Assembly: GCA_019695185.1 (NCBI GenBank) | Contig: JAIBAN010000004.1 | Coordinates: forward strand, 62,001 to 126,000 | DNA length: 64,000 nt | Direction: 5' to 3' | DNA from: Blastocatellia bacterium | GTDB taxonomy: Bacteria; Acidobacteriota; Blastocatellia; Chloracidobacteriales; Chloracidobacteriaceae | Shown: in pieces, positions 1 to 64,000 of the stretch | How positions within the stretch are numbered: the first letter of the stretch is position 1 | Layout of the letters: the number at the start of each line of letters is the position of its first letter | Notes under the pieces: generated by a model | What the model was told of the DNA's origin: nothing | The model's database searches: none | Seen by the model: only the letters and a program-made list of their open reading frames with translations | Made by a program: the position numbers and the translations under genes

Positions 1-3000
1 CGGAATTACCTCTGACACGCAAGGCAACCTCTATGTAGCGGATTTTGGCAACCATCGAATCCGCCGGATTTCACCCGAAGGCATCACCACCACTCTTGCC
101 GGAAGCATGGCCGGATTACGGGATGAACCGGGCTCGCTGGCGATGTTCAACGGTCCCCGTGGCATTGTCTATGCCAATGGCTATTTATATGTGGCTGATT
201 TGAATAATGCCGTGATTCGCCGGGTTGCCCTCAACGGAACGGTCAAAACCTTTTCCGGCAATGGAACCAGAGGCATGAACGACGGCATGCCCCACCAGGC
301 CCAATTTGACGCTCCACGGGCGGTTACCGCCGATGCCATGGGCAATCTTTTTGTGGCGGACGGGGTGCGGGTGCGCCGGATTTCCGGGGATGGAAAAGTC
401 CAGACCATTGCGGGCAGCACCCAGGGAGTACGGGACGGCCTCATTGGGCAGGCGTTGTTTGACACGCTGGGAAGCATTTCGCTTGACGGGGCCGGCAACA
501 TTTACGTGGCGGATGTCGGCAACCGCGCCATTCGCAAAATCACGCGGGCAGGCGAAGTGGTGACCTTGCCGCAAGGCCCCATGGCCAATCGGAGTGGTGC
601 CCGGATTGAAGAACCGGTGGCGGTGGTGGCTTCTCCGGAGGGACTTCTCTATGTTGCCGATGCGGCTGATTTTTCCATCAAATGTATGTTTCCGGATGGC
701 AGCGTGGTGACCATTGCCGGAACCGGCGAGCAAGGCAACCGGGATGGAAAAGGCGGCTATGGGGATGGCTGTGCCGAATTCTGGTCCCCCACAGGGCTGA
801 CCCTGGTCAAAAACATGCTCTATGTGACCGACCGCGACACCCACCTGATTCGTGCCATTCGCATTCCGCGCCCGTTTGAGGCGGCCAAAACGGAAACCGC
901 GATTGAAGCAACTCCGGCTCCGCTGGCACCCCCGCCCTCACCCCGGCCTGTGCCGGACGTCACCCAGGCTTTGCTGGGAACCGTTCCTTTTGGTTCAGCG
1001 CCAAGCGCTTCAGCCCCCGCTTTTGCCCCACAGGTACCACCCCAATCGGTCCAACAACCCCGAGTCAGGGTGCCTGTCAGCCGGAATGCCCCGGATTTCC
1101 TGGCCACGACCCTGGCCGGAAGCGACGTTGGGTTTCGGGATGGCAACGGCGAGGCAGTCCGTTTCAATTGCCCCATGGGGCTCTGTGTGGATTCAGCCGG
1201 AACGATTTATGTGGCTGACCACTTTAATCATTGCATTCGGGGCGTCACCAACGATGGCATGGTTTTGACATTGGCCGGCAGCCTGGAAAGCGGTTTCAAG
1301 GACGATGTGGGCACCCGTGCCTGTTTCAAAGGCCCTTTGGGAATTGCAGTTGGCCCGGAAGGAAACCTGTATGTGTCAGACCATCTCAACGGGTGCGTCC
1401 GGCTTGTGACAATTAAAGGCGAGGTGCGTACCCTGGCCGGCTCCGGAACCCCCGGTTTCCGCGACGGCACAGGTCGCAATGCCCAGTTTGAAGGTCCGAA
1501 AGGGGTTGCGGTGGATCCTGCCGGGCGCATTTGGGTGGCTGATGGCGCGACCATTCGGTGTATTGAAGAGGATGGCAAGGTAACGACTATTGCCGGTGGT
1601 TCGCGCGGGTTTGCTGACGGACGGGGCAGTGCCGCTGCTTTCGGCTGGCCTTATGCTTTGGCACTTGACATTGAGGGAACCTGTTATGTGGCGGATGCCG
1701 CCAATCATGCCATTCGGCGGGTGACTTATGATGGTGAGGTGACCACCGTTTATGGAGCGCCTCATCTGAAGGAACTCAATTTCCCAAGTGGGATTGCCGT
1801 GGACTTGGCAGGCACCATCTATGTCGCTGACACCAACAACCATCGGATTCTCCGGCTTGATGCGGAAGAACACGGTGGAGTGAAAGCCAGCCTGATTTGT
1901 GGTTCACGCCAGGGAACCCGGAATGGTCGCGGGGCGGATGCCGAACTGAACGGTCCCCGTGGATTGGGTCTGGGACCGGGTGGGGAATTGTTTGTGGCTG
2001 ATTCCGGCGCACATCGGATTGTTAAGATTGCCACTTCCGCAATCGGGGTCGCCGTTCCCGGCCCTGGCCCCAAAGCCTTGTCCGGGATTGCCGGGCCGGC
2101 TCCAACCCTGGATGCCCCACTGGATGTGCCGGTTCCAATCAATCCCTCGGCACCGCTTCCAACACCCGATAAACCGGTTCCGGTTTCATCTTCCGGCAAT
2201 AATTTCCCAACCTGGAGTTCGGAACCGGAAGCTCCTCCGGTTGCCCCAGCCCCGGTTTTTGAAGCTGCCCCTTCTTTTTCGTCAGATCCGGTACCGCGCG
2301 CAATTCGGGGTTTTGTCAAGAAGCTGGAACGGGACGAACCCGAACCGTATGTGGTTCATGTGGAAGATACCACCGAGGATGTTCCGCAGGTGACGGTGGA
2401 ACAGGTCCATGTTTCCATCGGTCAGCCGTCTGCTTCTTTTTCACATGACCAAATAACAGTCAATGACGCTCCTACAATACCTGCACCAATGGTGAAAGCG
2501 GCACAACCAGGGGCAACGGCTCCCGTCCCCCGGCGGCAACGCACCCCGGTTTCGATGTTTGGCTGGGGGCTGGAACTGACCGGTCCCAACGTGGTCAAAA
2601 CCGAACCGGACGGAGCACTCTATCTCAATACCTGCCAGCAGAGAGAGGGCAGCGCCTTTTTCTTCCACCCTTGGGAGGTTTCCTCCGAGGACGAGGTGGT
2701 GGTGGAAGCCCGCATGCAGCTCATCAGCTATATTGGGGAACCGATTCACACGGGCTGTGCTATCTGGGTGGAAAACGAACGGTATGCCGACGCCCTGCTT
2801 ATTCATCCCCAGGGAATCAGCCTGATGCGGGCACCGGATTTGACTCACTCGATGGATACGGTTTCCACGCCGCACACGTATCTGATGGTGCTGCATCGGC
2901 AAAATATCAAAGTCTTTGTGGATGGACAGCTTTGTCTCAATGGAGAAAACCGGTTCTGGCTGCGCCCTGGGGCCAAATCGGGTGATGTTTCCAATGTCCG

Positions 3001-3088
3001 CCGCTGGCTGGCTTTCGGGGATGGTTCATCGGATGCTGCCAGTGAGTCCCGCTGGTTTTTTGTCAAATACCAAACCGGCAAATCGTAA
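1..3088 (+). CDS. NHL-repeat protein, 5' end outside window
   Basis: The reading frame is open from the first bases of the window and already encodes an NHL repeat (nt 2-106), so the gene is truncated by the window edge and the ATG at 107 is not the real start. NHL repeats ('LYVAD..N..IR' signatures) fill nt 2-880 and again nt 1090-2035; each block could form a beta-propeller. They are separated by a Pro/Ala-rich linker (about 890-1080). A second Pro-rich linker (about 2040-2560) leads to a C-terminal domain of about 180 residues that looks like a concanavalin/LamG-type jelly roll ('VFVDGQLCL'), possibly glycan-binding. The role is unknown; NHL propellers usually bind proteins or ligands. The stop lies 14 bp before hisB, so the two genes may be co-transcribed. 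Confidence 0.85.
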
Positions 3089-3102
3089 AGCCCAGAAACC
3101 TT

Positions 3103-3705
3103 ATGATTGATGTAACCGTGGCCCGTTTGGCCCACATTGTGCGCACCACCAGAGAAACCAGGGTCGAAGTGGAACTGAACCTGGATGGCCAGGGTACCGC
3201 CACCATTTCGACCGGAATTCCCTTTTTCGACCACATGTTGCACCAACTGGCCCGGCATGGCCGGTTTGACCTGTGCCTGACTTGCGTAGGCGACCTGGAA
3301 ATTGACGGCCACCATACGGTGGAGGATGTTGGGATTACCTTGGGGCAGGCCTTTGCCAAGGCGCTGGGGGATAAAGTCGGGCTGGTACGTTACGGACACG
3401 CCTATGTGCCGATGGATGAAGCCCTGGCCCGCGCCGTGGTTGATTTTTCCGGACGCCCGTTTGTGGTGTACCAGGTGACCAACCAGCGGGAGCGGATTGG
3501 CACCTTCGAAGTCGAACTGGCCGAGCATTTCTGGCATTCATTTGCCCAACATGCCGCCTGTACCCTGCATCTCGAAGTGCTCTACGGCAAAAACCAGCAT
3601 CACATTCTGGAAGCAACTTTCAAGGCAGCGGCCCGTGCCCTGGAAGAGGCAGTTCGGCGGGACCCACGCATTACGGATGTCCCATCAACCAAAGGACTTT
3701 TGTAA
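3103..3705 (+). CDS. hisB: Imidazoleglycerol-phosphate dehydratase HisB
   Basis: HisB removes water from imidazole glycerol phosphate to give imidazole acetol phosphate in histidine synthesis, in the cytoplasm. At 200 residues it matches the monofunctional dehydratase, without the N-terminal phosphatase of the enterobacterial fusion. Family motifs are visible in order: 'FFDHML' (about residue 41), the metal-binding 'DGHHTVED' (about 67), 'MDEALAR', '[10 protein letters not shown]' and the terminal 'STKG'. The gene follows an NHL protein gene by 14 bp and is not in a his operon here. A heptamer-repeat element starts right at its stop codon. Confidence 0.97.
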
Positions 3706-3850
3706 TTGAGAATTGAGAATTGAGAATTGAGAATGCAATCAATTCCTTTGGATGGGCGAATTGAGTTTTTCAGCTCGTGACCTTTTCTCAATTATGTTAT
3801 CTCAATTCCATCGAGGGATTCTCAATTCTCAATTCTCAATTCTCAATTCA
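3704..3850 (+). repeat. Inverted AATTGAG heptamer element
   Basis: Four tandem AATTGAG copies (3704-3734) overlap the end of hisB. The complementary array (CTCAATT, 3819-3850) ends just before the next start codon. The arms can pair around a spacer of about 85 nt. No gene is seen between hisB and the cyclase. Confidence 0.9.
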
Positions 3851-3861
3851 AAGCTTTGCCC

Positions 3862-6078
3862 ATGTCCAAAACGCAAACCGTTCCGGTTCCCATTCGCAAG
3901 CGGTTCATGGTGATTGGCACCGCCACACCGACGATGGCTGCTTTGCAGCGGTGTCTGCGGCGGGGGCGTTCATTGCAGGTGACTTCAGTAGGCGACAGTG
4001 CCACCCTGGTCGCCACGTTGGCGGAACTTACGTTTGAATGTGTCTATGTTGATTTGACTTCCGCTTCGGATGCGCTGTGGGACGACCTGCTTTATCTGGG
4101 CCAGATGCTGCCTGAGACGCCGGTGGTGGGGATTCTGGAACGCCGCGACACAGCTCTTGAAGCACGAGCCCAGGACCAGGGGGTCGGAGCCTTTTTAACA
4201 CCGCCTTTTACGATTGGGGCGCTGCAAAGCGCCTGTGACGAGGCCACCCAAAAACTGGTGACGCTGGCCACCTATCGGCGGGCCATGTCGTACATGGAAG
4301 CCAGTCACCGGTTTCATGCCTCGCTCGATGTGGAAGAACTCCTGACAACGGCACTCCGCGAATTGTTTCGTCTTTCTCCCTGCCAAAAGGCCCGGGTTCT
4401 GCTCTCGGAACTCGATGCTGCCAAACCGCCACTGGGCTATGAGGCCAGTTTTTCCGATTCGGGTGGGGTGACTTTGCGCGGCCTGGACCGTGATGAAGCG
4501 GCCATTGAATTGGCCACCGGCATGCTCAATCTCACCATTTCCTATAAAGAAAGCGTGCTCATGGTGCCCCTGCGCTATGGTGAGGACCCGGTGGGGCTGC
4601 TTTCCGTCAAATTTCCGCGCAGTGTCGGCCTGAAATCACAGGAAGCCAGTCTGATTGAGCATCTGGCCCGCCATCTGGCTTTGGCTGTGCGCAATGCCCA
4701 ACGGCACGCCGACCTCATGCGCGAGCGGGAACAGATTTTTTTAATCAATGAAGTAGGCCGTCAGGTTGCTAGTTGCCTCGATTTTGACACCATCCTGACG
4801 GACATTGTGGACCACGTCCGGCGCTATTTTGCCTATGATATTGTGGCGATTTATCTGCCGGGGCTGACCGGACCACAAGGACAAAATCACTTTCTGGCCA
4901 GTGGTATCGGCGGCAATGTGATTATCCGGGCATCGGTGCTGGAAGGCGATTTGGGACTCATTCACTATGTCATGAACATGCAGGAAACCGTGATTTGTCA
5001 CGACTTGCAGCGCCAGTCCAACTGGCAGGGCCACCACACCACCTCCCGGTCGAAACTGGTCAGCCCGATTTGGGTGGATGGCAATATCGAAGGGGCTCTG
5101 GAATTTGAAAGTTCCCGCCCTTTTGCCTTTGATGCCCTGGACCGCCGGGTGGCCGAAGACATTGCCATGCAGATTTCAGTGGCGGTCCGCAACACCCGCC
5201 TCTATCACCAGACACAGGCTGCCCGCGAATATCTGCAAACGCTGCTGGATGTTGCGGTGGACATGGGGATCATTTCGACTGATTCCGTGGGGAACATCAT
5301 TACCTTCAGTCGCGGGGCGGAACTCCTTTTTGGCGTTAGTTCTGAGGAAATCAAAGGGCTCCAGATATTCCCGCTCTTTCACCGGTCAAGCTGTGAAGCC
5401 GTTGTCTTCGAACTGTTCCGCCAGCCAATGTCGGACCCCTGGGAATCGGACATCCAGCTTCACCGCCGCAACGGCGAAACCTTTTATGCTTCAATGACGG
5501 TGCGCCCGCTCCGGGCCACCCAAAGTCCCGGTTATCTGTTTGTGCTGCTTGATATTACGCAACGGTTGAATTTACAGGAACGCCTGCATCGCATGAGTAT
5601 CACGGATGAACTGACCGGGCTCTATAACAAACGGTATCTGACAACCCTGCTCCCCCGTGAAACCTCGCGGGCGGAACGGCAACGGGTTCCATTGGTGCTC
5701 TGTTATTTCGACCTGGACGGATTCAAAAAATTCAACGATTCCAAAGGGCATGTCGAGGGTGACCTGCTGCTGAAATGGATTGGTCAACTGATCCAACAGG
5801 TTATTCGTCGCAACGTTGACCTGCCGTTTCGTTACGGCGGAGACGAATTTGTGCTGCTTTTGCCGGGAACCTATGCCAGAGACGCGGTTCAGGTTGGCGA
5901 ACGGATCCGCCAGGCAGCCGAAAAACAATACAATGGCGAAGTTACGGTCAGCTTTGGCATTGCTGAATATCGCGGAGAAAATCCGGAAGCCTTTACCATC
6001 CGCGCCGACCAGGCCATGTATCGGGCCAAGCGAGCAGGTGGGAATCAGGTTGTTGTGGATGAGGACTTAACCGCTTGA
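3862..6078 (+). CDS. GAF-GAF-PAS-GGDEF diguanylate cyclase
   Basis: This is a multi-sensor diguanylate cyclase that should make cyclic di-GMP from two GTP. Domains in order: a receiver-like domain (about 8-130), two GAF domains (about 155-285 and 295-455), a PAS domain (about 462-570) and a GGDEF domain (about 575-738). The active site reads GGDEF at 659-663, and an RxxD product-inhibition site (RNVD, 650-653) sits at the canonical five-residue spacing. The receiver keeps an Asp at the phosphoacceptor position ('VYVDLT') but the usual Lys-Pro is Pro-Pro ('LTPPF'), so it may be a pseudo-receiver. No transmembrane segment is evident, so it is probably cytosolic. I chose the ATG at 3862; a TTG two codons upstream is possible. 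No clear ribosome-binding site is seen. Confidence 0.93.
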   Translation: MSKTQTVPVPIRKRFMVIGTATPTMAALQRCLRRGRSLQVTSVGDSATLVATLAELTFECVYVDLTSASDALWDDLLYLGQMLPETPVVGILERRDTALEARAQDQGVGAFLTPPFTIGALQSACDEATQKLVTLATYRRAMSYMEASHRFHASLDVEELLTTALRELFRLSPCQKARVLLSELDAAKPPLGYEASFSDSGGVTLRGLDRDEAAIELATGMLNLTISYKESVLMVPLRYGEDPVGLLSVKFPRSVGLKSQEASLIEHLARHLALAVRNAQRHADLMREREQIFLINEVGRQVASCLDFDTILTDIVDHVRRYFAYDIVAIYLPGLTGPQGQNHFLASGIGGNVIIRASVLEGDLGLIHYVMNMQETVICHDLQRQSNWQGHHTTSRSKLVSPIWVDGNIEGALEFESSRPFAFDALDRRVAEDIAMQISVAVRNTRLYHQTQAAREYLQTLLDVAVDMGIISTDSVGNIITFSRGAELLFGVSSEEIKGLQIFPLFHRSSCEAVVFELFRQPMSDPWESDIQLHRRNGETFYASMTVRPLRATQSPGYLFVLLDITQRLNLQERLHRMSITDELTGLYNKRYLTTLLPRETSRAERQRVPLVLCYFDLDGFKKFNDSKGHVEGDLLLKWIGQLIQQVIRRNVDLPFRYGGDEFVLLLPGTYARDAVQVGERIRQAAEKQYNGEVTVSFGIAEYRGENPEAFTIRADQAMYRAKRAGGNQVVVDEDLTA

Positions 6079-6220
6079 GCCTGCCGGAATGTAAGAAAAA
6101 TGGAATGAACCGCCGGCACACACTGCTCCTTGGGAAGCGCTTGCCGGTTTCTTTCTGCCTGTGGTCAAATGCGTGCTTCCCAGGGAAAAATTTGACTGTT
6201 CAATAAAGGATGTTTGGGTT

Positions 6221-7366
6221 ATGGCTTTGTTGGGAAATCGTGTTTTTTTTCGGTATGCACATCGGTTTGGGGTGATATTGGGTTGCGTTTTGCTGGGAAC
6301 TGCCGGGTTGACCGGTTTGCGTCCGGCTCAGGCCCGGCAGGAGCCGGTTCCGCTTGAACAGGCAGCGGGGCTGCTGCATTCCAGCCTGAGTTTGGAACAG
6401 CTTGGAGCCGGTGCCCAGCCCAGCCGGCAGGCTTGGCCGGAATCGGTTTCCCTGTTGACCCAGACTGGGATGACCGAAACACCTTTGCAATCAAACTCGA
6501 CGTATGTGGGCGTGTCGCGTGGTTTATCGGTTCCGATTCAGCAAAATATCGGCTTTGCCTTCAATGTTGAGCCGCCCGACAATCCCAATGTGGTCGTTTT
6601 TGGGGAACAAATCACTCCACAGGTCTATCCGGCCACGCTGACCCATGTCCTCTATCCGTCGCTCAACAGCTTTATCAAAGATGACCGAAACAATCCGTTT
6701 CCTTCGGCTGTCGGGGCACGGCTTCTGGTTTCGGTTTTTACGACAGACACGGACGCCGACTTGTCCAAAGCGAATTTTAACAACCTGCAACAGCGTGAAT
6801 TTACCATCGTCAAAGATTTTTCAAGCCCGGACTTAATCAAGTCCTACAATGACTATAATGAGTTTGATGTCTCGGACCTGACGATTTCGCGGGGCAGTTT
6901 TTTTGTCTGCATGCAACTGCGGAGTATCGGCACCAGCAAACTCAAGGCTGATGGTTCCGATTTCTTTTTTCTGGCCGATATTCAGGAACCAAGCAAAGGA
7001 TTTCTTTCGGCAGACAGCGGACGTTCGTTTCGGGGTGTCGGAATCCGCATCAACAATTTTCCGATTGATTTTCCAATAGCGGCCCGGATTTCCCTCCCTT
7101 CCGGACAGGCGTTGCCACCTGAAATCCAGGCCATCAAGCTGGCCAAGGATTCCATGACCGTCATTGGCACCAATCTTTCCCTGACCGGCCAACTCAGTGT
7201 CAATGGCACCACCGTGGTTCCGCCGCTTACGGCCCGCCTCAAGAAAAATGGCCGTCTGAAAGTAACCGGCACCTCTGACCAACTGAAGCTCAAGACCGGG
7301 AACAATGAGATTGTCTTCAGTTCGGGCAATTTGAGTTCACCCAGCTACCGCCTGAAAGTCAACTAA
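6221..7366 (+). CDS. Secreted hypothetical protein
   Basis: A protein of 381 residues with a basic N-terminus and hydrophobic stretch ('FGVILGCVLLGTAGLTG') ending near 'AQA', consistent with a Sec signal peptide. The ATG at 6221 was chosen because AAAGGA (6205-6210) lies about 10 nt upstream; an in-frame GTG at 6161 would add 20 residues before the signal peptide. The middle has beta-rich, uncharacterised sequence. The last 75 residues ('VIGTNLSLTGQLSVNG', 'NNEIVFSSGNLSSPSYRL') resemble the IPT/TIG-like tails of other secreted proteins of this type. I do not recognise a function. Confidence 0.75.
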   Translation: MALLGNRVFFRYAHRFGVILGCVLLGTAGLTGLRPAQARQEPVPLEQAAGLLHSSLSLEQLGAGAQPSRQAWPESVSLLTQTGMTETPLQSNSTYVGVSRGLSVPIQQNIGFAFNVEPPDNPNVVVFGEQITPQVYPATLTHVLYPSLNSFIKDDRNNPFPSAVGARLLVSVFTTDTDADLSKANFNNLQQREFTIVKDFSSPDLIKSYNDYNEFDVSDLTISRGSFFVCMQLRSIGTSKLKADGSDFFFLADIQEPSKGFLSADSGRSFRGVGIRINNFPIDFPIAARISLPSGQALPPEIQAIKLAKDSMTVIGTNLSLTGQLSVNGTTVVPPLTARLKKNGRLKVTGTSDQLKLKTGNNEIVFSSGNLSSPSYRLKVN

Positions 7367-7377
7367 CCCCCAGCCTT

Positions 7378-7445
7378 TGAGTTTTGAGTTTTGAGTTCCA
7401 AAATGGTTCTCAATTCTCAATTCTCAATTCTCAGTTCTCAATTCA
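7378..7445 (+). repeat. TTTTGAG/CTCAATT heptamer element
   Basis: GAGTTTT copies (7378-7396) follow the secreted-protein gene, then CTCAATT copies (7411-7445). The two arms belong to different heptamer families and would pair only partly. Confidence 0.8.
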
Positions 7446-7563
7446 AAATGGCCCTCCCGTTTTTCATGAAAATGGCTATTGCATAGGACTACCTGCCAGA
7501 GTAAGTTCCAGTCTTGCTCATTCCTTTTTATTTTTTGCCATTTTTCCCAAGGAGTACCAAACA

Positions 7564-8445
7564 ATGACCGAAACCCCGTTGAAGCTCAAAACCGGTCTCG
7601 CCGAAATGCTCAAAGGCGGCGTGATCATGGACGTGGTTGATGCCCATCAGGCCCGCCTGGCTGAGGAAGCCGGTGCGGCTGCCGTGATGGCGCTGGAACG
7701 TGTGCCCTCTGATATTCGCCGCGATGGCGGCGTGGCACGGATGTCATCCCCCAAAATGATCCGCGAAATTATGGAAGCTGTCTCAATACCGGTGATGGCG
7801 AAAGTCCGGATCGGTCACTTTGTCGAGGCACAAATCCTGGAAGAACTCGGCGTTGACTACATTGACGAATCGGAAGTGCTGACTCCCGCCGACCATGCCA
7901 ACCACATCAACAAACATGCCTTCAAGGTTCCGTTTGTCTGTGGTTGTACCAATCTGGGCGAAGCCTTGCGCCGCATCGGTGAAGGTGCGGCCATGATTCG
8001 GACCAAAGGCGAAGCCGGAACCGGCGACATCGTTGAAGCCGTCCGCCACCTGCGCGAGGTCACCCGCGAAATCCGTATCCTGAGCGTGCTGGGCGATGAG
8101 GAACTGATGGCTGAAGCCAAACGCCTGCAAGCTCCGTTTGAAATTGTCCGCTGGGTTGCCAAAAACGGAAAATTGCCGGTGCCCAACTTTGCCGCCGGCG
8201 GCGTGGCGACTCCGGCAGATGCGGCCCTCTGTATGCAGCTTGGTGCCGAAGCCGTATTCGTCGGCTCAGGCATTTTCAAATCGGAAGACCCGGCTGCCCG
8301 CGCCCGTGCCATCGTCAAGGCCGTGACCCATTTCAACAACCCCAAAGCCTTGCTCGAAGCCAGTGAAAGCCTGGGCGAAGCCATGCGCGGCATTGACGCC
8401 ACCAAACTTCCGGAAGCAGCCCTGCTGGCCGGACGAGGGTGGTAA
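7564..8445 (+). CDS. pdxS: PLP synthase subunit PdxS
   Basis: PdxS condenses ribose 5-phosphate, glyceraldehyde 3-phosphate and ammonia (supplied by PdxT) into pyridoxal 5'-phosphate. The 293-residue product is the usual length. Clear family sequence includes '[18 protein letters not shown]', '[10 protein letters not shown]', the '[10 protein letters not shown]' segment with the catalytic lysine, and '[18 protein letters not shown]'. The ATG at 7564 is preceded by AAGGAG (7549-7554); the frame stays open upstream to 7384, but that part is translated heptamer repeat and not protein. pdxT follows after 170 bp of repeat element. Confidence 0.98.
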
Positions 8446-8450
8446 TTCAT

Positions 8451-8609
8451 TCAGGACTGAGGACTGAGGGCTGAGAACTGAGTGACTTTCCAATCGGTTG
8501 TCTGGTCGCCAAATCTGGAAAAGTCACGGTTTTCAGCTTGAGCAACCCACAAAATCAAGGGTTTCTCAGTTTTCAGTCCTCAGTCCTCAGTCCTCAGTCC
8601 TCAGTCCTT
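8451..8609 (+). repeat. Inverted GGACTGA/TCAGTCC element between pdxS and pdxT
   Basis: GGACTGA copies (8451-8482) follow pdxS; TCAGTCC copies (8566-8609) run directly into the pdxT ribosome-binding site. The spacer itself holds a nested inverted pair (GTGACTTTCC and GGAAAAGTCAC). Confidence 0.92.
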
Positions 8610-8615
8610 GGAGCT

Positions 8616-9194
8616 ATGAAAATAGGTGTGTTGGCATTGCAGGGTGATTTTGCCGCCCACGGGCGGATGCTTTCCCAACTTGGCTGTCCCTGGACGGAAA
8701 TCCGCCGGGCGGACCAATTGGGCGAAGTTGACGGGTTGATTCTGCCGGGGGGCGAAAGCTCCACGATGCTCAAATTTCTTTGTGAAGAAAACCTGCTGGA
8801 GCCGTTGCAGGAGTTTGGCAAATCAGGAAAACCCATGTTTGGAACCTGTGCCGGAGCGATTTTGTTGGCGCAGGATGTCACCGGACCGGCACAGGCTTCG
8901 CTCGGCGTGCTCGATATTGCCGTTCAACGCAACGGGTACGGTCGGCAGCTCGACAGCCTTGTGACGGAAACTGATTGTCCGGCTCTCGGTCCGGAGCCAT
9001 TGGAATTGGTTTTTATCCGGGCCCCTATCATCAACCGGGTCGGGCCAGGGGTTGATATTCTGCTGGAACACCGGGACCACCCTGTCTGGGTGCGCCAGGG
9101 AAACATCATGGCAGCCACATTTCACCCCGAAATGACGGAAGACACCCGGATGCACCGGAAGTTTGTGGAAATGGTGGAAACTTCGCAGGACTGA
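8616..9194 (+). CDS. pdxT: PLP synthase glutaminase subunit PdxT
   Basis: PdxT hydrolyses glutamine and channels ammonia to PdxS. The 192-residue class-I-type glutaminase has the oxyanion/loop motif 'GGESSTM', the nucleophile Cys in 'GTCAGA', the specificity segment 'QRNGYGRQLDS' and the catalytic His-Glu in 'FHPEM'. The ATG at 8616 has TTGGAG immediately upstream (8608-8613); the open frame upstream is translated repeat ('[10 protein letters not shown]') and is rejected. Its TGA stop (9192-9194) lies inside a GGACTGA heptamer, so repeat sequence defines the C-terminus. It forms an operon-like pair with pdxS. Confidence 0.98.
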   Translation: MKIGVLALQGDFAAHGRMLSQLGCPWTEIRRADQLGEVDGLILPGGESSTMLKFLCEENLLEPLQEFGKSGKPMFGTCAGAILLAQDVTGPAQASLGVLDIAVQRNGYGRQLDSLVTETDCPALGPEPLELVFIRAPIINRVGPGVDILLEHRDHPVWVRQGNIMAATFHPEMTEDTRMHRKFVEMVETSQD

Positions 9195-9285
9195 GGACCG
9201 AGGACAAAATCAGGGCCGAGGACAAAATCAGGACTGAGGACTGAGGACTGAGTGATTTTTCTTTCAGGCTTCAGTCCTCTTTAGT
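9188..9285 (+). repeat. GGACTGA heptamer cluster between convergent genes
   Basis: GGACTGA and variant copies, interrupted by 'CAAAATCAG', then a short complementary segment (CTTCAGTCCTC, about 9271-9281). It lies between pdxT (+) and the DUF1549 gene (-) and could act as a shared hairpin terminator. Confidence 0.8.
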
Positions 9286-9321
9286 TTATCGCCAAAATGA
9301 AACCAAGCACAGACTGTTCTT

Positions 9322-11283
9322 TCAATAGTTGTACAGAAAATCCACCCGGTTGAGCAAAGCCCACTGCAAATCCGAAGCGAACTGCGTACCGGCAGCCCGG
9401 ATTTTCAGCTTTTTGGTTTCGGCTGCGGTTGGTCGGCGGGCCAGGGTTTTGAGAAACAGTTTTTCAATCGCGCTCTGAAGGTTGGTGGACCGTGTGCTCA
9501 GTGCCTTATTCAATTGCACTGCCAAGCCGTTGCGCTGCACATTGTAATAACCAAAGGGATACACCCGCGAAAGCACCGTGTCGTAATTGTTAAAGAGTTG
9601 CAGAGCATTCCCCAGCGAACTCCGGTTGGAGCGCCCGACTGTGTTGCGGTTACCCCGCCCAAACAAATCCAGAAATGTATGAACGGAATATGGATCCTCA
9701 GATATATCGCGGGGAACCTGTTTCCCCTCAAGATAAACCGGGTCTTCCGGACCGGGCAGAGACATGGTTGAAGTAAAGGGTGTATCTATCCCGAAGGCGT
9801 AAAAGAGTCCCGGCACTTCCGTGGCAAAGGCGATGGCATCGAAAACCTCCTCGGCCTGGAGGCGGCGCACCAGTTTGCGGGCATAGAGCGGGGCATAGGT
9901 TTCGTTCCATTTGGATTCGTCATAACGGGACGATAGCCCATAGGCTTTGGAAAGAACCATCAGCCGCATCAAGGCTGCCATGTCATAGTTGCTGGCCTGG
10001 AAAAAGTCAGCCAGCCGATTGAGTAAAACCGGATTTGATGGTTGCAGGTCCCAGGGTGCAGGCGGCGGGTTGTTTATGTTCTGCCGGGCCAAATCAAACT
10101 GGTCAACCGGTTCCACCAAACCCAGCGTGAAGAAATAAGCAAACATCCGATTGGCAAAGGCACGGGAAAACTGAGGCGACTTTGTGATGGAGCGGGCCAG
10201 AGCCACACGTGGGTCTTCAGAGGAATTGGCCACGGTTCCCCCAAAAAGGGCGAAAGACGGTTGAATCACGCCCCCTGAACGTCCGGGGCGCATCCCGGTG
10301 CCGTCCTGTGTGTTGGCATCGTATTTTCCGGCTGCATTTCGCTTGGAAATAAAAATGAAACCATTGGTTTCGTTGTCATCGCTGGCAAAATCCATCTGGG
10401 CAAAATGGGCGGCAATGCCCCAATAGGCAGCCCGTTTGCTTTCGGCCAAGTGCAGATTGATGCTTTCCAAATGGCCGGCCCCGTCGTGGCAGGAAATACA
10501 AACCGCCTGCACCCCCAAAAACGTCCGGACGGTTTCGGCGGCGGCTTCGTCAAAGGCATCCTGGCGGGGGCCTCCTTCAGCCAGAGCAAAATACATCGGC
10601 TGGCGCAGAAAATTTCCCGGCCCCTGGTCAGCCCGGCCCGTGTAGGTAATAAAATCCGTGGCAATCTGGTCAAAGGGCTTGTTTTTGGCCAAAGCATTCC
10701 GCAGATAGGAATAGACAAAATTCCGGTCTTTGGGAGTGCCGCCATCCACCACATGCATGTGGAGCAAATCCCCCATCCAGTTGGTCCAGCGGTCAATAAA
10801 AGCAGGTGACCCAATCAGCGTGTTCACCAGCTTTTCTTTTTTCTGGGCATCTTTGTTGTTGAGATAAGCCGTCAGCTCATCAGGTGACGGCTGTTTCCCG
10901 GTCAGGTCAAAATAGACCCGGCGACAGAATTCCTCGTCCGTGGCCTCAGCCGCCGGTTGGATACTCTTCTTCGCCAGTGCGGCAAAAATTTCCTGGTCAA
11001 TCAGATTGTCAGAAGTTTCAGCCAGTGCTTTGGCGGAAAGCATTTTGGCCGGGGCTGTTCCAGGTTCCGGTTCGGGCAGCAAGGCCGTCACTGCGCGGGT
11101 TTCCTGCGCAGCCCGGCGGGCCCGCATGGCCGGGGTACCGGCTTCAACCATGCATTCGGGACGCATTCGGGAACTGCGTTGAACCTCCGGGCGGGACATT
11201 TTCCGGTTGGCGGAAATCAGGTTGGGCAAGGTCAGGCCCAGCGCCACAACCAGCATAAAACAAAGAAAAACAATCCGTTTCAT
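9322..11283 (-). CDS. DUF1549/DUF1553 protein with CxxCH motif
   Basis: A 653-residue exported protein with signal peptide 'FLCFMLVVALGLTLPNL'. A DUF1549 domain follows ('CRRVYFDLTGKQPSPDEL', 'RWTNWMGDLLHMH'), then a single c-type haem-binding motif 'CISCH', then DUF1553 ('ALARSITKSPQFSRAFANR', 'RLQAEEVFDAI'). These domains occur together in secreted proteins of unknown biochemical role, often paired with DUF1501 proteins, as here. The ATG at 11283 follows GGGAG by 6 nt; the open frame up to 11418 is translated repeat. It lies downstream of, and co-directional with, the DUF1501 gene, separated by an inverted heptamer element. Confidence 0.88.
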   Translation of the reverse strand: MKRIVFLCFMLVVALGLTLPNLISANRKMSRPEVQRSSRMRPECMVEAGTPAMRARRAAQETRAVTALLPEPEPGTAPAKMLSAKALAETSDNLIDQEIFAALAKKSIQPAAEATDEEFCRRVYFDLTGKQPSPDELTAYLNNKDAQKKEKLVNTLIGSPAFIDRWTNWMGDLLHMHVVDGGTPKDRNFVYSYLRNALAKNKPFDQIATDFITYTGRADQGPGNFLRQPMYFALAEGGPRQDAFDEAAAETVRTFLGVQAVCISCHDGAGHLESINLHLAESKRAAYWGIAAHFAQMDFASDDNETNGFIFISKRNAAGKYDANTQDGTGMRPGRSGGVIQPSFALFGGTVANSSEDPRVALARSITKSPQFSRAFANRMFAYFFTLGLVEPVDQFDLARQNINNPPPAPWDLQPSNPVLLNRLADFFQASNYDMAALMRLMVLSKAYGLSSRYDESKWNETYAPLYARKLVRRLQAEEVFDAIAFATEVPGLFYAFGIDTPFTSTMSLPGPEDPVYLEGKQVPRDISEDPYSVHTFLDLFGRGNRNTVGRSNRSSLGNALQLFNNYDTVLSRVYPFGYYNVQRNGLAVQLNKALSTRSTNLQSAIEKLFLKTLARRPTAAETKKLKIRAAGTQFASDLQWALLNRVDFLYNY

Positions 11284-11286
11284 ACT

Positions 11287-11436
11287 CTCTCCCGAATTGA
11301 GGATTGAGAATTGAGAATTGAGAATTGAGAATAAAAAACCAATTCGAAATTCTTTGGATTTGAGGAAAAAATCAATTCCGACCTGAAGACCGGGATTGCT
11401 GCAATTCTCAATTCTCAATTCTCAATTCTCAATTTC
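11287..11436 (-). repeat. Inverted AATTGAG heptamer element
   Basis: Read on the minus strand, AATTGAG copies (11436-11403) follow the DUF1501 stop and complementary CTCAATT copies (11331-11291) precede the DUF1549 ribosome-binding site. The arms are about 35 nt long, with a spacer of about 70 nt. Confidence 0.92.
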
Positions 11437-11438
11437 CA

Positions 11439-12809
11439 TTAAAACAGTCCCGCAATTTCATAGCTTCGTTCGTCACCAATGGCGAGCGGGTCAACGTAGT
11501 AAAACGGGCGACCTGAAGGCGTGCCGGCCAGCACTTGAAACCAGTTGATGCCTAATGCGGAATAGATAGTCGTCACAATGTCCGGCAAATGGACCGCCCG
11601 TTTATATTCCCAACCGGGGTCTTTCACTTTGGCACCGGCATCATCCGTCGCCCCAATGACCCGACCGCCCTTGACGCCGCCCCCGGCCAACAGAGCCGAC
11701 ATGGCATAGGGGTAATGGTCACGACCTCCCAACCGGTTGAGGTCGCCGACGGTTCGGCCAAATTCGCCCATGACCACAATCAGGGTTTCATCAAACAGGG
11801 ACTTGCCCGGAACGGTTCCCGGAGCAGCGGCCAAATCGTCTATGAAAGCGGAGAGACCGGTATCGAGGTTGCGCCCAAGTTGCTGAAGACCGCCTTCTCT
11901 GGGGTTGGTATAGATTTCCTGGTGATGGTCCCATCCATATTGATTGATTTCAATAAAGCGGGTTCCGCGATTGGCTTTAAGGGTGTTGCGGGCCAGGACC
12001 AGAAAGTAGGCAAAATAACCGCCGCCGTACCGTCTGACCTCCGCTCCGTTATAATCCACAGCAAAGGTCGTGGCGGCGGTCGGGTCTTTAATGATTTTGG
12101 TTGCCTGTTCCTGAAAAACCGGAAGGGGCTGGCGCACACCATCCGCCACGGCACTCCGGGTGTCGTTCAGTGTCTGTAAAATCGCCATCCGCCGGTCAAA
12201 AGCAATTTGACCATCGGGAGGCGTCACCCGAACCACATCATTTTCACCAAACGGAGCAAAGTTGGCGGCCAAAAAACCATTGTCGGTCTGAGTTGCGCCC
12301 AGCCGCATAAAACCGGGAAACGTGTCGGTTTCCTTGCGGCGACCCTGTTGCTCGAAATCAAAAGCCACGAGTGCCCCGATGTTGGGGATTTCGTTTCGCA
12401 ACCCCGGATTCAGCCGCCGTCCGGTTTCCAGGTAATATTGGGCCCGTTCGTGGGCAGCTTCCTGGGTTTCAATGGACCGGACCAGGGAAAACTGCTTTGT
12501 CCGCTGGGCCAGTTTCGGCAGGAGTCCGGACGGCCAGTCAATCCCGGTTGAAAGCCGTTCAACTCCCAGCAGCGAAGGGGTCCAGCGCCCTACTTTAAGG
12601 TCAAACGTGTCAATATGACTGGGAGCGCCGTTCAAAAAAATAAAGACGCAATTGCGGGCCGTATCGCGGGGAAGGAAATTATCCCGGAATGTGGCCCGTG
12701 TTCCCAAACGGGCAGCAAAGGCCGGGTTGCTCCAGCCGAAGACGGCACCAAGGCCAAGTCCGGCACCAAGTTTGAGAAATTCGCGGCGGGCCAGGGAAGA
12801 AGAACGCAC
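11439..12809 (-). CDS. DUF1501 protein with Tat-type signal
   Basis: A 456-residue DUF1501 protein related to the alkaline phosphatase/sulfatase fold. The N-terminus carries a twin-arginine signal ('LARREFLKLGAGLGLG'), so it is probably exported folded. Family sequence includes 'FLNGAPSHIDTFDLK', 'VVMGEFGRT' and 'GRDHYPYAMSALLAGGG'. I place the start at a GTG (12809), because GGAGGT lies seven bases upstream and the frame beyond it is translated repeat. It is the upstream partner of the DUF1549/DUF1553 gene; the pairing is common, though the activity of the pair is not known to me. Confidence 0.88.
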   Translation of the reverse strand: MRSSSLARREFLKLGAGLGLGAVFGWSNPAFAARLGTRATFRDNFLPRDTARNCVFIFLNGAPSHIDTFDLKVGRWTPSLLGVERLSTGIDWPSGLLPKLAQRTKQFSLVRSIETQEAAHERAQYYLETGRRLNPGLRNEIPNIGALVAFDFEQQGRRKETDTFPGFMRLGATQTDNGFLAANFAPFGENDVVRVTPPDGQIAFDRRMAILQTLNDTRSAVADGVRQPLPVFQEQATKIIKDPTAATTFAVDYNGAEVRRYGGGYFAYFLVLARNTLKANRGTRFIEINQYGWDHHQEIYTNPREGGLQQLGRNLDTGLSAFIDDLAAAPGTVPGKSLFDETLIVVMGEFGRTVGDLNRLGGRDHYPYAMSALLAGGGVKGGRVIGATDDAGAKVKDPGWEYKRAVHLPDIVTTIYSALGINWFQVLAGTPSGRPFYYVDPLAIGDERSYEIAGLF

Positions 12810-12816
12810 GGCAGAT

Positions 12817-12822
12817 ACCTCC
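12817..12822 (-). promoter_or_regulatory. Ribosome-binding site fixing a GTG start
   Basis: Minus-strand GGAGGT, seven bases before the GTG at 12809. It decides the start of the DUF1501 gene against the much longer open frame. Confidence 0.8.
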
Positions 12823-12825
12823 GCT

Positions 12826-12883
12826 CTTGGAATTGAGAAGTTCGAATTGAGAAGTTCGAATTGAGAAGTTCGAATTGAGAAGT
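12826..12883 (-). repeat. 14-bp tandem repeat (GAATTGAGAAGTTC)
   Basis: About four copies of a 14-bp unit made of the AATTGAG heptamer plus a second heptamer, directly upstream of the DUF1501 ribosome-binding site. It seems a derived form of the heptamer arrays. Confidence 0.85.
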
Positions 12884-12944
12884 GAAGGCAAATGGTAGCT
12901 TTCCCGGAAAAATCGGTAAATGGATTTTTACGGAAAAGTCCATT

Positions 12945-13040
12945 CATTTGCGATTTGCCATTTGCGATGCAGTTTCGCTTGATTGTTGCCGTGGTGTTGC
13001 CTTTTCAACGACGACAATCCCAAATGGCAAATCGCACATG
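12945..13040. repeat. Inverted 'CATTTGCGATTTGC' repeat
   Basis: Arms at 12945-12968 and 13021-13040 are complementary with few mismatches, around a spacer of about 52 nt. The same family recurs at 60378-60489. Confidence 0.85.
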
Positions 13041-13043
13041 CTC

Positions 13044-14135
13044 TCACTCTTGCGGGGTTATACCGGCAGCCTGCTTTTCCTGGTTCAACAAAGTTTGTTT
13101 TCTTTGAACTCCCCAACGGTATCCGCTCAATTCGCCGGTTTCGCGGACGACCCGGTGGCACGGAATCACCACTGCAATCCGGTTGGTGGCACAGGCGCGG
13201 GCCACGGCCCGAACTGCTTTCGGTTGACCGATTTCGGCTGCGATTTCGCCATAGCTGCGGGTGCTGCCATACGGAATCTGTCGCAAGGCAGCCCAGACTT
13301 TTTGCTGAAATGCCGTGGCCTGAATATCCAGCGGCACGTTGACCTGCGTGGCCGAGCCGTTGACATACGCCACCACCTGGGCGACTGTCGGTGTCAGGCT
13401 GGCATCGTCGCGTTGGACTTTCGCCGCCGGAAACTCCTCAACGAGTGAAGTTTCGAGAGCCTTGACCGAATCCCCCAGACTGACGGCGCAAACGCCCCGC
13501 TCGGTGGTTGCAATCAATACATGTCCAAGTGAACAGGTGGTGGTGGTGAATGCGATATTCATGCCTTGCCCTCCGCGCCGGTAAACCGACGGTGTCATGC
13601 CCAAACTGGCGGTGGATTTTTCATACAAACGGCTGCTTGACCCATAGCCTGCGTCGTACAGCGAGCGGGTTACGTCGCCACTCGACCGGACTTCCTGCTT
13701 AAACCGGTTCAGGCGCAGATTGGCCGCGTATTTTTTAGGGGAAACACCCATCACCTGCTTGAAGGTCCGTTGCAGGTGATAGGGGCTGACACCGACCGCA
13801 GCACTTAATTCATCAAGGGAAAGGGTTTCGTCAATATGCGTTTCGAGCAGATGCCGGACGCGCTCGACGGTTTCAAGCGAGGGCTTGGTAAACCCGGCAA
13901 CTTCCGGGCGGCATCGTTTGCAGGCCCGGAACCCGGCCTGCCGGGCTGCTTCGGGGTGTTCGAAAAATTCGATGTTTTCACGTTTGGGTTGGCGTGAAGC
14001 GCAGGTTGGACGGCAAAACACACCGGTTGTCCGAACACCGTACACAAACACGCCGTCATAACGGGCATCACGCAGGCAGAGCGCCTGCCAGTATTGTTCA
14101 TCGTTGGTCATCATCAGTTTCGCTTGAATGGTCAT
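13044..14135 (-). CDS. ada: Ada alkylation-response protein/methyltransferase
   Basis: Ada repairs alkylated DNA and activates its own regulon. Three domains are complete in 363 residues: an N-terminal zinc domain with the four cysteines of 'VFCRPTCASR' and 'FRACKRCRPE', which takes methyl groups from phosphotriesters; an AraC-type helix-turn-helix region (about 80-180); and a C-terminal O6-methylguanine methyltransferase with the acceptor Cys in 'IPCHRVV'. The ATG at 14135 is eight bases after GGAGGT. The gene is probably autoregulated, as the family is, but I did not identify an Ada box. Confidence 0.96.
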   Translation of the reverse strand: MTIQAKLMMTNDEQYWQALCLRDARYDGVFVYGVRTTGVFCRPTCASRQPKRENIEFFEHPEAARQAGFRACKRCRPEVAGFTKPSLETVERVRHLLETHIDETLSLDELSAAVGVSPYHLQRTFKQVMGVSPKKYAANLRLNRFKQEVRSSGDVTRSLYDAGYGSSSRLYEKSTASLGMTPSVYRRGGQGMNIAFTTTTCSLGHVLIATTERGVCAVSLGDSVKALETSLVEEFPAAKVQRDDASLTPTVAQVVAYVNGSATQVNVPLDIQATAFQQKVWAALRQIPYGSTRSYGEIAAEIGQPKAVRAVARACATNRIAVVIPCHRVVRETGELSGYRWGVQRKQTLLNQEKQAAGITPQE

Positions 14136-14210
14136 AATCGTGAACCTCCAAGCGCGATGCTACGACGGGTGCCGAAATGCAGCTATCCGAAAGTTGCGGA
14201 CTAATTTCCG

Positions 14211-14343
14211 TTCTGAGTTCCGCCTTCAGGCGGCGGTTTTTCTTGATTTCAAAAAACAGCCTGAAGGCTGTCTTCCAACCGCCGCCTGAAGGCGGAACTC
14301 AGAACTGCCGCCTGAAGGCGGAACTCAGAACTGGAACTCAGAA
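14211..14343. repeat. Palindromic GAGTTCCGCCTTCAGGCGG repeats
   Basis: A 28-bp arm (14211-14238) is repeated in inverted form (14278-14305), with another inverted copy at 14307-14331; the spacer contains its own hairpin (ACAGCCTGAAGGCTGT). It fills the gap between the pyrophosphatase and ada genes. A single copy of the same unit occurs at 34070-34086. Confidence 0.92.
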
Positions 14344-14344
14344 C

Positions 14345-15031
14345 TTATTTCGGGGTCAGGGCAATCGTCAGCAGTTCGTCCAGGTCGCCATACTTGGCCC
14401 GATAATCATCCCGGCTGATAGTGATAACCCGATGGGCTTCTTCAGCATTGTAGACATGGGTGATTTCAGCCTTGCGGGCCTTCGTGCCGGGAATGTCCTT
14501 GTAGGTCAGAAAATAGTGGCGCAACCGTTCAATCAGGGTTTCCGGACATTCATGGATGTCTTTCCACTGACCGTAAGCACCGTCCTGATTGAGCACTGCG
14601 ATGATTTTGTCATCGGCTTCCTTCCCATCCACCATGCGCAAACCGCCAATCGGCACAGCCCGCACCAGAATATCACCGTGCTGAATTGGTTTTTCGGTTA
14701 AAACACAGATGTCGAGCGGGTCACCGTCGCCCACAATCCGCTTGCGTCCGGTTCGTTCGGCGCAAAACTCGCCGATGCGGTCCCCGCAATAGGTTTTGGG
14801 AATGAATCCATAGAGCGTGGGGCAATGGCTCGAATATTTTTGCGGACGGTCCACTTTCAGGTGACCTGTAGCCTTGTCCACTTCATATTTGACGGAATCG
14901 GTCGGAACCATCTCGATATAGGCGTTGACCAGAGCCGGGGCTTCTTCCCCGATGGGAACGCCATGCCAGGGGTGGGCTTTGAAGAGCCCGCCCATTACTT
15001 TGAAAAAAACTGCCTGTGCGGTATTTGCCAT
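14345..15031 (-). CDS. ppa: Inorganic pyrophosphatase, family I
   Basis: A soluble pyrophosphatase that hydrolyses PPi to two phosphates and so pulls biosynthetic reactions forward. The signature 'GDGDPLDICVLTE' with its metal-binding Asp residues is intact, along with 'KYEVDKATGHLKVDR' and 'YGFIPKTYCGDR'. At 228 residues it is longer than the E. coli enzyme (about 176), with extra sequence at the N-terminus ('FKAHPWHGVPIGEEAP') and C-terminus. The start at 15031 has only a weak AAAGA upstream. Confidence 0.95.
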   Translation of the reverse strand: MANTAQAVFFKVMGGLFKAHPWHGVPIGEEAPALVNAYIEMVPTDSVKYEVDKATGHLKVDRPQKYSSHCPTLYGFIPKTYCGDRIGEFCAERTGRKRIVGDGDPLDICVLTEKPIQHGDILVRAVPIGGLRMVDGKEADDKIIAVLNQDGAYGQWKDIHECPETLIERLRHYFLTYKDIPGTKARKAEITHVYNAEEAHRVITISRDDYRAKYGDLDELLTIALTPK

Positions 15032-15041
15032 AATTATCTTT

Positions 15042-15138
15042 AGGACTGAGGACTGAGTTTGTTGTTTACCATGCTTTTAAGACATGCAAGCAGACATTCA
15101 ATCAAAAACTCAATCCTCAGTCCTCAGTTCTCAGTCCT
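15042..15138 (-). repeat. Inverted GGACTGA/TCAGTCC element
   Basis: On the minus strand the first arm (15138-15109) starts inside the stop codon region of the membrane synthase gene and the second arm (15058-15042) lies just before the pyrophosphatase start. Confidence 0.9.
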
Positions 15139-18100
15139 TGGTTTCCAGTCCTTCTGCAAAAGGAACCGGTTCATCCTGTAAAAATGTTTCCCAATCACGT
15201 TCGGCCTGTGCCGTTTGCGGGTCATTGGCCAAGCGGTAACATTCCTTCCGGAGATATAAAAATTTACCTGTCCACGGAACGTTTGGCTCAAACTTGCGGA
15301 TAGTTTCCAATGTGAACCGACCCGGCTTGTTTTCGTCAAGCAATTTTGCGAGTTCGAACCGCATGGCCATTCGCCGCCCATCGAGCAGGGAAAGGGAAAA
15401 CGGTTCGGAAAGCGCCTGATAAAACCGGGCGGCGGCTGATTTGTCAATTTTTCCCAGGGTGACGGCCAAATCGAGCGCCCGTTCCATAGTAGGCAGATAG
15501 GGCCAGGGGGTGGAACGATATTTGGTAAAAGCTGTTTCCAGCAACGCTATGGCTTCGGGGAGGCGTCCCTGCCGGGCCCGCAACCGGGCCAGAACCACAT
15601 CCGCTTCGATTGGTTCAAACAGCCGGAGGGAGTCTGTCAGGGCGACGGCTGTTTCGTCCCCAGCTTCGGCAGCGGCTTCGGCAATCATGACAAGCTCCAC
15701 CAAATCGCGGGCTGGTTCAGGTTGGGTCCGCCACAAAGTCCACACTTCGCTGAGTTTTCCTTGTACATATTTTTCTTTAGCCAAGGTTCGGATTTGTTGG
15801 GGTTGGGTAAATGTCGGTTTTAATTTGGGCGAAACCCGATGCAGGACCATCATTGAGGCGTAACGGTCCTCTATTTGGGACCAATCAATTTCCCCTCCGG
15901 TCAATTGGGGCCGGTCTGCATGGCGTTGCCGGGCGACTTCGAGCAATTCCCCAATGTCAAATCCCGCTCGTTTCCCGACATTGCGGGCAAAGGCGAATTC
16001 AAGCACCGGGCGGTCATCAGTGTTCAGCTCCACTTGGGGTAAGCGGGCAATGGCTTGAGCCAAGGTGGTCCGGCCCACATAGCGGGCAAAGAAACCCTCC
16101 AGGCTTGACACCCGCCACACTTGAGTCAATGCCCTCCGATAGGGTTCCTGCTTCAGCCGTTCCTCTAATAAAGGAATATTGCAGGAAACCGGTTTTTGAG
16201 AAGCAACCAAAAGCAGGTCGCCATCGCGGGACTGAAAGGTTTCAACCTGTGGAAACACGGACGAAATGGTGGCATAGACCGAGCGAATGGTTCCGCTATC
16301 CGATTCGTATGCCTGGAGCCACTGAACAAAAAAGCCACCATCATTCAGACGGGCCGTCGCAGCCCGGTAAAAATCCTGGGTAAAGAGGTTGGCGATGCCT
16401 GCACGGTATGGGTTTGACGGTTCGGAGAAAATGATGTCATAGCGTTCCCTGGTTGTCATTAGAACTTCACGGGCATCTCCCAGGAAGGTATGGACTTTGG
16501 GGTTGGACATGACATTTTCATTGACTGGCCCACACATGCGGGCAATCTTCAGAATCGCTGGTTCAAGTTCGACCACATCAACCCGGTCCATGGTGGGAAC
16601 GGCAGCCAGCCAGCCAGCGGAACTTCCCACACCCATTCCGACGACCAACGACCGTTTGGGATTGGGATGGAGGATGGCCCCCACCAAACCGCTCATGACG
16701 GCCGTTCCGGCGTCAATGATGGTATGCCCATCAGTTTTGCCATTCACAATGAATTCATACCCGCCGTCTGCCCCCAAGGCGACACTACTTTCGATTCCCT
16801 CACTTTCCCAGGCGATTGCCCTGCGACGGAGCGCTGCCCAATCCCGCAATTCGTTTCGGGTTGAATCCGTCAGAACCACCCGGCCAGCTCCAATTGGACT
16901 ATGCCTCCAGGCGGCAGTTGGCCCGGACGAAAAAAGCAGGAGTATTGCCACCAGAGATGCGACGAGCGGCTGGATTCCGGTGGGCAATCCGGCTGCATGG
17001 GATTTGTTTTCGGTTGAGAGAAATCGTGGTAAAAAAACAGTTAGAAGGGCCAGCCCGGATAATAGAACCACCACCAGTTTCCAGGTTCCCACTGCTGTCA
17101 AAAGGGGCAACAGACCAAAGCCCCCTGCCAGTGACCCCACAATCGCACCAACTGTGTTCCAGGCATAAGCCACACCAATGTGTTTGCCGACATTTTCAGC
17201 ACCCCGTCCCAGCAGGGCGATGAGTAACGGGAATTGCACGCCGGAAATAAAGGCTGCCGGGAAAACCACCACCACCGTCAAAACCAGCCAACCGCCAACC
17301 TGGCCCAGAAATCCAAGAGCCTGGAGGGGACGCAACAAAATTGCCACAAAGGCCAGCCGGTCACCAAGTGCAAAAGGAATAGCCAGAAACAGAGCTTCCA
17401 GGGCACAGGTCCAGGCAAATCCGGCAAAACTGGCTGGCTGGTTCCTGCCAAAAAAAGCATAGGCTGCCCCACCCAAACCAATCCCCAAGAGGGCAACTGC
17501 CAAAATCAACCCAAAAGTAAAAGTTGACCCCCCCAACAGCGGTCCCAACATGCGATACCAGACCAGTTCCATGAGAAGAAAGGCAAAACCCACCAATGCG
17601 GCTGCCAACAGGACAAATCGTTCGCTTGGGTTCCACCCGGACTGCACTGCAACGGAATTGAGCGGGGTTGGGGTTGGGGAAACAGGGGGAGCGTCGGTCT
17701 GGGTTGTTGGGGTGGTCAGATTGCGGGCGATCAAGGCCACCACCACATTGACCAAACAGGCCAGCCATAAGGTCAGGCGGGTGCCATAAGTCTCCAGCAA
17801 CAGAAAGGTTGCCAATACCGTTCCGGTAACCGCTCCCAGAGTGTTGGAGCCATAGAGCAAGGCCAGATTCTGCCGGCCCAGGTCATCATCCGTTTCTGCG
17901 GCTTTGGCTGCGGCGGGCAATGTTCCTCCCATAAGAAAAGTGGGGACACAAAGGACCAAGGTGGCAAAGCAAAGCCGGACCACGGTTCCTGCCGTTACTC
18001 CCAGCACTGGCGTCCCGCCTACGGCTGAATAACCCCAGCGTGCCAGCCAGACCAGGGCCGGAGTCACCGCAACAGAAAAAGCAATGAGCAGCTCCAATTG

Positions 18101-18322
18101 AGCGTACAATGCCAACGGGCGTTCGTGCGTATCTGCCCGCTTGCCCAGCAGAATCCCGCCGACTCCCAGGCCGCCCATAAAAATCGCCAACACGGCGGCT
18201 GAGGCAGCCGTCGAAGCCCCAAAAATCAAACGAAACTCACGAAGCCATGCCGTTTGATAGATAAGGGCGCACATGCCCGACCCAAATAACAAAAATGCAA
18301 TTGAAAGGCTGCGTTTGGACAT
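15131..18322 (-). CDS. Polytopic membrane spermidine-synthase-like protein with C-terminal repeats
   Basis: A 1063-residue protein. The N-terminal 430 or so residues form many membrane helices ('MCALIYQTAWLREF', 'FMGGTLPAAAKA') like the membrane halves of spermidine-synthase-like fusion proteins. A cytosolic Rossmann methyltransferase/synthase domain follows (about 530-760), with 'VVGMGVGSSAGWLAA', 'VDVVELEPAIL' and 'FSEPSNPYRAG'. The C-terminal 230 residues are alpha-helical and TPR-like ('RLRARQGRLPEAIALLETAF'). Whether it makes a polyamine is unclear; such proteins are often annotated only by fold. The TGA stop (15131-15133) lies inside a heptamer repeat. A shorter paralogue is at 41625-43844. 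Confidence 0.85.
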   Translation of the reverse strand: MSKRSLSIAFLLFGSGMCALIYQTAWLREFRLIFGASTAASAAVLAIFMGGLGVGGILLGKRADTHERPLALYAQLELLIAFSVAVTPALVWLARWGYSAVGGTPVLGVTAGTVVRLCFATLVLCVPTFLMGGTLPAAAKAAETDDDLGRQNLALLYGSNTLGAVTGTVLATFLLLETYGTRLTLWLACLVNVVVALIARNLTTPTTQTDAPPVSPTPTPLNSVAVQSGWNPSERFVLLAAALVGFAFLLMELVWYRMLGPLLGGSTFTFGLILAVALLGIGLGGAAYAFFGRNQPASFAGFAWTCALEALFLAIPFALGDRLAFVAILLRPLQALGFLGQVGGWLVLTVVVVFPAAFISGVQFPLLIALLGRGAENVGKHIGVAYAWNTVGAIVGSLAGGFGLLPLLTAVGTWKLVVVLLSGLALLTVFLPRFLSTENKSHAAGLPTGIQPLVASLVAILLLFSSGPTAAWRHSPIGAGRVVLTDSTRNELRDWAALRRRAIAWESEGIESSVALGADGGYEFIVNGKTDGHTIIDAGTAVMSGLVGAILHPNPKRSLVVGMGVGSSAGWLAAVPTMDRVDVVELEPAILKIARMCGPVNENVMSNPKVHTFLGDAREVLMTTRERYDIIFSEPSNPYRAGIANLFTQDFYRAATARLNDGGFFVQWLQAYESDSGTIRSVYATISSVFPQVETFQSRDGDLLLVASQKPVSCNIPLLEERLKQEPYRRALTQVWRVSSLEGFFARYVGRTTLAQAIARLPQVELNTDDRPVLEFAFARNVGKRAGFDIGELLEVARQRHADRPQLTGGEIDWSQIEDRYASMMVLHRVSPKLKPTFTQPQQIRTLAKEKYVQGKLSEVWTLWRTQPEPARDLVELVMIAEAAAEAGDETAVALTDSLRLFEPIEADVVLARLRARQGRLPEAIALLETAFTKYRSTPWPYLPTMERALDLAVTLGKIDKSAAARFYQALSEPFSLSLLDGRRMAMRFELAKLLDENKPGRFTLETIRKFEPNVPWTGKFLYLRKECYRLANDPQTAQAERDWETFLQDEPVPFAEGLETKD

Positions 18323-18328
18323 TGGTTT

Positions 18329-18443
18329 TTCAGGGTTCAGGGGGCTAAGGATGGAGGTTCAGGGTTCAGGGTTCAGGGTTTTGAATATTGAAAATTTGAG
18401 GCTTCGTTCCGGATTTCAAAACTCAAAATTCAAAATTCAAAAA
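18329..18443. repeat. CAGGGTT and TCAAAAT heptamer clusters
   Basis: CAGGGTT copies (18329-18383) and TCAAAAT copies (18414-18443) fill the gap between larC and the downstream membrane synthase gene (both minus strand). The two families differ and pair poorly. Confidence 0.85.
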
Positions 18444-18469
18444 GGGATCGAAACCCCAGCCTCTGGATT

Positions 18470-19864
18470 TCAAACTTTTTTGTGGAAAGCTATCACTGCG
18501 GCTGCCTGCACCTCTGACAAGGAAACTCCGGCAGTGAGAGCCAGTCGGTGACAGTCTTCAAATTCAGGCATGATTTTAATGGTATCGCCATCCAGAATTC
18601 CGGTTTTGACCCGGACCGTACCAAATTCCGTTTCCACCGGAACCAGTTTCCGCCCCAGGGTAAAGCGGTGCATCTCGCGGTAACGGACTCCGAGGGTGGT
18701 TGTTTCCTGGAACAGGACATACGACAGCGAAGCCATCCGGTCAGGCTCACACAACACCGAGAGCAGCGTGCCGGGACGGTTCTTTTTCATTTGAATCGGG
18801 GTGTAGAACACATCCAAAGCCCCGTTGGCAAACAGCCGGTCCATGACATGCCCATAAATCTGCGGGTTCATATCGTCAATGTTGGCTTCGATGACGGTCA
18901 CCAAATCAGCTTCCCGTTTGGTTTTCTGGCGTTCGACCGCCGTCTCTGTTTGCCCTAAAACCAGCCGCAACGCATTTGGAAAGTTGGCAAAATCGCGCCC
19001 GCCGGCTCCGTAGCCGATTTTTTCACTCACAATGCCCGGTGAGCGGGTGAACTGCTGGCAGAGCGTGGTCACAATCGCAGCCCCGGTGGGGGTGGTAAAC
19101 TCGCCTTCAATATCAAGGGAATAGTAAGGAACGCCTTTGAGCAATTCGGCTGTGCCGGGAGCCGGAATCGGATATTTGCCATGCGCACATTTGATAAAGC
19201 CAAATCCGACATTCAACGGCGAAGCCACAAAATGCTCGATTCCCAGCATTTCAAACCCGATACAGGCCCCCACAATATCAATGATGGCATCCACTGCACC
19301 GACTTCATGAAAGTGAACTGCCTGGGGGGGAATTCCATGCACAATACTTTCCGCTTCGGCCAGCCGCCAGAAAATTTTGGCGGCTGTGGTCTTCACCCAG
19401 GGAGACAAGCGGGAAGCCGCAATAATGGCCCGAATATCGGTCACTGTTCGATGGGGATGCGAGTGAGGGCTATTGTCAGGACTAAGGGCTGAGGACTGAG
19501 GGGCCGTTTCAGGACTGAGGACTGAGGGCTGAGGGCTGAGATGAGAATCTGAGTCGTGCGGGTGATGGTCGTGGTGATGACCGTGGTCATGGTCGTGGTG
19601 ATGACCGTGGTCATGTTGGTGGTGCTGGGTTTCCGTGCGGTCCAAAGGGAGCGGTTGTTGCAGCTTTCCTTCGATGGTGACATCAAATTTGAGGCAGGAA
19701 AGATGGGCCCGCGTGGTTTCACGGACTGACAACTCGTATCCGTCCAGGTTGAGCTTGCGCAATTCCTCGCGCAAGGCATTGAAATCCACGCCCAACGCCA
19801 GCAATGCGCCAATCGTCATGTCGCCGCTGATGCCGGCGAAACAGTCGAAATACAGGGTTTTCAT
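18470..19864 (-). CDS. larC: Nickel-pincer cofactor protein LarC
   Basis: LarC inserts nickel into the pyridinium bisthiocarboxylate cofactor of lactate racemase-type enzymes, using CTP. The 464-residue product begins with the typical 'FDCFAGISGDM' and contains 'HFHEVGAVDAIIDIVG', 'TPTGAAIV', 'EANIDDMNPQ' and 'RPGTLLSVLCEP'. A histidine/aspartate-rich stretch (79-108) may hold nickel. Directly after it, residues 109-132 are encoded by TCAGTCC-type heptamers, an insertion inside the coding sequence that keeps the frame. LarB and LarE are not in this window. The start at 19864 is the first ATG after the upstream repeat. Confidence 0.95.
   Translation of the reverse strand: MKTLYFDCFAGISGDMTIGALLALGVDFNALREELRKLNLDGYELSVRETTRAHLSCLKFDVTIEGKLQQPLPLDRTETQHHQHDHGHHHDHDHGHHHDHHPHDSDSHLSPQPSVLSPETAPQSSALSPDNSPHSHPHRTVTDIRAIIAASRLSPWVKTTAAKIFWRLAEAESIVHGIPPQAVHFHEVGAVDAIIDIVGACIGFEMLGIEHFVASPLNVGFGFIKCAHGKYPIPAPGTAELLKGVPYYSLDIEGEFTTPTGAAIVTTLCQQFTRSPGIVSEKIGYGAGGRDFANFPNALRLVLGQTETAVERQKTKREADLVTVIEANIDDMNPQIYGHVMDRLFANGALDVFYTPIQMKKNRPGTLLSVLCEPDRMASLSYVLFQETTTLGVRYREMHRFTLGRKLVPVETEFGTVRVKTGILDGDTIKIMPEFEDCHRLALTAGVSLSEVQAAAVIAFHKKV
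19476..19540 (-). repeat. Heptamer repeats inside larC
   Basis: TCAGGACTGAG-type copies at 19476-19500 and 19509-19540 are of the same family as the intergenic arrays but lie within the coding sequence, in the linker after the His-rich stretch. They encode Ser/Pro-rich residues. Confidence 0.9.
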
Positions 19865-19878
19865 AAGTCAAACAGGGT

Positions 19879-20040
19879 CCAGGATTCAGGGTTCAGGGTT
19901 CAGGGTTTTTGAAAAACAAAAGTCCAAAATCTGAAATCAGGAGAAAGTCCAATTTTCAGCAAACGTGGAAAATCACTTTTTTGTCGTTTGCTTCTCGTTT
20001 TATAAAACCCCGAACCCCCGAAACCCCGAACCCCGAACCC
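19879..20040 (-). repeat. Inverted CAGGGTT/CCCCGAA element
   Basis: On the minus strand, GGTTCGG-type copies (20040-20006) follow the nrdR stop and CCTGAAC copies (19909-19879) precede larC. The arms are complementary with some G-T pairs and mismatches. Confidence 0.85.
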
Positions 20041-20541
20041 CTACGCAGGTGGTTTCTTCCGCGAGGATGACGAGGGCGTACTGGAGCCACTGGCTTTGAC
20101 CAGTGATTTCAGTTCGTGCATAAACTCGGTCACATCCTTGAATTCAAGATACACCGAAGCAAATCGAACGTATGCCACCTTATCCAAATCCTTGAGCCGC
20201 CGCATAATCAGCTCGCCGATTTTTTGGGTCGAACGTTCCCGGTCACGCGAATCCTGCACAAACTTCTCGATAGCAACCACAATTGCATCCAGCTTGGAAG
20301 GGCTGACCGGTCTTTTTTCACAGGCCCGAAGCAATCCGGCCATCACTTTTTTGCGGTCAAACGGTTCCCGGCGGCCATCTTTTTTAATGACCATGTAGGG
20401 GATTTCGTCAATCCGTTCGTAGGAAGTAAACCGCCGCTCGCACTTCAAACATTCGCGCCGCCGCCGAATGACATCGCCTTCGCGGCTTTCGCGCGAGTCA
20501 ACCACCTTGTCTTCCAGGTGTCCACAAAAAGGGCATTTCAT
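20041..20541 (-). CDS. nrdR: Transcriptional repressor NrdR
   Basis: NrdR senses ATP/dATP and represses ribonucleotide reductase genes. The 166-residue protein starts with the zinc ribbon 'MKCPFCGHLEDKVVDSR...CLKCERRFTSYER' and continues with the ATP-cone domain ('KKDGRREPFDRKKV'). The ATG at 20541 fits the family start exactly; a longer frame from 20616 would add 25 unrelated residues. The tail is Ser/Lys-rich. No ribonucleotide reductase gene is in the window. Confidence 0.97.
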   Translation of the reverse strand: MKCPFCGHLEDKVVDSRESREGDVIRRRRECLKCERRFTSYERIDEIPYMVIKKDGRREPFDRKKVMAGLLRACEKRPVSPSKLDAIVVAIEKFVQDSRDRERSTQKIGELIMRRLKDLDKVAYVRFASVYLEFKDVTEFMHELKSLVKASGSSTPSSSSRKKPPA

Positions 20542-20640
20542 AAAAGGCTTCCCGGTAGCGGACAAGACCTGTCCGGAAAAAGATGGATTTCCCTGGACGA
20601 CCAAAGCAACGTTCACACGGGAGATGTGACCCGCCTGCTG

Positions 20641-20753
20641 TAAATGGTAAATGGTGAATGGTGAATGGTGAATGGTAGGACCATCTGTCGTTGTTTCTTT
20701 GAGTTTCAGACCACTTCGCTGAAACCCTTACGATTTACCATTCACCCCTCACC
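20641..20753 (-). repeat. Inverted GAATGGT/ACCATTC element
   Basis: GAATGGT copies at 20641-20679 and a shorter complementary arm at 20732-20753, between the serA-like gene and nrdR. The spacer holds a further small hairpin (GTTTCAG...CTGAAAC). Confidence 0.88.
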
Positions 20754-20755
20754 TC

Positions 20756-21958
20756 TTAAAGCGCCAGCAACGACAGTTCAATAATATCGGCATTGCCGCT
20801 GCGGATGGCATCAAGCGTGGCAGTTTCCGGAGCCTGGTCGAGATGAATTCGGGCAATGGCCGCCCCGGCACCCTCAAACACGATGTTTTCGGTTTCCTGG
20901 ACGTTAATGCCAGCCTGTTTGAGCACGTTAAAGACATGCGCCAGCACGCCCACCCGGTCGAAATGCCGGACCACCAACAAATGCGTGGCGGGCGAATGTT
21001 TGGCCAGATTGACCACGTTGGGCACGCTGCCGGTGTCTTTGTAGGAAACGATAATCCGGACGGTTTCAGCCGAGGTGGCATCCTGCGCCTGGTCGGTGGA
21101 GGCCCCGACGTGATGGGTCACGTAAACCCCTGGCAGCGACCGCAGTTGCGAATAGACTTCGCCGGTCCCGCCGCTGGGTTCGCCGTCAAACACATCCAGC
21201 CCGGCCCGCAGCCCGCGTTCGTTGACGGCAGCCACCAGAGCCGCTTCGTCCACCACTTCGGCGCGGGCGGTATTGATAAACATTGCACCTTTGGGCAGGC
21301 CATTCAGCACATAGGCGTTAATCAGGCCACGGGTTTCGGCATTCAATGCCACATGGACGCTCAGAACATCGCAACTGGCCGCCACATCAGCCGGGTTGTC
21401 CTTATATTCAATGCCGAGTTCAGCCGCCCGTGCCGGTGTCAGGGACCGGGACCAGGCCACCACCGGCATGCCAAAAGCTTTGGCGCGCGTCACCATTTCC
21501 TGGCCAATTTGACCCAGGCCAATCAGTCCCAGCCGTTGGCCAAACACGCCTTTGGCCTTGCTGAATTCCTTTTTGTTCCATTTGCCGTCACGAAACTGGG
21601 CCACATTGTCCGGAATCCGGCGGTCCAGGCTTAAAATCAGCCCGAAGGCCAGTTCGGCCACCGCAATTGAGTTTTTGCCGGGGCAGTTGGAGACGTAAAT
21701 CCCACGGGACGAAGCTGTTGCCACATCAATTGTGTTATAGCCCGCCCCCGAACGCACCACCAGACTCAGCCGCCCGGCGGTCAAAGCGGCGGCGTTGACC
21801 TTGGTCGAGCGCACCACCAGCACATCCGCGCCGGTTTCCTGGACCGCTTCCACCAGCGCATCGTCTTTCAAATCAGCGTTGTAATGAACCTCACAGCCAG
21901 CCGCACGGAGCGCGTCCATGGCGGCATCGGGAAATTTGTCGGCAACCAAGACCTTCAT
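20756..21958 (-). CDS. serA: D-3-phosphoglycerate dehydrogenase-like protein with ACT domain
   Basis: A 400-residue NAD-dependent 2-hydroxyacid dehydrogenase, most like SerA, which begins serine synthesis. Visible are the substrate-binding segment 'VVRSGAGYNTID', the dinucleotide motif 'GLIGLGQIGQEM', the catalytic Arg in 'FINTARAEVVDE', Glu in 'DGEP' and His in 'YVTHHVGAST'. A C-terminal ACT domain ('VVRHFDRVGVLAHVFN') suggests allosteric control by an amino acid. The start was moved from 22063 to ATG 21958, preceded by GAGGAGG. The His context (THH instead of the common PHLG) is slightly unusual, so another 2-hydroxyacid substrate remains possible. Confidence 0.9.
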   Translation of the reverse strand: MKVLVADKFPDAAMDALRAAGCEVHYNADLKDDALVEAVQETGADVLVVRSTKVNAAALTAGRLSLVVRSGAGYNTIDVATASSRGIYVSNCPGKNSIAVAELAFGLILSLDRRIPDNVAQFRDGKWNKKEFSKAKGVFGQRLGLIGLGQIGQEMVTRAKAFGMPVVAWSRSLTPARAAELGIEYKDNPADVAASCDVLSVHVALNAETRGLINAYVLNGLPKGAMFINTARAEVVDEAALVAAVNERGLRAGLDVFDGEPSGGTGEVYSQLRSLPGVYVTHHVGASTDQAQDATSAETVRIIVSYKDTGSVPNVVNLAKHSPATHLLVVRHFDRVGVLAHVFNVLKQAGINVQETENIVFEGAGAAIARIHLDQAPETATLDAIRSGNADIIELSLLAL

Positions 21959-22064
21959 TGGGGGAAAATCCTCCTCATCTTCAATTCGTGAATGGTAAAT
22001 GATGAATGGCAAAAAAAGGGTTGAATCCCATTTGGGACAGGGCGGGAATTCATCCGGCTGCACT

Positions 22065-22220
22065 CAGGGTTCAGGGTTCAGGGTTCAGGGTTCAGGGTTT
22101 CAAAAACCTCAGTCCTCAGTCCTCAGTCCTCAGTCCTCAGTCCTCAGTCCTCAGTCCTCAGTCCTCAGTCCTCAGTCCTCAGTCCTCAGTCCTCAGTCCT
22201 CAGTCCTCAGTCCTCAGTCC
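22065..22220. repeat. CAGGGTT array followed by 16 perfect TCAGTCC copies
   Basis: About five CAGGGTT copies (22065-22100) are followed by exactly sixteen uninterrupted TCAGTCC copies (22109-22220), the longest array in the window. The last copy contains the stop codon of the minus-strand gene at 22214. Confidence 0.97.
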
Positions 22221-23278
22221 TGTTTGGCTGTCAGCAGATGAAAAATCGCTTCCGGCGTTTGTACCTGTTTTGCCCGTTCGCTGTCGAGTCCGAAACACCA
22301 CGTCGGCACTTTTGTTTTGGGATGGCCGTGAGTGTAGGCAATTTGTTCCAGATGACCGTGGTCGCTGGTGATGACGACAACCGTTTGGGCTGGGTCAATC
22401 CGGTTGAGCAAGGCCGCCACAAATGCCTCGATAGTCTGAAAAACCGCACGGGCGGCACTGATTTGCCCGGTGTGGCTCACCAGGTCCGGAATCTGGTACT
22501 TGTAAAAAACAAAATCGTGCTCCTCTGCCAGTTGGGAAAGAATTCCGGCTGCGGTTTCAACTTCCCGAAGCGGCAACGGCGCAAGGTCAAATGCCGAGAA
22601 ATCAAACTCGGCTTCCAGTTCGTGGGTCAGCGAAGAAGTCAGCGCTGCTCCCGAACGCACGTCCTCGTAGGTCCGCAACCGGACCCCTGCCTGCCGGGCG
22701 GCATGGATGAAAATATTCCGGTTGATTTCCGCCAGGGTGAACAGTTCCGCCGTGCCATGTTTGTCGCGTCCGGTCAGTTTGACGGGTTTGCCGCGCCAGT
22801 GGACGGCTGTTTCAATTTCCTGACGGGAAGCCGCTGGCAGCAGGTCTTCCACAAACGAACCGCCGAAACAGTCGCAGTGCAGAGGAAAAACGGCATTGGC
22901 CAGACAGGGACGTCCAAACTCCCGAAACAGATTTCGTTCGGCAATCATTTCAACCAGGAGTTGTTCCCGGAGGCCCAGTCCCTGCATCAGGCCATGCCGG
23001 GCCAGCGCGCTGCTCCCGCAAAAAATCGAAGTATACGTCAGGGCGCATTCAATCGCGCCGCTTTGATGGCCGTTGGTGACATCCGTTTCAATCAAAAAAC
23101 CGGGTACCGGTGCGTCAGGAAGAAAAAGGCAGGGCTGAGGACCGAGGACTGAGGACTGAGTGGGATTGCGGGGAAAAAGAAACCGACTCTCACTATAGAC
23201 GGATTCGGGCCGGTTATGCCCCAGCGGGTCAATGCCAACGCTGTCAAGGGCGATTAAAATCGAGGTCTGTGGTTTCAT
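22214..23278 (-). CDS. Alkaline-phosphatase-superfamily metalloenzyme (mutase-like)
   Basis: A protein of 354 residues from the metalloenzyme superfamily that holds phosphopentomutase and cofactor-independent phosphoglycerate mutase. The metal-binding N-terminal Asp is in 'IALDSVGIDPLG' and the C-terminal motifs are 'VVITSDHGHLEQ' and 'YTHGHP'. The substrate is not clear. The start at ATG 23278 fits the family N-terminus; the frame above it overlaps a CHAT remnant on the other strand. Residues 40-51 are encoded by GGACTGA-type heptamers (23131-23160), and the stop codon itself belongs to the 16-copy array. Confidence 0.85.
   Translation of the reverse strand: MKPQTSILIALDSVGIDPLGHNRPESVYSESRFLFPRNPTQSSVLGPQPCLFLPDAPVPGFLIETDVTNGHQSGAIECALTYTSIFCGSSALARHGLMQGLGLREQLLVEMIAERNLFREFGRPCLANAVFPLHCDCFGGSFVEDLLPAASRQEIETAVHWRGKPVKLTGRDKHGTAELFTLAEINRNIFIHAARQAGVRLRTYEDVRSGAALTSSLTHELEAEFDFSAFDLAPLPLREVETAAGILSQLAEEHDFVFYKYQIPDLVSHTGQISAARAVFQTIEAFVAALLNRIDPAQTVVVITSDHGHLEQIAYTHGHPKTKVPTWCFGLDSERAKQVQTPEAIFHLLTAKQD
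23131..23160 (-). repeat. Heptamer repeats inside the metalloenzyme gene
   Basis: About four GGACTGA-like copies lie within the coding sequence and encode Ser/Gln/Pro residues. Together with larC this is the second in-gene case. Confidence 0.85.
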
Positions 23279-23285
23279 AATTTGA

Positions 23286-23555
23286 AGTCTGGGCAAAGAA
23301 GTCAGGGGCGAAGGGCTGGTGGGGTTGACCCGTGGGTTTATGTATGCCGGAGCCAAACGGGTGGTCGTCAGCCTCTGGTCGGTCAATGACCGGGCCACCT
23401 CGGAATTGATGACGATTTTTTACCGTAAAATGTTGAAAGAGGGGTTGCGTCCGGCGGCGGCTTTGCGGGCTGCCCAACTGGAACTAAGGAAGGACAAACG
23501 CTGGAGTGCCCCGTTGTTCTGGGCTCCGTTTGTGATTCAGGGGGAGTTCAATTAA
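23286..23555 (+). pseudogene. C-terminal remnant of a CHAT-domain protein
   Basis: Codons from 23286 onward read '[18 protein letters not shown]' and '[13 protein letters not shown]', the C-terminal end of a CHAT peptidase domain, ending normally ('[12 protein letters not shown]'). A stop lies at 23283-23285. In the family, the catalytic Cys sits in a 'SACETG' motif just before this point, and it and the catalytic His are missing. The 89 residues therefore cannot be a working protease. A GTG at 23319 could start translation but the product would be a fragment. It is squeezed between a metalloenzyme gene and a REP/transposase unit, so a deletion or insertion event probably removed the rest. 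Confidence 0.85.
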
Positions 23556-23709
23556 GGGAGTTTTATTTTCAGCCGCGTAGCAGTGAAAAAATGCTCGCCG
23601 AAGGCGCAAGCTTTGGAGGGTGTTTGGAAATCCGGTTTGGAAGCTGCGAAGCAGCAAAAGAATGCTAGCCTAGGGCGCAAGCCCGAGGAACCGAGTACCA
23701 ATCAACCAT

Positions 23710-23730
23710 GAGCCGCGAGAGCGGCGAAAC
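23710..23730. repeat. Left copy of 21-bp inverted repeat
   Basis: It begins GAGCCGCGAGAGCGG and lies at the 3' end of the transposase gene. It contains an internal palindrome (CCGCGAGAGCGG) typical of REP-type hairpins. Confidence 0.9.
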
Positions 23731-23731
23731 T

Positions 23732-24181
23732 CTAATCCCAAATGTAACGAGGGTCATATTCCAGTCCGAGTTCTTTCAGAAACCAAAGGTATTCCTCCTG
23801 AAATGAACGGTTTTTGTGATGGAATTCCTGATTTTCAATATATTTGGATACCTTTTCGAGATTTGAACGGCTTACGCTAAACACCCCATATCCGCGCTGC
23901 CATTCAAAATTTTGACCCAGGTTTTGGTCGTGCATCCATTTGGAGGAATTTGTTTTCAGTTCACGAACCAAGTCGGCGATGGATTTTGTAAGTGGAATTG
24001 TTCCCAAAAGATGCACATGGTCAGGCATGCCGTTGATAATGATTGGGTACCCTTTCATTTCTCGTAAAATTCCACCCAAATATCCGTGAAGTCGTGACTT
24101 GCTTGCAGGGCCAATCAATGGTTGCCGGTTCTTCGTGCTGAAGACCAAATGTAACAACACGTCTCCATGTGTTTGTGGCAT
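23732..24181 (-). CDS. IS200-like / RAYT tyrosine HUH transposase
   Basis: A 149-residue Y1 single-strand transposase. The HUH motif reads 'HVHLL' (about residues 55-59), and the catalytic Tyr is probably in 'SKYIENQEFHHK'. The N-terminus 'HLVFSTKNRQPLI' is typical. IS200-family enzymes move single-stranded DNA with hairpin ends; RAYT members process REP palindromes and are usually immobile. The bracket of inverted REP-like repeats favours RAYT. The frame is intact, so it may be active. Confidence 0.93.
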   Translation of the reverse strand: MPQTHGDVLLHLVFSTKNRQPLIGPASKSRLHGYLGGILREMKGYPIIINGMPDHVHLLGTIPLTKSIADLVRELKTNSSKWMHDQNLGQNFEWQRGYGVFSVSRSNLEKVSKYIENQEFHHKNRSFQEEYLWFLKELGLEYDPRYIWD

Positions 24182-24207
24182 ACCATTTCCAAATAATTGA
24201 GATTTTG

Positions 24208-24228
24208 GTTTCGCCGCTCTCGCGGCTC
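24208..24228. repeat. Right copy of 21-bp inverted repeat
   Basis: The exact reverse complement of 23710-23730, placed about 27 bp upstream of the transposase start. Confidence 0.9.
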
Positions 24229-24240
24229 ACAGTTGGAGGG

Positions 24241-24650
24241 TGTCTGTTTCCTAGGGCTTGCGCCCTAGGCTAGCATTCTTTTGCTGCTTCGCAGCTTCCA
24301 AACCGGATTTCCAACACTCTCCAGGGCTTGCACCCAAGGCGAGCATTCTTTTGCTGCTTCGCAGCTTCCAAACCGGATTTCCAACACCCTCCAGGGCTTG
24401 CACCCAAGGCGAGCATTCTTTTGCTGCTTTGCAGCTTCCAAGCCGGATTTCCAAACACCCCCCAAGGCTTGCGCCCCAGGCGAACGGTCTTTTGCTGCTT
24501 CGCAGCTTCCAAACCGGATTTCCAAACACCCTCCAGGGCTTGCGCCTTCGGCGAGCATTCTTTTGCTGCTTCGCAGCTTCCAAACCGGATTTCCAAACAC
24601 CCTCCAAAGCTTGCGCCCTCGGCGAGCATTTTTTCACTGCTACGCGGTTG
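24241..24650. repeat. About five tandem 70-bp REP-like units
   Basis: Each unit carries 'TTTGCTGCTTCGCAGC' (a hairpin GCTGCTTCGCAGC) followed by 'CCAAACCGGATTTCC' and a GGCTTGCGCC-type palindrome. Units differ at a few positions. They yield spurious open frames on all strands, which are not genes. No other content is seen between 24182 and 24673. Confidence 0.92.
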
Positions 24651-24673
24651 AACCCCAATTGATTTTGTCAGGT

Positions 24674-25900
24674 TCAAATCCGGTGCATGAACATGCCCGA
24701 ACGCAATTTGGGTTCAAACCAGGTGGATTTCGGCGGCATGACTTCGTTGGCGTCAGCGACGGCCATCAATTCATCCAGTGAAGTCGGGAACATGGAAAAT
24801 GCCACCGCTGCTTTTCCTTCGTTGACCAGCCGTTCCAGTTCCGCCGTGCCACGAATTCCACCGACGAAATCAATCCGTTTGTCGGTGCGGGGGTCTTCGA
24901 TTCCGAGCAGCGGGTTCAGAATCCGGTTTTGCAACAGGCTGACATCCAGCGAGCCAATCGGGTCACTGGAATCAATCGTCAGGGTATCGAGATAAATTCC
25001 ATACCAGCGGCCATGCAGATACATGCTAAAGCTGGCTTTGTCCTGCGGCGTCGGGTAAGGGCTGGTGGTGACTTCGGCGATTTTCCTGACGGCGGCCAAA
25101 AAGTCGTCTTCGCTATGGCCGTTAAGGTCTTTCACAATCCGGTTGTAGGGTAAAATCTGCAACTGTTCCGAGGGAAACAGCACGGCCAGTACGAAATTGT
25201 AGCTTTCTTCACCCGTATGGTTGGGGTTTTCGGCTTTCAATTGGGTTCGTGCCCGGCTGGCACTGGCGGCCCGATGATGTCCGTCGGCCACATAGAGGCG
25301 CGGCACATCCTTGAATTCGGCGCAGAGTTCATCCGTTTCGGCAACGCTCCAGACCGTGTGGCGGATGCCGTCGGCAGCGGTGAAATCATAAAGCGGTTCG
25401 GTTTTGCACAATTCCTCCACCCGCGCATTGATGGAGTCTTTGCCACGATAGGCCAGGAAAATCGGCTCCGCCTGCATCCGCAGTTGGGTCACATGGCGGG
25501 CGCGGTCGTCTTCCTTGTCCTTGCGGGTGCGTTCGTGCTTGCGGATGGTGTCGTCGTCATATTCATCCACCGCGCAACAACCGACAATGCCGGTTTGGGA
25601 ATGAGTTCCCATAATCTGGCGATACAAATACAAATGCGGAGTTTCATCCGTGGCGAGGGGGACTTCGGCTTCCAGGCGTTGCAGGTTTTCCGCCGCCTTG
25701 GCGTAAACTTCATCCCGATAGAGGTCAATGCCGGCGGGCAGGTCAATTTCCGGACGAGTCACATGCAAGAGGCTGATGGGGTTTCCTTCGGCCATCTGGG
25801 CGGCTTCTTCGGAATTGATAACGTCATAGGGAACACATTGAACTTCGACGACCTTTTCGACCGGGGGCCGGACAGCACAAAACGGACGCAACGTTGCCAT
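24674..25900 (-). CDS. DUF1015 family protein
   Basis: A 408-residue DUF1015 protein, a widespread family without an assigned reaction. Typical segments are 'RPFCAVRPPVEK', 'CVPYDVINSEEA', 'LYVADGHHRAASA' (a conserved DGHHR motif) and 'GGIRGTAELERLV'. The family sometimes sits near serA-like genes; one lies 2.7 kb away here. The ATG at 25900 follows CAGGAG; the longer frame to 26020 is translated AATTGAG repeat. Confidence 0.92.
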   Translation of the reverse strand: MATLRPFCAVRPPVEKVVEVQCVPYDVINSEEAAQMAEGNPISLLHVTRPEIDLPAGIDLYRDEVYAKAAENLQRLEAEVPLATDETPHLYLYRQIMGTHSQTGIVGCCAVDEYDDDTIRKHERTRKDKEDDRARHVTQLRMQAEPIFLAYRGKDSINARVEELCKTEPLYDFTAADGIRHTVWSVAETDELCAEFKDVPRLYVADGHHRAASASRARTQLKAENPNHTGEESYNFVLAVLFPSEQLQILPYNRIVKDLNGHSEDDFLAAVRKIAEVTTSPYPTPQDKASFSMYLHGRWYGIYLDTLTIDSSDPIGSLDVSLLQNRILNPLLGIEDPRTDKRIDFVGGIRGTAELERLVNEGKAAVAFSMFPTSLDELMAVADANEVMPPKSTWFEPKLRSGMFMHRI

Positions 25901-25923
25901 AAATAGAAAATTCTCCTGAAACA

Positions 25924-26103
25924 GAATTGAGAATTGAGAATTGAGAATTGAGAATTGAGAATTGAGAATTTTCCAAACTCTGGTCAGCTTTTCGAATGAG
26001 CTGAACCTGCTTGCCCACATTTGCCTGAATAAAAAGGAAATATCGTTCAGGCAGCAGGGGATTTTTTCTCAATTCTCAATTCTCAATTCTCAATTCTCAA
26101 TTC
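25924..26103 (-). repeat. Inverted AATTGAG heptamer element
   Basis: Minus strand: the first arm (26103-26066) overlaps the 3' end and stop of the anti-sigma gene; the second arm (25969-25924) lies before the DUF1015 ribosome-binding site. The spacer contains a TCAGCTTTTCGAATGAGCTGA-type hairpin. Confidence 0.92.
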
Positions 26104-26736
26104 GGACCACTCTTTGCCAATTAAAAGCTGATTATCGAGTGAGGTGCGCAGCAGGAACATACACGTGTCCAAAGCTTCGCTCGGACCGTGAATTGAGTCC
26201 TGCTGGGAGCGGACAAAATCGCCCGGGCCATACACAATGCCGTCAATTTTCAAATGACCTTCGATCATGAAAATTTCTTCGGCGGCGGTGTGCCGGTGCG
26301 GCACATGGCGGACACCACCCTCAGACCGAATCAGACAGAGCATTTCACGGTTGGTTTCGTCTACATACAGTCTTTGGATTTGCACTCCCGGTCGGCCCTG
26401 ATAATCACTCCAAACGTGGTCGGCGGCCCGTACCGTCAATGGTTCGCGGGCGACTTCCGGAAGCGGTTTGGACCGGGTGGGAACCGGTTCAGATTGATTG
26501 ATGGCGGCAAAAAGCCGGGAACGAAGCTGAGGTGAAGGGGATTGGGGCTCAACTGCAAAGGGAAGCAACGCCACGACTGCATCGGCTTCGTCCAGGGCGG
26601 CGCTTGCCGCACGGTGGCCGGAAAGCAGAAGTCCCTCAAAACTGGCTTCACCTTCATCATCCAAAGCGCCCAAGGCATAGAGCGCAGCCAGTTCGCTGGC
26701 GGTTGATTCGGTTGGTTCTTCCACTGGTGCGTGCAT
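26083..26736 (-). CDS. ChrR-like cupin anti-sigma factor
   Basis: A 217-residue protein with a helical N-terminal domain ('ELAALYALGALDDEGEASFE') like anti-sigma factors of the RskA/ChrR kind and a C-terminal cupin domain with metal ligands in 'HVPHRHTAAEEIFMIEG'. It probably binds the ECF sigma factor encoded 19 bp upstream. Unlike classical ChrR no N-terminal HxxxCxxC zinc site is visible, so the signal is probably sensed by the cupin. The last six residues before the stop are encoded by AATTGAG repeats, and the stop TGA lies in a heptamer. Confidence 0.85.
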   Translation of the reverse strand: MHAPVEEPTESTASELAALYALGALDDEGEASFEGLLLSGHRAASAALDEADAVVALLPFAVEPQSPSPQLRSRLFAAINQSEPVPTRSKPLPEVAREPLTVRAADHVWSDYQGRPGVQIQRLYVDETNREMLCLIRSEGGVRHVPHRHTAAEEIFMIEGHLKIDGIVYGPGDFVRSQQDSIHGPSEALDTCMFLLRTSLDNQLLIGKEWSELRIEN

Positions 26737-26755
26737 GAGATTTCGTTCTTTCTTG

Positions 26756-27388
26756 TTATTCGTCCAGCAGTTTCAGCGCATCCCGCAGACGATTCATGGC
26801 CAATCGGATTCGGGTTTTGACTGTGCCCAACGGTTGCGACAATTTTTCCGAAATTTCACTGTGGCTCAGGCCACCGAAGTAGGCGAGTTCAATCACCTGC
26901 CGCTGTTCGGGTGGCAGCTCCGCCAATGCGGTTTGCACCATGCGGCGACGTTCGGTTTCCGATGCTTGTTCTTCGGGGCTGATGTCATTGGTTGAGCGGG
27001 CTGTCACGGTATCGAGGGCTTCCGCCCGGCGGCGCTCCTGGTCACCGGCCCGAAACCGGTCAATGGCCCGGCTGCGGGCCATCATGAGTAACCAGGCCGA
27101 AGGCGTCCCCCGGCGAATGTCATAGTCAGCGGCCTGTCGCCAGACCTGCATATATACTTCGAGCGTGACTTCCTCTGCTGCTCCGGTATCGTTTAATATC
27201 CGCAGGATCAGCCCAAATACGAGACGATTGGTGGCATCATACAAACGACCGAGTGCAGCCTGGTCTCCGGTGGCAATCTGCCGGATATGCTCCAGCAAAA
27301 GTTGCTCTTTCGCACGTAGTTCGGTGCGGTCCGGGGGCGCAGACGCATTTCCGCCTGTTTGCACGGCCTGATTTCCTGGCTCCGTCAT
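26756..27388 (-). CDS. ECF sigma factor (SigK-like)
   Basis: A 210-residue extracytoplasmic-function sigma factor. Region 2 shows 'LGRLYDATNRLVFGLI' and 'AWLLMMARSRAIDRFR'; region 4 shows 'LPPEQRQVIELAYFGG' and 'SEISEKLSQPLGTVKTRI'. The start is ATG 27388, with GGAAAG upstream; the frame extends higher but without family sequence. It is cotranscribed with the cupin anti-sigma gene and divergent from an RskA-type anti-sigma gene, so two regulators may act on it. Confidence 0.93.
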   Translation of the reverse strand: MTEPGNQAVQTGGNASAPPDRTELRAKEQLLLEHIRQIATGDQAALGRLYDATNRLVFGLILRILNDTGAAEEVTLEVYMQVWRQAADYDIRRGTPSAWLLMMARSRAIDRFRAGDQERRRAEALDTVTARSTNDISPEEQASETERRRMVQTALAELPPEQRQVIELAYFGGLSHSEISEKLSQPLGTVKTRIRLAMNRLRDALKLLDE

Positions 27389-27479
27389 ACATTTACTTTC
27401 CGGCTGTGCATTCAAAAAATTTTGGGACCACCTGAAGTCTGATTGGTGCAATTGCTTCGTAAGGATGACAAACGCCAGC

Positions 27480-27562
27480 AAGGTAGTATGTCGGTCCAGA
27501 CCTCGTCAAGTACCTAATCACAGGTACTGGTTCTACTGGACAGCGTGGCAACATACCACCCT
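27480..27562. promoter_or_regulatory. Concentric palindrome in divergent sigma/anti-sigma promoter region
   Basis: Three inverted pairs share nearly the same centre: AGTACCT/AGGTACT (27509-27528, perfect), GTCCAG/CTGGAC (27494-27499 and 27536-27541) and an outer 12-bp pair (27480-27491 and 27551-27562, two mismatches). It could be an operator or a leader hairpin of the rskA-like gene. Confidence 0.6.
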
Positions 27563-27606
27563 CAAAAACAACAAAAAGATTACTGTCGGGATTACAACAA
27601 ACTTCA

Positions 27607-28452
27607 ATGAACCAGACACATTTCGAAGAACTTATCGAGTTGTATGCACTCGATTTGCTCGACGATACCGAAAAAAAACAGGTGGAAGCATACCTGGTCA
27701 CGTCGCCCACAGCGCGGGCCAAGCTGATCGAATTGCGTGAAACGGCGGCGGCCTTGGCTTTTTCCGTCACACCGGTCACGCCGGCACCAAATGTGCGCGA
27801 CCGGTTGCTGCAACAGGTGCAGCAGGCCGGCACGTCAGTTCAGCCCCAGCCCAGAGCCCCGGCACCGCCGGAAGCTCAGGTGGTGGCCTTTCAACGACCA
27901 GCGGTGCAGACTTCCAACCCCAAACCCCAGACCCCAGGTGCAATCCGTTGGTTTGCGCTGGCGGCATCTTTGGCTGTGGTCGGGTTAGGCGGAGGACTGT
28001 GGCTCACCTGGGAACGGGTTCAGACCCTTCAGACGCAACTGACCGCCACTCAGTCCCAGCTTTTGAAAGAAACCCTGGAATTGGAAAAAACCAAACAAAA
28101 AGCCGACTGGCTGGCCTCACCCGAAGCCCGTAACGCAGCCCTGGGCGGAACCCCGGTTTCTCCCGCAGCCCGCGCCAAGCTGACCTTTGACCCGCAAACC
28201 GGTCAGGCGGTTTTTACAGTCCAGAATCTGCCGCCGCTCCCCAGTGGAAAAGCCTATCAACTCTGGTTCATTGCCGATGGCAAACCGATTCCGGGCTTGG
28301 TCTTTACCATTGATAAACAGGGACGGCTGGAGTTTCAGGAAAACATCCCAACTCAAGGTCGCAAGGCTTCGATTTTTGCCGTCACCCTGGAACCGGCAGG
28401 CGGGTCAACCGCTCCCACCGGCGACATGGTGTTGAAAACCCCGGCTTTGTAA
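27607..28452 (+). CDS. RskA-type anti-sigma factor
   Basis: A 281-residue membrane anti-sigma factor. The N-terminal helical domain ('FEELIELYALDLLDDTEKK') would hold an ECF sigma factor at the membrane. One transmembrane helix follows a Pro-rich linker ('WFALAASLAVVGLGGGLWL', about 117-135), then a periplasmic coiled segment and the RskA C-terminal domain ('AYQLWFIADGKPIPGLVF', 'FAVTLEPAGGS'). It is transcribed divergently from the sigma gene with 218 bp between start codons. Regulated proteolysis is the family's usual release mechanism. Confidence 0.9.
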   Translation: MNQTHFEELIELYALDLLDDTEKKQVEAYLVTSPTARAKLIELRETAAALAFSVTPVTPAPNVRDRLLQQVQQAGTSVQPQPRAPAPPEAQVVAFQRPAVQTSNPKPQTPGAIRWFALAASLAVVGLGGGLWLTWERVQTLQTQLTATQSQLLKETLELEKTKQKADWLASPEARNAALGGTPVSPAARAKLTFDPQTGQAVFTVQNLPPLPSGKAYQLWFIADGKPIPGLVFTIDKQGRLEFQENIPTQGRKASIFAVTLEPAGGSTAPTGDMVLKTPAL

Positions 28453-28832
28453 GCGGTTTCGGAAAAAATTTGTATTGATGAAATCCAAATTTAATCCAGC
28501 CTCCGTAACCGTGACCAAACTCATGACCGCATATTGTTTGTTTCGTCCGGGCGTTTCCTTCACGGAAATCACCCGGACGGGATTTTTTCCCGATTTACCT
28601 GTACCGAATCAAACGGTTATTCAACAAAAAGGCGTTTTCATTGGTTTCGATGTTGCTTTTTCCTGGCATTTCCGTACTGTATGCACGCTGCACACACCAC
28701 ATGTGCCATCAAACTACATTTCGAAAACAACACGCCCACATTCTTGCCCAAACCCCTGTGTTTCGGACAACGGTCTTCGTCCGTCCGGCTCCGTTGGGCT
28801 GAAAAAACATTCTAATGAGGAGTAAACCACCC
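28453..28832 (+). other. 380-bp intergenic region, no gene supported
   Basis: An open frame of 116 codons exists here (28475-28825) but has no family features. The region probably holds the promoter of the DUF4331 gene; a small hairpin (about 28767-28791) is present. A clear ribosome-binding site (GAGGAG, 28817-28822) ends it. Confidence 0.5.
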
Positions 28833-30029
28833 ATGTTTCGTACCAAATCAAAGCAACTGTTCCTGGTTGCGCTAACCCTGCTGCTGGCCGTCACCAGCTT
28901 TATGGTTCCGTCCCAACGCATCAATGCCGCCGACCATAATGAGGCAACTCTTGCTGAAGGCCCTGTTGATATTGGTGACACCTATGCTTTTCTTGACCCA
29001 AACGACAATAGTAAGATGGTACTGGCTCTTTCTATTGAAGGGTTTATCGTTCCATCTGAACTTGGTAACCGGGGATTTTTTGCAGAGGATGTAACCTATC
29101 GCTTTGAGGTAGAAAATACTGGAGATGCCAAAGCGGATTTGAATATTGATGTCACATTCTCAAAACAGACATCACGGAGTGAACCACAAACCGCCACCAT
29201 TAAACTGCCGGGTGGGAAGTCTTTCACGGCCAAAACAACTGTGGCCAACGAACGTGCCACTGGACCGGTGCCTTTTACCGTCACCACCGACCCTACCACC
29301 AAAGTGGATTTCTTCGCTGGGATGTGTGATGACCCCTTCTACTTTGACATCATTGGCTTTAACCGGTTTGCGGCTTCGGTGCGGGCTGGTTCACCAGATG
29401 CGAATGCACTCAAACGGGGCCGCGATAGCTTTGCCGGCTACAACATCCATATGATTGCCTTGGATGTGCCGGTTTCCTTGCTGAAAGGTGCGGGCAACGT
29501 GATTGGCGTCAATGGTGTGACGCTGGTTCCCAAAAAGATTGTTCGTGACTCCACTGGCCAAGTGAAGGCTAAAGGCGGACTCATCCAGGTTGACCGGATG
29601 GCAACCCCGGCCATCAACACGGTGACGATTCCGTATTCGCGTAAAAATGAATACAACTTGGCTGCCACCACCGATGATGCCGCCGGCAAATTTGCCAATG
29701 ACATCATTGCTTCGCTCAAAGCCCTTGGCACCAATGATGCGAATATCAACATTCTGGCCGGTGTGGCGGTGCTCAAAGGCGACATTCTCCGGGTGGACAT
29801 CACCAAGAAAAACACCAGCCTCGGCGAAGGCGAAAATGTGACAACTCCGAACTACACTGGCTTTCCCAATGGTCGCCGGTTTGGCGATGACTCAGTTGAT
29901 ACGGTGCTGTTTTTTGTGGCCAACCAGAATAAGTTGACCGATAACGTCAACAAGAACGATGTGCCGTTGCAAAAGACCTTCCCGTTTGTGGCCCCGGCTC
30001 ACCAGGATGGTTCACAAACCCAGAACTAA
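28833..30029 (+). CDS. Secreted DUF4331 protein
   Basis: A 398-residue protein with a signal peptide ('LFLVALTLLLAVTSFMVPS') and the DUF4331 start 'AADHNEATLAEGPVDIGDTYAF'. Other family-like segments are 'FFAGMCDDPFYFDIIGF' and 'NIHMIALDVP'. Its function is unknown. DUF4331 proteins are often found near ECF sigma/anti-sigma genes, as here, which suggests that the sigma factor controls it (inference). The ATG at 28833 has GAGGAG ten bases upstream; an ATG at 28815 overlaps that site and is rejected. Confidence 0.92.
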   Translation: MFRTKSKQLFLVALTLLLAVTSFMVPSQRINAADHNEATLAEGPVDIGDTYAFLDPNDNSKMVLALSIEGFIVPSELGNRGFFAEDVTYRFEVENTGDAKADLNIDVTFSKQTSRSEPQTATIKLPGGKSFTAKTTVANERATGPVPFTVTTDPTTKVDFFAGMCDDPFYFDIIGFNRFAASVRAGSPDANALKRGRDSFAGYNIHMIALDVPVSLLKGAGNVIGVNGVTLVPKKIVRDSTGQVKAKGGLIQVDRMATPAINTVTIPYSRKNEYNLAATTDDAAGKFANDIIASLKALGTNDANINILAGVAVLKGDILRVDITKKNTSLGEGENVTTPNYTGFPNGRRFGDDSVDTVLFFVANQNKLTDNVNKNDVPLQKTFPFVAPAHQDGSQTQN

Positions 30030-30135
30030 CCTTGTAAAAGTGACAGGTGACGGGTGACAGGTGACAAGTGAACTTAATAATTCACTTGAAAATTGTTCGG
30101 CCTGTCATCCTGGCACCAAAACCAGACAAACAACG

Positions 30136-30161
30136 AAGGGCGGCTCAAGCGGGCCGCCCTT
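30136..30161 (+). terminator. Hairpin between DUF4331 and TPR genes
   Basis: Nine-base-pair stem AAGGGCGGC/GCCGCCCTT with an 8-nt loop. No T-run follows (CCTGC), so it may be a weak terminator or a processing hairpin. A close relative with a T-run is at 36456-36489. Confidence 0.6.
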
Positions 30162-30183
30162 CCTGCTAGGCAAGACCGATTCC

Positions 30184-31530
30184 ATGACTGTATTCAAAAA
30201 AAGTTTATCGCTCGTTGTTTTTTTGATTTTTTCCAGTTTGTTGATTTTAACCGGTTGCCAAACACCACAGCCGGAACCACCACCCAAGGCGGCCACTCCG
30301 CCAATCGCCACGCCACTTCCTTCCGACACTGAAACCACTGAAAAAATCATTCGTGAACTGGAAGGCCGGGTCAAAACAAACCCGGTTGATTTCGTTGCCT
30401 TGAACAAGCTGACCGGCTATTACCTGCAACGATTGCGCGAGACGGGAAACTTTTCCTATCTGGAACTGGCCACCAAAACCACCAAAGCCTCGCTTGACCT
30501 GCTGCCTGCCGAAGCAAACAAAGGAGGCTTGAGAGGATTGATTCAGGTTGAAATCAGTTCGCACGAATTTGCCTCCGCCCGCGACCATGCCAAACAGTTG
30601 ATTGAACTGGAGGGCGACAAAAACTATCCCTATCAACTTTTGGGAGATGCCTTGCTGGAACTGGGCGATTATGAAAAGGCTGCCGAAGCCTTTCACAATA
30701 TGGAAACCCGCACCACTGAAAGCGAATCGGCCAAGGTTCCGCTTGAACAGCGTTTTGCCCGAATGGCCTTTTTGCGCGGAGACCTGGAAACCGCCAAACG
30801 GAACTTAACAGTGGCTTTGAATGCCGCCCTTGCTGCCACTCCGCCAGCCCGTGAAACGGTAGCCTGGACTCGCTGGCAATTGGGCGAAACCGCTTTTCAG
30901 ATGGGTGATTACAAAACGGCGGAACAGCAGTACCGTGATGCGCTGACCACGTATCCGGATTATTACCGGGCGTTGGCTTCGCTCGGACGGGTCCGGGCCG
31001 CACAGGGTGATTTGCAGGATGCGGCGGCACAGTACGAAAAGGCTGTGCGGATATTGCCTGACCCGACGTTTGTGGCTGGTCTGGGAGATGTCTACAAACT
31101 GGCTGGACGTACCAAAGAGGCCGAAGCCCAATATGCCCTGGTGGAGCAAATTGCCAAACTGAACAAGCTGAATGGCGTGCTGTACAACCGGACGGTGGCC
31201 AAATTTTATGCCGACCATGATTTGAAACCGGAGGACGCTTACAATCAGGCCAAACAGGAATATGCCGCCCGGCAGGACATTTACGGCGCGGATGTGCTGG
31301 CTTGGACGGCGCTCAAGGCCGGCAAGCTGCCCGAGGCGCAAAAAGCCATCAAGGATGCACTCCGGCTGGGAACCAAAGACGCCATGCTGTTCTATCACGC
31401 CGGAATGATCGCCAAGGCAGCCAACGACAGTGCCGGGGCCAAACAGTATCTGGAACAGGCGCTCAAGTTGAGTCCGCAGTTTGACCCGTTGCAGGCGACT
31501 GTCGCGCGCAAAGCCTTGGAAGGAAATTAG
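30184..31530 (+). CDS. TPR lipoprotein
   Basis: A 448-residue tetratricopeptide protein with a lipoprotein signal ('VVFLIFSSLLILTGC', lipobox LTGC). At least five TPR-like helix pairs can be read, for example 'YLLLGDALLELGDYEKAAEAF'-like sequence, 'GETAFQMGDYKTAEQQYRDAL' and 'RVRAAQGDLQDAAAQYEKAV'. It probably works as a scaffold at the membrane. The start is ATG 30184; the frame extends to 30061 but contains no leader and would bury the signal. It follows the DUF4331 gene, with a weak hairpin between them, so joint expression is plausible. Confidence 0.87.
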   Translation: MTVFKKSLSLVVFLIFSSLLILTGCQTPQPEPPPKAATPPIATPLPSDTETTEKIIRELEGRVKTNPVDFVALNKLTGYYLQRLRETGNFSYLELATKTTKASLDLLPAEANKGGLRGLIQVEISSHEFASARDHAKQLIELEGDKNYPYQLLGDALLELGDYEKAAEAFHNMETRTTESESAKVPLEQRFARMAFLRGDLETAKRNLTVALNAALAATPPARETVAWTRWQLGETAFQMGDYKTAEQQYRDALTTYPDYYRALASLGRVRAAQGDLQDAAAQYEKAVRILPDPTFVAGLGDVYKLAGRTKEAEAQYALVEQIAKLNKLNGVLYNRTVAKFYADHDLKPEDAYNQAKQEYAARQDIYGADVLAWTALKAGKLPEAQKAIKDALRLGTKDAMLFYHAGMIAKAANDSAGAKQYLEQALKLSPQFDPLQATVARKALEGN

Positions 31531-31558
31531 AGCTGGGGAAGTTCTGCTTCTTTTAATA

Positions 31559-31633
31559 AACCGCGAAACACGCGAAACACGCTAAAAAAAGAAGGAAAAT
31601 TTGTTTTTCGCGTATTTCGCGTGTTTCGCGGTT
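31559..31633. repeat. Inverted 'CCGCGAAACACGCGAAA' repeat
   Basis: Arms of about 23 bp (31560-31582 and 31610-31633) with about one mismatch, spacer about 27 nt. Each arm contains tandem CGCGAAACA units. It lies between the TPR gene and the nickel-transporter gene. Confidence 0.9.
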
Positions 31634-31737
31634 GAAATCTTCCGAAAGAGAAAATCTCAATCCAGAACAACCACCGTAGAAACCAACATCCACGCCACAA
31701 GGCATTCGTTCAATCAGCTTTATCAAAGGAAATGTGC

Positions 31738-34050
31738 ATGTCCGGCAGTTTTCGCAAGTATTCAGCTTTTGTTACCGCAACTCTCTTTTCACTTCTTTTA
31801 TTAGCCCAAACCACCAGCGCAGTTCTGGCGCATCCCCTCGGCAATTTCACCATCAATCATTTTTCGCGGCTTCAGGTTGAAACCAGCGGGGTCAAGGTCC
31901 GGTATGTGGTTGACATGGCCGAGATTCCCACCTTTCAGGAAATCCAGGCGGCTGACAAGGAAAGCAAAGACGGCCCCCCCACGGCCAACTGGCTCAAACA
32001 GTATGCCGAAACCACGGCATCCCGTTTGGCCCAGGGGCTGGTGCTGACGGTTGACGGGGTGCGGGTGCCGCTCCAGGTGACGGCGAAAACCATTTCGCTG
32101 CCTCCCGGAGCCGGAAACCTGCCAACGTTGCGGCTTGAGTGTGATTTGACCGGGAGTTTTGCCGGTAGCCTGCAAACCCGCCGCCTCAAATATGAAGATA
32201 CCAATTTTCCGGAACGGCTGGGCTGGCGGGAAATGGTGCTGGTGCCCGGCAGCGGGGTGTCGCTCTTTGACAGCACAGCCTTTGGCAACGGCTTGACCGA
32301 TGAACTGAAAGCCTATCCGGAAAATATGATTGCGGCCCCGCTCAACGAACGGGCGTTGGAATGCAGTCTGAGCCAGGGTGCGCTTCCGGCTGGAGCCGCT
32401 GCCCTGAAAACCCGTGACGGGAAAACGGTGACTCCATCGCGCGACCAGTTGGCGGAACTGATTTCCGTGCGGGAACTGACTCCGGGGGTGATGCTCTTTG
32501 GGATTCTGCTGGCTTTTGTCCTGGGAGGCGCACATGCACTTTCACCCGGACACGGAAAAACGGTGGTGGGTGCCTATCTGGTTGGTTCGCGTGGAACCTG
32601 GAAACATGCCGGTTTTCTCGGCCTGACCGTCACGATTACCCATACGGCGGGTGTGTTCGCCCTGGGACTCATCACGCTCTTTGCCTCGAAATACATTGTT
32701 CCGGAGCGGCTGTTCCCGATTTTAAGTTTTGTTTCGGGCATTCTGGTGCTGGGACTTGGCGGACACCTCTTCATTCAACGGAGCCGCGCTCTGGCTGGCG
32801 GACATCACCACGACCATCACCACCACGACCTTCACCATCACGACCATCAGGGCATGGAGTCCTTCACCCATACGCATGACGGAAATACCCATTCGCACCT
32901 GCCGCCAGGTATGGACGGCGAAAAAATAACCTGGAAAAGCCTGCTTGCACTGGGGATTTCAGGCGGCTTGCTGCCCTGTCCTTCGGCTTTGGTGGTGCTG
33001 CTGTCCGCGATTGCCCTGCATCGGGTCGGGTACGGACTGATTCTGGTGGTGGCCTTCAGCGCGGGCTTGGCTGGTGTTCTGACCGCCATCGGCATTGGGT
33101 TTGTCTATGCCGGAAAGTTCTTTGCAGCAAAGGAACCGCAGGCAAAAAACGGAAAACTGGCGCGACTGGTCAAGGTCATGCCGGTGTTGAGCGCGCTGGT
33201 TATTGCTTCGATTGGATTTGTGATGTGTTTGCAGACCGTGCCGGATTTGAAAACGGCGCTTCACCCGCCGACCGCCCAAACCCAGGTGGTGGCCACAGCG
33301 TCGCAACCTAAAGAAGAGCATGGCCCTTCGTTGGCGGGCCTGGGAGCCATCGGGATTTTAGGACTGGGATTGGTCTTCGGACTGAAACATGCCACCGAAG
33401 CCGACCATGTGGTGGCCGTGACGACCATCCTCACCGAACACAAGAGCGTAGCACGGGCGGCCATGGTCGGAGCACTCTGGGGAATCGGGCACACGGCTTC
33501 GATTTTCATGGTCGGATTGGTGGTTCTGGTGCTGCGGATTTCAATTCCGGAAAATGTTTCAAGCTGGCTTGAGTTCGGCGTGGCTCTGATGATTATCGGC
33601 CTGGGGGCCAATGCCTTGCTCCGGGCTTTGCTGCACCAGCCGGAACCGCACGTCCATGCCCACGATTTGGAAACCGAACCCTATTTGCACAAACACGAAT
33701 CGGACCATCCGCACCACCATCACCAACCAGGGCCGCACCTCCATTTGACCAAAAACGTCGGTATCAAACCCTTGATTGTCGGCATGGTTCATGGACTGGC
33801 GGGCTCGGCGGCCTTGACCCTGCTGGTGCTTTCGCAAATTACATCCACAATTTTGGGGCTGACCTACCTGCTGGTTTTTGGGATTGGCTCGATTGGCGGA
33901 ATGCTGCTCATGTCGGGGTTGGTCGGGTTACCTTTTGTGCTGGCTGCCGAGAAACTGGACCGGTTCCACCTGGGGCTGCGGGTTGTTGCCGGTACTCTCA
34001 GCATTGCCTTTGGGCTGTGGTATGCCTATGAAACCGGAGTCATCTTTTAG
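31738..34050 (+). CDS. NicO-UreH nickel/cobalt transporter fusion
   Basis: A 770-residue membrane protein joining two nickel-transporter families. After a signal-like segment and a periplasmic domain ('HPLGNFTINHFSRLQV', about 30-240), the first half shows the NicO motif 'GGAHALSPGHGKTVV' and a His-rich loop (about 355-390), then 'SGGLLPCPSALVVLL'. The second half begins near residue 525 with 'GLKHATEADHVVAV' (HX4DH-type metal motif) and 'GALWGIGHTAS', typical of UreH/HoxN-like permeases, with another His-rich loop. Transport of nickel or cobalt is the likely role; import or export is undecided. Start chosen at ATG 31738, seven bases after AAAGGA; ATG 31732 is too close to it. The TonB receptor gene follows by 56 bp. 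Confidence 0.85.
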   Translation: MSGSFRKYSAFVTATLFSLLLLAQTTSAVLAHPLGNFTINHFSRLQVETSGVKVRYVVDMAEIPTFQEIQAADKESKDGPPTANWLKQYAETTASRLAQGLVLTVDGVRVPLQVTAKTISLPPGAGNLPTLRLECDLTGSFAGSLQTRRLKYEDTNFPERLGWREMVLVPGSGVSLFDSTAFGNGLTDELKAYPENMIAAPLNERALECSLSQGALPAGAAALKTRDGKTVTPSRDQLAELISVRELTPGVMLFGILLAFVLGGAHALSPGHGKTVVGAYLVGSRGTWKHAGFLGLTVTITHTAGVFALGLITLFASKYIVPERLFPILSFVSGILVLGLGGHLFIQRSRALAGGHHHDHHHHDLHHHDHQGMESFTHTHDGNTHSHLPPGMDGEKITWKSLLALGISGGLLPCPSALVVLLSAIALHRVGYGLILVVAFSAGLAGVLTAIGIGFVYAGKFFAAKEPQAKNGKLARLVKVMPVLSALVIASIGFVMCLQTVPDLKTALHPPTAQTQVVATASQPKEEHGPSLAGLGAIGILGLGLVFGLKHATEADHVVAVTTILTEHKSVARAAMVGALWGIGHTASIFMVGLVVLVLRISIPENVSSWLEFGVALMIIGLGANALLRALLHQPEPHVHAHDLETEPYLHKHESDHPHHHHQPGPHLHLTKNVGIKPLIVGMVHGLAGSAALTLLVLSQITSTILGLTYLLVFGIGSIGGMLLMSGLVGLPFVLAAEKLDRFHLGLRVVAGTLSIAFGLWYAYETGVIF

Positions 34051-34096
34051 TTTTGAGTTTTGAGTTTTGAGTTCCGCCTTCAGGCGGCTGTTTTGA
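34051..34096 (+). repeat. TTTTGAG copies plus one GTTCCGCCTTCAGGCGG palindrome
   Basis: Two repeat families of the window meet here: three TTTTGAG heptamers directly after the stop, then the palindrome seen at 14211-14331. Confidence 0.85.
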
Positions 34097-34106
34097 AAAA
34101 ACGAAA

Positions 34107-36416
34107 ATGAATCAATTTGAAACCCAATCCTCACAACCGCCCCGAAATTGCCCGTGGTTCCCGCTTCCGGTTTTGTTGGTGCTCGTCTTGTTCGGTTCAC
34201 TGGCGGGAGTTCAAGCACAGGCGACCCGTACCATCGCGGGGATTCTGGTCAATCCTCAGCAGGAACCAATTGCTCAGGCAACTGTGACGGTTCGCACCGC
34301 GCAGGCGGAGCAACAAACAACCACGGATGAAAAAGGAAGATTTTACTGCCAGCTTCCCGCTGAAAAAGCCACGCTCATTATCGAAGGAAAAAATCTGATT
34401 CGGCAGGAACGAACTTTTGCCCCGGATGAAAAAACGGATGCCCTCACAATTGAGGTCGAACCTTTGATATCACCGGTTCACGATACGATTGTCATTCGGG
34501 GTGATACGACCGAACCCACCATCAACCGGCAGGATGATACGTTGTACAAACAGGGTTTTGCCGCCCGCGACGACCAACTGTTTTTCCAATTTGGGAGCGG
34601 CATCAACGCCGGACAGCACGAAGGAGGCGGGAAAAGCCTTGAAATCCGCCGCTTTGGCTTCAATCTGGACCACGGCGGCGTGGGGCCGGGGCTGCTGGTA
34701 CGGGTGGATAATTTTGACCAGAATCAGGCCACCCAAGGTCACGGGCAGGGCTACCTGGGGCAACTCAAATCGCTTTCAAGTGAATTGGTGGAGAGCGTGC
34801 AGGTTCTGAACGGCCCGTTTTCTGCCCAGTACGGGAATTTTTCGGGTCTGGGCGTCGTCCAGGTTTCGCTCAAGGAGTCCCTGGCTGATACTGCCTTCAT
34901 TCGTTTACAGGGAGGTTCATTCAACACCAAACGGGGATTTTTTGCAGTCAGTCCCAAAAACGGCTTTTTGGCCTATGAACTGGCTCGCACCGATACGCCG
35001 TTTCACAAACCGTATGAGCGGGATAACCTGACCGGTTCGTATAAGTTCGACTTTCAAAACAACAAAAGCCTGGCTTTCAAATTCAATGTGGGCCGGAATG
35101 ACTTTTTTTCAGCCGGGCAAATCCCGACGGACCTGATTGCCAGTCGGCAAATCGCCCGGTTTGGCGCGATTGATGGCACCGAGGGCGGGCGGGTGCGGAC
35201 CTTTAACGGTTCGGCATTGTTCAAAAAGGAATTTCAGGACGGGGCGTCACTCAAATTTGACGGACTGGTGGCGCGGTCGCTCTTTGACCTCTACAACAAT
35301 TTCACCTTTTTCTTGGAAAACGAGCAACTCGGCGACCAGTTCAACCAGCATGATTCACGCTTGCAGCAAAGTGCCAACCTGCAATATCTGAAACCCTACA
35401 AAATCGGCAGCCATGATGCGTTGCTGACAACCGGCGGCGGGTTTCTGGCCAACCAGATTTTTGTCACGCTTAACAAAAGCTTCAAACGGGACCCGTATCT
35501 GAACGTGACCAACGTCCGGGCCAAAATCGCCACCTTCAGCGAGTACGTGCAGAACCACTTCCATTTCGGTCGGGTCCATCTCGATGCAGGACTGCGGCTT
35601 GATACTTTTTACTTTGGCGTCAATGACCGCAACGAACCGCAATTCAACAGTTCCACCACCGCCACCAAAGCCCAGCCGAAATTTGCGATTGAATATCATC
35701 CGGTTGAACGGATTCCCTTGGGGCTTTATTTCAATTACGGGCGCGGCGTGACCTCCCAGGATGCACGCGGAGTGGCCCAGCGTCCGGAAGGGCCAAAAGT
35801 CGCCACCACGGACTTTTACCAGACCGGCTTTGCCTATAACAAAGAACGCTTTGGCCTGAGCGCCACCGCTTTCCTGATTGACCAGTCGCAGACGCAGGTC
35901 TATATCACGGATGACAATACGATTGAGTTTCAGGGACCCAGCCGGAGCTATGGCTATGAAATCAAAGGTTCGGCCCGCCTGAACCGGTTTCTGAGTTTCA
36001 ATGCGTCGGGAACCAAAGTCAGCAACGCTTTTTTCAAGGGCACGGCTCCGCGTGAATATCTTTCCAACGCGCCGTCGTTTACCTTCAATTCCAACCTGAT
36101 TTTGTCAGGTCTGGGCGGTTTCAGCGGCGTGGTCAGTTACCGGCACAGCAACAGCTATATTTTGGATTCGGTGAAGACGGTGGTGCGGGCCAGCGGATTG
36201 GATGTGGTTGACTTCAAACTTGCGCACAAACTCTCGAACCGGCTGGAACTGAGTATGAATATTGACAATCTGCTCAACAAAAAGTTTTACGAGGTGCAGA
36301 ACTTTGGCGAATCACGGGTCCGTTCTGGTGCAGCCGCCGTCGAACGCATCCACGGCACGCCCGGCTATCCAGTTGCCGTCACCTTTGGAGTGACGTTCCG
36401 TTTCGGGGAAAAATGA
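34107..36416 (+). CDS. TonB-dependent receptor with regulatory-like N-terminal domain
   Basis: A 769-residue outer-membrane receptor. A signal peptide ('[16 protein letters not shown]') is followed by a carboxypeptidase-regulatory-like beta domain (about 42-115, '[18 protein letters not shown]'), a plug domain (about 125-265, '[19 protein letters not shown]') and a 22-strand-type barrel ending '[15 protein letters not shown]' with the terminal aromatic. The ligand is unknown; coexpression with a nickel/cobalt transporter gene 56 bp upstream suggests a metal or metal chelate (inference). A strong terminator follows. Confidence 0.93.
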
Positions 36417-36455
36417 ACCCAGGGGAATCGTGTCAACGTCAAGAAGCTGGCAAAC

Positions 36456-36489
36456 AAAAAGGGCGACCCCAAGTGGGCCGCCCTTTTTT
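36456..36489 (+). terminator. Rho-independent terminator after the TonB receptor gene
   Basis: Stem AAAAAGGGCG(A)CCC paired with GGG(C)CGCCCTTTTT, ending in six T residues. The A-run on the other side would also allow action for the minus-strand thiolase gene. Confidence 0.88.
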
Positions 36490-36490
36490 C

Positions 36491-36518
36491 TCAGTCCTCA
36501 GTCCTCAGTCCTCAGTCC
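36491..36518. repeat. Four TCAGTCC heptamers
   Basis: Four perfect copies between the terminator and the stop codon of the minus-strand thiolase gene. Confidence 0.92.
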
Positions 36519-36524
36519 TGAGCT

Positions 36525-37703
36525 TTACCGTTCCACTGCCAGCGCCACGGCGTTTCCGCCTCCCAGGCAGAGCGAGGCCACACCGCGTTTGACGTTGCGG
36601 GCCTGCATGGCATGGAGCAATGTCACCAGCACGCGTGCGCCGCTCGCGCCAATCGGATGGCCAAGGGCGACCGCTCCGCCGTTGACGTTGACGCGGGTCG
36701 GGTCCAGGCCGAGTTCGCGGGTGACGGCCAGCGCCTGGACGGAAAAGGCTTCGTTGAGTTCAAAAAGGTCCACGTCGCCCATATTCCAGCCAGCCTTGGC
36801 AACCACTTTTTTGACCGCTTCAACCGGGGCCATCATGACCAGTTTCGGGTCCACGCCGCTCATGGCCTGGGCCGCTATCCGGGCCAGCGGGGCGCGTCCG
36901 AGTTTGGCTGCCTGGGCTTCGGAAGTGACGACCACGGCAGCGGCACCGTCGTTGATGCTGGAGGCATTTCCGGCAGTCACCGAACCGTCTTTCTTAAAGG
37001 CCGGTTTCAGTTTGACCAGACTTTCGGAGGTTGTATCAGCACGCGGGCCTTCGTCGGTGGCAAAGGAAAGGGGGTCGCCTTTGCGTTGCGGAATCGAAAC
37101 CGCCTGGATTTCCGCCGTAAAGGCTCCGGCACTCAAAGCCGCCACGGCTTTGGCGTGCGAGTTGGCCGCAAAGGCATCCTGTTCCTCACGGGAAATCTGG
37201 TACAGGTCGGCCACATGTTCGCCGGTCATACCCATGTGCCAGTTATCAAAGGCACACCACAACCCATCCTGAATCATGACATCGGTCAGTTCGCCGTGGC
37301 CGAGGCGATATCCATCACGGGCTTTCTGGAGCAGGTACGGGGTATTGGACATGGATTCCATCCCGCCCGCCACCACAAACTCAGCGTCTCCGGTCTGGAT
37401 GGATTGCGCACCGAGCATGACCGACCGGAGTCCGGAACCACAAACCTGATTAACTGTGACTGCCGCCACGGTGGTGGGGCAACCGGCTCCGAGTGCCGCC
37501 TGCCGGGCCGGATTCTGGCCGAGTCCGGCTTGCAGGACATTCCCCATCAATACTTCACACACCTGCGCCGCATCAATTCCGGCACGTTCAATAGCAGCCC
37601 GCACTGCCAAGGCACCAAGTTCCGGGGCCCGAAAACTTTTCAAACCGCCTTGAAATTTGGCAATCGGCAACCGGGCCGCACTGAGAATTACTGGATGAGA
37701 CAT
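36525..37703 (-). CDS. Acetyl-CoA acetyltransferase (thiolase)
   Basis: A 392-residue thiolase that interconverts acetyl-CoA and acetoacetyl-CoA or acts on related 3-ketoacyl-CoAs. The acyl-accepting Cys is in '[11 protein letters not shown]' (about residue 90), the catalytic His in '[10 protein letters not shown]' and the second Cys in '[12 protein letters not shown]'; '[10 protein letters not shown]' is also present. The length and motifs fit the biosynthetic AtoB/PhaA type more than FadA, but the direction is not settled by sequence. The start is well supported by AGAGGT seven bases upstream. Confidence 0.95.
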
Positions 37704-37719
37704 TTCTTACCTCTTCGAG

Positions 37720-37820
37720 CTTTGAGTTTTGAGTTTTGAGTTTTGAGTTTTGAGTTTTCAAAACAAAAGAAAATAAATGACGGAATAATTCAAAACTCAA
37801 AACTCAAAACTCAAAACTCA
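37720..37820 (-). repeat. Inverted TTTTGAG/CTCAAAA element
   Basis: Minus strand: TTTTGAG copies (37820-37791) begin in the glgC stop codon; complementary copies (37759-37720) precede the thiolase ribosome-binding site. The spacer is only about 30 nt. Confidence 0.93.
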
Positions 37821-39095
37821 AACGACGCTTCCATCCGGGACGGTCGCGCCTTTGGGAATAATAATGATTCCATCGCGGATCACGTAAAAATCGCCCTCCG
37901 CCGATTGCAAACCGGCTTCATTGAGCAGCTTTACGTTATTTCCGATTCGGGCGTCTTTGTCAATAATGGCTCGCCGGATTTCGCAGTGTTTGCCAATGCC
38001 GATGTTGGGCTGGTTGGCATCCCGGTTTTTCTTCATCTGGTCGAGGGTTTCATAGTCGTCCGCTCCCATCATGAGCACATGGTCAAGTTTCGACCCGGTT
38101 TCAATCCGGCTCCGGATTCCAATGACTGAGCGGCGAATGATGGATTCGTTGATGATGCAGCCTTCGGAAATAATCGAGTCATGCACTTCGGCATTGCGGA
38201 TTTTGGTGCCGGGCAGGAACCGGGGCCGGGTATAGATTTGCCGTTTGGAATCAAAGAAGTTGAAGCGCGGCAGCACATCCGTCAGTTCGATGTTGGCCCG
38301 GAAAAAGGCACCAATGGTTCCGATGTCTTCCCAATAGCCGTTGAAGAGATAGGCGCTGACTTTGAAATTATGGATTGAGTGGGGAATCACTTCGCGCCCG
38401 AAGTCGATCCGGTTGGGTCCGCTGAGGAGTTCCTCCAGCACTTCCTGCTTGAAGACATAAATCCCCATCGAAGCCAGAAATGGGCGGGCAGCGGCTTCTT
38501 CCGGCTTGAGGCCCAGGGTTTCGGTATTGACCCGCATGGCTTCAAGTGCTTCCCCTTTGGGTTTTTCACTGAATTCAACGATTTGCCCGGTTTCATCAAT
38601 CTTGAGCAGGCCAAACTCCGAAGCCTCCACCGCCGGGACCGCCGTGACCGAGACGGTCACATCCGAACCGGTTTCGTAGTGGTAATCAATGAATTTGGAG
38701 TAATCCATTTTATAGAGATGGTCACCCGACAGGATCAAAATCGTGTCCGCCGTGACATCTTTGATATGGCGGAAATTCTGCCGGACGGCATCCGCCGTGC
38801 CTTGAAACCAGTTGGGGTTGTCGGGGGTTTGTTCGGCAGCCAGAATATCCACAAACCCGGATGAAAACTGACTAAAACGATAGGTTCGGGCAATGTGCCG
38901 ATTGAGTGAAGCAGAGTTGAATTGCGACAGGATGTAAATCTTATGAATGCCGGAGTTGATACAGTTGCTGACCGGAATATCAATCAGGCGGTACTTTCCG
39001 CCCAACGGCACGGCAGGTTTGGAACGTTCGAACGTCAACGGATAGAGACGGGTGCCTTGGCCGCCTCCCAGGATCACAGCCAGTACGTTATCCAT
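37818..39095 (-). CDS. glgC: Glucose-1-phosphate adenylyltransferase GlgC
   Basis: GlgC makes ADP-glucose from ATP and glucose 1-phosphate for glycogen synthesis. The 425-residue product has the nucleotide motif '[13 protein letters not shown]', the activator/substrate sequence '[14 protein letters not shown]', '[12 protein letters not shown]', '[10 protein letters not shown]', 'EFSEKPKG', and the C-terminal left-handed beta-helix ('[20 protein letters not shown]'). The end resembles cyanobacterial/plant-type enzymes ('[13 protein letters not shown]', 'IIIIPKGA'). The TGA stop (37818-37820) lies inside a TTTTGAG heptamer. It is divergent from recG, 280 bp apart. Confidence 0.96.
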
Positions 39096-39249
39096 GTGCG
39101 TTTGCCCTCACAGAAACATTATGCACCCCACTCGAATGAGGCGCAGCAGGTTGTCGGAAGTTTTCAATCAGGAAAGGGTCGGTTGAGAATTGGTGCGCGT
39201 GAATGCTGTTGCATCGTTCCTCATCCGTACAGGGTGTGTCAAGAAGGAC

Positions 39250-39375
39250 ATGAGCAGTCAGCAATCAGCTTTCAGCTTTCAGCTTTTTTTCATTTCGGGT
39301 TTGCGTGAGATCGCCTAAATTAACGGTAAATGATAAAGCTGTATGCTGATAGCTGAACGCTGATAGCTCAAAATT
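39250..39375. repeat. TCAGCTT-type repeats in the glgC-recG gap
   Basis: Tandem TCAGCTT copies (about 39257-39287) and AGCTGA/GCTGATAGCT copies (about 39343-39370) can pair across the spacer. The rest of the 280-bp divergent gap shows no gene. Confidence 0.75.
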
Positions 39376-41544
39376 ATGTTTTCCCTGACCACGCCGATTA
39401 CCGAACTGGCTTCGTTTATTCCCCGTCTTGGACCCAAAACCGCCCATAAACTGGCAGTGGAAATCTGCACGGCGGTCGGATATTCACACCTCAGCCAGGC
39501 CACCGTCGAAGATTTACTGTTTTACCTGCCGTTTCGTTACGAGGACCGGTCCAACCTGCTCCGCATCCGTGATGTGGTGGATGGGCTCAAAGCCTCGCTC
39601 GAAATTGTGGTGCAAACCGCTGGAAACTATCCGATTCGGACCAAATCCGGAAAAACCCTTTCCATTTTTGAAATTGGCGGGCGCGATGCCACCGGACAGG
39701 TGCGGGCTTTTTGGTGGAACCAGCCCTTTCTGGCCAATACCTTTGCCCAAGGCCAACGGGTCATTCTGTTCGGGGAATGGAAATACTCCAATCGGTATAG
39801 CTGTTTCCAGATTGAAAACGCGGAATATGAAATTCTTTCCGAGGCGGACGAGGAAGAAGGTGAAGGCGACGAGACCATGACCATCCACACAGGTCGCCGG
39901 GTGCCGGTCTACCGCAAGCTGGGAGCCTTCAAAACCCGTCCGTTACGGGCTTTTATGTATCGGTTGACTTCCATGTTGACCGACGTCGGGGAAGAGTTTT
40001 TACCAGCGGAACTGCTGGCCCGTTACGGGCTGCCCTCCCGGCTGGAAGCCTTTCGGCAGGTCCATTTTCCTGAAACAGCCGCCCCGTTTGAGCTGTACCT
40101 GCGGGGGCGCTCGCCCGCTCATGCCCGGCTGGCGATGGAGGAGTTTTTTCTGCTTTCGGTCGCCCTCTTTAGCCGCCGGTCAGCCCGTGACCAGGCCGTC
40201 AAGGGGACGGCCATCGAAGTCAATGACCGGATTCGGCAGGTGATTCGCGGCGTGCTGCCCTTCAAACCGACCAATGCCCAGAAGCGGGTCATCAAGGAAA
40301 TTGTCACCGATATGATGTCACCCCATGCCATGCACCGGCTGTTGCAGGGAGACGTGGGGGCAGGGAAGACCATGGTTGCCGTCCAGGCCATGATTGTGGC
40401 CATCGAAAACGGCTATCAGGTCGCGCTGATGGCTCCGACGGAAATTCTGGTCGAACAGCATACCCTGACCATTCGCCGGATGCTCGGCACCACCGCCTAT
40501 CGGATTGCTGCGCTCACTGGCAGTCTCAAACCAAAGGAAAAACAGGAGTTGCGTGCCTCCATCGCGGCTGGTGAGATTGACATGGTGGTGGGAACCCAGG
40601 CACTCGTGCAGGAAAGCACCGTCTTTGCCCGTCTGGGGTTGGTGGTAATTGACGAACAGCACCGGTTTGGCGTGATTCAGCGGACGGCTTTGGCTGAACG
40701 TGGGCTGCAACCTGATGTCCTGGTCATGACGGCCACACCGATTCCGCGCTCGCTGGCCATGACGGCCTATGGCGACCTGGATGTTTCCATTCTCGATGAG
40801 CTTCCGCCCGGACGGCAGCCCATCCGGACGGTTGTCCGGACGGAATCCGAACGGCAAAAAATCTATGATTTCATCCGCCAGGAGGCGCGGGCCGGACGCC
40901 AGACCTACATTGTCTTTCCGCTGGTGGAGGAATCCGAAAAAATGGACCTCAAAGCCGCCACCCAGGCCGCCGAAAATTTGCAGCATTTCATCTTTACCGA
41001 CCTCAAAATCGGCCTCCTCCACGGGAAAATGAAACCAGCCGAGAAAGAAGCCGTCATGGCTGCCTTTGTGGCTGGCGAATGCCAGGTGCTGGTTTCCACC
41101 ACTGTGATTGAAGTCGGAGTGGACGTGCCCAACGCCACCATCATGCTGATTGAACATCCCGAACGGTTTGGGCTGGCGCAGCTTCATCAGTTGCGGGGCC
41201 GCATCGGGCGCGGAACAGCAAAATCCTATTGCATTCTGATGGATTCGCCCAAAAATTCGCCTGAAGCCAAAGACCGTTTGAAGCTTTTTGCCTCCACGCA
41301 GGATGGATTTGTGATTGCCGAAAAAGACCTTGAAATTCGTGGTCCGGGCGAAGTGTTTGGCACACGTCAGTCGGGAATTCCGATTTTCCGGGTGGGAAAT
41401 CTGGTCCGTGACCGCGATTGGCTGGAAATAGCCAGGGAAATCGCCTACAAATTGCTGTCCGAACGGAGCCGGACCCGCGAAACCGCCCGCCTGATGGAGT
41501 TGGCGCAGGCCCGTTATCCACAGGCCGAGGTACAACTGCACTGA
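39376..41544 (+). CDS. recG: ATP-dependent DNA helicase RecG
   Basis: RecG remodels stalled replication forks and Holliday junctions. The 722-residue protein has an N-terminal wedge/OB region ('LPFRYEDRSNLLRI', 'IGLGLKTA'-like start 'IPRLGPKTA'), then the helicase core: Walker A 'GDVGAGKTMVA', 'DEQHRFGVIQR' (motif II, DEQH), 'MTATPIPRSLAM' and 'LRGRIGRGTAKSYC' (motif VI), and the RecG C-terminus 'DLEIRGPGEVFGTRQSG'. The ATG at 39376 lies close to repeat sequence and has no clear ribosome-binding site. Confidence 0.97.
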   Translation: MFSLTTPITELASFIPRLGPKTAHKLAVEICTAVGYSHLSQATVEDLLFYLPFRYEDRSNLLRIRDVVDGLKASLEIVVQTAGNYPIRTKSGKTLSIFEIGGRDATGQVRAFWWNQPFLANTFAQGQRVILFGEWKYSNRYSCFQIENAEYEILSEADEEEGEGDETMTIHTGRRVPVYRKLGAFKTRPLRAFMYRLTSMLTDVGEEFLPAELLARYGLPSRLEAFRQVHFPETAAPFELYLRGRSPAHARLAMEEFFLLSVALFSRRSARDQAVKGTAIEVNDRIRQVIRGVLPFKPTNAQKRVIKEIVTDMMSPHAMHRLLQGDVGAGKTMVAVQAMIVAIENGYQVALMAPTEILVEQHTLTIRRMLGTTAYRIAALTGSLKPKEKQELRASIAAGEIDMVVGTQALVQESTVFARLGLVVIDEQHRFGVIQRTALAERGLQPDVLVMTATPIPRSLAMTAYGDLDVSILDELPPGRQPIRTVVRTESERQKIYDFIRQEARAGRQTYIVFPLVEESEKMDLKAATQAAENLQHFIFTDLKIGLLHGKMKPAEKEAVMAAFVAGECQVLVSTTVIEVGVDVPNATIMLIEHPERFGLAQLHQLRGRIGRGTAKSYCILMDSPKNSPEAKDRLKLFASTQDGFVIAEKDLEIRGPGEVFGTRQSGIPIFRVGNLVRDRDWLEIAREIAYKLLSERSRTRETARLMELAQARYPQAEVQLH

Positions 41545-41624
41545 TCTTCGCTCCGCACTCATGCGCTGTCCTGGTTTGACCATCGGGACATCATCCTGTT
41601 TTGGACACCACTCAATCAACCTTT

Positions 41625-43844
41625 ATGCTCCCTGTTCAACGGAAAATCCTTTTTCTCCTGTTTTTTCTGTCCGGTTTTTGCGGATTGCTGTATCAGACCA
41701 TTTGGTTACGGCTGGCCTTTGCTTCTTTTGGGATTATTACCCCAGTGATTTCAGTTGTGGTTTCAGTCTTTATGTTGGGGCTTTCACTGGGTTCATGGGC
41801 GGGTGGCAAGTGGATTGGCAGTCTGACCCGGCGCACCAAATTGTCGGCCATTCGGTTCTATGCCTTGACTGAATTTGTCATTGGGCTTGGAGCTGTCACT
41901 GTGCCCTGGCTTTTCAAGTTGGGGGAACGATTTCTGCTCTCCAGCGGTGAGTCAGATTCGGTTACCTATTTACTCTATTCGGCTATCGTATTGACCACAA
42001 TTATTCTGCCCTGGTGTGTCTGCATGGGAACCACTTTCCCATTTATGATGGCTTATGTTCGTGAGTATCCGGAGGCAGACCCTAAATCCTTCAGTTTTCT
42101 TTATTTGGCCAATGTGGTGGGAGCCATGTGCGGGACTCTGATCACGGCACTGGTTCTGATTGAAATTTTCGGATTCCAACACACACTGTGGATTGCTGGA
42201 GGGTGCAACCTACTCATTGCGATTGTGAGCTTGGTGTTGGGAACCCCTAGCCCTGGAACAGTGGCGGATGTGGAAGCGGGTGTCCGTCCGGTCCCGGTTT
42301 CCGAAGAGGAGATTTCTGGAGCACCTAAAGCCAGTCGGTTTGCCAAATGGCTGCTGTTTACCACCGGTTTTACTTCGATGGCAATGGAGGTAACCTGGAC
42401 CCGTACGTTTGCCCCGGCTTTGGGAACTCAGGTCTATGCCTTTGCTACGTTGTTGTTTGTCTATTTATTGGCAACCTGGATTGGATCCTGGATGTACCGG
42501 ACCGACCTGAGGGCCGGAAAAGTTCATTCAACCCCGGCTTTGCTGGCATATATCACCGTCAGTGCCTTCATCCCGGCAGTCATCAACGACCCGCAACTGG
42601 TCCCGCATGTGGCGACGTGGTGGGGGACCATTCGGGCAATTCCGGCTCTGTGCAGTATTTTTCCTTTTTGCGCCTTGCTTGGATACCTGACACCACGGCT
42701 GATTGACGAAACCTCAAACGGCAATCCTGAAGCCGCTGGCACAGGCTATGCCGTCAATATCCTTGGTTGTATTTTGGGCCCTTTGGTTGCAGGTTATATC
42801 CTGTTGCCCAATATTAGTGCTCAGGTCACGCTGGTCTTGCTGGCTTTGCCATTCGGGATATTTTTTTGGCAGCGGCGGGCCGACATTTCCGTTCGGCTGC
42901 GCCTGGGAGCCGGTTTGGTGACGGCAGCTTTTGCTATCTTAGCGTTGTTTTTTATCCGTGGGTATGAGGATGAATTTCCCCAATCGGTTCCTCATATGAT
43001 CCGGCGGGATTATGCCGCAACTGTCATCAGCACTGGAGAAGGGTTGGACCGTCGCCTCTACATCAATGGTACAAGTATCACCTATCTGACACCGGTCACC
43101 AAGTATATGGCTCATCTCCCCATGGCTTTCCATCAGGGCAAGCCAGAGAAGGCTTTGGTGATTTGTTTTGGCATGGGAACCACGTTCCGCTCATTGCTGA
43201 GTTGGGGAGTGGATACTACGGCCGTTGAACTCTCGCCAGCGGTGCGGGATTCCTTTGGTTATTTTTTCAAGGACGCAGAAACAGTTCTGCGAAATCCAAA
43301 GGGGCGGATTGTCATTGATGACGGAAGGCGCTTTTTAAGCCGGACCACCGAAAAATTTGACGTCATTACGATTGACCCGCCACCACCTTCGGAAGCTGCC
43401 GGATCCAGTTTGCTCTACTCGGAGGAATTCTACCAAACGCTCAAACGCCGCCTGAAGCCAGGAGGCATCGTCCAGCAATGGTATGCCTCCGGTGAACCTC
43501 GAACCATTTTGGCCGTGGCCTGTTCCATCCTCAATTCCTTTCCGTATGTGCGGGGGTACCTTTCAGTGGAGCAATCGGGCTGTCATTTTATTGCTTCAAT
43601 GGAACCGATTCCACAACCCACCAGCGCACAGCTATGGGAACGGATGCCACCTGCTGCCCGTGCTGACTTGGCTGAATGGTATCCTGCCAATGTGACGGAC
43701 GGGCAAATCCGGAAAACCTTTGATTTTATGCTTTCGAAGGAGATCCAAATGAACCGGGAAGCTGGCCTGGACCCGAAAATCCGGATTACCGACGACCGCC
43801 CCTTTAACGAATATTGTCTTTTGCGCAAATTGGGATGGAAATGA
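41625..43844 (+). CDS. Polytopic membrane spermidine-synthase-like protein
   Basis: A protein of 739 residues with many membrane helices in the first 440 residues ('FFLSGFCGLLYQTIWLRL', 'CVCMGTTFPFMMAYV') and a C-terminal Rossmann synthase domain ('ICFGMGTTFRSLLSWGVDT', 'VVTIDPPPPSEAAGSS'-like 'DVITIDPPPPSE'). The domain order is that of the larger protein at 15131-18322, but it lacks the helical C-terminal extension, so the two are paralogues. Product unknown. The start is uncertain: ATG 41625 or TTG 41601. Confidence 0.82.
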   Translation: MLPVQRKILFLLFFLSGFCGLLYQTIWLRLAFASFGIITPVISVVVSVFMLGLSLGSWAGGKWIGSLTRRTKLSAIRFYALTEFVIGLGAVTVPWLFKLGERFLLSSGESDSVTYLLYSAIVLTTIILPWCVCMGTTFPFMMAYVREYPEADPKSFSFLYLANVVGAMCGTLITALVLIEIFGFQHTLWIAGGCNLLIAIVSLVLGTPSPGTVADVEAGVRPVPVSEEEISGAPKASRFAKWLLFTTGFTSMAMEVTWTRTFAPALGTQVYAFATLLFVYLLATWIGSWMYRTDLRAGKVHSTPALLAYITVSAFIPAVINDPQLVPHVATWWGTIRAIPALCSIFPFCALLGYLTPRLIDETSNGNPEAAGTGYAVNILGCILGPLVAGYILLPNISAQVTLVLLALPFGIFFWQRRADISVRLRLGAGLVTAAFAILALFFIRGYEDEFPQSVPHMIRRDYAATVISTGEGLDRRLYINGTSITYLTPVTKYMAHLPMAFHQGKPEKALVICFGMGTTFRSLLSWGVDTTAVELSPAVRDSFGYFFKDAETVLRNPKGRIVIDDGRRFLSRTTEKFDVITIDPPPPSEAAGSSLLYSEEFYQTLKRRLKPGGIVQQWYASGEPRTILAVACSILNSFPYVRGYLSVEQSGCHFIASMEPIPQPTSAQLWERMPPAARADLAEWYPANVTDGQIRKTFDFMLSKEIQMNREAGLDPKIRITDDRPFNEYCLLRKLGWK

Positions 43845-43983
43845 AACGGATTGCGTGAAGCAAAGGAATTGACTGCAACTTTTTGGAAAAACTTTCAGTA
43901 TGGTGGGAGACTCGCGCCGCCCTTTCTGGCGGTATCCACCTGACTCAAATTTATTTTCTGACATGAAGGCGGAGTTTCCTTGT

Positions 43984-45693
43984 ATGAAATCTGTTCGTTC
44001 TTTGAGCGCACTGGTCTTTCTTTTTCTGAATGTTGTGTTTTTATCGGGGCTGAATAATGCGGCACTGGCACAAAAAGCAGCCTCGCCGGGCAATGAAGCG
44101 GAACTGGCCAAAGCCATGGATGCAGCGGCGGCACCACTCTATAAAGCAGACGGTCCAGGGGCAGCCGTTTTGGTCATGAAGGACGGAAAGCCAATCTTTC
44201 GTAAAGGGTACGGCATGGCCGATATTGCACTTGGGATTCCCATGCGCCCCGAAATGGTTTTCCGGCTCGGTTCAGTGACCAAACAGTTTACGGCTGCCGG
44301 GATTCTGCTTTTGGAGGAAGAAGGCAAGCTTTCCATTTCAGACGAAATCACCAAATACCTGCCTGATTACCCCACCCAGGGTAAAAAAATCACGATTGAG
44401 CATCTGCTAACCCATACTTCGGGCATCAAAAACTATACGAATTTACCCAAATGGCTTCCACTGTGGGGCAAAGACCTGAGCCTGACCGAATTGATTGACC
44501 TCTTCAAAAATGAACCACTTGATTTTGAACCGGGAACGAAGTGGAACTACAGCAATTCAGGCTATATTCTGCTGGGGGCCATTATTGAAAAAGCTTCCGG
44601 GCAAAAATACGACACCTTTGTCGAAACCCGCATTTTCAAACCCCTGGGAATGACCCATTCGTTTTATGGTCACAACCACCGGATTATCCCCAATCATGTT
44701 GCCGGATATGACAAAACTGCCGCCGGCTACAGCAATGCGGCCTATTTGAGCATGACGCATCCCCATGCTGCCGGGGCGTTGGTTTCTTCGGTGGATGATT
44801 TGGCTCTGTGGGATGCCGCACTCAATGGAGGGAAGCTCTTAAAACCCGAATCCCTCAAGAAGATGTTCACGCCGTTCAAACTGGCAGACGGAAAGCTCAC
44901 CAATTATGCTTTGGGCTGGGGAGTTGGAGCTCAAGTCCAGCAACATTCCATTCAGGAACATGGCGGCGGCATCAATGGATTTGCGACTGATGTGTTGCGC
45001 ATGCCCCAAGACCATGTGTATGTGGTGGTCCTGACCAACTGTACCGACCCGGAAACCCGCCCTGAAGCCTTGGCTCACAAACTGGCTGCGATTGCCATTG
45101 GCAAACCGCTGGTGGAGCGAACTGCCATCAAACTCGACCCCAAAGTGCTGGATGCTTACACCGGTGTCTATCAGGTTGACGAAACCACCTCCCGCATGGT
45201 GACCCGCGAAAACGACCATCTGCTTTCCCAACGGACCGGCGGCAGTCGGCTTCCGATTTTTCCATTTTCCGAAACCGAATTTTTCGTCAAAAACTCCGGG
45301 ACGGAAATGCGCTTTATCAAAGACGGCACCGGCAAGGTCACCGGCATGGAGGTAACTCAGGAAGACGGTACCAAAAGCATTGCCGCCCGAACCGACAAGC
45401 CGCTTCCCAAAGCACGTCAATCCGTCCAATTGGACCCGAAAGTGTTTGATGCTTATGTGGGCGAGTATGAACTGGCTCCGAATTTCATTCTGACCATTTC
45501 ACGGGCAGACAACAAATTTCTGGCACAGGCAACCGGACAGACTCAATTGGAAATTCTGCCTGAATCGGAAACCGAATTCTTCCTGACCGCAGTGGATGCC
45601 CAATTGACCTTTGTCAAAAACGATGAAGGAAAGGTTACCCAGTTGATTCTGCATCAGGGCGGACGCGACGTGCCCGGCAAGAAAATCAAATAA
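43984..45693 (+). CDS. Secreted beta-lactamase-family serine hydrolase
   Basis: A 569-residue exported hydrolase with a signal peptide ('ALVFLFLNVVFLSGLNNAALAQ'). The class C beta-lactamase/DD-peptidase fold shows the catalytic 'SVTK' (S-x-x-K), 'YSNSGY' (Y-x-N) and 'EHGGG'. Two C-terminal DUF3471-like repeats follow, each starting 'LDPKV.DAY.G.Y'. A peptidase or esterase role is more likely than antibiotic resistance, as for most such proteins. The start is ATG 43984, with GGAG upstream; the longer frame has no signal at its beginning. A terminator follows. Confidence 0.9.
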   Translation: MKSVRSLSALVFLFLNVVFLSGLNNAALAQKAASPGNEAELAKAMDAAAAPLYKADGPGAAVLVMKDGKPIFRKGYGMADIALGIPMRPEMVFRLGSVTKQFTAAGILLLEEEGKLSISDEITKYLPDYPTQGKKITIEHLLTHTSGIKNYTNLPKWLPLWGKDLSLTELIDLFKNEPLDFEPGTKWNYSNSGYILLGAIIEKASGQKYDTFVETRIFKPLGMTHSFYGHNHRIIPNHVAGYDKTAAGYSNAAYLSMTHPHAAGALVSSVDDLALWDAALNGGKLLKPESLKKMFTPFKLADGKLTNYALGWGVGAQVQQHSIQEHGGGINGFATDVLRMPQDHVYVVVLTNCTDPETRPEALAHKLAAIAIGKPLVERTAIKLDPKVLDAYTGVYQVDETTSRMVTRENDHLLSQRTGGSRLPIFPFSETEFFVKNSGTEMRFIKDGTGKVTGMEVTQEDGTKSIAARTDKPLPKARQSVQLDPKVFDAYVGEYELAPNFILTISRADNKFLAQATGQTQLEILPESETEFFLTAVDAQLTFVKNDEGKVTQLILHQGGRDVPGKKIK

Positions 45694-45734
45694 CCACAGA
45701 CCGGTAAAAGGGTCTGTCAAAGGAAAAGACGCAC

Positions 45735-45781
45735 AGAGCGGTTGTCCTTCAACTGGATAAGGGCAACCGCTCTCCTTTTTT
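45735..45781 (+). terminator. Rho-independent terminator
   Basis: Ten-base-pair stem AGAGCGGTTG/CAACCGCTCT, loop about 19 nt, followed by CCTTTTTT. It closes the serine hydrolase transcript. Confidence 0.85.
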
Positions 45782-45991
45782 CAGAGGGCTGAAACCAGAG
45801 GTTTCGATCCAAGGCACTTTTCCAAAATCCGAAACAGCCTTGTGTCTTTTGAGGTATGCTGGTGTGGTTTGCGGATGATTCTACCTGGGCATCGTCTTTC
45901 ACTGCCGGGGGCAAAGCCGAATCGCATCTGCGGAACTGTATCAAATAGCTCAACCCCATATACTGCCAACCGATGAAAAAGGAGCTTCTGC

Positions 45992-46249
45992 ATGAAAAAT
46001 CAGCCTGTTTGCCCAAAGTGCAATTCAACCCAAGTGATTCCTGAAGTGCAGGTCTTTGACCAGGGACAGTACAGTGACACCCATCTGAAAGTCGCCTTGC
46101 ACGAAAAACCTGATGCCTGGCTGTTCAAAGGTACGCACCTGGGTGTTTTGAAAGCATGGATTTGTGGCACTTGTGGATATACTGAGCTGTATTTGGCGAA
46201 TCCCCAGGAACTGTATGCAGCCTATCAGGCAGCCATCTCGAAGGATTGA
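45992..46249 (+). CDS. Small zinc-ribbon protein
   Basis: An 85-residue protein with two Cys pairs, 'CPKC' near the N-terminus and 'CGTC' after a long insert, in the pattern of a zinc ribbon; 'AWICGTCGYTELYLANP' is typical of small bacterial ribbon proteins. AAGGAG lies nine bases before the ATG. No function is assigned. The 210 bp upstream to the terminator hold no gene. Confidence 0.8.
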   Translation: MKNQPVCPKCNSTQVIPEVQVFDQGQYSDTHLKVALHEKPDAWLFKGTHLGVLKAWICGTCGYTELYLANPQELYAAYQAAISKD

Positions 46250-46612
46250 GATGACAGGAAACAGTGCTTTCATTGTCTTCCACAGCGGTCCCGGTTGATG
46301 ATCCAAAGAGGCAAAATACGTTGGTGGCAAGCCCTCTTTTTCACATCAAGGCTTGCTTTATTGACGCTTTCCGCAAATGCGCCCATAATTTTGGCGGTTG
46401 TCGCTCCGGCGTGATTTTTACAGAATCTTTATTCCGTTCCGTACTGCCCCAGTCCGCTGTTTCCGCGTCTGATACGCGGGGAAGCCGACAGCCCGCCGAG
46501 TCCCAAGCCGGTGGCAGCATGGAATCAGTTGGTTTAACCCTTTTTCATCGGACGCAGTGCTGGATCCAGCCTTCTCTCGTCCGAAGCATCTCTCAATGGA
46601 TGGGGGTATCGT
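46250..46612 (+). other. 363-bp region upstream of prkA, no gene supported
   Basis: Open frames here are short and without family sequence. The region should hold the prkA promoter. A purine-rich ribosome-binding site (GGGGGT, about 46602-46607) lies just before the prkA start. Confidence 0.5.
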
Positions 46613-49600
46613 ATGGAAAACAAAGACCTGAATAAAAAACCAAGTATTATTGAAATGCTGGAGGCCCATCGGCGCGAACGGGAAAGCCTGCATTGGGAGG
46701 GAACCTTCCGGGAATATTTTGAAATGGTGGCCCAAAACCCGAAACTGGCGGAACTGTCACATGCCAGAATGTGTGACATGATTCTGGCTGCCGGGCAGAC
46801 CAAAGTCCATGAAGGCACGCGCGATGAAGTAACCCGTTATCATTTCTTTAGCGAAGAACTGTTTGGAATTGACGAAGCGATTGAACAACTGGTTGATTAT
46901 TTCAAATCCGCTGCCCAACGGCTGGAAGTCCGAAAACGGATTCTGCTGTTGATGGGACCGGTCGGTGGCGGCAAATCCACGATTGTGACCCTGCTCAAAC
47001 GGGGGTTGGAAAACTGGACCAGGGCACAGGAAGGCGCGGTCTATGCCATCAAAGGCTGCCCGATGCACGGCGACCCGCTCCATTTGATTCCGCCGGATTT
47101 GCGCAAGGAAGTCGCCAAACACTACGGCCTGTATATCGAAGGCGAACTCAGCCCGCAGGCCCGCTACGACTTGGAGCATACCTACAAAGGCCGCCACGAA
47201 GACGTTTTGATTGAGCGGATTTTCTTCTCGGAAAAAGACCGCATCGGGATTGGGACATTTGCGCCTTCAGACCCGAAATGTGTCTCAGGTGACACAATTC
47301 TTTTAACAGACCAAGGCATGGTGCGGTTTGATGAACTCCAATTCCGCCTCCAGGCCAGGGAAGACGAGTTTGTGCCTTTGACCGTTCAAGTCAGCGGACG
47401 GAGCGGGCTGGAACCGACCTCGCATTTCTATAACAACGGCATCCAAGCAACCCGAAAACTCCGAACCCGCCTTGGTTATGAACTTGAAGGGTCACTGGTC
47501 CATCCGGTGCTGGTTCTCAAAAATGGTCGGACCGAATGGGTCAAACTGAAAGACCTCAAAGTCGGCGACTGCGTTGCTTTACAGCGTGGGCAGGGAATAT
47601 TCGGAACAGAAACCAGACTTCCGGAATTCACCTACAACGGTCCGTCAAGTCGGGGGCAAAACAAAAATTTGACCCTTCCCAGTGAACTCACTCAGGAGTT
47701 GGCCCGGTTGTTGGGATATATCGTGGCTGAAGGTTCACTGACTGACACTGCTTTGTGGGTCACTAACGGCACTCCGCGGGTGGTTGACGATATTGGTAAA
47801 ATTTGTGACCGGTTGTTTGGAATTCGCCCGAAAACCTATGGCAAACAAGGTACCTATGCGCTTTCGCTGTCAATTTCATCAGTGAAACTGGTCCAGTGGT
47901 TGGAACAGGTTTGTGGCATTACCCGTGGAGCCACTCACAAACGAATCCCGCAGATTGTGATGACAGCTCCGAAAGACATCTTCCTGGCCTTTTTGGAAGG
48001 GCTGTCCTGGGGCGACGGCACCATCAGCACGCGTGGCGAACTGGGCAGCAACCGTTACAAACTGGCAACTGCCTCATACGAGATGGCGCGGCAGCTTCAC
48101 GTCGCCTTGCTCAATCTGGGCATTGTGGCTGCCTTGCACAAGGAAACCATCAAGGCGAAGTTCACCGCCTATTCCATTATTGTGACAGGTGATTCGGTGG
48201 TGGATTTGGTGGAGTTGATTCCATCGCTCCGCGAGAAATGCACCGATAACCCGACACAACTTTCCATCCGGCGCGGACGCACCAACTTTGACACGATTCC
48301 GGAAATGCACTCGGCTGTCCGGGCACTGCTCGATGAGGCATCCCAACAAGGAAAGTCACTCTCCCGATTTCGGCGCTATGCCACTGCCGCCGGTTGGGGG
48401 CGTAATCTGACGCATACGTCGCTGGAGCAGATTCTTACCGAAAGCGAACGCATCGTGGGTCCATACTCAACTGCGCTGGAACGCTTGCGCGAGCGTCAGG
48501 ACAAAAACCTGCTGTGGCTGGAAGTGCAGGAAATTACGGAAGGCGAAGCGCATGTTTATGACCTGACCGTACCGGGTGCACATTCCTTCTGCGCCAACGG
48601 CTTTATCAACCACAACAGCCAGGACATTTCCGAACTGACAGGTTCCATTGACCTTTCGACCATTGGCGAAGTTGGCGTCGAAAGCGACCCCCGCGCCTAT
48701 CGGTTTGACGGTGAACTCAACATCGCCAACCGAGGGATTATGGAATTCATAGAGATTCTTAAGTCAGACGAGAAGTTCTTGTATTCGCTGTTGACACTTT
48801 CACAGGAACAATCCATCAAGACCGGTCGCTTCGCTATGATTTATGCTGACGAAGTGATTGTCTCGCACACGAACGAAAACGAATATCAGGCGTTTGTCGG
48901 TAATCGGAAAAATGAGGCGTTGCAAGACCGTATCATCATGATCAAGGTTCCGTACAACCTCAAAATCACCGAAGAAGAGCGGATTTACCATAAACTTCTC
49001 TCTCAAAGCGAATTGAAGAACGTACACATTGCACCTTACACTTTAAGGATTGCGGCTATGTTTGCTGTCCTGACCCGGCTTGAACCGCCGAAGCGGGCCA
49101 ACGTTGATTTGCTCAAGAAAATGAAACTCTATGACGGCGAGGACGTGGATGGGTTCAAGAGCAAGGATGTCAAGGAACTCAAGGCGGAAACAGTGCGCGA
49201 AGGCATGTTTGGGATTTCGCCCCGCTACATCATCAATCGGCTCTCAAACGCGCTGGTGCAGGAAGGGAAACAATACATCACGCCGATTGATGCGCTCCGA
49301 ACCATCCGCGACGGGTTTGACCAGCATACCGGCATCACGGCGGAAGAGCGCGAGCAGTATCACAACCTGATTTCGCTCGTCCGCAAGGAATATGACGAAA
49401 TCGCCAAGACCGAAGTCCAGCGGGCATTTGTCTATTCGTTTGAGGAGATGGCGAAAAACATCTGCAACAATTACCTGGATAACGTGGAAGCCTACTGCAA
49501 CAAGGAAAAAATCAAAGACCCAATTACTGAAGAGGAGATGGAGCCGGATGAAAAACTGATGCGCTCCATTGAGGAACAAATCGGGATTTCCGAAAATGCC

Positions 49601-49885
49601 AAGAACACGTTCCGGCAGGAAATTCTGATTCGCATTTCGAGCTACGCTCGCAAAGGCAAACGCTTTGAATACACGTCGCACGAACGGCTGAAGGAAGCGA
49701 TTGAAAAGAAAATTTTCACCGACCTGAAAGATGTGGTGAAAATCACCACTTCGGTCAAATCGCCCGATGCCGACCAATTGCGGCGCATCAACGAAGTGAT
49801 TGACCGACTGGTCCGCAATCACGGTTACACAACGGAAAGCGCCAACGACCTGTTGGCTTATGTCGGCTCATTGCTGGCAAGATAA
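46613..49885 (+). CDS. prkA: PrkA serine protein kinase, intein-interrupted
   Basis: PrkA is a AAA-type serine/threonine kinase used in stress and starvation responses. The precursor has 1090 residues. Removing residues 223-668 leaves 644, the normal length. The host part has Walker A 'GPVGGGKST' (115-123), 'RIFFSEKDRIGIGTFAPSDPK' before the insertion, and 'SQDISELTGSIDLS', 'YRFDGELNIANRG' after it, followed by the C-terminal kinase-like domain. The intein sits inside a stretch conserved in the family (PSDPK/SQDISEL). Excision is needed for a normal kinase, so splicing could gate activity (inference). No spore-germination or yeaH-like gene is next to it. Confidence 0.95.
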   Translation: MENKDLNKKPSIIEMLEAHRRERESLHWEGTFREYFEMVAQNPKLAELSHARMCDMILAAGQTKVHEGTRDEVTRYHFFSEELFGIDEAIEQLVDYFKSAAQRLEVRKRILLLMGPVGGGKSTIVTLLKRGLENWTRAQEGAVYAIKGCPMHGDPLHLIPPDLRKEVAKHYGLYIEGELSPQARYDLEHTYKGRHEDVLIERIFFSEKDRIGIGTFAPSDPKCVSGDTILLTDQGMVRFDELQFRLQAREDEFVPLTVQVSGRSGLEPTSHFYNNGIQATRKLRTRLGYELEGSLVHPVLVLKNGRTEWVKLKDLKVGDCVALQRGQGIFGTETRLPEFTYNGPSSRGQNKNLTLPSELTQELARLLGYIVAEGSLTDTALWVTNGTPRVVDDIGKICDRLFGIRPKTYGKQGTYALSLSISSVKLVQWLEQVCGITRGATHKRIPQIVMTAPKDIFLAFLEGLSWGDGTISTRGELGSNRYKLATASYEMARQLHVALLNLGIVAALHKETIKAKFTAYSIIVTGDSVVDLVELIPSLREKCTDNPTQLSIRRGRTNFDTIPEMHSAVRALLDEASQQGKSLSRFRRYATAAGWGRNLTHTSLEQILTESERIVGPYSTALERLRERQDKNLLWLEVQEITEGEAHVYDLTVPGAHSFCANGFINHNSQDISELTGSIDLSTIGEVGVESDPRAYRFDGELNIANRGIMEFIEILKSDEKFLYSLLTLSQEQSIKTGRFAMIYADEVIVSHTNENEYQAFVGNRKNEALQDRIIMIKVPYNLKITEEERIYHKLLSQSELKNVHIAPYTLRIAAMFAVLTRLEPPKRANVDLLKKMKLYDGEDVDGFKSKDVKELKAETVREGMFGISPRYIINRLSNALVQEGKQYITPIDALRTIRDGFDQHTGITAEEREQYHNLISLVRKEYDEIAKTEVQRAFVYSFEEMAKNICNNYLDNVEAYCNKEKIKDPITEEEMEPDEKLMRSIEEQIGISENAKNTFRQEILIRISSYARKGKRFEYTSHERLKEAIEKKIFTDLKDVVKITTSVKSPDADQLRRINEVIDRLVRNHGYTTESANDLLAYVGSLLAR
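47279..48616 (+). other. Intein with LAGLIDADG homing endonuclease in PrkA
   Basis: 446 residues, starting with Cys223 (block A 'CVSGDTILL') and ending with His-Asn (667-668) in 'GFINHN', followed by Ser669 as the +1 nucleophile. Block B has His297 in 'GSLVHPVLVL', and the C-terminal block F reads 'HVYDLTVPGAHSFCAN'. All residues needed for class 1 splicing are present. Between the splicing blocks are two dodecapeptide motifs, 'LLGYIVAEG' (366-374) and 'LEGLSWGDGT' (461-470), with acidic residues Glu373 and Asp468, so the homing endonuclease may also be functional. The insertion keeps the reading frame. Confidence 0.97.
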
Positions 49886-50035
49886 CTGAGAATTGAGAAT
49901 TGAGAATTGAGAATTGAGAAAAAGGAGTTTCGTTTTCTCTGATTACTTTTGGATTGGCAAAGGATTGCAGCCAATTCGAACGGTGAAATTCTTCCAATTC
50001 TCAATTCTCAATTCTCAATTCTCAATTCTCAATTC
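49886..50035 (+). repeat. Inverted AATTGAG heptamer element
   Basis: AATTGAG copies (49886-49920) directly follow the prkA stop; complementary CTCAATT copies (49995-50035) end six bases before the aroA start. Confidence 0.94.
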
Positions 50036-50041
50036 AAAAAA

Positions 50042-51337
50042 ATGGCCTCAACCCTCCTGAAACCCACGACCCATCTGCAAGGACACTGTTCACTTCCAGG
50101 CGATAAATCCATTTCTCACCGCTTGGCGCTGTTAGCCCCGTTGGCTTTTGGCACCACCAAAATCGAGAATTTCGCCACCAGTCTTGATTGCCAAAGTTCG
50201 CTCGATTGTATGCGGACATTAGGTGTGAACATTGAAAAAGAAGGTAACTCGGTTGCCATTCAAGGGCGTGGTCTGCGTGGATTATGCGAGACAACAGCGG
50301 TGCTGGATGCAGGCAATTCCGGCACAACCATGCGTCTGCTGGCCGGAATTCTGTGCGGGCAGCCGTTTGAGTCGCAAATCACTGGCGATGAATCGCTTCG
50401 CCGCCGCCCCATGCGCCGGATTTTGAACCCGTTGCAGGAGATGGGTGCCAAAATCTCGGCTTCTGCTCATGATTGTGCTCCGCTGAAGATTCAGGGTGGC
50501 AATTTACACGGCATTACCTACACCCCGCCGATGGCGAGTGCCCAGGTCAAATCCTGTGTTCTGCTGGCTGGACTTTTTGCTGATGGAGATACAACGGTTA
50601 TTGAAAACATCCCAACCAGAGACCACACGGAGCGGATTTTGCCGGCTTTTGGCGTGCCGGTCCACCGGGAGGGCACCCGCCTGACTGTCAATGGCTGTAT
50701 TCCACTGGTCAGCCCGACAGAAGTCTGTACTGTGCCGGGTGATTTTTCCTCAGCCGCTTTTTTTCTGGCAGCAGGGATGATGGTCCCCAAAGCTGATTTG
50801 GTCTTGCAGGGGGTTGGGGTCAACCTGAGCCGGATTGGATTGCTGCATGTGCTCAAAGAAACAGGTGGTGAAATCAAACTGCGCAATGAGCGGCTGGCGA
50901 TGGGGGAACCGGTGGCGGACATCCATATTACCGGTATCAAACGCCGCACGGGAAAACCTTTGCAGTTGAGTGGCAGCATCATTCCGAATGTGATTGATGA
51001 GTTGCCGATTCTGGCTGTGCTGGGAGCTTATCTGGATGGAGTGGAGATTCGTGACGCACGGGAATTGCGCGTCAAGGAAAGTGACCGGATTCAGCTCATT
51101 GTTGAGAACATGCGGCGCATGGGACTGGAAGTCACTGAACTTGAGGATGGATTACAGGCAGCCGGGAATCAGGAATTTCGCGGGGCGCAAATCGAAACCG
51201 GTGGCGACCACCGGATTGCCATGGCTTTTTCCATTGCAGCTTTGGTTGCCAATGGAACAACTGAGATTCAGGATGCGTTCTGTGTGGACATATCCTTCCC
51301 GAGCTTTTACGAAGTTCTCGCGCATCTCACAACGTAG
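50042..51337 (+). CDS. aroA: 3-phosphoshikimate 1-carboxyvinyltransferase (EPSP synthase)
   Basis: AroA joins phosphoenolpyruvate to shikimate 3-phosphate, the sixth step of the shikimate pathway. The 431-residue product shows 'LPGDKSISHRLALLA' near the N-terminus, 'DAGNSGTTMRLLAG', 'SAQVKSCVLLAGLF', 'RDHTER', 'RVKESDRI' and 'GGDHRIAMAF'. The Gly of the substrate pocket lies in a class II-like 'LDAGNSGTT' context with Thr present. The start is ATG 50042; the longer frame is translated repeat. No ribosome-binding site can be seen, because the CTCAATT array occupies its place. Confidence 0.97.
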   Translation: MASTLLKPTTHLQGHCSLPGDKSISHRLALLAPLAFGTTKIENFATSLDCQSSLDCMRTLGVNIEKEGNSVAIQGRGLRGLCETTAVLDAGNSGTTMRLLAGILCGQPFESQITGDESLRRRPMRRILNPLQEMGAKISASAHDCAPLKIQGGNLHGITYTPPMASAQVKSCVLLAGLFADGDTTVIENIPTRDHTERILPAFGVPVHREGTRLTVNGCIPLVSPTEVCTVPGDFSSAAFFLAAGMMVPKADLVLQGVGVNLSRIGLLHVLKETGGEIKLRNERLAMGEPVADIHITGIKRRTGKPLQLSGSIIPNVIDELPILAVLGAYLDGVEIRDARELRVKESDRIQLIVENMRRMGLEVTELEDGLQAAGNQEFRGAQIETGGDHRIAMAFSIAALVANGTTEIQDAFCVDISFPSFYEVLAHLTT

Positions 51338-51352
51338 TAATTTGGGGCAACT

Positions 51353-51793
51353 ATGGCACTTGACTCCAGACCGGCCTGTGTACGGTGGCAAATCCATCTC
51401 TCTTCACCGCCACAGGAAATTTTTCGGCTGCTTGCAACCAATCAGGGTAACCTTTGTTCCTGTACCACTATCTCATCCGAAGGCATTTGTTTTCTGGAAT
51501 TCCATCTCCCTTTAAGCCAGCCTTGGCAGGTCCGTTTAATCGAAACCACTCCCCCCTCCCGTATTTCACTTGAATATTCTGAAGGAAGCCTGGCCACTTT
51601 TGATCTCAACGATGATGGAACCGGCGGAACTGATTTGACGCTGACAGACTTTGCCATTCCGGCTGAGGAACGGCTGGATGTGATTGCCAAGTGGGTTTCC
51701 GTGCTGCTCGCACTCCAGACCGAAACACAGCAGGGGTTCAAGGTCAACGGACCGGTGTCTGTCAATGGACAGACCCACAAACCCGCCTGCTAA
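51353..51793 (+). CDS. Small hypothetical protein, SRPBCC-like
   Basis: 146 residues. The arrangement 'VRWQIHLSSPPQEIFRLLAT' at the start, alternating strands ('RISLEYSEGSLATFDL') and a final long helix ('RLDVIAKWVSVLLALQ') fits an SRPBCC/START-like helix-grip fold, but I do not recognise a subfamily. It lies 15 bp after aroA and is probably cotranscribed with it. The 248 bp after it show no gene. Confidence 0.7.
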   Translation: MALDSRPACVRWQIHLSSPPQEIFRLLATNQGNLCSCTTISSEGICFLEFHLPLSQPWQVRLIETTPPSRISLEYSEGSLATFDLNDDGTGGTDLTLTDFAIPAEERLDVIAKWVSVLLALQTETQQGFKVNGPVSVNGQTHKPAC

Positions 51794-52041
51794 CCCAATC
51801 AGACAGACGGTTGAGACGTTATCCGGCACTTCGGAAAACAGGATTGATTTCAGTCAGCCGAGTCTTCATATTCGTCCGGTCGGCACCTGAAAAACAGTTG
51901 TCATTTGATTGTAAAATAACAAGTTGGCAGGTTTCAGCGGAACCTTGCCCAAGGCACAATAAACGTGCCGGTTACAAAAAAAGACCGAAGCAGACGTGAG
52001 GTTCAATCTTTGAAACGGTTTGTTGGAAAGGGGTTTTCACT

Positions 52042-53199
52042 GTGAATATTGGTATCACCTGTTATGCAACCTATGGCGGTAGCGGAATCGTCGGCTCGGA
52101 ATTGGGCATGGAACTGGCCAAGCGCGGGCATACGATTCATTTTATTTCCTCGGCACTTCCCACCAGGATTACCGAACTAAGCGACAATGTTCAGTTTCAT
52201 GAGGTCGAAGTCGCCAATTATCCGCTGTTTGACCATCCGCCCTACACGCTGGCTTTGGCTGTCAAAATGGCCGAAGTCGCCCGCGAAAAGAAACTCGATG
52301 TACTGCACGTGCATTACGCCATTCCGCACTCGGTGAGCGCCTTTCTGGCCAGAGAGATGTCCACTGACCTCAAACACATTCCATTTATCACCACTTTGCA
52401 TGGAACCGACATCACGTTGGTCGGAGCGGACCGTTCCTATCTGCCCATCACCCGCTTTGGGATTTTGCAAAGTGATGGGGTCACAGCCGTTTCAGCGTAT
52501 TTGAAAGCCGCCACCTGCGAGGTGTTTGATGTTTCGGAAGATGTGATAGAGGTGATTCCAAACTTTATTTCCCCTAATGTCTATCAGCGTCGCCCGCAGG
52601 AATGCGTGTTGGGGAAATGCGCTCCTGACAACGAAAAGATTTTGCTCCACATTTCCAATTTCCGGGCGGTCAAACGAGTGACCGACTGCATCCGCATTTT
52701 TGCCCGGCTACAAGGCAAAATCAAAGCCCGGCTGGTGATGGTTGGCGACGGGCCTGAGAAGTCCCAGGCAGAATGGCTGGCCCGCCAACTTGGGGTTCAC
52801 AAAAATGTGCTTTTCGTTGGGAAACAGCCGAATATCCCGGCCTATTTGTCCATTGCCGATGTTTTGCTCCTGCCCAGCGAAACCGAATCCTTTGGTCTTT
52901 CTGCACTTGAGGCAATGGCCTGCGAAGTGCCGGTCGTGGCCAGCCATGTCGGTGGGCTGCCTGAAGTGGTTTCGGATGGTGAAACGGGCTATCTGGCAGA
53001 TGTTGGTGATGTGGAGGCAATGGCCAAATACGCTTTGAAGATTCTCTCCAGCGAATCTTTGCGTAAGAAAATGGGGCAGGCGGCCCGCCAGGCAGCCGTT
53101 GAACGATTCAGCACCGATGCCATGATTCCTTTATACGAAGCCTATTACCGGCGGGTCATTGAGAAAACTGCGGAACGGCATCGGGCTGCGGTCGGATAA
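52042..53199 (+). CDS. bshA: N-acetyl-alpha-D-glucosaminyl L-malate synthase BshA
   Basis: BshA is a GT4 glycosyltransferase that couples GlcNAc from UDP-GlcNAc to L-malate, the first step of bacillithiol synthesis. The 385-residue product begins '[20 protein letters not shown]' (typical of BshA) and has '[15 protein letters not shown]', '[14 protein letters not shown]', 'VIPNFI', and the EX7E motif in '[15 protein letters not shown]'. It uses a GTG start at 52042 with GGAAAGGGG upstream. bshB and bshC are not in the window. Cells would use bacillithiol as the main low-molecular thiol (inference). Confidence 0.95.
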
Positions 53200-53200
53200 A

Positions 53201-53334
53201 GTCTTGAGAGTCTTGGGAGTCTTGGGAGTCTTGAGAGTCTTGAGAGTCTTGGGAGTCTTGGGAGTCTTGAGAGTCTTGGGAGTCCGCCATCTTGTACCCC
53301 TTCAGTCTTGGGAGTCTCAAGACTCTCAAGACTG
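53201..53334. repeat. GTCTTGGGAG 10-bp tandem array with inverted end
   Basis: About eight copies of a 10-bp unit, GTCTTGGGAG or GTCTTGAGAG (53201-53284), followed by a complementary piece (about 53310-53334). It lies between the convergent bshA and NHL genes. The period differs from the heptamers, but it again contains TTGAG. Confidence 0.88.
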
Positions 53335-53420
53335 GAGGGGTTTGGTTTTACCTTCATGTGCAGCGAGCGGCACGCCAACCCGGACAGAATCCGGCTCAGT
53401 CCTCAGTCCTGTTTTTCACC

Positions 53421-56117
53421 TTAGAAATCCAATTCAGCGTAGCTCGTCCGGCCACCACTATTGGTGACGGTGACACGGTTCAAACCCTTCACAAAGTTGA
53501 ACTTCTTTTTATTTCCCTTGAGAACAATCTGGGTGTCGGACTGAGTGGCCAGGAGTCCGGTTACATCCTGGTCGTTGACGGCGACTTTGGCTCCGGTCGC
53601 TCCAAATCCTGACCCGGTAATCATCAGATTGGGTTTGGTAAAGTTGGCATTTGAAATTGACACACAGGGAATCGGGGTACCTGCGGCTGAAATTTTGGCG
53701 ATTCCTTTTATAACCCGCACGGCATGATTGGCCGGGTCAGCCAGATACAGGTTCCCGGCTTGGTCTACGGCCAGACTTCCTGCCAGCGCAAGCCCCAGGC
53801 TGGCCCGATTGGCCGGACCTCCGTCACCTGTATAGAGGCTGGAATCTGTTCCCGCTACGGTTGAAATCATTTGGGTTTTGCCCTCAATCCGGCGGATGCG
53901 GTGATTCAACGTGTCCGTAAGAAAAATGTCACCATTTCCATCCACCAACAGGCCGTAAGGACGGTTTATGCTGGAGCTGGGGGCCGGGCCGCCATCACCG
54001 CCAAAACTGGCCAATCCGTTGCCTGCGACGGTGGATGCCAATTGGCTACAGGGTTCAATTCGACGAATTCGATGATTGAGTGTGTCTGTTACATAGAGGA
54101 CCCCATTCGTATCCAGCGCCACCCCGGTCGGGTTGTTGAAACTGACCAGATTGGCGGTTCCACCGTCTCCGCCAAACGTTGGTCTGCCGTCTCCTGCAAG
54201 AGTGGAAATGATTCCCGAACGACTGTCTATCTGCCGAATCCGGCTATTGCGCGAATCGGCTATCAGAAGGTTGCCGGAACTGTCCAAAGCGAGACTGGCA
54301 GGGGCAAAAAGGCTGGCCGCAGTGGCTGGCCCGCCATCGCCTTCAAAGGTAAAGCGACCATCTCCGGCAATGGTGGTCATGGTTCCCGTTCCGGATTGGA
54401 TGTGGCGAACCCGGTTGTTTGCCATATCACACACGAGCAGATTGTTTTGACTATCCAGCAGCATGCCGCCGGGGTCCAGCGAGGCTGTCACTGCCGGGCC
54501 GCCATCACCTGAAAAGGTCGCGCTTCCGGTTCCGGCGATTGTTGTGGCTGTGCCTGTTCCGGCCTCCACCCGGCGAATCCGTTTGCGGGTTGCATCACCC
54601 ACAAACAGGTTGTTGTTGCGGTCAAGTGCAAGAAACGTCGGGGCCAAAAAACCTGCCCCCAGTGCTGTGCTTCCTTCCCTGCTCATGATCCAGTCACCAT
54701 TGCCCACGATGGTGGTAATGATTTTGGTGGCTGCCGTCACCCGACGAATCCGGTGGGTTCCTGCGTCTCCAATATAAAGGTTCCCTTCCTGGTCTACTGC
54801 AACCGCTGTGGGGTCAAGCAATTGGGCGTTTTCCGCAGGACCTCCGTCACCCAGGGTGGTTCCTTTTCCGCCGACAATGGTGGTAATGATTCCACTTTGG
54901 GCATCCACCCGGCGGACCCGCCCGTTTCCTGCAATATAGAGGTTTCCTGCTGCATCCAGGCAAAATCCGCGCGGAGTTCCCAGTGCAGCATCAAGCGCAA
55001 GTCCTCCGTCCCCCGAAATTTCCGTAAATCCGTTTCCGGCAATGGTGGTAATGGTGCCGGTGGCGGCTGCCACCCGGCGAATGCGGTGATTTTGCCCATC
55101 CAGAATAAGCAGGTTTCCGGCTGCATCATAAGCCAGTCCGAGCGGTGTCAGATTGGCTTCCAGGGCTGACCCGCCATCACCCAAAGTCTGACCGTTTCCA
55201 TTGGCAATGGTTTTGAGGGTGCCTGATTTTTCAATGCGAAAAACCCGGTTGCTGCGCCAATCAGCCAGGACCGTGGTTCCTTCCCTATCAACCGTTACAG
55301 CCACCGGCAGAAAACCTGTATTGAGCGCCGAACCGCCGTCACCTGTAAAGAACGGTTTTCGGTTTCCGGCAATGGTTGTAATCAGCCCTGAGTCAACCGC
55401 CACCCGGCGGACAATGTAATTTTGGGTGTCTGCAATCAACAGATTGCCTGCACCATCAAGTGCCACAGCCGTTGGGCCATTGAGCCGGGCGGCAAAACTG
55501 AGGCTGCCGTCTCCGCTGTCACCGCGTGCGCCGTTGCCGGCAATGGTCATTGTGGTACCGCTCACCGGGTCAAAGCGCCGGACCCGGTCCATTTCAGCGT
55601 CGGCAATATACAAATTGCCTTGGGCGTCAAACGCCAAGCTGGAGGGCGTTAGGGCAACTTCGGTTCCCTTCCGGTTGTCACCCACGGCTGGAATGCCACC
55701 GGCAATGGTTGTGATTTCGCCCACAGCAAGCTCCACCAGTGGCTTGGGTTGTACCAGAATTTCCTGTTGGGCAATTCCCAGCGGAGTGCGCAAGGTCAAG
55801 GTTCGGGTTCCAGGGACTGCCTGAGCTGGAATCCGAAACCGTAATTCAGTTGGACCCGTCACCTGGACCGTCGGGATAACGGCATCACCCACTGCGGCTT
55901 GGATGTCGTTGGTAAACCGCAAACCTGTGACAACACATTCAATTCCACCTTCCATGCGGATTATGCCGGGCGAAACACTGCTGATTTCAGGTGGCAGGGA
56001 AGTGGCTTGGGAGAACGCCCGGACTGTTTCCGATGGATTGGCCCACCGCCACAAGGTCAAGGCACACAGAAAGCACAACAGGGAGATTTTTCCCAGGCGA
56101 TTTCGCAATAAAAACAT
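53421..56117 (-). CDS. Secreted NHL-repeat protein with TIG-like ends
   Basis: An 898-residue exported protein. A signal-anchor segment ('ISLLCFLCALTLWRW') is followed by an IPT/TIG domain (about 40-130, 'PEISSVSPGIIRMEGGIECVVTG'), about a dozen NHL repeats ('NLYIADAEMDRVRRFD', 'IAGNG..FSGDGGPA') and a C-terminal IPT/TIG domain ('NLMITGSGFGATGAKVAVND'). NHL propellers with these flanks are frequent in acidobacterial secretomes; the ligand is unknown. The start is ATG 56117, chosen for the signal; the frame runs on to 56402 across repeat-derived sequence. No strong ribosome-binding site is seen. Confidence 0.88.
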   Translation of the reverse strand: MFLLRNRLGKISLLCFLCALTLWRWANPSETVRAFSQATSLPPEISSVSPGIIRMEGGIECVVTGLRFTNDIQAAVGDAVIPTVQVTGPTELRFRIPAQAVPGTRTLTLRTPLGIAQQEILVQPKPLVELAVGEITTIAGGIPAVGDNRKGTEVALTPSSLAFDAQGNLYIADAEMDRVRRFDPVSGTTMTIAGNGARGDSGDGSLSFAARLNGPTAVALDGAGNLLIADTQNYIVRRVAVDSGLITTIAGNRKPFFTGDGGSALNTGFLPVAVTVDREGTTVLADWRSNRVFRIEKSGTLKTIANGNGQTLGDGGSALEANLTPLGLAYDAAGNLLILDGQNHRIRRVAAATGTITTIAGNGFTEISGDGGLALDAALGTPRGFCLDAAGNLYIAGNGRVRRVDAQSGIITTIVGGKGTTLGDGGPAENAQLLDPTAVAVDQEGNLYIGDAGTHRIRRVTAATKIITTIVGNGDWIMSREGSTALGAGFLAPTFLALDRNNNLFVGDATRKRIRRVEAGTGTATTIAGTGSATFSGDGGPAVTASLDPGGMLLDSQNNLLVCDMANNRVRHIQSGTGTMTTIAGDGRFTFEGDGGPATAASLFAPASLALDSSGNLLIADSRNSRIRQIDSRSGIISTLAGDGRPTFGGDGGTANLVSFNNPTGVALDTNGVLYVTDTLNHRIRRIEPCSQLASTVAGNGLASFGGDGGPAPSSSINRPYGLLVDGNGDIFLTDTLNHRIRRIEGKTQMISTVAGTDSSLYTGDGGPANRASLGLALAGSLAVDQAGNLYLADPANHAVRVIKGIAKISAAGTPIPCVSISNANFTKPNLMITGSGFGATGAKVAVNDQDVTGLLATQSDTQIVLKGNKKKFNFVKGLNRVTVTNSGGRTSYAELDF

Positions 56118-56254
56118 AGGTGAATAGCTCGCAGGGCTGAGAATAGCTTCAGGACTGAGGACTGAGCTGGAGCCTTTTTTCAGAGGGATGGCCACACTCA
56201 GGTTGAAAAATTTTGGTCCTGTAAATATTTCGGTGCTTTGTCGAACAGCTTGTA

Positions 56255-56344
56255 TTTCACCGCAGAGGCGCTGAGAAGGCGCTGCGGATGCGCTGAGAAA
56301 AATAAAGAAAAACTCTGCGAAAACTCTGCGCCTCTGCGGTGAAA
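56255..56344. repeat. Inverted 'TTTCACCGCAGAGGCGC' repeat
   Basis: Perfect 17-bp arms (56255-56271 and 56328-56344) around a purine-rich spacer with further GCGCTGAGA copies. It lies between the NHL and ExeA-HlyD genes. Confidence 0.93.
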
Positions 56345-56426
56345 GATAAAATGGCACCAAAAAAATTACAGGTTGAAAATTTTTCAGAAGGCAATGCTTC
56401 ATTCTGAAGTGACTCCCGCCCCATTC

Positions 56427-58616
56427 TTATTGGAAACGGACTTCAGCCGGTTGGCCCACCAGCAGTGCATGTTCCGGGCGCTTGATTTCGACTTCGACCC
56501 GATGGGTGCCGTCCTGGTCCGGAACCGGATTCCGGGCAATGACGGTTCCCGCGATTGTTTGGGGCGGCACGGTCGGTAATGTGACCTGAGCCGAACCCCC
56601 TTCGTGCAGGGCATCAACCAGATTGGCACTGACTGCCACCCGCAGCAAAAGGGTTTCCAGATTGGCCAGGGTTGCCAAAGGGGTTCCCACTGCAACCTGG
56701 TCACCGACACCGACGGAAAGCGCGATCACATATCCATCCGCCGTTGCCCGGACCGTACAGTCAGCCAGGCGCTGTTCCGCCAATTTCAGTTGGGCTTCGG
56801 CCCGTTCCAGTCGCTGGCCGGCCAGCGCCACTGCGGCCACGCGCTGGCGGGCTTCGGCTGCGTCAGCCTGGACCGCTTCCGTGACGACCTTTTCTTTTTG
56901 GGATTGTTGAGCGGAAACCAGTCGTTCCTGAGCGGCAGCGGCAGCTTCAGCCGCCTGAAGGTCGGCCTCCGCCACACTGTAAGCGGTCGCCTGTTCTTCG
57001 TATTTATCCTGTGAGACAAGCCCGTCACGATAAAGCCGTTCATAGCGTTCCAGGCGCAACCGGGCCTGTTCAAAGACTGCTCTGGCACGGTTGACGGATT
57101 CCTGTCGTTGTGGAACCGGAACGCTTTCGGCACGACGTTGCGCCAATGCCACTTCACCAGTGGCGGCTGCCACCGTCGCCCGGTTGGAACGGGCAAACCG
57201 CTTTTCCGTATCGGCCTGGGTTCGTTCCTGGGCAGCCAAATCCCGTTCAATGCGGGCAAGTTCGACTGACCGTTTGGCTTCAGTGTCATCGAGCAACAGC
57301 AAAACCTGACCGGTTGTGACGAATTCACCGATTTTGACTGGTAATGACCGCACCGTACTGGCTTGTGGGGCCACAGCTTTCCATTCCTGTGCCGGGTGCA
57401 ATTTCCCGGTAAAGACCGTGTTGACCAAGGCTGCATTCCGAACCGGTACCGACCCTGGCGTGGTTGCCGGGACAACTGATTGACGCAACCAATAGACTCC
57501 ACCCACGATCATTGCCATCAATGCCACCAAGGCGGTTGCCCAACGGGTGGAAACCAGCGGCGGTTCGGGTGACTGGGTAAGCAGGGCGGATGGTGGCCGG
57601 GAAGCTAATTCATGCGAATCCGGAATGGCTGGCAGATTGTTTTCCGAGCGAATCAATTCCGAAGAAGCAGGGGAGCCCCGCTCCAGGGAGTCAGTCGATT
57701 CACCGGCTGGTTCGGCAAATCTGGTTTGGGGTTCAGCCAATCGCTCAAAAAGGGAAGTGAGTTGGGGTTGTGGTTCAACCGAGGGGGTTGTTTCCGCCGT
57801 CACAAAGGTGGTGCCGGGCAGAGGTTCAAAGTCCTCTGCTGCTCGTTCGACTTCGCGGGCTGAGATTTCGCCCACCCCCGCTTCAAACCCGGCGAGCAAC
57901 GCCCCATCACAGAGCTGGTTTATCAGGCAAGGGTTTCCTTGAGACCGTTTGTAGATAGTCTCCAGGGCTGCACCCGTAAACAATAACCGCCGCGTTCCAG
58001 CCCGCCGCAACCGGGTTTGCACAAACAGGTCGGTTTCTTCCTTGGTAAGCGGGTGCAGCTTGGCTTTGACCCCGTGGAGGTGCGGCAGATACCCTGGCAG
58101 GCGGCGCAACCGTCGGTCTAAATCCACATCACCGCACAGGACAATCTGAAGCAGGCGGGACCCGTTTTCCTCGTGGTGGGTGAGCAGGCACAGTGAGGCC
58201 AACAATGAACTTTCCATTTCGTCGGCTTTATCCACCAGCAAAACGGTTAGATTTCCCTGGCGGTGCCGTTCCAGTAACAGACGATGAAACTGGGTTGGGA
58301 GGGAAACCCGCGCCTCCGCATCCCTCTCAAGTCCAAACTGTTCAGCCAAAAGTTCAAGCAGACTGGGGGAAATTTGCCGGGCATCCGGAATCACACCAAA
58401 CAAAACCTGGTTTTTTAATTCTTCCCGCAACACCTCAAGTAAAAGCGTTTTTCCGCTACCAGTGGAACCGGCCAGGGTGAGCAGTCCACGCCGGGCCAGA
58501 ATCCCCTCCCGGAGTGCCCGCCGGGCCTCTGTATGACTGTTGGCAGCACAATAAAAGCGAGGGTCTGTGGTCAATGAAAAAGGCCATTCACGCAGTCCAT
58601 AAAATGAAAGATACAT
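56427..58616 (-). CDS. ExeA-type AAA ATPase fused to HlyD-type membrane fusion protein
   Basis: A single 729-residue frame. Residues 1-265 form an ExeA/GspA-like ATPase: start 'MYLSFYGLREWPFSLTTDPRF', Walker A 'GSTGSGKT' (50-57), Walker B-like 'TVLLVDKADE' (124-133, with Lys where Glu is usual), 'LQIVLCGD' (156-163) and 'SQGNPCLINQLCDGALL'. A Pro/Ser-rich linker (265-355) leads to one transmembrane helix (359-377). Residues 415-729 form a periplasmic adaptor: a split lipoyl/barrel-sandwich domain ('PVKIGEFVTTGQVLLLLDD', 428-446, and 'TADGYVIALSVGVGDQV', 625-641), long coiled coils (450-620) and a beta-barrel. No transporter gene is adjacent. Role unknown. Confidence 0.9.
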   Translation of the reverse strand: MYLSFYGLREWPFSLTTDPRFYCAANSHTEARRALREGILARRGLLTLAGSTGSGKTLLLEVLREELKNQVLFGVIPDARQISPSLLELLAEQFGLERDAEARVSLPTQFHRLLLERHRQGNLTVLLVDKADEMESSLLASLCLLTHHEENGSRLLQIVLCGDVDLDRRLRRLPGYLPHLHGVKAKLHPLTKEETDLFVQTRLRRAGTRRLLFTGAALETIYKRSQGNPCLINQLCDGALLAGFEAGVGEISAREVERAAEDFEPLPGTTFVTAETTPSVEPQPQLTSLFERLAEPQTRFAEPAGESTDSLERGSPASSELIRSENNLPAIPDSHELASRPPSALLTQSPEPPLVSTRWATALVALMAMIVGGVYWLRQSVVPATTPGSVPVRNAALVNTVFTGKLHPAQEWKAVAPQASTVRSLPVKIGEFVTTGQVLLLLDDTEAKRSVELARIERDLAAQERTQADTEKRFARSNRATVAAATGEVALAQRRAESVPVPQRQESVNRARAVFEQARLRLERYERLYRDGLVSQDKYEEQATAYSVAEADLQAAEAAAAAQERLVSAQQSQKEKVVTEAVQADAAEARQRVAAVALAGQRLERAEAQLKLAEQRLADCTVRATADGYVIALSVGVGDQVAVGTPLATLANLETLLLRVAVSANLVDALHEGGSAQVTLPTVPPQTIAGTVIARNPVPDQDGTHRVEVEIKRPEHALLVGQPAEVRFQ

Positions 58617-58936
58617 AATGAGTCATTTAGGATGAGGGCCCAGCCGGCAACCGCAATAGATATGATCTCGAACCCGAGGCCAGGGCTGGATAAACATGAT
58701 TGAGATAAACCTGGAAAAGCACTGTGAACAAGACAAAGATTTGGGTGGCAGTGTAGCAGAAACCTGCGGAAAAGGCGAAAAGGCTTTTCGAATCACGACA
58801 AAAGGGGAATAATGACTTTTGGTGGGGCGTCGGTTCTTGATTGAGAAGCCGTTGAAAGAATTGTAATTCATCAAAGACGGATCCCTGATATAACCGACAA
58901 TCCGGAACCCACAACTATCCACAAGGACTCACGAAT
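58617..58936. other. 320-bp divergent promoter region, no gene
   Basis: Between the ExeA-HlyD gene (-) and tldD (+). Short open frames lack family sequence. AAGGA precedes tldD by about ten bases; no repeat array or other motif is evident. Confidence 0.5.
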
Positions 58937-60373
58937 ATGATTTCGGACGCATTGAAATTTTTTTCTTCACGGTTTCACATTTCTCACGAAGACCTCTATG
59001 GGCTGTTGGCTGAAGCCCTCGGAAAAGGCGGCGAATATGCCGATTTATATTTTGAATATCGGCTCAGCAACACCCTCTCACTAGAGGAACAAATTGTCAA
59101 AAGTGCCAATCAGTCAGTCACCCAAGGAGTTGGCGTGCGAGTTGTGGTTGGGGAAAAGACGGGCTATGCCTACACGGACGAAATCACGGTCGAAAGCATT
59201 CGCCGGGCAGCCCGGACGGCTGCCTGCATTGCCAATGAGTCGGCCACCAGCGGTCGTGTCAACGTCAGCCCGCGACCGAACCACCATGATCTGTATGCAG
59301 TTCCGGAGCCGATTTGTGATCTCCCGATTGGCCGAAAAATTGAACTGCTGAATTCCATTGATAAAAAAGCACGAGCCTTTGACAAACGCATTCGGGAAGT
59401 TCAAATCGGGTTTGCCGATGAATACAAAGTGGTGATGGTGGCAACCAGCGAAGGTGTTCTGGTTGGAGATGTACAGCCGCTTTCGCGGATTGGGGTCAAT
59501 TGCATTGCCGATGCCGACGGAAACCGCCAGTCAGGCCGGGCCGGCGGCGGCGGGCGCTATGGGTTTGATTTCTTTGAAACCGACCTGACGGACGAGTTGC
59601 TGGCCACCGAAGCGGCCCGCTCGGCGATTGTTCAACTGGATGCAGTAGATGCTCCTGCCGGTACCATGGAAGTGGTGCTGGGGCCTGGCTGGCCGGGAAT
59701 CCTGCTGCACGAAGCGGTGGGGCATGGTCTGGAAGCCGACTTCAACCGGAAAAAGACTTCGGCGTTCTCGGATATGATTGGAAAACGGGTAGCTTCCGAA
59801 TTGTGTACCGTGATTGACGACGGAACCATCGCCGGGCGGCGCGGGTCACTCAATATAGACGACGAAGGAGCCGCCACTTCGCACACGGTTTTGATTGAGA
59901 AGGGGATTTTACGGGGCTACATCAACGACCAGCTCAACGCCCGCTTGCTGGGGGTGCCTCGGACCGGCAATGGCCGGCGTGAAAGCTACCATCACATTCC
60001 GATGCCGCGGATGACCAACACTTTTATGCTGGCCGGGAATGACCAGCCGGAAGATATTTTGCGCAGTGTCAAACGGGGGCTCTACGCGGTTCAGTTTGGC
60101 GGCGGACAGGTGGATATAACAAGTGGAAAATTTGTCTTTTCCGCCAGCGAAGCCTATTTGATTGAAGATGGAAAGGTGACAGTTCCGGTTAAAGGGGCGA
60201 CCCTGATCGGGAATGGCCCTGATGTGTTAACCAAAGTCACGGCAGTGGGGAATGACTTGTCGCTGGATCGAGGAATGGGAACCTGTGGCAAGGACGGGCA
60301 GAGCGTTCCGGTCGGGGTTGGGATGCCAACCATCAAAATTGCCGAAATTACCGTGGGAGGGACAAAAAGCTAA
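58937..60373 (+). CDS. tldD: Metalloprotease TldD
   Basis: TldD forms, with TldE (PmbA), a protease that processes small peptides, including modified ones. The 478-residue product has the metal motif HExxxH in 'LLHEAVGHGLEADF' and typical TldD sequence ('GTIAGRRGSLNIDDEGA', 'PRMTNTFMLAG', 'KGATLIGNGPDVLTKV'). Glu and His residues for the zinc are intact. No tldE/pmbA gene is in the window, so the partner must lie elsewhere. AAGGA precedes the ATG. Confidence 0.96.
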   Translation: MISDALKFFSSRFHISHEDLYGLLAEALGKGGEYADLYFEYRLSNTLSLEEQIVKSANQSVTQGVGVRVVVGEKTGYAYTDEITVESIRRAARTAACIANESATSGRVNVSPRPNHHDLYAVPEPICDLPIGRKIELLNSIDKKARAFDKRIREVQIGFADEYKVVMVATSEGVLVGDVQPLSRIGVNCIADADGNRQSGRAGGGGRYGFDFFETDLTDELLATEAARSAIVQLDAVDAPAGTMEVVLGPGWPGILLHEAVGHGLEADFNRKKTSAFSDMIGKRVASELCTVIDDGTIAGRRGSLNIDDEGAATSHTVLIEKGILRGYINDQLNARLLGVPRTGNGRRESYHHIPMPRMTNTFMLAGNDQPEDILRSVKRGLYAVQFGGGQVDITSGKFVFSASEAYLIEDGKVTVPVKGATLIGNGPDVLTKVTAVGNDLSLDRGMGTCGKDGQSVPVGVGMPTIKIAEITVGGTKS

Positions 60374-60377
60374 ATCC

Positions 60378-60489
60378 ATTTGCGATTTGCCATTTGCGAT
60401 TTGCGATTTGCCACCTGAAGTCGGTCGGATTTTCTGATTTTCCGAACACTGGATTTGATTGGCAAATCGCAAATGGCAAATCGCAAATG
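60378..60489. repeat. Inverted 'CATTTGCGATTTGC' repeat between convergent genes
   Basis: Arms at 60378-60412 and 60461-60489, of the same family as 12945-13040. It lies between tldD (+) and frr (-) and could serve as a bidirectional hairpin. Confidence 0.92.
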
Positions 60490-61050
60490 TCAGACCTTCA
60501 TGATCTCTTCTTCTTTGTGTTTGGCCAAATCGTTGATTTTATTGATATGGGCATCAGTTTGCTTCTGAATCTGGTCCAGCGCATCCCGTTCCTGGTCTTC
60601 GGAAATTGTTTTGTCTTTAAGCATCTTCTTCAGATGGTCGTTGGCATCACGGCGCACGTTGCGCAAACCAGTACGATGCTCTTCCGCCGTGTCACGCACC
60701 ATTTTGGCCAACTGTTTGCGGCGTTCCTGGGTGAGTGGCGGAATTTGCAGCCGAATGGCCTTTCCGTCATTGGAAGGAGTGATACCGATATCCGAAGCCA
60801 AAATGGCTTTTTCAATAGCTGGAATCTGGGAACCGTCCCACGGCTGAATCACCAGCATCGACGGCTCCGGCACGCTGATATTGGCAATCTGATTGACAGG
60901 CAACTGGGTGCCGTAGGATTCGACCACAATCCGGTCCAGCATTCCGGTGGAAGCACGTCCGGTCCGGATTCCGGCAAATTTGCGGCGCGCGTCCTCAACG
61001 GTTGAATCCATGCGCGCCACGGCATCTTTGATGATTTGACTGGATGACAT
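60490..61050 (-). CDS. frr: Ribosome recycling factor
   Basis: Frr splits post-termination ribosomes together with EF-G. The 186-residue protein has the canonical features 'FAGIRTGRASTGMLDRI', 'LPVNQIANISVPEPSMLVIQ', 'NDGKAIRLQIPPLTQERRKQL' and 'RNVRRDANDHLKKM'. It lies 22 bp downstream of pyrH, in the usual pyrH-frr order. Confidence 0.98.
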   Translation of the reverse strand: MSSSQIIKDAVARMDSTVEDARRKFAGIRTGRASTGMLDRIVVESYGTQLPVNQIANISVPEPSMLVIQPWDGSQIPAIEKAILASDIGITPSNDGKAIRLQIPPLTQERRKQLAKMVRDTAEEHRTGLRNVRRDANDHLKKMLKDKTISEDQERDALDQIQKQTDAHINKINDLAKHKEEEIMKV

Positions 61051-61072
61051 AGGTATTTTTTGTGCCTTTCGC

Positions 61073-61852
61073 CTATCCGTGGGCAGCTAAATGGGTGACT
61101 CCGGCTCCAACAAATGTGCCAATGGCTTCACCCGTCACCACACGGTAAATATTTCCGGGAATTAACAAATTAAACACAACGATGGGCATCTGATTGTCTT
61201 TGCACAGGGCAATCGCGGAAGCGTCCATGACTTTCAGCCCTTTTTCAAGCACTTGCTGATAGGTCACATGGGTATAACGCTGGGCAGTGCTGTCCAGCAT
61301 CGGGTCCGCTGTATAAATGCCGTCCACTTTCGTTGCTTTCAAAATTACGTCCGCTTTGATTTCCAGGGAGCGCAGGGCAGCCGTACTGTCAGTGGTAAAA
61401 AACGGGCTCCCGGTCCCGGCTCCAAAAATCACAACGCGTTTCTTTTCCAAATGGCGAATTGCCCGCCGGGGAATAAAGGGTTCCGCTACCTGACGCATTT
61501 CAATAGCTGAAATGACCCTGGTATGAATTCCAAGTTGTTCCAGAGCATTTTGCAGCGCAAGGCTGTTGATGACGGTTCCCAACATTCCCATGTAATCAGC
61601 GGAAGCCCGGTCCATCCCGGCAGCGCTTGCCTCCGATCCGCGTACGATATTGCCGCCTCCGACCACCAAGGCGATTTCCACCCCAAGGGCGTGGACATCA
61701 CGCACCTGGTTGGCAATGGTTTGCACGGTAACCGGGTCAATTCCGAAACCACGGTCGCCCTCAAGGGCTTCACCGCTCAGTTTCAGCAATATCCGTTTGA
61801 AGACTGATTTGGGTTGGGAAGGAGGGGCGACTGAAGAGGAATCACTGCTCAT
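61073..61852 (-). CDS. pyrH: Uridylate kinase
   Basis: PyrH phosphorylates UMP to UDP. The 259-residue protein has the nucleotide-binding '[20 protein letters not shown]', '[10 protein letters not shown]', '[21 protein letters not shown]' and '[19 protein letters not shown]'. A Ser/Pro-rich N-terminal extension of about 15 residues precedes the core. It forms a unit with frr and is separated from tsf by a terminator, so it needs its own promoter or read-through. Confidence 0.98.
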
Positions 61853-61921
61853 GGAATTTCGCTGGGTCGGCTTGCAACAGCGCTGGAACTTGGTTCGCGC
61901 CGGAGCAAAATCCGGAGGTGC

Positions 61922-61956
61922 AAAAACGCCCCTCCGGTGGTAACTGGAGGGGCGTT
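61922..61956 (-). terminator. Rho-independent terminator after tsf
   Basis: On the minus strand an 11-bp stem (61956-61946 and 61935-61925, AACGCCCCTCC/GGAGGGGCGTT) is followed by five T. It ends the rpsB-tsf transcript and splits it from pyrH-frr. Confidence 0.9.
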
Positions 61957-61962
61957 GGAGGG

Positions 61963-62628
61963 TTAGCTCTTGGTCATCGCGGCAACTTCTTTGGCGAAGT
62001 CATCCTGTTTCTTTTCCAGGCCTTCGCCCAGTTTGAAGCGGACAAACCGGCGAATCTTCACGTTTTCGCCCGTTTTGGCGATGACCTGTTTCAGCAGGTC
62101 CGCAATCGTGATGCTTTGATCTTTCACAAAAGGCTGATCCATCAAGCACACTTCCGACTTGAACTTGTTCAGGCGACTCTCAACGATGTTTTCCCGCACA
62201 TTTTCCGGCTTATTGGCGGTTTTCGGATCGGCCAATACTTGGGCGCGGGCAATGTTACGCTCTTTTTCGAGCGCTTCTGCCGGAATTTCATCTGCCGTGA
62301 CAAATTGGGCATCCATGGCGCAAATCTGAAGCGCCACGTCTTTGGTGAAGTTCTTGAAGTCTTCACCGCGTGCCACAAAGTCGGTTTCACAGTTGATCTC
62401 AACCATCACACCGATCCGGCCACCCATATGGATGTAGGATTCAACCAAGCCCTCGGCTGCAATGCGGGAGCTCACTTTGCCGGCTTTGGCTTTGCCTTTT
62501 TCGCGCAAAATGGTAATCGCTTTTTCTTCGTCACCATGCGCTTCTGTCAAAGCGGCTTTGCATTCCATCATTCCTGCGCCGGTTTTTTCACGCAGGTTCT
62601 TCACTGCTGATGCGGTAATTTCCGCCAT
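61963..62628 (-). CDS. tsf: Elongation factor Ts
   Basis: EF-Ts exchanges GDP for GTP on EF-Tu. The 221-residue product has '[22 protein letters not shown]', '[31 protein letters not shown]'-type sequence and the short form's end. At about 220 residues it is shorter than the E. coli protein (283), as in many phyla. The start is ATG 62628 with GGAGGT just upstream; the in-frame ATG at 62646 lies before that site. It is 145 bp downstream of rpsB. Confidence 0.97.
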
Positions 62629-62742
62629 GAGACCTCCATACGGCATTTTTGGCTTTCCCGGCTTGAGGTTGTCTCTTGAGATGATGTTTGGTGAAACAGC
62701 TATAACTCAAAGAACAAATTCAACGCCGGAAAAGCAAAAACC

Positions 62743-62773
62743 AAAAAAATCAAAAATCAAAAATCAAAAATCG
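62743..62773 (-). repeat. TCAAAAA heptamer array
   Basis: Three to four TCAAAAA copies directly after the rpsB stop; on the minus strand they read TTTTTGA and so again carry TGA. No complementary arm was found before tsf. Confidence 0.88.
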
Positions 62774-63580
62774 TTACGCTTCCGCCGGGGTTTCGGTGGC
62801 TGACACAGCCGAAGCCGCAACTACGACTGGGGCAGTTGGTTCGACGCGGGCCGGCTGGGGTTCAGCCATCGGCTCGTTGTCACCCTTTTCAATTCCCATC
62901 TGGCGGCCTTCAATAATAGCATCAGCCATTTTTGAACTGATCAACCGCACGGAACGGAGGGCATCGTCGTTACCCGGAACCACATAATCAATACCGGTCG
63001 GATCACAATTGGTATCCACAATGGCAACCACCGGGATGCCCAGGCGATTGGCTTCCCGCACTGCGATTTCTTCTTTCTTGGTGTCAATAATGAAGATCAC
63101 ATCGGGAAGTTTCGGCATGGTTTTGATGCCAGCCAAGTTGCGTTCCAACACTTCACGTTCTTTTTCGCGCTTGATGATTTCCTTTTTCGTGAGCGCTTCG
63201 TAACGGCCATCGGTCCGCATTGCTTCCAGGTCCTTGAGCCGCTTGATGGACCGTTGAATGGTCTGGAAGTTGGTGAGGAACCCGCCCAACCAGCGCTGAT
63301 TAACGAAATACATGCCGCACCGGGTGGATTCTTCGGCAATGGCATCCTGTGCCTGCCGCTTGGTTCCGACAAACATGAAGGTTTTTCCTTCGGCTGCCGA
63401 CTGTGTCACAAAACGCATGGCTTCCTTCAAAAGCCGCTGTGTTTTTTGCAGATCAATGATGTAAATGCCGTTCCGTTCGCCGAAGATATATTCCCGCATC
63501 TTTGGATTCCAGCGGCGAACCTGGTGCCCGAAGTGAACGCCTGCTTCGAGCAATTCTTTCATGGTCACAACAACTGCCAA
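62774..63580 (-). CDS. rpsB: 30S ribosomal protein S2
   Basis: S2 binds the small subunit late in assembly. The 268-residue product shows '[22 protein letters not shown]', '[17 protein letters not shown]', '[12 protein letters not shown]' and '[13 protein letters not shown]'. The C-terminal 35 residues form an Ala/Pro/Val-rich tail. The start is placed at TTG 63580, because its 'MAVV.MK' fits the family N-terminus; ATG 63562 would remove only six residues and is an alternative. Confidence 0.96.
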
Positions 63581-63814
63581 GAGAAACCTGCCTTTCAGAA
63601 TTGAGCTTTCAGCTTTGAACCAAAGGGCTTCCGGCTTTTTCCGGAATTGTGCTGAAGAGCTGAAGATTTATGTACTCGACCGTCTGCGGTCCGTTGCCGG
63701 ACAATCTCTGAGCAAACGACAATGGGTTATCGCAAAGGTGAACCCCACCCTGGCGAAGTTTTGAGCGATACGGCCCCTGGACTGGCAAAGCAGTGGAAGC
63801 CGTACCCCAAAAGC

Positions 63815-64000
63815 TTAACGTTTCGAGAATTGGAAGCGTTTGCGCGCACCCTTCTGGCCGTATTTCTTTCGTTCCTTGGCCCGCGGGTCACGGGTGATAA
63901 ACCCGGCTTTCTTGAGTTTGCGCCGCAATTCGCTGTTGAATTCGAGCAGTGCATTGGTAATGCCGTGCCGAACAGCCCCGGCCTGACCGGAAATGCCGCC
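63815..64000 (-). CDS. rpsI: 30S ribosomal protein S9, partial
   Basis: The minus strand from the window edge encodes the last 61 residues of S9: '[18 protein letters not shown]', '[19 protein letters not shown]' and the terminal 'RFQFSKR' (the conserved basic end that contacts P-site tRNA). The N-terminal half lies outside the window. The order rpsI-rpsB-tsf is common in bacteria. The 234 bp between rpsI and rpsB show no gene. Confidence 0.97.

Follow-up and report, generated by a model that had tools for sequence, protein, structure and literature searches.

An ExeA-like domain fused to an HlyD-type adaptor in Acidobacteriota, with relatives linked to Pel-like exopolysaccharide genes

Introduction

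The alginate co-polymerase Alg44 has PilZ on the cytosolic side, a membrane region and, in the periplasm, a domain resembling MexA, and how cytosolic signals reach the periplasmic adaptor is an open question even for this protein (PMC3815931). The Pel systems available for comparison are encoded by pelABCDEFG or, in Gram-positives, by pelDEADAFG (PMC7112168, PMC7112194), and the substrates of Agd3 and PelA are GalNAc-containing polymers of Aspergillus and Pseudomonas (PMC7229062, PMC12022489). The adaptors MacA, AcrA and, with the variant RLT, HlyD bind TolC through an RxxxLxxxxxxS motif (PMC3391258). ExeA of A. hydrophila multimerises with ExeB on peptidoglycan, and the formation of this complex needs its ATPase domain (PMC4098917).

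Here we examined a stretch of 64,000 nucleotides from a Blastocatellia bacterium (the window; contig JAIBAN010000004.1, positions 62,001 to 126,000), in which a single gene encodes an ExeA-like domain and an HlyD-type adaptor. Alg44 is a clear functional precedent for this fusion (PMC3815931). Both have a cytosolic control domain, one membrane region, an MFP-type periplasmic arm and a polysaccharide synthase/export setting, but the fusion carries an ExeA-like domain in place of PilZ, for which Pfam gave no match in the protein, and has a PelF/PelG-type partner in place of Alg8. With Pel systems the module shares PelF, above the NCBIfam cut-off, a PelG-like exporter and, in relatives, PelA-like hydrolase and deacetylase functions, but there is no match to the GGDEF of PelD and an HlyD-type adaptor is linked instead (together with a TolC-type channel in two genomes). 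EmrA and MacA share with the adaptor their fold, a long hairpin and an RLS tip, whereas the fusion has a cytosolic domain and is linked to polysaccharide genes, not to EmrB or MacB. As for ExeA/GspA and the XrtA ATPase family (TIGR03015), residues 1-262 align along nearly the full profile and the order of AAA domain, one membrane helix and periplasmic domain is that of ExeA (PMC4098917), but the catalytic motifs are degenerate and the periplasmic part is of HlyD type, not peptidoglycan-binding. Literature searches returned nothing relevant on PelF, PelG and HlyD together, on an ExeA-HlyD fusion, on a response regulator with HlyD and PelF, or on Pel/HlyD in cyanobacteria.

We favour, with a probability of roughly 0.6, the reading that the fusion is the inner-membrane-anchored adaptor of a Pel-like exopolysaccharide synthesis/export machine, and that the control domain on its cytosolic side is exchangeable. 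The protein is most likely a handle for the control of polysaccharide export, not a motor or a drug pump. This reading is built on the architecture, its conservation, the linkage of adaptor genes to PelF/PelG genes, the exchange of domains and the loss of catalytic motifs from a domain that retains its P-loop. The ATP-driven secretin or pump frame in which the preliminary description had set the protein is set aside, since the adaptor does not resemble an efflux or secretin part and its relatives are tied to polysaccharide machinery of the PelF/PelG type.

Results

The fusion gene occupies 56427..58616 of the window on the minus strand, as do all its parts, and encodes 729 residues, with its ATG start at the 58616 side and its stop at 56427-56429. 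From 58616 to 56427 the minus-strand frame is uninterrupted and without internal stop, the plus-strand translation being stop-ridden. The ExeA/GspA-like (AAA_22, XrtA-ATPase-like) cytosolic domain (residues 1-268; 57813..58616) contains an intact Walker A motif, GSTGSGKT (residues 50-57; 58446..58469), and an altered Walker B motif (58227..58232) in which Asp129 is kept and the catalytic Glu is replaced by Lys130. It is followed by a proline-rich variable linker of low model confidence (residues 269-356; 57549..57812), a single transmembrane helix (residues 357-381; 57474..57548) and an HlyD/EmrA-type periplasmic adaptor (residues 383-729; 56430..57470) made of lipoyl halves, an alpha-hairpin (about 445-618) and a beta-barrel. 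The RxxxLxxxxxxS motif (RLS, the TolC-docking motif of other adaptors) is found at the hairpin tip (R524-L528-S535; 57012..57047).

Pfam matches above cut-off were obtained for AAA_22 at 42-170 (E 4e-13), HlyD_D23 at 560-719 (E 2e-15) and HlyD_3 at 621-721 (E 4e-12). The NCBIfam profile TIGR03015 (XrtA/PEP-CTERM ATPase) matches residues 1-262 with 145.4 bits (E 2e-42), below its 324.5-bit equivalog cut-off; hence the domain is an AAA_22 domain with Walker A present that does not reach the equivalog score. TIGR01730 (RND_mfp) matches the adaptor with 108 bits, above its 94.9 cut-off. With the HlyD_D23/HlyD_3 matches, an N-terminal anchor, an alpha-hairpin between lipoyl halves and an RLS tip, the adaptor displays the features of HlyD/MFP adaptors.

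A full-length fusion at 59% identity is present in genome G003, of another genus of the same family (L042:15031-17436). The two proteins are 61% identical over the ExeA-like domain (60.8%), 26% over the linker and 67% over the adaptor (67.1%); thus constraint acts on both domains, and an assembly error does not account for the join. The dN/dS ratio between the fusions is unusable, synonymous sites being saturated. Several claims of the preliminary description are thus confirmed: ATPase and adaptor lie on one chain, as seen from the open frame, the Pfam/NCBIfam domains and the G003 homologue; one membrane helix stands at the junction, as a single hydrophobic segment (about 357-381); the Walker B motif does have Lys for Glu, with Arg in the second fusion; and no pump gene adjoins the fusion among its neighbours in the window. 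Moreover, the relative in G003 has the same fusion and not two separate genes at this place, and the HlyD part matches its family in profile searches.

The flanking genes encode an NHL-repeat protein and a TldD-type metallopeptidase. Around the fusion gene, a promoter scan found no promoter-like site nearby and a terminator scan gave one terminator-like match, fewer than the chance mean. The large NHL-repeat/TIG protein directly downstream (53421-56402, minus strand) is related to window 107-3088 and to L043:4350-8471, so a family of such proteins is present here.

In a tree of the adaptor part, the fusion, receiver-bearing and plain forms group together (90/95), apart from other HlyD proteins. 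The closest stand-alone relatives of the adaptor, at about 30-41% identity, are found in G010, G011, G013 and G208, and a profile search of named genomes added an adaptor of Planktothrix sp. PCC 11201; a plain protein search of genome contigs gave no match where the profile search gave matches. The RLS motif stands at the aligned hairpin tip in every member of this clade. A single RxxxLxxxxxxS has about an 8% chance of arising in a shuffled hairpin; conservation at the aligned tip is the stronger evidence.

In G010 and G208 the gene directly after the adaptor encodes a PelF-type GT4 glycosyltransferase (NF038011, above cut-off). In Planktothrix sp. PCC 11201 the adaptor, pelF and a PelG-like gene cluster with an epimerase-like gene and the gene of a secreted polysaccharide deacetylase. 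The G208 cluster also includes an Agd3-type deacetylase, along with a protein that matches Spherulin4 weakly. The genes that follow the fusion in G003 encode a membrane protein of 724 aa, a GHL15/GH114-like protein and PelF. The fusion gene of the window genome is not a neighbour of pelF. Indeed, pelF (152 bits against a cut-off of 100) and an adjoining PelG-like gene lie on contig C196, and contig C11 carries the 724-aa membrane protein and the hydrolase at 16-20 kb and the fusion at 118-121 kb, about 100 kb apart. Hence the partner is missing at the fusion locus because the partner genes are dispersed in this genome. A family of multi-span membrane proteins of 520-720 aa, with a conserved C-terminal stretch of 150 residues and no Pfam match, accompanies the PelF/adaptor module (L077:10335-12509, L042:12684-14858, L078:7955-9781, L087:228-2021).

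The N-terminal domain of this adaptor is exchangeable, being ExeA-like, a receiver, or none. A cyanobacterium, G511, has this adaptor with a response-regulator receiver domain (92.6 bits) at the N-terminus in place of the ExeA domain; pelF and the gene of a Spherulin4 protein (strong match) come next. Only a short N-terminal tail is present in the adaptors of G010, G011, G208, Planktothrix and G675. The PelG-like gene of G511 is split into two adjacent open frames (G511:C3:5375248-5376782).

Among 396 Acidobacteriota genomes, strong matches to the adaptor profile were found in 5 (E <1e-160; the next at about 1e-31) and this pelF in 7, all five adaptor genomes among them. The overlap has a hypergeometric p of about 3e-10, a figure inflated by shared ancestry. 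Since few candidates per genome were scored, and the known Planktothrix adaptor was missed by the same procedure, absences in the count are soft. Furthermore, members of the PelG-like family occur in every one of the nine genomes that have a clade adaptor (9/9), as well as in G096 and G316, and none occurs in G001, a genome without strong adaptor or pelF. The Pfam family PelG (PF16933) is reached by the G316 member, with 29.8 against 29 bits, and gave no match for those of the window genome (G000), G010 and Planktothrix. PelD (PF16963) was below cut-off or absent in all nine genomes searched; therefore this is not a standard Pel system.

A TolC-type gene linked to the fusion itself was not found. 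In G096 and G316, which have pelF without a clade adaptor, pelF is immediately preceded by genes for another kind of HlyD-type adaptor and for an outer-membrane protein of the TolC family; this TolC link is an analogy only, because these adaptors fall outside the clade in the tree. The consecutive genes for HlyD adaptor, TolC-family protein, PelF and PelG-like protein in these two genomes of another Acidobacteriota family (L104:7391-12523, L103:7997-13473) are possibly a tripartite Pel-type export operon in their own right.

The ExeA-like half was compared by alignment with its 28 nearest stand-alone relatives, all from other genomes. These keep Walker B DE, sensor-1 GQ(P/T)EL, RQL(K/R)QR and the sensor-2 Arg (GIPR, GVPR or GIAR), the sensor labels following AAA+ conventions with no structure of this protein behind them. 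Both fusions are without all four, with DKAD or DRAD, GDVDL or GRSDL, RQLKQR absent, and GNPC or GNPG, and both retain GxxGSGKT and the Walker B Asp. With the P-loop and this Asp kept, the loss of four motifs makes ATP hydrolysis unlikely and leaves nucleotide binding possible, although the P-loop may be a relic. The Walker B change, from which a weakened hydrolysis had been predicted, is real but is only one of four motifs lost in both fusions. Likewise, of the proposed signalling of nucleotide state to the periplasmic coiled coil, the hydrolysis-driven part is unlikely in view of these losses, and the part that requires nucleotide binding may hold. From its motifs, we read the ExeA half as a nucleotide-binding or structural input domain and not a motor.

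Three of the nearest stand-alone ExeA genes were examined in context and all lie in exopolysaccharide loci (Wzz/Wza), with Wzz-type, AAA_31 kinase-like, sugar-transferase and Poly_export genes. Thus, given the adaptor relatives beside pelF, both halves of the fusion have kin in polysaccharide export.

An ExeA-like domain that no longer binds nucleotide, and only sets the oligomeric state or recruits a partner within the polysaccharide machine, would be consistent with its degenerate motifs and with the ATPase-domain-dependent multimerisation of A. hydrophila ExeA with ExeB (PMC4098917). We hold this purely structural role to be rather unlikely, as Walker A is intact in both fusions despite 39% divergence of the domain. 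More improbable still is an ATP-driven transducer, the idea of the preliminary description, in which ATP hydrolysis by the ExeA domain mechanically drives the periplasmic coiled coil. In its favour are the conservation of the domain and its intact Walker A and Walker B Asp, but the catalytic Glu, sensor 1, RQLKQR and the sensor-2 Arg are lost in both fusions and kept in the 28 relatives, and the receiver-bearing and plain adaptors show that a motor is dispensable.

The adaptor was for the most part modelled with confidence, showing the membrane helix, the lipoyl halves, the hairpin helices (445-618) and the beta-barrel. The best structural match of the adaptor is EmrA (Foldseek E 2e-17); chains of the MacAB-TolC and EmrAB-TolC complexes rank next. 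The model alignment was composed of the window and related-locus sequences; the ExeA half was poorly modelled (pLDDT <50 across most of 1-188) because the alignment had no depth there, and no conclusion was drawn from it. Given EmrA and MacA as nearest solved structures and the RND_mfp profile above cut-off, the fusion could be thought to serve a pump that exports drugs, metals or proteins, as an adaptor in which the ATPase domain is an incidental addition. This has little chance of being right, since no pump gene lies by the fusion in the window or in G003, and the adaptors form a separate clade with a pelF/pelG link.

The fusion is rare, with 2 of 396 Acidobacteriota genomes sampled carrying it, a lower bound as the largest searches scored only few candidates per genome. 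Within the same limit, no further fusion was found among 58 relatives, 14 genomes of the order or the rest of the 396 phylum genomes. Two genomes, G222 and G346, have long ExeA frames that might have been further fusions, but these were rejected because their alignment to the fusion is confined to its ATPase part. A plasmid collection gave 27 matching records, none covering 80% of the query and hence no plasmid fusion, and a search of viral contigs for ExeA relatives gave none. Although the draft genome is in 222 contigs, an artefact of assembly or annotation joining two genes can be dismissed, being already refuted by the independent genome with the same fusion at 59% identity, and the frame is open throughout.

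Discussion

If the fusion is the controlled adaptor of a Pel-like exporter, it would oligomerise around or beside the PelG-like exporter, and its hairpin tip would probably dock a TolC-type outer-membrane channel via the RLS motif. On the cytosolic side, the ExeA-like domain may bind a nucleotide, ATP or another, that it does not turn over efficiently, and would report the cytosolic state across the membrane or merely hold the ring together. The reported state could then switch export on or off, comparable to the PilZ domain in Alg44 or the degenerate GGDEF in PelD. A more far-reaching proposal, which we put forward only tentatively, is a Pel-type machine in which a TolC-style tripartite conduit replaces PelB/PelC and PelD and the HlyD-type adaptor would itself be the control unit; lineages would swap its cytosolic domain, either a receiver or a catalytically dead, nucleotide-sensing ExeA-type AAA domain, and the single-pass adaptor would gate export from inside.

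Outer-membrane export of a Pel-like polymer without PelD but with an HlyD-type adaptor is not described in the literature searched. The natural proteins in which this adaptor is combined with various inside domains (ExeA-like, receiver) or with none represent a ready comparison set for the question of how cytosolic signals reach a periplasmic adaptor, and would widen the range of HlyD-type adaptors beyond small molecules and proteins to the export of Pel-like polysaccharides.

Elsewhere in the window, a gene for a PrkA serine protein kinase (46613-49885, plus strand) contains an intein, in frame and with a LAGLIDADG domain, that interrupts it. Its G003 homologue (L043:15133-19761) is longer, with 1542 aa, and displays two intein-splicing and two LAGLIDADG matches, so that it apparently contains two inteins.
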